This document shows positions 1-39,823 of a stretch of DNA of 39,823 nucleotides, piece by piece (positions within the stretch are counted from its first letter, which is position 1; the number at the start of each line of letters is the position of its first letter). The translations under genes were made by a program, and so were the position numbers. The notes under the pieces are model-generated. The model was not told the DNA's origin and did not search any database. It saw only the letters and a list, made by a program, of their open reading frames with translations. The stretch spans positions 1 through 39,823 of the forward strand of contig JAPWVK010000178.1 in NCBI GenBank assembly GCA_029241965.1. Direction: 5' to 3'. The stretch comes from Candidatus Methanophagales archaeon (GTDB lineage Archaea; Halobacteriota; Syntropharchaeia; Alkanophagales; Methanospirareceae).

Positions 1-426
1 AAATAGCTACACTGTTACGGAAACAGCCTAAGGGCTCACGTCGTGTTCTACATGACCAGATAGTGACACGGGACAGCACGTTTAAGATGAATGTCGTACT
101 GATCTGGGGAAAGGGATACGAAGAAGCGATGGTTCTGGCGACGACACTCTGGGAGTCGGACCAGTTCATAGTACCGGTGAAGCAGGGTAATGCCTGTAGA
201 GGGAAGGGACTGGCAGGAGCGCGATGGACCGGCAGGGACACACCCTCCATACTCAGAGATGGGCAAGGGCTGTCAACAAAACTGTGGTTCATAATTCTAC
301 GAGAACGTAGAGGATGTACTCCTGAAGAGCCGGATGAGGGAAAACTTCAAGTCCGGTTCTGTGAGGGGGCTCATAGCAACCTTGGGGCTATTACCTCAAA
401 AAGGTGTGCTATGGGCTCTACTCGAC
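1..426 (+). mobile_element. 3' part of an ORF-poor group II intron (RT N-terminal remnant, domains IV-VI)
   Basis: Domain V-like hairpin gagccggatgaggg-aaaa-cttcaagtccggttc at 327-360. DVI-like arms gctcatagcaacc / ggtgtgctatgggc. Intron 3' end ...tctactcgac at ~426. ORF 63-440 carries an intron-RT N-terminal-like stretch (KQGNACRGKGLAGARWTGRDT) that jumps straight to DIV/DV. Confidence 0.7.
306..382 (+). repeat. Direct repeat copy 1 (DIV-base/DV/DVI of group II intron)
   Basis: cgtagaggatgtactcctgaagagccggatgagggaaaacttcaagtccggttctgtgagggggctcatagcaacct, nearly identical to 922-998. Confidence 0.85.
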
Positions 427-1032
427 AGAAGGTTGGCTAAGTTCGGGCTGACGATTTCGGAAGAGAAGAGCAGAATCATCGCGTTTGGGCGGAATGCCTG
501 CCAACAATCACGGAAGCAGGACAAGAAGTGTGCTACGTTTGACTTTCTTGGCTTTACACACTTCTGCGATAAGGCCAGAAACGGGTATTTCAAGGTAGGG
601 CACGAGACGTCCAGTAAGAAGTTCAGGCAGAAGATGAAAGAGATGACCCAGTGGCTAAAAGGTATCAGAAATCGCGTGAAACGGGAGGTCTGGTGGCGAA
701 TACTGGGACAAAAACTGGTTGGACATTACCAGTACTATGGTATGAGCGGTAACATGCGGGGAATAAGGAACTTCCATTATCACACGGTGCGACTCGCCTT
801 CAAGTGGATAAACAGGCGCAGCCAGAAGAAGAGTTATAACTGGCTACAGTTTAACCGCTTTCTTTCATTTAATCCGCTACCAAAGCCGAAGATTTATCAT
901 TTTACTTATACCCTATTCAATCGTAGAGGATGTGTTCCTGAAGAGCCGGATGAGGGAAAACCTCAAGTCCGGTTCTGTGAGGGGGCTCTTAGCAACCTCG
1001 AAGCTAATACTCCATCAGGTGGTGGATTATAA
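427..1032 (+). pseudogene. Group II intron reverse transcriptase/maturase, C-terminal fragment (lacks the RT catalytic domain)
   Basis: ORF 334-1032; recognisable maturase homology starts only at RRLAKFGL (~427). No YADD-containing RT domain upstream. Confidence 0.75.
922..998 (+). repeat. Direct repeat copy 2 (DIV-base/DV/DVI of group II intron)
   Basis: cgtagaggatgtgttcctgaagagccggatgagggaaaacctcaagtccggttctgtgagggggctcttagcaacct. Confidence 0.85.
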
Positions 1033-1168
1033 GTTCTACTCGACAAGAAGATATGTACGATGGGCAAAGCGGATGCTCTGCAATTCATTGCGGGTGTGGC
1101 ACGATTGGGGCTTAATGAGAAATATTGAATACGAATAAGAAAACAAAACTGAAATAAGGTGACAAGAT

Positions 1169-1621
1169 ATGAAAAAAATATTCATAGCAGGTTTAATAGC
1201 GGTAGTAGTAATAGTAGAGGCTGTGATGCTTGCTGGGTGCGTAGAAAAAAACCAAGTTGACGTAGAACAGGTGCGAAACTACGCGGATCCAATTACTGCA
1301 AATATCATTCTGGCAATGAATGAAGACAAGTACGCTAAATACTCTGAGCATTTCGATCAAACAATGAAAAACGCTATACCTGATGCTGTTTTTAATGAGA
1401 CAAACGTGGTGATAAAATCAAAGATTGGGGATTATGTATCAAATGAATTCGGGAAAGCGGAGAGGAAAGACCAATACACAATTGTGTACTACAAAGCATG
1501 ATTCACCGAGGAGCCCAACGATGTTATCGTCAAGGTTGTTTTCCAAGAAATTGAAGGAGAAACGGAAATATCTGGGCTGTGGTTAGACTCGCAAAAGTCA
1601 CCAAAGTTACGAGAGGAATAA
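1169..1621 (+). pseudogene. DUF3887-like lipoprotein interrupted by one in-frame TGA (1499-1501)
   Basis: Signal peptide and lipobox (MLAGC). The frame resumes after the TGA as FTEEPNDVIVKVVFQEIEGETEISGLWLDSQKSPKLREE*, with stop at 1619-1621. Confidence 0.7.
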
Positions 1622-1741
1622 TGAAAAACGCCTACAGCAATCGGATGCTCCGAATTCATTGCAGGGTGGAGCGGCCGGGACTCCTTTTTGGAAATCTGAA
1701 AACAAAGAGATATTTATATAATACAGATTATTATTCCATCT

Positions 1742-1915
1742 ATGAAAAGCAAATTGAAATGCCCAAAATGTAACCACGAGTTCGAGTATAGCTGGGTACC
1801 GTTGGCATCTCTTACAAGCATTAGATTGGGTAAGAAAAGATATATGCGATGTCCAAAATGCCATAAGTTTTCTTTGTTCAATGTAAGGGATACAAGAATT
1901 AGCGAAAATAAATGA
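1742..1915 (+). CDS. Small zinc-ribbon protein (57 aa)
   Basis: ATG to TGA: MKSKLKCPKCNHEFEYSWVPLASLTSIRLGKKRYMRCPKCHKFSLFNVRDTRISENK; two CPKC knuckles. Below the ORF-track length cutoff. Confidence 0.75.
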   Translation: MKSKLKCPKCNHEFEYSWVPLASLTSIRLGKKRYMRCPKCHKFSLFNVRDTRISENK

Positions 1916-1968
1916 GCGGCGGGCTTCTGCGAAGAGTAAATCCCCTTGAGTGTTAGCGGTTATAAACG

Positions 1969-2244
1969 TTGGAGAACTATACAAAGGAGCTTACGGATCA
2001 TAACGTGGAAAAGAAGTTGAAAGAGGTTGAAGAATTAATTCAAATTCAAATCGTTTTGGATATGAACGTAACTGCGTCCAGGATTTATGGCTTTTATTAC
2101 CACTTATTAAAGAGAAGAGGCGAATTGATTGATGAGCGAGTTCTCATCGCATCTATTGCAATTTCATTTGGTGAGACGAAAATAGTAACGAGAAATGCTG
2201 AGCACTTCAGGAGAATACCTGAGATCGAGGTAATATCTTATTGA
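1969..2244 (+). pseudogene. PIN-domain (VapC-like) protein, C-terminal part
   Basis: DERVLIASIAISFGETKIVTRNAEHFRRIPEIEVISY matches PIN C-terminal pattern. The N-terminal acidic motif is missing and the start is TTG. Confidence 0.5.
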
Positions 2245-2275
2245 TTAACAGAAAAGAAATCGTTGTGTAATATAG

Positions 2276-2653
2276 TTGGATCTCCACGCTCCCCTGCACG
2301 CACACGGGTACAACAAAGCCAACTCAAACAATAGAAGTACAAAAGCTGTACATCCATCCTGCGCGGGCACTGGCGGGCATACCGAATCCGTAAGGATTTA
2401 CGGAAATGATGTGGACGAGCACGCTTCAGGGACCGGTTACATTGAAGATGGGGATACATTAACCTTTGATTCCTCATTTACCTTAGAAGCCGGCAAAATC
2501 AACACCCATAAAATAGAAACAGGCTCGTATCCGCAGATTCCCCATACGAAGGCGTTACAAGCAGAAACCGGCTGGCTAAACTGCACTTCGTTCGTGGATG
2601 CGAATGGAAAGGAATATGACGATTGGATACCAGCAATAAAGTTAGGGTCATAA
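2276..2653 (+). pseudogene. Truncated copy of the recurrent surface module (GTGGHTE...TGSYPQIxHT...WIPAIKL)
   Basis: CAGTGGHTESVRIYG...IETGSYPQIPHTKAL...CTSFVDANGKEYDDWIPAIKLGS. Upstream homology (TKPTQTIEVQKLYIHP) is in another frame, implying a frameshift. Confidence 0.65.
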
Positions 2654-2739
2654 AACCCTTTTTTCTTGGAAAACAAAAGGCGGTTATGCTTTATATGCGA
2701 TAAAACGATTTGATACTCCTAATTTGGTTTTACAATGTT

Positions 2740-3831
2740 TTAGTCACGCTGATTTTCCCACAAAGAACACACCGGATCCTCACCCAGATAATCGCCCGAA
2801 GTAGCATACGCCCTGGACCGGCATCCTCCACAGATTCGCTTATATTTGCACGTTCCACAGTGTCCTTTCAATTTACGCGCTCTCAACGCCTTGAACATCT
2901 CTGAATTCCGGACGATATCCAGAAAAGGGGTTTCTTTTATATTCCCCGCCTTTACGGGCAGGTATGCACATGGAGCCACATCACCATTAGGAAAGATATG
3001 AAAACGGGTGATACCCGCCGTGCATCCGGTAAACTTAGTTCCATCCACACGATCCACAATCTCTTTATCTTCCATATAAGCCCAGTATTGTGGATTGCAA
3101 ATCGGTTTAAGCCACGTATTCACTTCCGTTTGCTCAGTCGCCGTATAGTCAAAGAACTCCATGTTCTCATCCGTGGACAAACAAGCTTCAGAAATCTGCT
3201 TACCACGACCAACAGCAATCAAATAAATGAGATAGATTCGCCATATGTTTAAATCATCAGCAAACTTGATTATTTCTGGTATTCCGCTATAATTATCCCT
3301 TGTCACTGTGGTGAAGAACTGTACAGAAAGCCCTTCCTCTTCACATGCTTTCAGCCCGCGGAGCATGTTCTTAAACGCACCATTCACGCCACGAAACACA
3401 TCATGTGCACTGCCAACAGCATCAATGCTCATTGCCGCACGTTCAAGACCCGCTTTTTTCAACCGTTTCGCAACTTCATTCGTTATCAGCGTTCCATTCG
3501 TTGCCATCACGACCTGCATGTCAAAAGACGCAGCATATTCGATGAGGTCATAGATGTCCTCTCTCAGCAGCGGCTCACCACCCGTGAATCCGAACTTGAC
3601 CGGCCCGAGCTTGGCTGCGTCCTCAATAAGCCCGAACCCCTCTTCTGTCGTGAGTTCTCCTGAGCCCACTTCGCTAATCGAACAATGTTTGCACTTTAGG
3701 TTACACCGCTTTGTGACCGCCCAGATGATCTCACCTGGCAGATAGCTGAAACAGCCGGTTCCTACCGCATCGTTTGCAAATATTTCGTCTTTATGTGCAC
3801 TTATCCATGACTTTAGTTCTTCTACTGACAT
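2740..3831 (-). CDS. Radical SAM protein with SPASM/twitch-type C-terminal cysteines
   Basis: CNLKCKHC (CxxxCxxC), GFTGGEPLLR, C-terminal CGTCKYKRICGGCRSRAYATSGDYLGEDPVC. Start reassigned to MSVEELKSW. Confidence 0.9.
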   Translation of the reverse strand: MSVEELKSWISAHKDEIFANDAVGTGCFSYLPGEIIWAVTKRCNLKCKHCSISEVGSGELTTEEGFGLIEDAAKLGPVKFGFTGGEPLLREDIYDLIEYAASFDMQVVMATNGTLITNEVAKRLKKAGLERAAMSIDAVGSAHDVFRGVNGAFKNMLRGLKACEEEGLSVQFFTTVTRDNYSGIPEIIKFADDLNIWRIYLIYLIAVGRGKQISEACLSTDENMEFFDYTATEQTEVNTWLKPICNPQYWAYMEDKEIVDRVDGTKFTGCTAGITRFHIFPNGDVAPCAYLPVKAGNIKETPFLDIVRNSEMFKALRARKLKGHCGTCKYKRICGGCRSRAYATSGDYLGEDPVCSLWENQRD

Positions 3832-4844
3832 TTTAAATACATTCCTAATCCTTTGAAAATGAAAATACCCATGAGTGCCACGAGTATAAAGAGCATCCCT
3901 ATGAATCCATTCTTGCATATAGCGTCTAACCCTCCTTTATTCCCCCATTCACCTTTAATCATTGGGATTACACTCCTGAGCAGGAAGAAAGCGGGTAACA
4001 GGAGCAATAGAACTGCTATTTCTTGTGTGATAAATATGACGGGAATAAACAGGATCAAAGAGCATAATGTCAATATGATATAGACTGGCGCCATTTTCTC
4101 CTTTCCGAATCTCACGACAAGAGTCCTTTTATTTGCCGATTTGTCCGCTTCATAATCGGGGAATTCGCGAATTATCTTCATTGCCGGCACAGCCACAGTC
4201 CACGGAAGCGCAACGATAAGAGGCAACCAGCTAAATCCCTGATAGATATAATAACCTGCAAATACCGGAATGGTAAATCCAATTGCCATAAATAGAGCGC
4301 TAAACCCATTATAAGACGCTCTCAGTGGTGGTGCTGTATAAAACAGACCCATTAAAATCCCGAATATGCCGAGTGGAATCGTTAATATTCCTGTATCAAA
4401 GTAGAACTGTAATATTACTCCAAGCGGGATAGTAGCGATGAAGAAGAGGATAGACGCCGTTAGAACCTGCTTTCCTGATAAAAGACCCTCAACCAATACC
4501 CGTGTGCCTCCAGTCGTGGTTACTCCGACTCTATCGCCACCAATTCGTCCTATATTTATCCTGTCTGTTTCATAATCGAAATACTCGTTCGACATGAATG
4601 CCCCATTCGTTATAAAATAGGTTATGATAAGCGAAATGACAAACACACGCAAATCTATTGTTCCCGCTTCGGACCATGCAATTGCGGTCCCGAGTAAGAA
4701 CGGTAAAAGTATCGTTGGATGCTTATGCAGTTCCTGAATCCTTACCCATGCAATCAATTTGTTAGCCACATTTTGCTGTGGGTTATCCTGAAATATAAAT
4801 ATGCTTTTTTGTGTACATATCCAGCCATGAACATAACATATCAC
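3822..4844 (-). CDS. UbiA-family prenyltransferase (MenA-like)
   Basis: Polytopic; NEYFDYETDRINIGRIGGDR and REFPDYEADKSANKRTLVVRFG. Overlaps the radical SAM start, suggesting an operon. N-terminus uncertain. Confidence 0.85.
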   Translation of the reverse strand: MICYVHGWICTQKSIFIFQDNPQQNVANKLIAWVRIQELHKHPTILLPFLLGTAIAWSEAGTIDLRVFVISLIITYFITNGAFMSNEYFDYETDRINIGRIGGDRVGVTTTGGTRVLVEGLLSGKQVLTASILFFIATIPLGVILQFYFDTGILTIPLGIFGILMGLFYTAPPLRASYNGFSALFMAIGFTIPVFAGYYIYQGFSWLPLIVALPWTVAVPAMKIIREFPDYEADKSANKRTLVVRFGKEKMAPVYIILTLCSLILFIPVIFITQEIAVLLLLLPAFFLLRSVIPMIKGEWGNKGGLDAICKNGFIGMLFILVALMGIFIFKGLGMYLKCQ

Positions 4845-5196
4845 AAGGAACTCAGAACTTGAATATGTTTAAAGCATTATGTGCCGCTCGCTAAAAACAT
4901 CCGGATTTGAATTTTAACGTAAGGTTTAGTATTTACTAAAAATTACCCTATTCCAAGAGTTAGAATATCGTTTTATACACGCCCAATGTCCGTTCTGCCG
5001 TTTTATCTTAGGTATGGCCATTTTCAAATATTCGCCTCGACTCTGCACCCTTCTTTTCCATATCGCCACTTAACACCTCTTCTATTTTACTTGTCCATTT
5101 ATTCAGAGCCATTAGCATATCTATTTTGCATTGATAATATCATATAAATAATTGTACGGTCTTTGTTCTGCATAAGACTACAGGAACTAAAAGAAA

Positions 5197-6957
5197 ATGA
5201 GGCTGAAAGGAACCTGGGAACTCGCAGCGATAGCCGCACTAACCATCTTTTTCCTGCTTTTTGCGGTCTTTAACCTGGGTGCCGTTACGATGCCTTCTTC
5301 CTGCTGGCAGCCGTCAAAAGCAGCTTTGGGCGAAGAGGATATCCCTGTGGTTTTTGACTTAGGACATGTTCAGCAAGTAAAAGCGGTTTATATATTCTTG
5401 CGTGATGCGAAGCGGACTAAGTTCGAGCTATATGGCTGTGCTGTGGATGATGTGGGGCCGCGTTCAGAAGATTGGCGGATGCTCGCCTCTTATGATAAAG
5501 ACCCCGCAAATAGTGTGCACTTTTCCAATTGGGATAAAAAGGATTTTGGTAATAACAGCGTACGGTTTCTCAAGTTCATATTCGATGCCGCGGAGTCGGA
5601 CGGTAAGATAGGGGAGATTCTGGTAATATCTGCGGGGAATAAAAAGGTTGATGTTGTTGATGTACAGGCGGAAGGTGAGTTCGAAGACCCGGTGCAGTTA
5701 GTAGATGAGCAACAGTTCGTGGAACTTCCAATCACACAGAAGTATGGCGCTTACTTTGATGAGATGTACTTTATGCGAACTGCGGAAGAGCATTTGAATC
5801 GTGAGGAGCCATACGAATGGACGCATCCACCACTCGGAAAGCTCATAATCGCATCGGGCATTCTAAAGTTTGGTATGAACCCATTTGGCTGGCGCATTCT
5901 TGGCGCATTAGCCGCAGCATTGATGATTCCTATAATATTCCTTCTGAGTAAGCGCATGTTTAAAAGTGCATTAATGGGCTTCTTCGCGGCTTTCCTTTTG
6001 ACATTCGATTTCATGCACTTCGCTCTGGCGCGGTTGGCAACTGGCGAGATATACATCGCTTTTTTTTCTCTTTTGATGTTTTATTTTGCCTTCGATTATT
6101 TCTCCAACCGGGAGGGCAGTGAAAAAGGAAAGAACACCTCTCTTTTCCTGAGCTTTGTCTTCTTCGGGTGTTGCTTCGCGGTGAAATGGATTGCAATCTT
6201 TGGTTTTGTAGCAATTTTGATTCTATTAGTGATTAGCGATCTAAAAGTCAGGAAGCCAATTCTTAGCGATTGGAAGACCGTCTTAGCAGGGCTACTCGTT
6301 GCCGCGGCTATTTACATCGCGACTTATATTCCATCCATGTTCGCAGGCGAGGGACATGGTCTCGTGGATGTCATCAAGTTGCAGTTCTATATGTTTGGAT
6401 ACCATGCAGGAATTGACGCGACGCATCCTTTCTCTTCTCCCTGGTGGAGCTGGCCCTTGATGTTTAACCCTTTTGACCCAGGGGTTCATGTACCACTTTG
6501 GATGTACTCCAACACATTTGACGGCACAGTTTCGACAGTCGTTTTGATGGGTAATCCTATTATATGGTGGTGCGGTATTCCCGCTTTGATTTTCATAGCG
6601 GCACGGATCGTATCGGATAAAGTAAGACATATAGGTAGGGATAATAACGTTGAACTATTCATCCTCATTCCGTTCCTGTTGCAATGGATCCCGTTTTTGT
6701 TCATCTCGAGAATCCTATTCATCTATCATTTTATGCCCAACGTGCCGTTCATGATACTTGCACTCACTTATTGGATAAATGAGCTGCATATGAGACCGAC
6801 AACGCGGAAAAGTGTCGCCATCTTTGTTATAATGTACTTGATTGTGTTAGTATCCGCCGCAGTTCTTTTCTTCCTGTTTTACCCTGTTATATCGGGTTAC
6901 CCGGTAACGTATGAATATAAAGAGAGTTTAAAGTGGTTAAGTGGCTGGTCTTTTTGA
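5197..6957 (+). CDS. PMT-family (GT39-like) dolichyl-phosphate-mannose-protein mannosyltransferase with inserted N-terminal extracytoplasmic domain
   Basis: YFDEMYFMRTAEEHLNREEPYEWTHPPLGKLIIASGI, many TM segments, and a discoidin-like segment at ~aa 30-165. Confidence 0.85.
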   Translation: MRLKGTWELAAIAALTIFFLLFAVFNLGAVTMPSSCWQPSKAALGEEDIPVVFDLGHVQQVKAVYIFLRDAKRTKFELYGCAVDDVGPRSEDWRMLASYDKDPANSVHFSNWDKKDFGNNSVRFLKFIFDAAESDGKIGEILVISAGNKKVDVVDVQAEGEFEDPVQLVDEQQFVELPITQKYGAYFDEMYFMRTAEEHLNREEPYEWTHPPLGKLIIASGILKFGMNPFGWRILGALAAALMIPIIFLLSKRMFKSALMGFFAAFLLTFDFMHFALARLATGEIYIAFFSLLMFYFAFDYFSNREGSEKGKNTSLFLSFVFFGCCFAVKWIAIFGFVAILILLVISDLKVRKPILSDWKTVLAGLLVAAAIYIATYIPSMFAGEGHGLVDVIKLQFYMFGYHAGIDATHPFSSPWWSWPLMFNPFDPGVHVPLWMYSNTFDGTVSTVVLMGNPIIWWCGIPALIFIAARIVSDKVRHIGRDNNVELFILIPFLLQWIPFLFISRILFIYHFMPNVPFMILALTYWINELHMRPTTRKSVAIFVIMYLIVLVSAAVLFFLFYPVISGYPVTYEYKESLKWLSGWSF

Positions 6958-7379
6958 TAGTTCTTTTTTTGTGCTTCTTATATCCACAAGAATCTCACAG
7001 GATTTGGGTATATAACTAATTGAATATGCCTTTTTGGGTTTGTTGCACAAACTCATTTACCTTCCGTTCGGCAGCCTTTTCCCGATTTCACGGCATAACC
7101 AACCTTTCTTTTTTAAAAAGATTTGCTGAAGCAACAAAAAACTTTATATGTTATTAAAAAAAGATTTGGGCGGTTACCAAATAAGGATTCTGTTAACTGG
7201 CATTTTGATGAACATCATCTCGAAATTAGTTTCACAACATGTGAAACATTTCTGGCCTCTATTGCAGACTATTTAAACTCCTTTTTTCTTAGCTTCTATT
7301 GTGGTAGCGAATAAAAAAAGCTATCATAATCAAAAGTTGTTAAATTCGATAAAAAAAATAGGAGGTGAAAACGAAAAAA

Positions 7380-8693
7380 ATGATAGGTAATAAAACTATT
7401 GTAGGTCTTATGATAACGACAATGGTCCTTTCTTGTGTTGCAGTTGCGGTTACTGCGGATGAAGGTCCTGTAGAGCCAATGGGTATTCTGCCCGGGTCAA
7501 TAACAACTACGCTCATCGCAGATAGTACTATTGTAGATGCGGATATATCAGGCAGTACGGATATCACATTAGGCGACGGCCAGAGTTTCAAAGGAGCCCA
7601 AGGACTGACAGTTTCAGCCACTAATGCGTTAACTGTTACTGGTGGTGCGGCTTCAACCTGGTCAACCACTGCTGGCGATTTAACTATAGAAGCGGGAATA
7701 GCTACTCCTGCTGCGCTAAAATTAATTTCTGACGAGAGTACTGTGGATGCGGTTACGATTGATGCTACTGTTGGTGGTATAGACATTACTACCGGTGGCT
7801 CAGAAGACATTGACATTACCGGGTCAGGAGGAGTTAACATTCAGTCTTCAGAAACACACGCTAGTGCATTAACTTTGGCGGCTACTGGCGCTGCTGGTGG
7901 AGTTGACATTAATACAACTAATGGTATTATTGCCATAACTGCCGGTGGTTCAGACAATGGTGACATCACTTTGACAGTCGGAGATGACTTCACGCTTAAT
8001 GGTGTCGCTGATTCTGCCTATGCTATTGGTGCCTCAACTGTTGGTGGAACAATAGCCATTGGTGGAACTGCTCAAACAGGAGCTATTACTTTAGGTTCGA
8101 GTAGTGCTGGCCAGACGGTTAATATTGGTACAGGCGCAGGTGCTAGCGACATTAACATTGGTACTGATGCAACCGCTGTAAATACTATTGATATTGGTGC
8201 GGACAGTGACGATACGGTCACTATTCACGGTACTGTGGTCTTCTCGGATGACTATGTCACGAATGACGAACTGGCTGCTAATGCGGTGCCAACGCTTATG
8301 ACTAAATCCGCTGCGAGAGTGTCAACAGTAAATGCATCATATAATGATGGCTATGGCACAACATGGACCAATAATACATGGAACGTTGGCTCGCTGAGCA
8401 TACCCCGAGGTGTTTCAGGTTCAAACCTTACCATCCATTACAGCGCAGAAACCGATGTTAGTGACTCGGCTACCGTGCTTCACGTAACATGCAATGTTTC
8501 TGGTAGTAATGCGGATACTGCGGACATAAAATTCGGTGATTATGCCGGTATTAATCAGACTTACAGTGCAGTATTCTATGCAACAGGTGTTACTGATGGC
8601 AGCGTACCGATAAAGATAGGATACAGAGCTGCAGGTGACGGCACGGTTGGATTAACGAACCAGACAATAGTAGTGGTAGCGTATCCAGCGTAA
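7380..8693 (+). CDS. Secreted repetitive beta-rich protein (tail-fibre/adhesin-like repeats)
   Basis: Signal peptide (MIGNKTIVGLMITTMVLSCVAVAVTA) preceded by ggaggtg. Repeats such as AITLGSSSAGQTVNIGTGAGASDINIGTDATAVNTIDIGADSDDTVTIHG. Confidence 0.75.
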   Translation: MIGNKTIVGLMITTMVLSCVAVAVTADEGPVEPMGILPGSITTTLIADSTIVDADISGSTDITLGDGQSFKGAQGLTVSATNALTVTGGAASTWSTTAGDLTIEAGIATPAALKLISDESTVDAVTIDATVGGIDITTGGSEDIDITGSGGVNIQSSETHASALTLAATGAAGGVDINTTNGIIAITAGGSDNGDITLTVGDDFTLNGVADSAYAIGASTVGGTIAIGGTAQTGAITLGSSSAGQTVNIGTGAGASDINIGTDATAVNTIDIGADSDDTVTIHGTVVFSDDYVTNDELAANAVPTLMTKSAARVSTVNASYNDGYGTTWTNNTWNVGSLSIPRGVSGSNLTIHYSAETDVSDSATVLHVTCNVSGSNADTADIKFGDYAGINQTYSAVFYATGVTDGSVPIKIGYRAAGDGTVGLTNQTIVVVAYPA

Positions 8694-8857
8694 GTTGTAG
8701 ACAACACAACACACAGAACTATATAAAAAAACAGTAAAAAGTTCAAAAGGGATTTTTTTTTTCTCTCCCTTTTTTATTTATTTTTAAACTCTATTTCTTT
8801 ATTTAATATTAAATCTTATATTCCGATAAAGTTAATATCCAATAGAGGTGATGGTAA

Positions 8858-9148
8858 ATGGAAATTTGGTCAGCAAATAAGAATATGGGTGCTTACCCTA
8901 AATGTGAGCAAGAGCTTTTAGCACTTTATCATGTAAAAACAGCGGTGTTTTGTGATGGCAAGCTGCTGAGTGCTGATATAAAAGATAGAGAAACAGTTGA
9001 GGTGGCTTGCATCGAAGCGAAAACATATTCAGAAAAGCTACCAGAGATAAATATTGGTAGGACTTTTTTGAACACATATTTTATCACCTTGAATGGTGAA
9101 GAGATTTGTGTTAAAAGAACGGAGGTAGAATCACTAAAAAATGCCTGA
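8858..9148 (+). CDS. Hypothetical protein (96 aa), overlapping the next gene
   Basis: SD-like gaggtgatg upstream of ATG; 8-nt overlap with 9141. Confidence 0.65.
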   Translation: MEIWSANKNMGAYPKCEQELLALYHVKTAVFCDGKLLSADIKDRETVEVACIEAKTYSEKLPEINIGRTFLNTYFITLNGEEICVKRTEVESLKNA

Positions 9149-10205
9149 AAAAGAAGTGTCTAAGTTCAGCATAGGGACAATACTCCTAATCGGTTTGTTT
9201 ATTGTGGCAACACTAAGTGCGGGATATATCGGGTACTGGTGGGGAACTCGAGAGAACCTGCCAGCTTCTTCGCCCGGCTGGAATACTTATACCGATAAAA
9301 ACATGGGTTTTGCTCTTTCGTATCCCGCGACCTGGCGTGGTGAACTACCAGAAGAAGGCTACTTGCTTTTTAAAGGACCGGCAGATGATAAAGGGCATGT
9401 TCCAAACATAATCGTGCGGGCTATGCGTTCCGCAAGCTCAGGCGGGAATTACACCTCTTATGAAGATGCAGCATCTGAGATGCTCTCTCGGCTCAAGACT
9501 CGTGATAATTATTCGTTGATATTACGCGATCCCACAACGGTTTGCAATGAATCAGCACGCGAACTCGTTTGCGCCTACTCCTTTGATGGTGTTGCCCTGA
9601 AACAGGCACAAGTAATCTTCCAGGAGCCTCGTACAGAATACATTTACATGATTGTTTTTACTGCTACTAAGGAAAGTTATCCGGATTATATAGAAGCCTA
9701 TGAAAAAGCGAAGCAAACGTTTACCTTCGGTCCGGACTGGAGGACTTTCACGGACCAAAAGCTCGGGTTTGCTCTTGCGTATCCCGCGGCATGGCGTGGT
9801 GAAATAACAAAAGACGGCTACTTGCTCTTTAAAGGTCCTGTTGACGAGAAGGGCAGTAGCCCAAATATCATCGTTCAGGCTATGCATCCCGCAAGTTCAG
9901 GCGGGAATTACTCGTCTTACGAGGATGCGGCATCTAATATCGTGGATCAACTCAAGACTCATGAAAACTATACGCTGAGTTCATATACGCAAACGACAAT
10001 TTGCAATGAATCCGCACGTGAACTCGTTTGCGCTTATTCCTACAACGGGTTTGCCCTGAAAGAGCGCAGGATTATCTTCCAAGACTCAAACACGGGTTAT
10101 ATATATATGATCGTATATACCGCTACGGAGACAAGTTATCCCGAATATATTGGCGTGTTTGAAAAAGCGAAAGGAACATTTAGATTTGACCGGGTAAATA
10201 CCTGA
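9141..10205 (+). CDS. Membrane-anchored protein with two tandem PsbP/DUF1795-like domains
   Basis: One N-terminal TM; W(N/R)T(Y/F)TDxxxGFAL(S/A)YPA(T/A)WRGE...GYLLFKGP...FT(F)G repeated twice. Confidence 0.8.
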   Translation: MPEKEVSKFSIGTILLIGLFIVATLSAGYIGYWWGTRENLPASSPGWNTYTDKNMGFALSYPATWRGELPEEGYLLFKGPADDKGHVPNIIVRAMRSASSGGNYTSYEDAASEMLSRLKTRDNYSLILRDPTTVCNESARELVCAYSFDGVALKQAQVIFQEPRTEYIYMIVFTATKESYPDYIEAYEKAKQTFTFGPDWRTFTDQKLGFALAYPAAWRGEITKDGYLLFKGPVDEKGSSPNIIVQAMHPASSGGNYSSYEDAASNIVDQLKTHENYTLSSYTQTTICNESARELVCAYSYNGFALKERRIIFQDSNTGYIYMIVYTATETSYPEYIGVFEKAKGTFRFDRVNT

Positions 10206-10312
10206 ATGGATTAACGAGATGTGAGATATAATTCCACGAACCCGTAGGTAAATTGTATTCTTTTCGAGAGATAAACATGTCAGAAGTGCTTACAATCTCT
10301 TGTATCCTGCCT

Positions 10313-11008
10313 TCATCTCCTTCTCCTCAAAACATAACCCACCGCAAGTAATCCTGCAACTGCTACTATCGCTTCAAAGCCGGGTAACCGCGATTTTTGT
10401 GTCACTCCTATTATTGCATTCGCAAACTCATTTGCCGCTTCTGAATCCCTTCCAGTTACTATCCGGTCGGAAATCACAACACCTTCATCTACATAGGTCG
10501 CTCCATACAAGCCCACTACTTTTAGCACTGTTCGAAATCCTGTGCATTTCTTATCTTCCAGAATCCCTGCCTTCGCAAGCACCACGGGCGATAAACCAAT
10601 TGCAGACACAACTTTCCCTTTCTCGTATGCTTCTTTAACCAGAGCATGCAAATCCTCGTCTTCCCAGAGATGTCGCTTTGAGCCGGTACCGCCAACAATT
10701 ACAATTACATCATAATCTCCTGGATTCACATCATAAAACGAAATATCAGGTTTTACCTCATCCCCCGACATCCCGCTCGCCGCTTCTTTACTCTTACTCG
10801 CTATCACTACTTCCGCTCCTGCCGCTTCAAATACTTGTTTTGGCTCTGATAGTTGCTTTTCATCGAAGCCCTCTGGCGCGATTACCATCAATATCTTTTT
10901 AGTTTCAAGCTCATTCCCTGCTTCCGTTGCGCTTATTACACCCACGCTTAGCGCCAGCACCGCCAACACCACTACTATTACCGCTTCTGTTAATCTTTTA
11001 ATATCCAT
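10313..11008 (-). CDS. Exported DJ-1/PfpI-family protein with PGF-CTERM-like C-terminus
   Basis: Signal peptide; ILMVIAPEGFDEKQLSEPKQVFEAAGAEVVIAS...YDVIVIVGGTGSKRHLWED; C-terminal PGFEAIVAVAGLLAVGYVLRRRR. Confidence 0.85.
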   Translation of the reverse strand: MDIKRLTEAVIVVVLAVLALSVGVISATEAGNELETKKILMVIAPEGFDEKQLSEPKQVFEAAGAEVVIASKSKEAASGMSGDEVKPDISFYDVNPGDYDVIVIVGGTGSKRHLWEDEDLHALVKEAYEKGKVVSAIGLSPVVLAKAGILEDKKCTGFRTVLKVVGLYGATYVDEGVVISDRIVTGRDSEAANEFANAIIGVTQKSRLPGFEAIVAVAGLLAVGYVLRRRR

Positions 11009-11137
11009 TTCTACCTCTTATATACAATATCGGTACATTAATATGATAAACGTAAAGTCTTTATACTATTTATAGTATGTTGACCAATACTATAAAGAGC
11101 TATAACTAAAAGGAAAGAGGGGGAAAGTGGTGATAAG

Positions 11138-12643
11138 ATGAAATTGGCTGTATACCTATTTTTGGGATTTATAACGATGGTTTTATTAGTGACGGCAATT
11201 GATGCGAAGACGATTACCGTGGATGATGACTTAAGCGAGTGCCCCTCAGCGAATTTTACTTCTATTCAAGTAGCGATTAACAACTCTGCCGATGGTGACT
11301 CTATCCTGATTTATAACGGCACTTACCGTGAGAATGTGGTTGTAAACAAAATGCTTAATCTGACTGGAATCGGAATGCCCGTCATAGATGGAATGAAGAA
11401 TGGCAACGTAATAAATATAGTATCAAACGATTGCATAATTGACAATTTTAAAATGACGAATGGTAGTTATTCTGATTGGGATGGTGGTGCGGTTTATATT
11501 AATTCTCAAAACAATATAATTAAAAACAATACAATATCATATAATAGGGATACAGCCGGAATTCTTATTGGTAGAAGAAATAACTCAATATATTGTAATA
11601 ATATAGTTTCAAATGTAGAGGGCATTCATATTTTTGATACATATGGCTATGATGGTGAGGCGAATATAATTTGTTCTAATAATATCTCTCGTAATGGCAG
11701 GGGAATTTATTTAGAAACAGGAAAATATAATGAGATTTATTCCAATAATATCTCAGATAATTCTTATGCGGGTTTAGATCTTTGGGATGCTAATAATAAC
11801 AATATTTATGGGAATATAATATCATCAAACACAGAGAATGGATTCTACATCTGGAATTCACGAGGCAACAAAATATATTCAAACGAAATATCCGGGAGCA
11901 AAAAGGGATTGACAATGTGGATTTCCTGCGGAAGCAATACAATCTATTCAAACATAATATCAAACAATGAAGAGGGAATCTACATTTACGATAGGGACTA
12001 TCCCAGTAACAACAATCTCATATACCACAACGATTTCATCGAAAATGCTGCAAATAACGCATATGACGAATGCACAAATCAATGGTTCAACGCTTCGCTT
12101 GAAGAGGGGAATTACTACGATGATTACGAAGAGAAATATCCTGATGCAACCGAGATAAACGGTATATGGGATATTCCATACGCGATTACTGGTGGTGATA
12201 TTCAGGACCTGTATCCGCTGATAGTACCATACATAAAAAAAGGTATCTTTGACACAGGTGAAGGCTCTTATCCCAGCATAAAGGGTACACACAACGGCAC
12301 AATAGTGCCAACAGAAAATATAACCGTGCATAAACTGTTTACATACTCCTGCACTGGTACTGGCGGGCACACAGAGCAGGTAAGAATCTGGAATAATTCC
12401 GGTTGGGATGTAACGGCAAATTGGACTGGTTATCAAGGTGATTTGGACAGCATCTCCTTCCCCCTTTCTTTCTCGCTACTCGCGGGCGAAACCTACTACT
12501 ACACCATTCGCACCGGCTCTTATCCTCAAATCCACCATACCAACAGTCTTTCAACACCTGCTGGTGTTATAACCTGCACAGAATTTATAGACGCAAATGG
12601 CAAAAAATATTGGGACTGGATACCGGCTATTAAGCTGGACTAA
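11138..12643 (+). CDS. Secreted NosD/parallel beta-helix protein with C-terminal recurrent surface module
   Basis: Signal peptide; NN-rich PbH1-type repeats; C-terminus GSYPSIKGTHNGTI...CTGTGGHTEQVRIWNN...TGSYPQIHHTNSL...EFIDANGKKYWDWIPAIKLD. Confidence 0.85.
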   Translation: MKLAVYLFLGFITMVLLVTAIDAKTITVDDDLSECPSANFTSIQVAINNSADGDSILIYNGTYRENVVVNKMLNLTGIGMPVIDGMKNGNVINIVSNDCIIDNFKMTNGSYSDWDGGAVYINSQNNIIKNNTISYNRDTAGILIGRRNNSIYCNNIVSNVEGIHIFDTYGYDGEANIICSNNISRNGRGIYLETGKYNEIYSNNISDNSYAGLDLWDANNNNIYGNIISSNTENGFYIWNSRGNKIYSNEISGSKKGLTMWISCGSNTIYSNIISNNEEGIYIYDRDYPSNNNLIYHNDFIENAANNAYDECTNQWFNASLEEGNYYDDYEEKYPDATEINGIWDIPYAITGGDIQDLYPLIVPYIKKGIFDTGEGSYPSIKGTHNGTIVPTENITVHKLFTYSCTGTGGHTEQVRIWNNSGWDVTANWTGYQGDLDSISFPLSFSLLAGETYYYTIRTGSYPQIHHTNSLSTPAGVITCTEFIDANGKKYWDWIPAIKLD

Positions 12644-14180
12644 ACGTCGTTCTTTTGTTATCGTTCTGCTTCTGCTCGCAAGCGCGTTGATATTAGCCTC
12701 TGCATTTGAAAGCGCAGCGAACGAAAACGAACCCTGGATAATATGCTTCAATGCCAAAATCCCTGCGTGGGCTTTTGAGACCTACACAGTTATGGATATA
12801 AATGAAGAGCTGAATTGCATACTTGTAAAAACGACAGAACAAGAAGAAACTGTTTTTACCGCAAGTTTAGAAGACGTAAAATATGTGGAAACGAATAAAC
12901 TCGTTCATGCTTTATCTCCCTACTCGCCAGACGATCCTTATTTTTACGCGCAGTGGAATTTGAACTGTATACATGTGGACACGGCATGGGATTTTGATAA
13001 AGGCAGTAAAAACGTTACTTTAGCTATATTGGATTCCGGGATTGATTACGAGCATGTGGATTTAGTGGGTAATTATGCGGGTGGCTTTGACTTCGTGAAT
13101 AATGATTCCGATCCTATGGATGACTATTCCCAATGGCATGGTACCAAGGCTGCCGGGGTTGCCGCAGCTACAATAGACAATGGAATAGGAATAGCAGGAA
13201 TAGCACAAGTGAACATCCTCGCGTTGAAGGTTTTGAATGAAACCGGATACGGAACCACCTGGAACGTAGCAAAAGCTATTACATATGCGGCAAATCAATC
13301 CTCTGATGTGATATGTATGAGTATTGGAACTAATGAATCCACGGTGCTTGAAGATGCCTGCATTTATGCCTGGCACAAAGATTCAATCCTGGTTGCAGCG
13401 GCAGGGAATGATAATTTATCTGTTATTCGACATCCTGCTGTGTATCCCTCGGTAATAGCGGTAGGCGCAATAGATGAAGATGAAAAGCGGGAGAGTCACA
13501 GCAATTTTGGACCGGAATTGGAGTTAGTTGCGCCTGGAACATGGATTTCAACAACTTCTGGGAATAATGGCTATACCTCTTTTTACGCTGGTACTTCAGC
13601 CGCAACTGCCCATGTCGCTGGCGTTGCCGCACTGCTAAAATCTAAGTATCCTGAGTACACAAACGAAGAACTCAGAGTTCGTTTGCGGAATACAGCAAAG
13701 GATTTAGGAAAGAAAGGAAGAGATGTTTATTACGGTTATGGTCTGGTGGATGCCTATGCAGCATTAGATATAAAATTTGATACAGGGCCTGGAACGTACC
13801 CCTGCATCTCCGGTACACATAATGGGACTATAATACCTTTTCAGGATATTAACATCCATAAAATGTTCACTTATTCTTGTGAAGGCACAGGTGGGCATTC
13901 AGAATATGTAAAAATTTTTAACTCGACCTGGAACGTAACAGCAATTTGGGACGGTTACAACGGAGATTGGCACAACATAACTTTTAATAAGGAATTCACG
14001 TTAAAATCGAATCTCACTTATAACTATACCATAAAAACCGGCTCTTATCCACAAATTCATCATGCCAAGAAGTTGAAAATAGATAATGGAATTATTACAT
14101 GCGAGGAATTCATAGATGTAAATGGTCGTACTTATAACAATTGGATCCCAGCCATTAAGTTCTTTTATCGTGAATATTAA
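12597..14180 (+). CDS. Secreted S8 (subtilisin-like) serine protease with the same C-terminal module
   Basis: Catalytic blocks VTLAILDSGIDYEHVDL, QWHGTKAAGVAAA, YAGTSAATAHVAGVAALL; C-terminus GTYPCISGTHNGTI...CEGTGGHSEYVKIFNS...TGSYPQIHHAKKL...WIPAIKF. Confidence 0.9.
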   Translation: MAKNIGTGYRLLSWTKRRSFVIVLLLLASALILASAFESAANENEPWIICFNAKIPAWAFETYTVMDINEELNCILVKTTEQEETVFTASLEDVKYVETNKLVHALSPYSPDDPYFYAQWNLNCIHVDTAWDFDKGSKNVTLAILDSGIDYEHVDLVGNYAGGFDFVNNDSDPMDDYSQWHGTKAAGVAAATIDNGIGIAGIAQVNILALKVLNETGYGTTWNVAKAITYAANQSSDVICMSIGTNESTVLEDACIYAWHKDSILVAAAGNDNLSVIRHPAVYPSVIAVGAIDEDEKRESHSNFGPELELVAPGTWISTTSGNNGYTSFYAGTSAATAHVAGVAALLKSKYPEYTNEELRVRLRNTAKDLGKKGRDVYYGYGLVDAYAALDIKFDTGPGTYPCISGTHNGTIIPFQDINIHKMFTYSCEGTGGHSEYVKIFNSTWNVTAIWDGYNGDWHNITFNKEFTLKSNLTYNYTIKTGSYPQIHHAKKLKIDNGIITCEEFIDVNGRTYNNWIPAIKFFYREY

Positions 14181-14507
14181 CTTTTCGCGAATATGTGACA
14201 CAGATTTGATGCCACAATCATAATTGCGTAATCCGCTCTTTGGCTTCTGTTTTCTATTTGAATCCAGAGCAAAGAACCCACCCATGGCCTTATCTTTTCC
14301 CCGTTCCGCACTGAATTCGTCATCGCTCTTCTCAGAGTCTTTGCTCCTTTCTTTCGTATCTTCTTAGCCAATACCCTTTTCTTGTCGTTCCCTTTACCTT
14401 CCGTTCGTTAGAGTAGCAGAACTCGTATACTTCTCCGAATTTCATTCTGATTGCAGGTTGAAAGCTATTCAGAATAAGTTGCCTGGTCTCAAATTCAGGA
14501 TACAATA

Positions 14508-14514
14508 TTTATAT
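14508..14514 (+). promoter_or_regulatory. Possible archaeal TATA box for the tRNA gene
   Basis: tttatat about 36-42 nt upstream of the mature tRNA 5' end. Confidence 0.35.
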
Positions 14515-14549
14515 GATTATAGAAATACAATATGTTATATGACCAATGA

Positions 14550-14624
14550 GGGCCCGTAGCTTAGGTTGGTTAGAGCGCCCGGCTCATAACCGGGCGGTCA
14601 AGGGTTCAAATCCCTTCGGGCCCA
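14550..14624 (+). tRNA. tRNA with CAU anticodon (elongator Met, or Ile2 read via agmatidine)
   Basis: Cloverleaf: GGGCCCG/CGGGCCC acceptor, CCCGG-CTCATAA-CCGGG anticodon arm, AAGGG-TTCAAAT-CCCTT T arm, discriminator A. Confidence 0.9.
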
Positions 14625-15386
14625 ATCTCCAAGCATTTCAGATATAAATTTTCGCCCTTCTTCTGACTTGAATAACGGCAGGTCCCATATTTGAACTATT
14701 TTATAACGTGTAATATTAACAGTCTCCGCAGTCTTTGGATTGTATCCCTCTTTATCATATTTTTGCTTTGCAACCAGAATGCCCCTTCTTTGCCATTTTG
14801 GCGTTTCATTCAGGTTTATCCCCATATGAAATAGCATCTCGTGCACATCCCCTGCTTTCATCCCCATCAGCCGTTTCTCGGCTTCCTTTTTACTTAATCC
14901 TTTGTCTATCAGCCCGTAATAGCCATAGGCATTGATATGGTTCCTCCAAGCTTCCGCCTGCCTCTGTGCAAGATACTCTAACGCATCAGTTCCTCCGCAA
15001 ACCGGGATTACCCTTGCATCAAACGCAATAGCTTCTTTAAAATCCAAAATGATGGTTAACGCACTTGCAATGGTACTTGCAATCACAGAATCCAGCTTCT
15101 CTATCCTACCCTTAAAGGGAACAGACTCGAAAAGTATGCTTATCTCATCTGAGAAGATGTACGCAATCACAGGGTCAAAACCGCTCTTCTCGAAGAAAAT
15201 CACCGCCGCTTCCGCCATACTCCTTGCAAATCTTTCGTCGTATGGCTTCTTGAATTCGTTCTCACGCAATACACGCTTGAAGTTTCTACCGTCTACTCGC
15301 ACTATCAAAGGGGGGTTGGTCTTTATTCCTGCGTATATCTCTCTATCAACATCTTTTTTATATCTGTGGTGAGGCCAAGTCGTCAT
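14598..15386 (-). CDS. thg1: tRNA(His) guanylyltransferase-like protein (archaeal Thg1)
   Basis: PPLIVRVDGRNFKRVLRENEFKKPYDERFARSMAEAA, AYIFSDEISILFE, DARVIPV. C-terminal codons lie antisense to the tRNA 3' half. Confidence 0.9.
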   Translation of the reverse strand: MTTWPHHRYKKDVDREIYAGIKTNPPLIVRVDGRNFKRVLRENEFKKPYDERFARSMAEAAVIFFEKSGFDPVIAYIFSDEISILFESVPFKGRIEKLDSVIASTIASALTIILDFKEAIAFDARVIPVCGGTDALEYLAQRQAEAWRNHINAYGYYGLIDKGLSKKEAEKRLMGMKAGDVHEMLFHMGINLNETPKWQRRGILVAKQKYDKEGYNPKTAETVNITRYKIVQIWDLPLFKSEEGRKFISEMLGDWARRDLNP

Positions 15387-15691
15387 TCCTCGTTATTAAT
15401 CTCTTCTCCCTCCCTCTTTTCTCCCCCTTCCTCTCCGCGCTCTTTAGTCGCTAACCTTCTCTTGACATGTTTTATCAATACGATGTCCCCAATCGCCATT
15501 ACCCACCGGTACGGGATAATTACGCCCTGTTTATTGCCCACATCAAAAGCGTTTGGATTTATATCCCTCACTGCAAACCCGGATATTCGCTTCTCTGTTA
15601 TGTCCACATTTACATCCTCTACTTTGCCGACATACATACCCCTATCCGTGTATATCTCCTGCCCATATAACGAAGACAATTCTATTTCCAT
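15383..15691 (-). CDS. PRC-barrel domain protein
   Basis: MEIELSSLYGQEIYTDRGMYVGKVEDVNVDITEKRISGFAV; overlaps thg1 start by 4 nt. Confidence 0.8.
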   Translation of the reverse strand: MEIELSSLYGQEIYTDRGMYVGKVEDVNVDITEKRISGFAVRDINPNAFDVGNKQGVIIPYRWVMAIGDIVLIKHVKRRLATKERGEEGGEKREGEEINNEE

Positions 15692-15746
15692 AATACTATT
15701 TATGAACTAAGGGGGATATATAAAATTAACTGATCACAAAGATACG

Positions 15747-16916
15747 ATGCACACGTCTATTCAAGTGGGTAAGCTCCTCGGCATACCGATAAAACTGCAT
15801 TTCACTTTTCTGATTATATTGTTCCTATTTATTTTTGCATTTGCAACTGGCCCTGCCACGGAATATCGTATTCCAATGGGCTTAGGAGGTATCGAGATGG
15901 ATTCAGTCCTCCGCTATTCTTTAGCCACGTTAGCTGCTGTTCTATTCTTCTTCACTCTGTTACTCCATGAGATGGCGCATTCCTATGTTGCAATGAAATT
16001 TGGGACGAAGATACAGAGCATCACGCTCTTCTTCTTTGGTGGCTTAGCTATGATGGAGGAGATACCCAAGAGCCCGGAGAAGGAGTGGAGGATTGCAATT
16101 GCCGGACCCCTAATGAGTTTTGCCATTGGTACTTTATTTTATCTTGTCTATATCGGGCTAAACCGTTTAAATTTGGGCTTTTACCGTCCGATAGGAATTC
16201 TTGTGTTAGTCATTGGTTCTTTCAATATAGTGTTAGCAATCTTCAATTTAATACCGGCATTCCCAATGGACGGTGGGCGAGTTTTAAGAGCTGTTCTCGC
16301 AAAGCGGATGTCATTCTTAAAAGCGACGAAGAAGGCGGTATTGATAGGGAAAATATTTGCTGGTGCAATGGTAATAGCGGGTCTTTTTTTCGACCCTTTC
16401 ACTTTTATTTTAACCGGTGAGCGGGGAATGAACCTCTGGCTACCCTTACTTGCCCTTTTCCTGTACATGGCAGCAACGGAAGAAGAGAGAGCCACTATCA
16501 CTTTTGCCACGTTAGAGGGGATAAGGGTGAAGAATGTCATGAGAACCGAGAGAGCAAGCGTGTCGGAGGACATGTCAATCATGGAGCTGATGAGAAAGAT
16601 GCTTGAGGAGAAGACAGCCGAATACGCAGTAGTGAATGATAGCGGGGATTTTAAAGGGTTTGTAACGCTTGATGCCGTAAAAAAGATACCGGCCGAGCAA
16701 AGGCACTTTTTTAGTGTTTCTAACGTGATGAGTCCATTCGACAGCTTTGACGATGTTATATTAGATGGGGAACAGGCAGCGGAAGCGTTAAAAAGGATGA
16801 TACGGGACAGACGAGATATTTTGGCGGTGAGAGAAGAAGTGAGTGGGGACTTTGTGGGAATAATAACGAGAAGGGACTTGTCGATTTATATAGAGATGCT
16901 GAGAGGAACTGTTTAA
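15747..16916 (+). CDS. Site-2 protease family (M50) metalloprotease with CBS domain pair
   Basis: LLHEMAHSYVAMKFG (HExxH), NLIPAFPMDGGRVLRA, C-terminal CBS-like VKNVM..., SNVMSPFDSFDDV. Confidence 0.9.
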   Translation: MHTSIQVGKLLGIPIKLHFTFLIILFLFIFAFATGPATEYRIPMGLGGIEMDSVLRYSLATLAAVLFFFTLLLHEMAHSYVAMKFGTKIQSITLFFFGGLAMMEEIPKSPEKEWRIAIAGPLMSFAIGTLFYLVYIGLNRLNLGFYRPIGILVLVIGSFNIVLAIFNLIPAFPMDGGRVLRAVLAKRMSFLKATKKAVLIGKIFAGAMVIAGLFFDPFTFILTGERGMNLWLPLLALFLYMAATEEERATITFATLEGIRVKNVMRTERASVSEDMSIMELMRKMLEEKTAEYAVVNDSGDFKGFVTLDAVKKIPAEQRHFFSVSNVMSPFDSFDDVILDGEQAAEALKRMIRDRRDILAVREEVSGDFVGIITRRDLSIYIEMLRGTV

Positions 16917-17056
16917 AAACAAAGCAAAAAGCAAGTTGAACGATGCCGAAGGAACCACAAAATTAGACAAATTTACACGACGAATGAAGATACAAGTCAA
17001 ACATGTATCCTGTAATCTGGCACCAGTCTATCTTGTTTGCTGTTCAGGCATGTCTA

Positions 17057-17368
17057 TCATGCGATACGAGTAGCGCCTTTTATCGTCCCAGAGATGCCAA
17101 TGACTCGTATGCCCACCATGGCTCCGTTCACCGAGTGAATACAAGCTAATGCTGCCCTCACTTCATCAACTTTACTGTGTGCACACCTTAGAATTCCTAT
17201 GCCCAATTTATCATATTTTACCAACCATAGCTTACTTTCGCTTGTACCTATATCCCCATACAAAGAATACATTGAGTTCCATATCGCATTCAGCAACTTG
17301 TACTTATCTACTTCTATCTCGCTCATCACCTCGAACACAAGATACCGTCTCCTATCGCGACGTCTCAT
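17057..17368 (-). CDS. rnp2: RNase P protein component 2 (Pop5 homolog)
   Basis: RRRYLVFEV..., LWNSMYSLYGDIGTSESKLWLVKYD..IGILRCAHSKVDEVRAALA. Overlaps the rnp3 stop. Confidence 0.85.
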   Translation of the reverse strand: MRRRDRRRYLVFEVMSEIEVDKYKLLNAIWNSMYSLYGDIGTSESKLWLVKYDKLGIGILRCAHSKVDEVRAALACIHSVNGAMVGIRVIGISGTIKGATRIA

Positions 17369-18036
17369 AGTATCTCCACTTCTTTCTCCTTATTCCACCG
17401 CTTCTCCAATATGCTCAGCGGAATATCGCTCAACGCACTTACCGCCTCCCCTCGCCGCATCCCAAACAGTGATGTGAGTGCAATCATCTCTCGTGGCGCC
17501 CTCAAATCATATATAGAACGGGCATTGCTGGTTAATATTGACATAGCTTTATATTTCCGCACTAAGTGTAAATTATCGCGCATCCTACCGAGAATTCGCG
17601 CTCTATCGCCTCTCCTGCTGTAAATTAATGCGTTCATGTTGAATTCGATTGCAATACCGTTCTCAACGGCGTATCGCACCAATATGTGGCTCAATACCCC
17701 TTCTCCCTTTTCACCGCAGGGATGCGCTAATATGTCTACTCTATGGTCCTTTAAAGCTGCGAGATTTATTTTTTCGTCGCCGCCATGAACTACTAACAAG
17801 GGCACTTTTCCACTGTGATGCTTTAATTTCCTATTCAATTCGGAGACTGAGTTTGTCCTTATCTCTATGCCCATGTAAATGGAAGGATATTTTTCTTGCT
17901 GCTCTTCCACACTGTCATCGTGGTTCGTTATGGCTATGCCTGCATATCCGTACCTTCTCGCAACTCGGAGCATTTCCTCTGCCGGCGTATGGGTCTCCGG
18001 ATATGCATGCACGTTGAGGTCAAAGAAGTTGGGCAT
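17365..18036 (-). CDS. rnp3: RNase P protein component 3 (Rpp30 homolog, PHP-like)
   Basis: FFDLNVHAYPETHTPAEEMLRVARRYGYAGIAITNHD, GIEIRTNSVSEL, VDILAHP, ENGIAIEFNMNAL. Confidence 0.88.
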   Translation of the reverse strand: MPNFFDLNVHAYPETHTPAEEMLRVARRYGYAGIAITNHDDSVEEQQEKYPSIYMGIEIRTNSVSELNRKLKHHSGKVPLLVVHGGDEKINLAALKDHRVDILAHPCGEKGEGVLSHILVRYAVENGIAIEFNMNALIYSRRGDRARILGRMRDNLHLVRKYKAMSILTSNARSIYDLRAPREMIALTSLFGMRRGEAVSALSDIPLSILEKRWNKEKEVEIL

Positions 18037-18167
18037 GGATTTAAAGAAAGTTTATAATTTTAAAAAGTGTTAGCTGTAGTGTTCACCGACATGCTGCAGT
18101 AAGTGTTATAAAATATGAATTTTTGATGTGAGAACAAAATCGGCAATATTTTAATGGACGTTACTGC

Positions 18168-18431
18168 TAAGTTATAGAACTAACTGCAGGATCCCGCATA
18201 GTGTCCGATACTGCCATTATTCGCCAGCATTCGTTGATATTCTCTACTTTCTGTTTAGCGAGAATTTCTACACTTGTTGGCTTAACGTCTCGTATGTATT
18301 CGGTTCTTAACATCTATTATCATCTCATTCTGAATAAGTGCATCTAAGCCCCTGATGTAGCTCTCGATTTTAGTTATTGCGTACAAGATATCAGCCATAT
18401 ATAGCTTGTAAGTTCTCTTTTTCACGTTCAT
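18168..18431 (-). pseudogene. Degenerate HEPN/DUF86-like gene (frameshifted)
   Basis: Minus strand: MNVKKRTYKLYMADILYAITKIESYIRGLDALIQNEMIID, then a frameshift to LRTEYIRDVKPTSVEILAKQKVENINECWRIMAVSDTMRDPAVSSIT*. Confidence 0.4.
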
Positions 18432-18914
18432 GCAACGTTTTCATTTCAACACTGATTTTTTTTGCGAAAATCTTTGATTTCTCTTTTATACGCTGTCCTG
18501 CGAAGTTGAGATTAGATTATTTGCATTTGTTTAGCTAACCACCGATTACACAAATTTTCACGAGAAATCTTTTCTTAAAAATAAAAAGCTTTACCAAAAG
18601 AAGTTATTTGCGTTTTTCGTTTAGCACCGGTTTTCTTTTTATAAAAAAGAAAAAGTGTTGTGCTAATCTCGTGAGATCTCGTGGTTTTACCCATGTTGTA
18701 CAAATACCTTTATTCTATGCTTTGTGCCTAAATGCTCCGCCGCATGGAGGCGAGGGTAAAAAGCATTATGCCTCTGAAAATCATCTAAAACACAATTAAA
18801 TAGCAGATAAGTACCAGTCCTTCTATTCCACGACGACTTAGCCGTAGCACACAGGCGACTACTGACATAAATCAGTTAAAAAGTTGTTTATTCTACAAAA
18901 AGGATGGTTTTATC

Positions 18915-19340
18915 ATGGAAGAAGAAGAGAGTGAGGTAACAAAAACAGTTAGGGAAGCGGTGGTGAACGCCTTTGAGAAAGGAGAAGACATAACAGAGAA
19001 AGTAAGTGAGATTACCCGAGATGTCGTCAAGAAAGTATTGGAAGGTGCAGAAGTCACAAGGGATAAAGTAGAATCAACGGCTAAAGATGCGATGAAAGGT
19101 GCAATCGAAGGTGCAGAGAAGACAAAAGTAGAAGTTACCGGGATAATCAAAGGGGCTGCGGAGGGCATAATTGAGGGGACGAAGGAGGCTGGCGTCAAAA
19201 CCGTTGACCTGATGGAGCACGCCGCTGAAGCCGCGCTAGACTCCGCGAAAGAAGTGGGTGGTAAGACCGCAGATATAGCAAAAGACGTTGTAAAAGGCGT
19301 TCTCGGTGCCGTCAAAGAAGTATTAGAGAAGAAGAAATAA
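18915..19340 (+). CDS. Amphipathic-helix/LEA-like repetitive protein (141 aa)
   Basis: Soluble, Cys-free, Lys/Glu/Ala/Val-rich: repeated (V/A)KGxxEGAExTKxxV blocks. Confidence 0.7.
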   Translation: MEEEESEVTKTVREAVVNAFEKGEDITEKVSEITRDVVKKVLEGAEVTRDKVESTAKDAMKGAIEGAEKTKVEVTGIIKGAAEGIIEGTKEAGVKTVDLMEHAAEAALDSAKEVGGKTADIAKDVVKGVLGAVKEVLEKKK

Positions 19341-19646
19341 TGCGATAATGGCATTTCGTGAAATCAGTCCGATAACTCGGACATATCGCCATATCAATCG
19401 TTATCTTACGGATAGCCCTAAATATCTTCAGGAATTATTATAAACTTACCATCCAAAAACACAATCTCAAAGCGCTTTTCATATCCCCTACGCTTTTCAT
19501 CTTCATCGCTTTTTCGGGCAACTCATATCGCCGTTGTTGCGTGACTGCCCTTTTACATAGCCACATCCCGCGAGATTGCAGAATGTTTATCTATTCATAT
19601 GTTTCATTACTGCTTGGTCAAATACTTTTCATTTTCCACCTTAATT

Positions 19647-21653
19647 TCACTCTTTTTCATCAATTAAATTCCATCGTTCCACATATTTTTCTAAAATATC
19701 ACCTTCATTCAAAAACCTTGAAACCTCGGAAAAACCCAAATAAGATTGTTCAAAATAGTTCCGTCCCGTGTATTCGATCTCTGGTTTTAGAAGATATAAG
19801 TTTTCTTTAGCCCTAGTTGCCGCCACATATAATAACCTCCTCTCCTCTTCTACATTTTCCTCGCTGTCCAAAGAATAAGTAGACGGCAGATAACCATCAA
19901 CAAGAAAGATTATGAATACGGTATGCCATTCAAGTCCTTTTGCTGAATGAATCGTTGATAAAATTAAATTTTCATCCTCGTTGTCAGTAACTTCTACATC
20001 AACTTGACTGGCCTCTAATGGCTCTAAGGTAGTATCAACTAAAAATTGCTCTAAATTATTATATCTTTCCGCGATTCTAACTAAGGACTCTAAATCCTTT
20101 TGTCTCTTATTAAAATCATCGTATTTTTTCTCAAATAGCGGTTTATAGTATTCAAGTAGAATGACTATTTGTTCTGCAGGTGTAATCTCTTCAGATTTGA
20201 TCTCTTCAATGGTAGAACCCAATCTATTCAAATTCCCACCGTACTTTCTACTTAAAAATCTATTTACTTTAAAAAATTCCAGCCCCTTATCTTTGTCAAC
20301 AATTTCGGTAATTATATCATTCGCCGTTTTGGTACCAATTCCTTCGATCAATAATAATATTCGATGCCAGCTAACAGCATCTAACGGATTAAAAACAATT
20401 CTTAAATGAGCAATTACGTCCTTAACATGAGCGGCCTCAATAAATTTAAACCCACCGTGTTTCACGAAAGGAATATTATGGTTTTTTAATTCAATCTCTA
20501 AATCATTAGAAAGCCATCCTGCCCGAAACAGGACGGCAATGTCATTCAGTGGTATTTCCTCCTCTCTCAGCTCCAATACTCGTTGAACGATAAATTGTGA
20601 CTGATAATTTTCGTTCTCCGCCTCAATAAAGACCGGTTTTTGATTGCCTTCCCTTTTAGTAAACAGGTTTTTAGGGTATTTTTCATTTGCATACCTGATA
20701 ATTTCATTCGTCAAATCAAGGATCGGCTGCGTACTTCGATAGTTTTCTTCGAGGGTGATGATCTTCGTATCTGGAAATATCTTTGGGAAATCCATGATAT
20801 TTTTGAAGTTCGCTCCCCGAAAGGCATAAATACTTTGTGAATCGTCGCCCACTACCATGATGTTTTGATGTTCTGAAGCGAGTAAACAGGCTATACGTGC
20901 CTGTAATTTGTTTGTATCCTGGTACTCGTCAATCAATATATATTTGTAAAAATTTGATAATTTCGTTCTCACCACGTTATTCTCCTCTAAAAGTTGTTTT
21001 AGATACACGAGCAGGTCGTCATAATCCATAATGGATTTAGCTTTTTTGTATAGTTTATAACGTTCATTTATCTTTTGGATGTCGCTTAAATTAACTATGA
21101 ATTGTGGATAATCTGCTTTTACAACAAGTTCAATCGTGCAACTTTTATTTATTGATTTGCTTATAACCTTTCGAATGGTTGCTTTTTTGGGAAATCTTTT
21201 CTCTTTTTTGTGAAACCCGAGCTGCGTTCTGATTACATTAATGGCATCTTCGGCATCGCTATTGTCGAGAATCGTGAAATTCGTGTTGAATCCAATGAGA
21301 CCTGCGTATTTTCTGAGGATTGTATTTGCAAAAGAGTGGAAGGTCCCACCCGCTACTTTTGAACATCTTTCATCCAGGATACTTGATGCCCTTCTGAGCA
21401 TCTCATTAGCAGCCCGCCTCGTAAAAGTAAGCAATAGTATTGACGCAGGATTTATACCCAATTCAACCAGTTTTGCTACTCTATATACCAAAGTTCTCGT
21501 TTTGCCTGTGCCCGCACCCGCGATTACTAATACCGGGCCATCCGTTATCGCTACGGCTTTGTGCTGAGCCTCATTTAGTTCTTCTTCATAGTTTATCTTA
21601 AAAGACTTTTCTGGCTCTTTTCTTAGCTTTTTTAGTTTGTATTTTTTTGCCAT
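19647..21653 (-). CDS. UvrD/Rep-family superfamily I DNA helicase
   Basis: GPVLVIAGAGTGKTRTLVYRV, LLLTFTRRAANEML, YILIDEYQDTNKLQ, VGDDSQSIYAFRGA, LEENYRSTQPIL, STIHSAKGLEWHTVFI, RRLLYVAATRAKENLYL. Confidence 0.95.
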   Translation of the reverse strand: MAKKYKLKKLRKEPEKSFKINYEEELNEAQHKAVAITDGPVLVIAGAGTGKTRTLVYRVAKLVELGINPASILLLTFTRRAANEMLRRASSILDERCSKVAGGTFHSFANTILRKYAGLIGFNTNFTILDNSDAEDAINVIRTQLGFHKKEKRFPKKATIRKVISKSINKSCTIELVVKADYPQFIVNLSDIQKINERYKLYKKAKSIMDYDDLLVYLKQLLEENNVVRTKLSNFYKYILIDEYQDTNKLQARIACLLASEHQNIMVVGDDSQSIYAFRGANFKNIMDFPKIFPDTKIITLEENYRSTQPILDLTNEIIRYANEKYPKNLFTKREGNQKPVFIEAENENYQSQFIVQRVLELREEEIPLNDIAVLFRAGWLSNDLEIELKNHNIPFVKHGGFKFIEAAHVKDVIAHLRIVFNPLDAVSWHRILLLIEGIGTKTANDIITEIVDKDKGLEFFKVNRFLSRKYGGNLNRLGSTIEEIKSEEITPAEQIVILLEYYKPLFEKKYDDFNKRQKDLESLVRIAERYNNLEQFLVDTTLEPLEASQVDVEVTDNEDENLILSTIHSAKGLEWHTVFIIFLVDGYLPSTYSLDSEENVEEERRLLYVAATRAKENLYLLKPEIEYTGRNYFEQSYLGFSEVSRFLNEGDILEKYVERWNLIDEKE

Positions 21654-21940
21654 GATAAAACCCTAAAATCTGTTTTTTTTCCGTTGTGTATAAAGTATAA
21701 CTTCTAGCTATTTAATTTCGGACGCAGATTTATACGGATTGCACGGATTTGTGTTCTTCTGCGTTAAACTGCGCTAAACGTGGTCAATACTTAAAATTAG
21801 TTGAATTACATGCTTTTCACCTTTGTCAATAGATAACTGCCGTATCTTAAAGTGCGAGATAATTACTCTTTTTACCGGATATAACCAATCGTGACATCGC
21901 TCATCGCAAGTATATGAAAACGCATCAGTGCCAATATTTT

Positions 21941-22235
21941 TTATTTTAATCCATATCCGCTCACTCTTGCTTTTATCAGGGCTTCATCAAAATATTTAAT
22001 CTCTACCATAAATAGATGGTTTTTTCATCTTGATTTGATACCCAAACACATCTGCTATGAGGCAGGTTTTGCCTTTTTTCCGAGATAATTCACACCCTAC
22101 GTATTCAGAAAGACAACTCTTTTTGGTCTTCAGGAATTTTTCCACTGCCGGATACAATTCCTTCTCGTATATTTTATCCTGCCTGACTCCTAGTGATTCA
22201 TTTAGGATGCGCTGAAATCCTTTTGCCTTCTTTTA
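21941..22235 (-). pseudogene. Degenerate PD-(D/E)XK-like nuclease-type gene
   Basis: Minus strand: KIYEKELYPAVEKFLKTKKSCLSEYVGCELSRKKGKTCLIADVFGYQ, then a frameshift to VEIKYFDEALIKARVSGYGLK*. Confidence 0.45.
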
Positions 22236-22243
22236 ACCTATTA

Positions 22244-23308
22244 TTACCAAAATTTGGGGATTTTACCATCTCTCCTTCCGAACCCAGGTAGAGGTTGGCT
22301 GTGCTGAGGACATGGGTCAGTTAGAACTCCTGAGACTCCAGAACTTCCTTTCGCCCATTTTATGTTATCAATTGCCTCAATAAACTTAGACATATCGCCA
22401 ACCCCAGAATCATCAAAAGTATGATTTAAAGTCAATTTTATAGAAACTTCTGGTTCCTCAAGAAAATCTCTGGAAATGAACCTAAAGAAAAGTCTTTTGG
22501 AACTATTTTTCTCAATTTTACACGTGAATACATCAGTATCAAAATCTTTCCACTCACCATCATCCAACTTGATCCTATATAGAATGGTAGTTGTTTCCTT
22601 ATCGTCAGTAAACGCTGTTAAAGAGACATCATCTATTGTTGTGTCGTAATCAGCCCTATTATAGAAAATTGAGCTCACTAAAAATGCTATAAATGATTTT
22701 GAGTTATTGTCGCCTCTTATCTCTACATTCAACTCATCTGCATCAAAACTTTCCCCATAACATGAATTCTTTGAACTACTATAATATAGCTCTGGAACGT
22801 GCCGAGCACTTTTTATAATCACTTCCTGACTCCCCTTTCTCTTATTCCATAAATCCATCAAACGTGTTTTAACCAAATCTTTAAGCTGATCCGGGTTTTT
22901 AAATGGTTTGTAAGTATGCTCATTCTCTTTGATCTCGTTTATCCATCTATCAACTTTCTCTTCCCTATCCTTAACCTCTTTGATATAAATTAGAATACAA
23001 TCCTCTTCAATTTCAGAACAAGCATCGTTATACTCTTTGTGCGTTGGTGACTCCCCGTAATCATTGTTTCCATATTCTGAACCTAAAATTAAAATATATA
23101 TGTCGCTATCTCTAACTCCTTCAGATTGAATCCTATCTGGTTTTTTCCCACTGGGTATCTCTTTCGCGTTTTCCCAATCCCAAACCTTAAATGGTATGCC
23201 TTCGTGGTCCCAAAGCTCAGAGATCCCTTCCTTTACCTTATTTTTTTCCTCTTTTAATTCATCGAGTCTCGAACTTATGAAAACCATTGGTGGCTTCTTA
23301 TTATTCAT
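22244..23308 (-). CDS. DUF4062-domain protein with uncharacterised C-terminal beta-rich region
   Basis: PMVFISSRLDELKEEKNKVKEGISEL..IPFKVWDWE..RIQSEGVRDSDIYILILGSEYGNNDYGESPTHKEYNDA. Confidence 0.75.
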   Translation of the reverse strand: MNNKKPPMVFISSRLDELKEEKNKVKEGISELWDHEGIPFKVWDWENAKEIPSGKKPDRIQSEGVRDSDIYILILGSEYGNNDYGESPTHKEYNDACSEIEEDCILIYIKEVKDREEKVDRWINEIKENEHTYKPFKNPDQLKDLVKTRLMDLWNKRKGSQEVIIKSARHVPELYYSSSKNSCYGESFDADELNVEIRGDNNSKSFIAFLVSSIFYNRADYDTTIDDVSLTAFTDDKETTTILYRIKLDDGEWKDFDTDVFTCKIEKNSSKRLFFRFISRDFLEEPEVSIKLTLNHTFDDSGVGDMSKFIEAIDNIKWAKGSSGVSGVLTDPCPQHSQPLPGFGRRDGKIPKFW

Positions 23309-24030
23309 AATTCTTTATTCCACTTTTCTAAAAGTCTCTTATCATTTTTAGTAAGTAGAGAAGTATTATATTTCTTCTCCAAGTTATAAATTGCATCATA
23401 TATCTCGATTGCGGTTTTAATATTCTTCTTGTTATAATGAATTTTGGCTTGGAATCTATAAGCTTTGGAAATGTCACGAAGCGCAGCAGGCAAAGGCAAA
23501 GCCTGAATCCAATATAATATTGCCTCATTAAGATTTCTCCATGCATCATCATTGACATTTTTTGCATTCATTCCAGTTTCTATTGCTTTTCTCCAATAAG
23601 CATCTCCCAAAGTCCAGTAAATACTTTCAGCCTCAAATTTTGTAATAGACAATGCTTCTTTTGCTAATTCTATGCCTTTGTCATATTCCCCATTTTTTAT
23701 TAGTGATAGTGCCTCAAAATACAATAGATTTGCTCTTTTTTGTGTCTCTGAAAATACTGCATAATCCTCTATGCTTGCTTTTTTTAGTATCAATTGAGTG
23801 ATTTCAAAAGGACTTAAATTAACATAATTTGGATCTAGTTTCTGCAGTATCCCATCTTCAGTTAGATTTATGGGACTATTTTTAGATTTCCTAGTCACGA
23901 CTTTTTCATCTTTTGGATTTTCATTTTCTTTAGTCTCTCCTTTGCGTATTCCTTTCGCTTCTTCCATTTTTTGTTTTGAATATTCCCTTTGTTTATTTCT
24001 TTTCCCTTTAAATCTATCCAGTATTCCCAT
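23305..24030 (-). CDS. TPR-like protein, coupled to the DUF4062 gene
   Basis: Charged N-terminus then helical repeats (ALSLIKNGEYDKGIELAKEALSITKFEAESIYWTLGDAYWRKA...). Stop overlaps the next start by 4 nt. Confidence 0.65.
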   Translation of the reverse strand: MGILDRFKGKRNKQREYSKQKMEEAKGIRKGETKENENPKDEKVVTRKSKNSPINLTEDGILQKLDPNYVNLSPFEITQLILKKASIEDYAVFSETQKRANLLYFEALSLIKNGEYDKGIELAKEALSITKFEAESIYWTLGDAYWRKAIETGMNAKNVNDDAWRNLNEAILYWIQALPLPAALRDISKAYRFQAKIHYNKKNIKTAIEIYDAIYNLEKKYNTSLLTKNDKRLLEKWNKEL

Positions 24031-24178
24031 CTATTTCGCCCCCTCTTTTATAGTGCTCATCTTTCGAAACGGGAGTATGTGAGGGTGTTGTTGCCATCTC
24101 CTCAATACATCCCGCTAACATAGCTACTGCTATAACCGCTGTGATTGCTACTAAAGCTGCTATGGTTTTTCTTTTCAT
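24014..24178 (-). CDS. Short lipoprotein-leader peptide (54 aa), truncated paralog of neighbouring lipoproteins
   Basis: MKRKTIAALVAITAVIAVAMLAGCIEEMATTPSHTPVSKDEHYKRGGEIDGNTG*. Overlaps the start of the TPR gene. Confidence 0.6.
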   Translation of the reverse strand: MKRKTIAALVAITAVIAVAMLAGCIEEMATTPSHTPVSKDEHYKRGGEIDGNTG

Positions 24179-24244
24179 TTTTCTTTTACCACTTCCTACT
24201 CTTTTTTATATCTGGAAAGAAAAGAGGATTAATAATAATCCTCT
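24126..24244 (-). repeat. Duplicated hairpin + leader + signal-peptide start, copy 1
   Basis: Nearly identical to 25613-25732, including ctatggtttttcttttcatttttcttttaccacttcctactctttttt-atatctggaaagaaaag.ggattaataataatcct. Confidence 0.85.
24223..24244 (-). terminator. Perfect 9-bp inverted repeat with 4-nt loop at the 3' end of the 24243-24998 gene
   Basis: agaggatta-ataa-taatcctct, followed on the minus strand by tttctttcc. Confidence 0.45.
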
Positions 24245-24998
24245 ACAAGGTATAACTCAGTAGAACCACACCATATGCGGCACTTGTACTTTCAGATTTC
24301 ACGACTGCACCGTTTTTGAGTATCTCAACAGTTAAAGTACGGTCAGTATCATCCTTTTTTTGGATTGATGCACTAACAATAAATTTCGGTGATGATATAG
24401 TGAATGTTTCTGAACCAGTGCCATCTACTGATTTTAAACCCTCTATGTCACCATAACTACCAGACCATGAACCTGAATAAATAACGTTTAATTGTATCCT
24501 CTGTGGTTTTTGTGTGACCGTTGTTGTTTTTATTGTTTGTACAGGGGTATCCTTCTCCCTTTTTTTGTCAATCTCCCCAATTTTCATGTACCCATTATCA
24601 ATCTGTGCCCACCCTGGGCATTTAGCATAATTAAACCCGCTTGCATTTATCCAGGATCCATTCTTTCCGTTCACTACTTCGATCAATACATACCCTTCAT
24701 TCCTTGAATCTAATATATGTGAACCAAAAATCGAATTTGAATTCGTCCCCTTTCTGTGAATTATATCTCCCACCTTGAACTTTGGCGTTGGTATAGGAGT
24801 AGGTGTTGGAGTCGGTTCTAGTGTAGGCGTAGGTGCCGGTGAGACCCTAGGCTTCTCTGTCGGTTGTGGCAGATTTTCCACATATTCTGTTAAAAATTCA
24901 CTATTAGATTGTTCACTATTTTCCACACAACCAGCCATCATACTCGCAACTAAAACCGCCACTATTGTTATTCCAATACACATATATTTTCTTTTCAT
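24243..24998 (-). CDS. Lipoprotein with PT-rich linker
   Basis: Start reassigned to MKRKYMCIGITIVAVLVASMMAGCVEN; linker SPAPTPTLEPTPTPTPIPTP. Confidence 0.75.
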   Translation of the reverse strand: MKRKYMCIGITIVAVLVASMMAGCVENSEQSNSEFLTEYVENLPQPTEKPRVSPAPTPTLEPTPTPTPIPTPKFKVGDIIHRKGTNSNSIFGSHILDSRNEGYVLIEVVNGKNGSWINASGFNYAKCPGWAQIDNGYMKIGEIDKKREKDTPVQTIKTTTVTQKPQRIQLNVIYSGSWSGSYGDIEGLKSVDGTGSETFTISSPKFIVSASIQKKDDTDRTLTVEILKNGAVVKSESTSAAYGVVLLSYTL

Positions 24999-25005
24999 TT
25001 TTCTT

Positions 25006-25665
25006 TTATTCCTCATAAAGTCTAAAAATATCGCTTCTATCTGCGAAAGTCCCTTGTTTTGGTGTGTAAATAGTCGCTTCCACCGCACCATACCTATAAT
25101 CTGTAGAAGGATCAACAGATATTTCTTCTTTGGGAATACGAATCTCGGGACCCAAAAAACCAAGAATTATTTGATCTTCTGTATAATGAGCAGAAAATAC
25201 CAATTTTGTCTTTGGTGCTATAGAACTCTCGCCAGCATATATTTTTACATCAGCCGATATAGGCATCTTTTCAGTGCTTTTATCAGCAATAATATCCCCT
25301 TTTGCATCCAGATAAACTATTTCGATAACAGGTCCATCATTTTCCATATCTGCATCCCAATTATCCCAATTGAGACCACCGCTAACCCTTATTGAAGTAA
25401 GCCCTTCTATCTTTTCAAATGGAATAGCTGTTGGAGTCGGGCTCGGTGTTGGTGTTGATGTCGGCACAACCGTTGGAATAGCTGTTGGTGTTGGCGTTAT
25501 CTCAGGAGTGGATGTTGGCACTGATGTTGGTGTCGGTGTTGGAACCAGTGTTGGTGTAGATGTTGGAACCTGCGTTGTTGCTTCCTCTTCTACACAACCC
25601 TCAAACATCGCCACTGCTACAACCGCTGCGACTGCAATTAAACTTACTATGGTTTTTCTTTTCAT
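25006..25665 (-). CDS. Lipoprotein with PT-rich linker
   Basis: MKRKTIVSLIAVAAVVAVAMFEGCVEEEATTQ; long (PT)n/VPT linker; C-terminal ~130-aa beta-rich domain. Confidence 0.75.
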   Translation of the reverse strand: MKRKTIVSLIAVAAVVAVAMFEGCVEEEATTQVPTSTPTLVPTPTPTSVPTSTPEITPTPTAIPTVVPTSTPTPSPTPTAIPFEKIEGLTSIRVSGGLNWDNWDADMENDGPVIEIVYLDAKGDIIADKSTEKMPISADVKIYAGESSIAPKTKLVFSAHYTEDQIILGFLGPEIRIPKEEISVDPSTDYRYGAVEATIYTPKQGTFADRSDIFRLYEE

Positions 25666-25732
25666 TTTTCTTTTACCACTTCCTACTCTTTTTTTATATC
25701 TGGAAAGAAAAGGGGATTAATAATAATCCTCC
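25613..25732 (-). repeat. Duplicated hairpin + leader + signal-peptide start, copy 2
   Basis: See 24126-24244. Confidence 0.85.
25712..25731 (-). terminator. Homologous hairpin just after the 25741 stop
   Basis: ggggatta-ataa-taatcctc (one G.T pair). Confidence 0.45.
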
Positions 25733-25740
25733 GCTCCAGT

Positions 25741-27825
25741 TCAAGCTTTCAACTGATCTATTAAATTCCCGCTGGCATCATAGAGTTTCGCAGTATCGCC
25801 ATCATTATTCCAAATGGGTCTCCCGCTTCCCCAGTATAATTCAATAGTGGTATCGGTCCCTTTGCCTGTGTATAGTGTTACTGTGGCTCCCGAAGATAAA
25901 GTGAACGAAGGGAAGATGTATGTGTGTATGGCACCCTCATCCGTGATTTTCCACTCAGTTAGTTTTATTGACGATGCACCGGAATTGGTTATTTTTACCC
26001 ACTCATCAGCAAGATTAATTTCGCTGATATACACGGAAGGGGTTGGTGTTGGTGTTGGTGTCAAAGTTCCATGTACTTCTGATAGTCCGCCAGCCGTTAC
26101 CTCTACCGAGGTTGACCAATCCTGATAACCATCCTGTGAAAGCTTAATCGTGTGGGTACCGGGGGACGTTGTAATCGTGGTTGGTGTTATTGACATAGGT
26201 CCAACAGCCCTTTCGCCATCGAATTCTATCACGGCACCCGAGGGGTCCGAAGTGATTTTGATAGTGCCGGATGTAGGTGGTGTCGGCGTCACGTTGTATC
26301 CCAATATAATCGCGGGAATCCAATTATCGTATCTTTCCCCATTTACATCCACAAATTCAGTACAGTTTATCCGCCCGTTTACTGTTAGCAGTGCATCCGT
26401 ATGATGAATCTGTGGATACGAGCTTGTACGTATCTCATAGTTGTATGTTTTGTTTGCACACAACTTAAATGATTCAGGGAAAGAGAGGCTTTGCCAATCG
26501 CCGTTATATCCTGCCCACGGCAGTGTCTCGACACTCCAAGATTCATTACAAATTTTAGCGTATTCCGTATGCCCACCCGTTCCTGTGCAGGGATACGTGT
26601 AAAACTTTTGCACAATGATTGCTTGGTTTAACTCTATTGTTCCATTATGCGTGCCTGCGATACTGGGATATGTTCCGGTACTGGTGTCGAACACTAACCC
26701 TTTAGAAACTGTTATTGCTTGGAACGTTGTATTTATCGCACCATCATCATCGGTTACTGTTAGATTCACGGTGAAAGTACCGGCTGAAGTGTAAGAATAG
26801 GTGATAATTTGTTCTGTCGTGTTCGTGATGTTTCCATCTCCAAAGGTCCATTCGTATTTCGTGATGTCTCCATCAGGGTCTGTTGAATTGGATGCGTTGA
26901 ATGTTATCGTTTGTGCTACAATAGGATTTGCCGGTGAATACGTGAAATTAGCAACCGGTGGTTGGTTCTCCTTTAACGTTACGTTCCACATCCAAGCATG
27001 CATATCAGTCCCATTTGCATTTGTCACGATTGCCGAAACGTTCCAGGTTCCAGCGACAGCACTCGTGTTCGTATAAGTTACTTCCGTTACGCTTTCGTTT
27101 GTTTGAACTTCGGTTCCATTTATCTGCCAGCTTACGTTTACTGTTTGGTTTACAGTTATGTTGAACGTTCTTGTTGCTCTTTCAATGTCATTTACTGGCG
27201 ATTCTGGCGCATAGAATATTATCTTTGGTGGTGCTCCCGTTTTTTCTCCATACTTTATCGTGTAGTAGTTGAAAGTGTAAAGGAGAGTGTGAGTGTTTCT
27301 ATCATGAGAAGTGCCAGTTACGATTACATTACCTGATGTGTCCGTGGCTACACCATAAGCAAAATCACCGAATACACTATCATAGCCACTATCAGAGCTT
27401 TTGCTCCATAACTCATATCCATCGGGGTCATACTTTATCGTGTAGTAGTTATTATTGCTTCCATCCTGAGAAGTGCCAGTTACGATCACATTACCCGATG
27501 CGTCCGTTGCTACTCCTCTTGCACTATCACTGTTTCCACTATCATAGCTTCTATTCCATAACTCATATCCATCGGGGTTATACTTTATCGTGTAGTAGTT
27601 AGTATTGTTTCCATCCTGATTTGAATTGCCGGTTACGATTACGTTACCTGATGCGTCAGTAGCTACTCCTTGAGCCCCACCTCCGCTATAGCTTCTATTC
27701 CATAACTCATATCCATCGGGGTCATACTTTATCGTGTAGTAGTTAGCAGTGCTTCCATCTTGAGAATAGCCAGTTACGATTACATTACCTGATACGTCAG
27801 TGGCTACTCCGTTTGCGCTATCATT
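25741..27825 (-). pseudogene. Large secreted protein, C-terminal part: SBBP-like propeller repeats, PKD, recurrent module, PEGA, lamin-tail-like domain
   Basis: Frame open from 27825 without ATG (first GTG at 27489). NVIVTGTSQDGSNNNYYTIKYDPDGYELW repeats; PVANFTYSPANPIV...WTFGDGN (PKD); GTYPSIAGTHNGTI...WIPAIIL; GTIKITSDPSGAVIEFDGE (PEGA); VYISEINLADEWVKITNSG (LTD). Confidence 0.7.
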
Positions 27826-27898
27826 TTACGTTTTCATTTCCTCGTACGTCTTGGGCTCGAGTGTTTCCTCGATCAGTAAATCCTCATTCATAGCTTCT

Positions 27899-28465
27899 CT
27901 ACCATAACTCATATCCATCGGGGTCATACTTTATCGTGTAGTAGTCACCATCAGATGTACCAGTAACGATTACATTACCTGATACGTCAGTGGCTACTTC
28001 ATAAGCAGTATTAGTGTATCCACCATCATAGGTTCTGCTCCATAACTCATATCCATAGGGGTTATACTTTATCGTGTAGTAGTTACGAGTGTAACTATGG
28101 GTTAAAGTATCCTGAGAACACCCGGTTACGATTACGTTCCCTGATGCGTCAGTGGCTACTCCGTGAGCCCACTCATAGTTTCCACTATCATAGGTTCTGC
28201 TCCATAACTCAGTTCCATCGGGGTCATACTTTATCGTGTAGTAGTTCTCATTCAGTCCTTTAGGAGACTTCATGTGCCCAGTAACGATTACATTACCTGA
28301 TGCGTCAGTAGCTACGCCTTGAGCCCAATCAGATCCACTACTATCATAAGTTCTGTTCCATAACTCAGTTACTTCTGCACTCACCGGCATCACAGCTAAA
28401 AAGAAGAACGCTATTATCGATACCAAAGCGATTAGGGTTATTTTCTCGCGTTTCATTTTTCTCAC
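27899..28465 (-). pseudogene. N-terminal part of the same propeller protein (signal peptide + repeats), stopped by TAG at 27899
   Basis: MKREKITLIALVSIIAFFFLAVMPVSAEVTELWNRTYDSSGSDWAQGVATDASGNVIVTG..., the same repeat unit as 25741-27825. Confidence 0.75.
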
Positions 28466-28647
28466 ACCGTCTTTTTCCCATACACCTTCTTTACAACCAG
28501 ATCAACTTCAACGTCAGCCCCGGCTATGTTTGTAATACCCGCTTCTTTACGGTTTCGCAAAGGGATTAATAACCGTCCCGCTTTATCCATGTATGCGAAG
28601 CAATGCACCCGCTTTTCCGCTTTCGCTTCTTCTGGCGTAAACATCAA
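28462..28647 (-). CDS. SpoVT/AbrB-like small protein
   Basis: AYMDKAGRLLIPLRNRKEAGITNIAGADVEVDLVVKKVYGKKTV; overlaps the next start by 4 nt. Confidence 0.55.
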   Translation of the reverse strand: MMFTPEEAKAEKRVHCFAYMDKAGRLLIPLRNRKEAGITNIAGADVEVDLVVKKVYGKKTV

Positions 28648-29003
28648 CTTAATTGGTCACATAGGCAGTTCGCTTTTTAAATCTTTCGGGTCATAAAATC
28701 CAGGTTATTGGCATCGTCGGTCTCTTCAGTGCGGGTTTAATGGCTTTTTATCTTTTATTCTCTATTTTGCGGCATGGTAAGATGTAGATATTCCTAATAT
28801 ATGCCCACCTTTTTTCAGCTTCTTTCTAACCCACAACTTACTCATGCAATCGCAGCAGAGTCAGTCCAGCAATTTGAAACCGATAGAATAAGAATTAAAT
28901 TTTTTAGTGCTAAAAGCAATTGCAGGACAACTTCTGTAGTCTATAACAACTCTTGATGGCAAGTCCCTGTTCATCACTAAACCTTTAATCACTTCGTCCC
29001 ACC

Positions 29004-30833
29004 TCACTCCACCGTCACACTCTTTGCCAGATTCCGTGGCTTATCTATCTCACATCTTCGCGCTTTTGCAGTCCAGTAAGCGAGCAAATGAAGCGCAACG
29101 GTGTTAGGAATTGGTGAATATATCGCACTTGTTTTAGGTACCCTTATCACTCTATCAACATACTTCTCCACCTCGTCATCTCCTGTTTCCGCAATGGCAA
29201 TCACCGGTGCACCACGTGCCTTTATCTCCTTTACGTTCCCCAACGTCTTCTCATATATGTTATCCCTTGACAAAATGGCAATCACCGGTGTATCCTTAGT
29301 AAGCAACGCAAAAGGTCCATGTTTGAGCTCACCCGCGGCATAGCCCTCGGCATGTATATACGAGATCTCTTTCAGTTTTAACGCACCTTCCAGAGCAATA
29401 GACAGGTTTACTCCGCGTCCCACGAAGAATGCATTCTCATACCCTGCGAGATACCGGGCATGCTTCTGAATATTCACGTCTTCTTCGTCGAGCACTACCT
29501 GAGCAAGTTGTGGTATCCGCTTCAAACCCTCGATGCTTTCTTCAAGCTCACGCTCCGGCATCTTCGCACGGGACAGTCCCAGCAGATAAAAAGTGACAAG
29601 TTGCACAATAAAGCTTTTTGTCGCTGCAACGCCTATCTCCGGCCCCGCTCTGACGTATATCGTATCATCCGCGATTCTCGTTGCCGTGCTGCCCACAACG
29701 TTTGTTATCGCCACCGTTTTGCATCCGAACCGCTTCGCTTTCTTCAGTGCCATCAACGTATCCGCAGTCTCGCCCGATTGTGTAATCGCCATCACCATCA
29801 TGTCATCCAGTACGAAATCCGAGTAATTGAACTCAGATGCTAACTCTACCTGAACCGGGACTTTTGCCAGATGTTCTATTATGTATTTACCGCACAGAGC
29901 GGCATAGTAGGACGTGCCGCAGGCAACCATCAAAATACGACCAGCATCAAATTCAACCCCTAAATTTATTCCATCTTCTGATAAGTAACCTCTTAACGTA
30001 TCTATAATCGCCTTTGGCTCTTCATGAATCTCCTTTAACATGAAGTGTTCGTAACCGCCCTTCTCCGCATCTTCTATCGCCCATGGGATAATTTGTTCCT
30101 CCCGTTTCACCTCCAAATCGTCATTCTCTATGTATATCGAATCCTTCTTCACTACGGCGATGTCCCCTTCCTCTAAATAAATTATCCTGTTCGTCTGGTC
30201 AAGCACGGCTGGCACGTCCGAAGCAATGAAATTCTCCCTGTCGCCAACTCCGATAATAAGCGGCGAATCCTTCCTCGCTACCACCAACCCATCAAAACCT
30301 TTTGCAGTAGCTATTATCGCGTAGGAGCCCCTCAAATGCGACAAACACTCTCTCACCGCGTCTTTCAATGTAGCGTTTTTTATTGAACTTTTTGGAGAAT
30401 GTTGATGATTGAACTTTTCTAAAGATTGATGAATCAGATGAGGTATCACCTCGGTATCGGTATCAGATTTAAACCGGCAGTTGCTCAAAGGTCCTTCTTT
30501 CAGTGCCTGGAAATTTTCGATTATCCCATTATGGACCACGGCTATCTCGCCGTCACAATCAAAGTGTGGATGCGCATTCCGTCTTGATGGAACGCCATGC
30601 GTTGCCCATCTGGTATGCCCTATACCTAAGGTCCCGGCGTATTCTGACTTCGACATGTTCTTCTTCAGTTGTGCTATTGATTTCATGCTCTTGTGCACAT
30701 GGATTTTCCCCTCATTATTATCCTGCACTAAAATGCCACAGGAGTCATATCCTCGGTATTCAATCCGCTGCAACGAATTTAAGATAATTGGCAGTGCTTC
30801 TCGTTCTCCTACGTACCCTACTATTCCGCACAT
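29004..30833 (-). CDS. glmS: Glutamine--fructose-6-phosphate aminotransferase (isomerizing)
   Basis: MCGIVGYVGEREALPIILNSLQRIEYRGYDSCGI; SIS domains (ACGTSYYAA, SGETADTL, ELKHGPFAL); C-terminal KPRNLAKSVTVE. Confidence 0.97.
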   Translation of the reverse strand: MCGIVGYVGEREALPIILNSLQRIEYRGYDSCGILVQDNNEGKIHVHKSMKSIAQLKKNMSKSEYAGTLGIGHTRWATHGVPSRRNAHPHFDCDGEIAVVHNGIIENFQALKEGPLSNCRFKSDTDTEVIPHLIHQSLEKFNHQHSPKSSIKNATLKDAVRECLSHLRGSYAIIATAKGFDGLVVARKDSPLIIGVGDRENFIASDVPAVLDQTNRIIYLEEGDIAVVKKDSIYIENDDLEVKREEQIIPWAIEDAEKGGYEHFMLKEIHEEPKAIIDTLRGYLSEDGINLGVEFDAGRILMVACGTSYYAALCGKYIIEHLAKVPVQVELASEFNYSDFVLDDMMVMAITQSGETADTLMALKKAKRFGCKTVAITNVVGSTATRIADDTIYVRAGPEIGVAATKSFIVQLVTFYLLGLSRAKMPERELEESIEGLKRIPQLAQVVLDEEDVNIQKHARYLAGYENAFFVGRGVNLSIALEGALKLKEISYIHAEGYAAGELKHGPFALLTKDTPVIAILSRDNIYEKTLGNVKEIKARGAPVIAIAETGDDEVEKYVDRVIRVPKTSAIYSPIPNTVALHLLAYWTAKARRCEIDKPRNLAKSVTVE

Positions 30834-30904
30834 TTTTGTTTATCTTTTTGAATTAGACTAATCCCTATTGACTATTGCCTACTTGGCTATTGCCTAATCC
30901 TTCT

Positions 30905-32086
30905 TTATACCACCAGGCTTCCATCCGGTATTTTACCACTCAGCTCCTTCATTGACTTTATCACCGCATGATTTCCTATTATCGTTCCCGGATTGGCAAT
31001 TATGTTGCTGCCAAGCTTACAATATACACCGATCATCGCTCCGACTTTCACCTTGTGATACTCACCACCGATTTCTATATCTGTCTCCTCGCTTCGTGCC
31101 ACGAATCCTCCTTCCGCATACGAGCCCGTATCAAATATAGAATCATGAATTGAAGAAAACGAGCCAATTCTTACCATATCCATCAATACCGAGTTCTTTA
31201 CCTCCGTAAATGCCCCTATTTTAGCGTCATTTCCAATACTAGTGGAAGGGAAGATACAGGCATTAGGACCAATTTCGCAATTCTCGCCTATTATAACAGG
31301 TCCTTTCACATACGAATTTGCTCTTATCACCGATTTTTTCCCTATTGTAACTTTTCCATCTATGGTCACACCTCGTTCAATCTTTCCTTCTATCTTTGCG
31401 GGCTCCCCCTTCAGGACTATATCGTTCAATCGAAGGATGTCCCAGGGATAAACGACATCCAGCCATGCTCCGTGTGTTGCATACGCTCTGACAGGATTGC
31501 CCGCACGAACCATGCTTATTAATCCTGACGTTAGCTCATCGTCCATGAACTCGAATATCTCCTTTCCAAAGGCGTATATGCCCGTATTGACCAGATTGCT
31601 TATTTCTTCCTCCGGCTTCTCTATAATATCCGTAACCATACCGTTCTCCTCCGATACAACGCCATACCTGCTCACATCCTCATGTGCTTTTATCAATATC
31701 GCATTTCCTTCTGTATTCAAAAGCTCAGAATCCGAGATGGTCGCCGCATCAATTACGTTATCGCCGGACAAAACGAGAAATCGGTCTGCTGTCTTAGTCT
31801 CCGCTTGCTTCAATGCGTCCCCAGTTCCAAGCAGATGTTCCTGAACCACATACTCTATTTCCACACCTAAATCTTTGCCATCACCAAAATAATCCATAAT
31901 CTTCTCTTTTTTGTAGCCCACGACGAATATAATCCGCCTTATGCCGTTTGTTTCCAACGCCTCCACGACATACTGCAGAATAGGCTTATCTCCTATTCTT
32001 ATCATTACTTTCGGCTTTGATACCGTGAACGGCCTCAGCCTTTCCCCTTCTCCCGCAGCAAGCACTACCGCCTGTTTAAATTGCAT
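30905..32086 (-). CDS. Bifunctional sugar-1-phosphate nucleotidylyltransferase/acetyltransferase (GlmU-like), paralog 1
   Basis: VVLAAGEGERLRPFTVSKPKVMIRIGDKPILQYVVEAL; C-terminal left-handed beta-helix hexapeptides. Confidence 0.9.
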   Translation of the reverse strand: MQFKQAVVLAAGEGERLRPFTVSKPKVMIRIGDKPILQYVVEALETNGIRRIIFVVGYKKEKIMDYFGDGKDLGVEIEYVVQEHLLGTGDALKQAETKTADRFLVLSGDNVIDAATISDSELLNTEGNAILIKAHEDVSRYGVVSEENGMVTDIIEKPEEEISNLVNTGIYAFGKEIFEFMDDELTSGLISMVRAGNPVRAYATHGAWLDVVYPWDILRLNDIVLKGEPAKIEGKIERGVTIDGKVTIGKKSVIRANSYVKGPVIIGENCEIGPNACIFPSTSIGNDAKIGAFTEVKNSVLMDMVRIGSFSSIHDSIFDTGSYAEGGFVARSEETDIEIGGEYHKVKVGAMIGVYCKLGSNIIANPGTIIGNHAVIKSMKELSGKIPDGSLVV

Positions 32087-32087
32087 T

Positions 32088-33287
32088 TTAAAGTATCCTC
32101 GAGTTTTGTTCTATATGCCCCGAAGCGAAAGCACCGGGTCCCACAAGCGTGTTGTTTCCGATAATCGCTCCTGCATCTATACTTGCATTTATCCCGGTCC
32201 TCACACCATCGCTTATGATTGCCCCGAATTTCCTTCTCCCTGTATCCAATCCTTTTGCTTTCACATGTGCGTTATCAAACCTTAAGTTTGCTATCTTCGT
32301 TCCCGCACCAAGGTTGCATCTACATCCAATAACAGAATCTCCGACATAGCTGAGGTGCGGAATTTTCGTATTGTCCATAATAATCGAACTTTTAAGCTCA
32401 ACCGCGTTTCCTATATGGCAATTATCGCCAACGCTCGTATTTGGACGTATGTAGCAATTAGGACCAATTTCACAATTTTTCCCTATCACAACGGGACCTT
32501 CTATGTAAGAACCAGATTTAATTAACGTACCCTCTCCAATCAATATTTTACCTTTTATACTGACATTTTCCTCGTGTTTACCCTTATTATCTGTGCTTAT
32601 CCTATCAATTAGAAGTTCGTTTGCTGCCAGCAAATCCCACGGGTAGCTTACGTCGGTCCAACGCCCGATCTTCTTCCAGGAGATAAGATTGCCTTCGTCT
32701 ATCAGCAACTGTATAGAATCCGTGAGCTCAAATTCACCCCTTTTCGATTTAGGAGTCCTTGACAAGGCGTTAAAAATAGTCTCGTCTAAGAGGTAAACAC
32801 CCGCGTTTATCAGGTTCGATGGAGGCTCTCGCATCTTCTCGTGTATTCTTGTTATCTTCTCTCCTTCGGTCTCAACAACGCCGTACTCTTCGGGATTTGT
32901 TACTTCAATTACACCGAGTGTAATATCACCAGTTATAACTCGCTTAATATCATCCGCACTTACAATTGTGTCCCCGTTCAGCATGAGGAATTTATCTTCT
33001 ACTAACTTTTCTGCTTTCCACAGTGCGTCTGCAGTGCCAAGCTGCGCTTTTTGCGTTACATACTGGATTTCTACATCCCAGTCCGCGCCATTTCCAAAGT
33101 AATCACGAATGGTCTCATCATGGTATCCAACAACGAATAAAAAGTTTTTTATCCCCGCTCTTTTCACCTCCTCCAGCAAATGCTCCATTATCGGCTTTCC
33201 CGCTATCGGTAGCATTACTTTTGGCCTTTCGTAAGTAAGGGGTCGCATCCTCTTTCCCTCACCCGCTGCTAAAATTACTGCGTTCAT
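32088..33287 (-). CDS. Bifunctional sugar-1-phosphate nucleotidylyltransferase/acetyltransferase (GlmU-like), paralog 2
   Basis: AVILAAGEGKRMRPLTYERPKVMLPIAGKPIMEHLL; C-terminal beta-helix. Confidence 0.9.
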   Translation of the reverse strand: MNAVILAAGEGKRMRPLTYERPKVMLPIAGKPIMEHLLEEVKRAGIKNFLFVVGYHDETIRDYFGNGADWDVEIQYVTQKAQLGTADALWKAEKLVEDKFLMLNGDTIVSADDIKRVITGDITLGVIEVTNPEEYGVVETEGEKITRIHEKMREPPSNLINAGVYLLDETIFNALSRTPKSKRGEFELTDSIQLLIDEGNLISWKKIGRWTDVSYPWDLLAANELLIDRISTDNKGKHEENVSIKGKILIGEGTLIKSGSYIEGPVVIGKNCEIGPNCYIRPNTSVGDNCHIGNAVELKSSIIMDNTKIPHLSYVGDSVIGCRCNLGAGTKIANLRFDNAHVKAKGLDTGRRKFGAIISDGVRTGINASIDAGAIIGNNTLVGPGAFASGHIEQNSRIL

Positions 33288-33537
33288 AATTATGGCACGG
33301 TCAAGAATATCTAAGAACTACGTATAATATAAAAGAGTAACTTAGCAAGGAGAAGATGGAAGGAGAGAAAGGATTATTTTAAATCAATCCAAGCAATTGC
33401 TTATTCACGATATTCACGTGCTTCTGATGTCTTCTTGCGGCATCAAAGCTGGACCCGTTGGTGCCAATGAGCTTAGTCGCCAGTTTACGTTCCCTTTTAG
33501 CTCACAATAGCTTTTTTCGCATTCTTTCATCACCAAC

Positions 33538-33636
33538 TCATTCCGCCTTCACGTAGAGCATACATCTACCATTACGTATGCAGCCAACACAAACTCGCAA
33601 AGATGCTTTTTCTTCGCCGCATATAGCGCAGTTCAT
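33538..33636 (-). CDS. Tiny Cys-rich (zinc-finger-like) peptide, 32 aa
   Basis: MNCAICGEEKASLRVCVGCIRNGRCMLYVKAE*; ATGA overlap with the upstream wHTH gene. Below the ORF-track cutoff. Confidence 0.6.
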   Translation of the reverse strand: MNCAICGEEKASLRVCVGCIRNGRCMLYVKAE

Positions 33637-34007
33637 GCCGCCTCTTCCCGTACCCTCAACGTTATCCCCTTCTTATTTACCAAGACCTCAAGCCTTTTAC
33701 CGGTAACGCTCTCAAACTCGTCTAATAAATTGAATATCTTTCTGTCCACGTGTATAAAATCATCTATACTTTTATCTTCAAATTGCTCGGAGTTTCCTGT
33801 TCTGTTTCCCACTTCCACCCTTTCATTCGCTAAGGACCAGAGCTTTGTCGGGCCTATCATCTCGCAGATGATTAATCCCTTGCCTTTCAGACCTTCAAGA
33901 TATTTTAGAGTTGTTGTTTTGCTCATATTCGCACGTTTAACCACTTCGCTCGTGTTTAATTTCTCGTTCTTCAGTAGTTCAAGTAATTCTTTTTCTCGCC
34001 AGTGCAT
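33633..34007 (-). CDS. Winged-helix transcriptional regulator
   Basis: WREKELLELLKNEKLNTSEVVKRANMSKTTTLKYLEGLKGKGLI. Start reassigned to MHWREKE. Confidence 0.75.
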   Translation of the reverse strand: MHWREKELLELLKNEKLNTSEVVKRANMSKTTTLKYLEGLKGKGLIICEMIGPTKLWSLANERVEVGNRTGNSEQFEDKSIDDFIHVDRKIFNLLDEFESVTGKRLEVLVNKKGITLRVREEAA

Positions 34008-34120
34008 ACGCTGTTCACCATAAGAATATATATACATAAATAATCTTCGGATTTGTTTGACAACAGATTACATACAACCTCTCTTTCTGCGTTTTTTTCT
34101 TTTAGCACCGCTTTTATTTT

Positions 34121-35836
34121 TTAAAACAGCATTTCCCGCTTGCGCTCCGTAGGCACGCCGTTATCATCCCAACCACGCATACGATAATACGCCTCCAGCG
34201 TATTCGAAAACTCTTCCCGGTCTATTACTCTTCCATTCACCTGCTCGTCAAAGAATCTATTGGGTAGCGTATCATCTTCTCTAGAAAACCCCTCTCTCAC
34301 ATTATAAAGCCGTTCAAGGTTCCATATCCGCTCGCCAACACGCATCAAATCCTCTGACGTATAAACTTCGCCAGTTACCGCGCTTAATATGTTCGCATAT
34401 TCCTCCTCGCCTGCACCGAAGAATGCGAATTTACAAACCACGAGCGAATCAACAGCGGCAAATCTATCCTGGAATATCTTTGTGTGTCCTGCTTTGCCCG
34501 CAAGTGTGTAAGGATCAATCGCCTTCGGCTTTCGCAGTATCTCCGGCGCCACGAGATATGCCCTCGTATGACATCCGCCACGGTTAGAGGTAGCGTAGCT
34601 AAAACCCAGCCCTTTTACGCCACGAGGATCGTATGCAGGCAGTTCAAGCCCTTTTACCTGCATTGACTTCTCAATACAGCCTTCAGAAGCCGAAAATAGC
34701 TTCGCACCTCTGCCAAGCTTTTCCCCAATACTCTCTTTTTCACCTATCATTCTCGTCAGCTTTAAAAGTTCGGCATGCGAAATACCCGCATTCCTGATTT
34801 CGCTGTAGCAGCCCAAAACGCCCGCGACTGAAATTGTATCCAAACCGTAATCGTTACACAGCCTGTTCGCCGCAACAACTGCCTCGTAATCAGAATTTTG
34901 AATGTTCGCGCTCATCAGACCGATTGTTTCATATTCCGGTAGCTCATTGCCTTCTTTATCTACACTTTTGCATGCGATAGGGCAGGAATAGCATGCTCTC
35001 TTTGCGGGCGAATATTTGTCGTTTATAGCTTTTGCAAAAAATGGCGTCAAATCAGTCTCAGACTCAACCTTACTAAAATTGGCAACAGGCAGAATTTTCA
35101 TCCAGCTCGTTATCTTCACTAAAAACGGCGTGCCAAAGACCGCCAGACCTTTACTTATCGTAGGACTCGCAACTAATAACCGGTTAATCGCTTTCTTTTG
35201 CTTTGAAAACTCTGCGTTGTCGTAAATTTCTACTTTGCCTGTGCCCTTTACCACTATCGCCTTCAGGTTCTTCGAACCCATAACCGCGCCTACACCGCCA
35301 CGTCCAAAGGCATGAACGGCTTCAGAGATGATCGAAGCTATAACTACATGTTTCTCACCCGCTCTGCCTATACAAGCTACGCTGCCCTTTCCTTTTAAAA
35401 GATGGGTTGTCTCTTTTACGTTCTTACCCCACAGCGTCAAAGCGGATTTTATCTCTGTTCTTTCGTCTTCTATTTCAATAAAAACAGGGTCGGGCGATTT
35501 GCCAGTAATAATTATCGCATCGTATCCCGCCTTTTTCAATTCAGGCCCAAATGAACCACCGCAGTTAGAATCGAATATCGTTCCGGTCAAAGGCGATTTC
35601 GTGGACAGTGAGACTCTACCCGAAGCGGGAGTGGTAGTGCCTGTTAACGGACCGGCGGCAAATACAAGCAGGTTATCTGGTGAAAGGGCTTCTACACGCC
35701 CCACATCGTAAACTATTTTCGCGCCAAGTCCGCGACCACCAATATAATCTTTGAGTAACGAATATTCCGGCACGAAGCTATCTATTCGACCTTTCGAAAG
35801 GTCTATTTTGAGTATCCTATTATTCCAACCGTTCAT
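34121..35836 (-). CDS. Tungsten-dependent aldehyde:ferredoxin oxidoreductase family protein
   Basis: NRILKIDLSKGRI, YIGGRGLGAKIVYD, GRVSLSTKSPLTGTIFDSNCGGSFGPELKKAGYDAIIITGK, CYSCPIACKS. Confidence 0.93.
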   Translation of the reverse strand: MNGWNNRILKIDLSKGRIDSFVPEYSLLKDYIGGRGLGAKIVYDVGRVEALSPDNLLVFAAGPLTGTTTPASGRVSLSTKSPLTGTIFDSNCGGSFGPELKKAGYDAIIITGKSPDPVFIEIEDERTEIKSALTLWGKNVKETTHLLKGKGSVACIGRAGEKHVVIASIISEAVHAFGRGGVGAVMGSKNLKAIVVKGTGKVEIYDNAEFSKQKKAINRLLVASPTISKGLAVFGTPFLVKITSWMKILPVANFSKVESETDLTPFFAKAINDKYSPAKRACYSCPIACKSVDKEGNELPEYETIGLMSANIQNSDYEAVVAANRLCNDYGLDTISVAGVLGCYSEIRNAGISHAELLKLTRMIGEKESIGEKLGRGAKLFSASEGCIEKSMQVKGLELPAYDPRGVKGLGFSYATSNRGGCHTRAYLVAPEILRKPKAIDPYTLAGKAGHTKIFQDRFAAVDSLVVCKFAFFGAGEEEYANILSAVTGEVYTSEDLMRVGERIWNLERLYNVREGFSREDDTLPNRFFDEQVNGRVIDREEFSNTLEAYYRMRGWDDNGVPTERKREMLF

Positions 35837-36243
35837 ATAATTTCTTTAGTGTGGTGCTATTGAAATATCTTTCATTCAAAATCATAGAAGAAAATTGAAA
35901 AGAGTGGTAGAGACGCCCATCTATATTCTTGGCGAGGCACAAAGAAGTGTTTGAAAAGTTCGGGGCGTTAATCCGCTCTCTGGTATAAGCCCTTTCTAAT
36001 CTCGAATCTCCTGACCGGAACTCAACGCCAGTTGATTAAAATAAGAGGTGGATAACACTGTTGTTGCTCCTATTGTTCTACCCTTCTTTACAGTTATGTT
36101 AATGCTTATCCTCCTTGGGAGCACCTTGGATATTAAATCGAAAGTTTTTACGCGGATATGATCGTTAATCCGCAACAGCACTATTGAGCCACTTGCGTGG
36201 CAGAACCAAAACTATAAATCTGACTACCGTCTACTTAATAGAT

Positions 36244-37521
36244 ATGAAATGGCTAAACAAAATCCTTGGCAAGGAGGAGGTAATACCATCCACCGTCGCC
36301 TTCAATGAACTAGATGCCTGGTTAGAACTGGTATCGAAATCGTTATTTCGTGGTCTGGGCACGAACGCCGACCAGTTATACAAAGAGATAAGCGATACAC
36401 GTGATAGACTCAAGCAAGACACCACCGAACTTCAAGATGCCGAATCAAAGGCGGATATGCCAGATACTATCGCAAAAATCGGTTTGCCAAACCGCGATAA
36501 ACTGGTAAAAAATCTCTATTCGCTGACCGAAAAGATTTCTATTCCGACCCGGACCGATTATAAAACCGTTTTAGCCTTTTATGGCACTACGCATTCCAAC
36601 ATAGAATCTGCGCTTGGTAAATCATCGAAGACCATCTACTATGTTCGGTCGCTCTTTCCTGATGAGGTCAAGGAAGTTGAATCAGATCTCAAACGATTGA
36701 GAACCGCTCTTAATCTACTTGTCACACCCATAAAGGGAAAAGAAAGCAAGATTACGAATTTAGAACGTGTGCCCACGATAGTACAGAACATAAAAGATTT
36801 GAAATTAGGAATAGCGAAGGAGAAAGAGAACGTTCGCGAACAAGAGGAAGAGAGTTCGACACTCGAAATGAGGATAGGAACAGAAGAGAAAAGATTGAGG
36901 GTGATAGAAGATAGTGAAGACTGGAGACGGTTCAAAGAGTTCGAGACCGAATTAGCTACATTAAAAGAGGAACTTACCGCAGTCGAATTGGAAATTAGCA
37001 ATTTGTTCGCGCCAATTAACAAAGAGCTCAAGCTATTGAAGAAACAGGATGAGACCGGGCGGTTTACCCTCACGCCGGAAGAGCGAAGAGCGATCTCGGC
37101 AATCTTATCAACCCCAATTCAAGCGCTTGGTGAAGATATCAACGAATATCTCCGCTCTATAAGGAAGCTCATAGAAGGAGAGGATTCTATACTGAAGGAT
37201 CGAAAGCGAGAGAAGGCACTGAAATGGATAGACCATCTGTTAAGTGCGGGGCTATCCGCGATAAAAGACAAACGTGAACGGCTACAATCGAAAATTGAAG
37301 AGGCCGGAGGTACGCTTTCTGATATGACGATACTCAACGATAGAGTGGAGGTCGAAGAATCTATTGTGTCTGCTAACGGGCAACTCACGCGATTACAAGA
37401 AGGAATAGCACGAGCGGAAAGGCATGTAGTTTCGTTGGAGGAGGAACTTACAAAGAAAGAGGGGCTTTTGTTAGAGACTTTGGAACGTATTGCGGGTACG
37501 GAGATAGAGGTTCAGTTTTAA
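36244..37521 (+). CDS. Long coiled-coil protein of unknown function
   Basis: MKWLNKILGKEEVIPSTVAFNELDAWL, then extended Glu/Lys heptad-rich segments. Confidence 0.75.
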   Translation: MKWLNKILGKEEVIPSTVAFNELDAWLELVSKSLFRGLGTNADQLYKEISDTRDRLKQDTTELQDAESKADMPDTIAKIGLPNRDKLVKNLYSLTEKISIPTRTDYKTVLAFYGTTHSNIESALGKSSKTIYYVRSLFPDEVKEVESDLKRLRTALNLLVTPIKGKESKITNLERVPTIVQNIKDLKLGIAKEKENVREQEEESSTLEMRIGTEEKRLRVIEDSEDWRRFKEFETELATLKEELTAVELEISNLFAPINKELKLLKKQDETGRFTLTPEERRAISAILSTPIQALGEDINEYLRSIRKLIEGEDSILKDRKREKALKWIDHLLSAGLSAIKDKRERLQSKIEEAGGTLSDMTILNDRVEVEESIVSANGQLTRLQEGIARAERHVVSLEEELTKKEGLLLETLERIAGTEIEVQF

Positions 37522-37539
37522 CTTTGATTTTTATTAAAA

Positions 37540-37872
37540 ATGAAAGTGGTAGGGAAAAAATCAAACAGCGCTTTTATAGCAAAGGACGGCTCTGAGATAA
37601 TAGAGCTGTTCAAATCGGAGAGGATGAGTTTGGCGGAAGCAACGGTTTATAAAGAGACGAAACGCCATTTTCATAACACATCCGAGGAACTATACCACAT
37701 CTTGGAAGGTAAAGGCGTTATGGAGATTGAAGGTGAGAAGAATGATGTTTCTGTGGGGGATACGGTGGTCATACTACCCAAAGAGACGCATAGGATATTC
37801 ACGACTAATAAAGTAAGATTCTTGTGCCTCTGCTCGCCTCCATATTCAGATGAGGATACGGTATTGGGATAG
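37540..37872 (+). CDS. Cupin-domain protein
   Basis: KRHFHNTSEELYHILEGKGVMEIEGEKNDVSVGDTVVILPKETHRI. Confidence 0.9.
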   Translation: MKVVGKKSNSAFIAKDGSEIIELFKSERMSLAEATVYKETKRHFHNTSEELYHILEGKGVMEIEGEKNDVSVGDTVVILPKETHRIFTTNKVRFLCLCSPPYSDEDTVLG

Positions 37873-37878
37873 TTCGAG

Positions 37879-38184
37879 ATGACAAGGTTCAGATACATCC
37901 GGAACGGAGTCAAAAGGAAACACGGGATTATAGAAGGTGTTTTACCTTTATTGGAGCGAATATCTGCGATAGAAGGAGTGGAAAAGGTAGTGCCTGCTTT
38001 GATCTCCCATTCTACTGCAAGAGGTACAAAACAGCCAGAATTGAGGTTTCAGAGAGATACACCCTCGGGGTTCAAGTTATTGGCGCACAGCAAAAGAAGT
38101 ATTCAGGAGATATTCGTGGTGGTTACGGAGTCGAAGAAAGAAGAAGTTAAGAAGGAATTAGAGATTGCAAAGGGATTGTTTTAA
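37879..38184 (+). CDS. DUF2103-like predicted metal-binding protein
   Basis: KRKHGIIEGVLPLLERISAIEGVEKVVPALISHSTARGTKQPELRFQRDTPSGFKLLAHSKRSIQEIFVV. Confidence 0.7.
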   Translation: MTRFRYIRNGVKRKHGIIEGVLPLLERISAIEGVEKVVPALISHSTARGTKQPELRFQRDTPSGFKLLAHSKRSIQEIFVVVTESKKEEVKKELEIAKGLF

Positions 38185-38301
38185 GTACAGGGACGAGAAT
38201 GTGAAGGTCACAGATAAGTTGTTAAGCTCATTAAACTTTAATACCTTTCTGTTTGCTCACCAATTATTTTTTATCTGTTGAAGTAAAATAAGTAGTAGAA
38301 G

Positions 38302-39823
38302 ATGCCTAATGAAACAATTACGTTCTTGAGCGGAGTGGACATATACGTCTTAGCCGCCTTCTTCAGCATCATAGCAGGAATAGTTGCAATATTCCTGCGT
38401 TTCATTGCAATATTACCGTATATAAAATCTAAAAAGGATTTCTCTGACCTATTCATCTACCGCAAAGCGAAGGACCTGCAACAGAGTGATTTCGCAATTC
38501 AACAGCCTTTACATGCAAACGCAGAAGTATATAAAAGAAGGGATAGTGACGAGACGATAAAGAACTCGCTTAAGAATCATGAAAACGTTTTGGTTGTAGG
38601 TATGCCAAAATCAGGGAAGACTAGAAGTATCTATCAGGCACTAAAAGCAGTCCTCCCGGATTTTATTGTGATTAAAGTCCCGCCCAAAGAAGTAGAACAA
38701 GTTCGTTTCCCATTCATAAAGAGGAATTATTTGGTATTTTTTGACGATTTAAACAAATTTAGTGATGTGAATTTTGATTTTGATTTGTTTTTGAAGAAGA
38801 TTAAAGCGAAATCAAAGAACTTGATTGTCGTTTCAACATGCAGGAGCGGCGATGAGCATACATTAGTTAAAAATAAGTCCATGCAGTTTTTGAGTACTTT
38901 TACAAAGGTTGTAGATCTGGATGAATACGAATTGAATGAAAGCGAGGGAGAAGAATTAGCAAGGGAAGCAGGAGTAACATGGAAGCCCGAGCAATTTCTT
39001 GGAACGCCTGGCTCGGTGATCCTTGACATTGAAGACATGAAAAACAGGTACCGGAACTCAGGGACTTATGAAAGATCTATTTTGAGGGCGTGTAAGCTTT
39101 TAAAACGAGCTAACATTTTTAGTTACGAGAAGGTGCTAATAAGAGCAGTTTCCACTTCCATTTTTGAAACTAAAATCAATGAGTCTTCTTGGATTGATTC
39201 AATCACCCATCTTAAAGAAAATAATCTTGTTACATGGTCTTCCATTCCTAAAATTGATGTCTATGACCCCACATTAGAATCGGTTGTTGGTGATTATGAC
39301 CCAGTAGATCATCTTGAAAGTCTATTAAGCCTTTTAATTGGGTTAGAGGATGCGAAAAGTCTATTTTATCTCGGGAATGCCTTTTACAGGGATAAAAATT
39401 ACGAGAATGGAGAAAAAAGCTATAAAGAGTGTTTACGGATTAGTCCAGAGGTGGCAGAAGTGCATAATAATCTTGGGATTTTGTTAAACAATGTGGGAAG
39501 AAAAGAGGATGCGGAGAAGGAATACCGCGAAGCTATAAGGATTAACCACGATTACGCGGGAGCACATAATAATCTTGGGAATTTGTTAAACAATGTGGGA
39601 AGAAAAGAGGATGCAGAGGAGGAATACCGCGAAGCTATAAGGATTAACCGCGATTTTGCAGAAGCACATAATAATCTTGGGGTTTTGTTAAACAATGTGG
39701 GAAGAAGAGAGGATGCGGAGAAGGAATGGAGAGAAGCGCTAAGGATTAAGCCCGATTTCACAGAAGCAGGTTATAATCTTGGGAATTTGCTATATGATTT
39801 GGGAAGAAAAGAGGATGCAGAGG
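38302..39823 (+). CDS. Membrane-anchored P-loop NTPase with C-terminal TPR repeats (runs off window)
   Basis: MPNETITFLSGVDIYVLAAFFSIIAGIVAIFLRFIAILPYI (TM); VLVVGMPKSGKTRSIYQAL (Walker A); NYLVFFDDLNKF (Walker B-like); then TPRs. Absent from the ORF track because no stop lies in the window. Confidence 0.8.
   Translation, partial: MPNETITFLSGVDIYVLAAFFSIIAGIVAIFLRFIAILPYIKSKKDFSDLFIYRKAKDLQQSDFAIQQPLHANAEVYKRRDSDETIKNSLKNHENVLVVGMPKSGKTRSIYQALKAVLPDFIVIKVPPKEVEQVRFPFIKRNYLVFFDDLNKFSDVNFDFDLFLKKIKAKSKNLIVVSTCRSGDEHTLVKNKSMQFLSTFTKVVDLDEYELNESEGEELAREAGVTWKPEQFLGTPGSVILDIEDMKNRYRNSGTYERSILRACKLLKRANIFSYEKVLIRAVSTSIFETKINESSWIDSITHLKENNLVTWSSIPKIDVYDPTLESVVGDYDPVDHLESLLSLLIGLEDAKSLFYLGNAFYRDKNYENGEKSYKECLRISPEVAEVHNNLGILLNNVGRKEDAEKEYREAIRINHDYAGAHNNLGNLLNNVGRKEDAEEEYREAIRINRDFAEAHNNLGVLLNNVGRREDAEKEWREALRIKPDFTEAGYNLGNLLYDLGRKEDAE
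39451..39823 (+). repeat. 102-bp (34-codon) near-identical tandem TPR repeats
   Basis: gcagaagtgcataataatcttgggattttgttaaacaatgtgggaagaaaagaggatgcg... repeated with few changes. Confidence 0.9.

Follow-up and report, generated by a model that had tools for sequence, protein, structure and literature searches.

The GTGGH/SYPQI domain of about 130 residues, called X throughout, occurs once per protein and mostly at the C-terminus, sits behind unrelated partners with export signals, is exchanged between proteins and is held under purifying selection. It probably serves as an interchangeable, single-copy C-terminal tag: in ANME-1 archaea it would mark proteins exported by Sec and, through its conserved loops, attach them to a shared envelope partner. 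The domain was recognized in a stretch of 39,823 nucleotides, here the window, from the 2.66-Mb draft genome (G000) of an ANME-1 archaeon (Methanophagales). No description of X was found in the full-text literature searched, a scope outside which most subscription journals fall, and as far as the searches show X is undescribed as a domain, C-terminal tagging being already known as a principle.

Positions of the window copies and their carriers are given in Table 1; profile matches refer to an X profile built from 96 copies. An earlier note on this DNA had described a motif string shared by four proteins, at the C-terminus of a beta-helix protein and of an S8 protease, internally in a propeller/PKD protein, and in a decayed fragment. 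The motif appears in the translations of all four places, and the profile places it as described, but three of the four are real proteins and the fourth is a relic. The intact copies are about 60% identical in pairwise comparison, with tblastn E-values of 1e-45 or better, which excludes chance. Pfam models identified NosD (8e-24) and Beta_helix (2e-18) in carrier 1 and Peptidase_S8 (4e-56) in carrier 2, and the two genes overlap by 47 bp. Carrier 3 probably represents the 3' part of a longer gene, with the signal peptide encoded in the neighboring ORF, as an apparent frameshift or stop splits the propeller gene between 27825 and 27899 and the same repeats are found in both ORFs (repeat register from translations); its X copy belongs to an internal minority.

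Table 1. Copies of X and the genes that carry them (window positions)
Feature	Position	Strand	Description
X copy 1	12248-12640	+	C-terminal end of beta-helix protein; tail of 1 residue; profile match 12248-12637
Carrier 1	11138-12643	+	Signal peptide, NosD-type right-handed beta-helix, C-terminal X
X copy 2	13776-14162	+	C-terminus of subtilase; tail of 5 residues; profile match
Carrier 2	12597-14180	+	Signal peptide, Peptidase_S8, C-terminal X; start taken from start codon context
X copy 3	26302-26691	-	Internal; the 186 residues after it are PEGA and lamin-tail domains
Carrier 3	25741-27825	-	Beta-propeller repeats, PKD, X, PEGA, LTD
Probable 5' part of carrier 3	27899-28465	-	Signal peptide, SBBP/delta-60 propeller repeats
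X copy 4, decayed, frameshifted	2243-2653	+	vapB-like tail joined on; partial profile match 2315-2644

The decayed copy, noted earlier as the ORF at 2276-2653, is half of a frameshifted pseudogene that spans two reading frames; the other frame holds the first third of X, and the homology of its DNA with another site of the genome reaches back to about 2243. The decayed X (2243-2644, +) continues into a VapB-like tail (TEKKSL..IVG) and follows an apparent VapC-type end. The same vapB::X chimera was found elsewhere in the genome (L152:7744-8142 on G000:C53) with 77% DNA identity to that of the window, which means that this fusion of X with a toxin-antitoxin gene underwent duplication. Other genes of the window include ORF remnants resembling the terminal part of a group II intron maturase (3-1032, +; the part at 334-1029 without a Pfam match), a membrane-anchored protein with two tandem PsbP-like domains (9141-10205, +), and two sets that recall genes of defence or signalling: an NTPase of the nSTAND3 type with TPR repeats (38302-39822, +) and a DUF4062 protein adjoining a TPR protein (22244-24030, -).

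A profile search of the whole draft genome returned 53 matches; near full-length copies number about 43 and lie in 43 ORFs, far more than the four copies first noted suggest. Across the class, 50 of the 58 genomes carry X, the richest with 58 matches; the same search found none in three ANME-1-family genomes (G012, G031 and G070) or in five genomes of other families. Some genomes hold one copy each (G036, G037, G023, G090 and G097). Named relatives belong to Methanophagales/ANME-1. In 394 genomes of the phylum, matches outside the class came from three members of a single genus (f17 g32) and from one further genome; G089 of this genus has a carrier identical to the one of 'Methanocellaceae archaeon UBA148'. 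One X-terminated carrier lies on a 244-kb contig labelled ANME-2 (L066). Copies also came from contigs with the labels Nitrosotalea and Thermoplasmatales (L085 and L062); they are probably binning errors and were left out as evidence for wider spread. Beyond the class, the three UBA148-type genomes and two scattered others, X was found in no other genome examined. X is thus narrow in range yet heavily expanded. A viral origin was tested and set aside, a scan of viral contigs having confirmed no relative.

Position within the carrier was measured on 138 distinct full-length copies, 135 of which have a stop codon in reach. X ends within 10 residues of the stop in 125 of these 135 copies (1-2 residues in 90), so that 93% are C-terminal and about 7% internal, and no ORF holds two copies. 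The N-terminal boundary usually reads 'FDTG.G.YPSI'. Export was assessed on the 111 carriers with a stop codon ahead of the ORF, taking ORFs of the same loci as controls: a signal-peptide-like N-terminus was found in 90 of the 111 carriers versus 94 of 369 controls. Most of the 21 carriers lacking one are fragments, truncated or frameshifted, or ORFs whose start falls within a repeat domain; the vapB chimera is also among them. They do not amount to the cytoplasmic carriers that would have spoken against an extracellular module. N-glycosylation sequons are enriched in X, at 4.2 per 100 residues versus 1.4 expected from composition; the carriers outside X have 2.4, and control ORFs lacking a signal peptide 0.46. 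A typical domain has five to six, several at conserved positions.

The partners are diverse. Pfam searches of the 43 carriers of the genome gave NosD/beta-helix, PKD, cohesin, PEGA, fn3, lamin-tail, DUF3160 and CARDB domains, subtilase, C25 and C39 peptidases, propellers, laminin-G and SNase domains, NMT1 (an ABC-type binding protein) and others. The module moves between such partners: among 45 pairs of X copies with at least 80% identity, 20 have non-homologous upstream proteins. The domain edge is marked by a jump in DNA identity from about 35-50% to over 80%; in such pairs, among them L083/L086 and neighboring genes in L158, identity is about 25-60% upstream and exceeds 80-90% only tens of bases into the domain. 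The converse is also seen, in orthologous carriers that are 95% or 91% identical upstream and in both cases 76% identical in X, with the divergence setting in inside X, indicating that X is swapped while its position is kept. The dN/dS of close copies is 0.06-0.42, with the exception of one young neighboring pair at 0.67; selection keeps X as a folded domain. Single copies behind unrelated secreted partners, together with this exchange, bear out the portability that had been proposed from the window alone.

The absence of a family name for X held as well: Pfam, NCBIfam and PDB sequence searches of the copies returned no family at its cut-off, and WD40-like matches arising from the 'IWN..W.GY' stretch were at chance level. 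The best Pfam model was DUF4082 (PF13313), matched by 7 of 96 copies at E<=10 (best 7.5e-4), and no X copy reached its cut-off of 28.4 bits, so that X is a sub-threshold distant relative and does not fall inside a described domain; a DUF4082 search of the 394 genomes independently reached three X copies at 19-21 bits. Profile-profile comparison by hhalign gave E 3e-4 against 15 bacterial DUF4082 sequences and E 3e-6 (probability 88) with archaeal DUF4082-like rows added, versus 0.029 or worse for controls (PKD, PEGA, LTD, cohesin, a further carrier repeat and reversed alignments). AlphaFold2, run on the 96-row X alignment, gave a confident all-beta model of 132 residues (mean pLDDT 91.3, pTM 0.85), predicted to be a beta-sandwich. 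Its best PDB fold matches by Foldseek were PHR domains (PF08005; MYCBP2, BTBD2) at E 1.7e-3 and TM 0.48, followed by phage baseplate, CBM35, C1q and TNF-like sandwiches. The DUF4082 model (pLDDT 78) has its first six strands in the same order and at nearly the same positions as X, and PHR is among its best fold matches (E 2.3e-4 to 3.2e-4).

PHR was at first taken as a direct relative from the fold match; its sequence profile proved insufficient alone (hhalign E 0.026, without a Pfam match), and DUF4082 bridged the two. The PHR C-terminal end, 'NG....GQIP.(I/L)(I/L)(F/Y)', resembles 'NG..Y.DWIPAI' of X, but PHR domains are eukaryotic and intracellular, and their match to X remains weak in sequence profile and below TM 0.5. 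DUF4082 is extracellular and about 140 residues long and has in common with X a TG(T/G)HT loop, TGTHT aligning with TGGHT of X including H42, and a '...F..P..I.AG..Y....' region. It differs in being tandem in several plasmid proteins examined, whereas X is single-copy and C-terminal, and the C-terminal half (TGSYPQIxH, C111, FxDxNG, WIPAI) and a near-invariant Cys pair are specific to X. Since model, profile-profile comparison and strand order agree, we conclude from sequence and predicted structure that X forms a remote branch of its own in a DUF4082/PHR-type beta-sandwich superfamily and is not a DUF4082 member.

Residues near-invariant in X (at least 93%) include H16, T39-G40-G41-H42, W60, Y63, T90-G91-S92-Y93-P94-Q95-I96, H98, F114, D116, N118-G119 and P127-A128. 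Many of them are loop residues and suggest a face that binds a ligand or partner, and the invariant histidines make a three-His metal site no more than plausible. C36 and C111 are both Cys in 132 of 138 copies and probably form one disulphide. In the mechanism we propose, carriers would be exported by Sec, as their N-termini imply, and the folded C-terminal X would then hold each carrier at a common partner on the cell's own envelope, for which the ANME-1 sheath (PMC11576556), the S-layer, a surface glycan and a cohesin-linked scaffold protein are candidates. The binding face would comprise the loops GTGGHTE, TGSYPQIxH and FxDxNG...WIPAI plus H16, H42, H98 and D116.

Two C-terminal systems already known in archaea offer a comparison. 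PGF-CTERM tags, which consist of a 23-residue PGF motif, transmembrane stretch and basic tail and are cleaved and lipid-linked, are likewise C-terminal on many exported archaeal proteins and occur in the same genome and window (10316-11008, -). X differs in having no hydrophobic tail; among the matches listed for the genome, neither PGF-CTERM nor dockerin falls within an X-bearing ORF, the PF18204 matches being in other ORFs. One protein of the window with such a tail is a DJ-1/PfpI-family member with an N-terminal signal peptide (10313-11008, -), apparently exported and membrane-anchored although the family is usually cytoplasmic. Dockerins are, like X, single-copy modules on diverse extracellular proteins alongside cohesin-bearing proteins, and dockerin/cohesin proteins are abundant in ANME (PMC9012536). 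However, a dockerin has about 57-60 residues with two calcium-binding repeats of ~22 residues, versus 130 all-beta residues in X, and a direct equivalence is ruled out by size, fold and the lack of a Pfam dockerin match in any copy. No X copy had a Pfam match to SLH or S-layer domains either.

In the draft genome, the roughly 43 X carriers outnumber 25 PGF-CTERM and 4 dockerin matches; there are also 15 cohesins, of which 4 are fused to a terminal X, as expected for an anchoring scaffold. Across 51 ANME-1 genomes the numbers of X and cohesin are correlated (rho 0.60; 0.58 as partial on genome size, 0.57 as partial on dockerin; within-genus residuals r 0.63), while X versus dockerin given cohesin is at -0.25 and not significant. 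The correlation may reflect mere richness in surface proteins. It fits with X anchoring some cohesins as scaffold, and a cohesin as receptor or scaffold partner of X is a lead. A 693-residue ORF of the same genome (G000:C104, L216) has an archaeal DUF4082-like domain together with a dockerin match and possibly links the DUF4082 branch to the cohesin-dockerin system.

Exported carriers, single copies, a terminal position and unrelated cargo are the features of a surface-attachment module, and the strong C-terminal, one-per-protein bias, which the earlier note did not include, speaks for tagging or attachment and less for ligand binding in general. An outward-facing ligand-binding or adhesion module would, as carbohydrate-binding modules do, recognize an extracellular glycan, a mineral or the surface of a partner cell and take enzymes and repeat proteins to it; the weak likeness of the fold to CBM35/CBM6-type and lectin beta-sandwiches, besides PHR, and the conserved aromatic and His loops would suit it. 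We nonetheless regard it as unlikely, given that carbohydrate-binding modules are often duplicated or variably placed, which X is not, and that an ABC-type solute-binding protein and cohesins make little sense as substrate-targeted enzymes. Weak structural matches to C1q, TNF-ligand and phage fibre or baseplate sandwiches raise instead a homotypic assembly module, which would build a mixed surface lattice or fibre in the manner of C1q/TNF-like heads or phage-fibre tips, and a strongly conserved module common to many partners would indeed co-assemble. These matches are no better than E 1e-3 with TM about 0.55, and genomes with one copy would need homo-oligomers, making this reading very unlikely.

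A C-terminal, single-copy module that is highly conserved over unrelated cargo could also be a secretion or sorting signal for a dedicated machine, possibly removed afterwards, like the type IX C-terminal domain of Bacteroidota. Against this, the carriers already have Sec-type signals, internal copies exist, none of the NCBIfam sorting-domain models matches X, and X is a whole domain, rich in glycosylation sites and with conserved loops, not a short recognition tail; we consider a sorting role highly improbable. That X is chiefly selfish DNA or a segment prone to recombination, spread by gene conversion and tolerated at gene ends, would account for the decayed and frameshifted copies, the vapB::X chimera at two sites and tandem neighbors with near-identical X, but has been largely refuted by purifying selection (dN/dS mostly 0.06-0.4). 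The domain is moreover kept in frame behind exported proteins, has no attached mobility gene and had no copy confirmed in the viral contigs scanned, and we give this explanation almost no weight.

Beyond an envelope tag on individual proteins, X may define an undescribed general display system with a dedicated envelope receptor (sheath protein, surface glycan or cohesin scaffold) in ANME-1 and the UBA148-type lineage, a third archaeal C-terminal tag next to PGF-CTERM and dockerin; to this wider proposal we assign slightly less than an even chance. The internal copies, the several single-copy genomes and the three ANME-1 genomes with none already speak against the envelope tag itself, and one copy per genome is little for a general tagging system. 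If the display system is real, X is the most used of the three C-terminal tags in the draft genome.

To our knowledge, the construction of the outer surface with which ANME-1 archaea face their sulfate-reducing partners is largely unknown. Sheath proteins of ANME-1 were proposed only in 2024 (PMC11576556). The scale of X in these archaea was unexpected. Its kinship places the uncharacterised DUF4082 in a superfamily with structures (PHR) and makes both testable. Were X a common attachment tag, it would point directly to surface proteins, as many as tens in a genome, offer a means to capture their receptor, and serve as a modular tag when proteins are to be displayed on archaeal surfaces.
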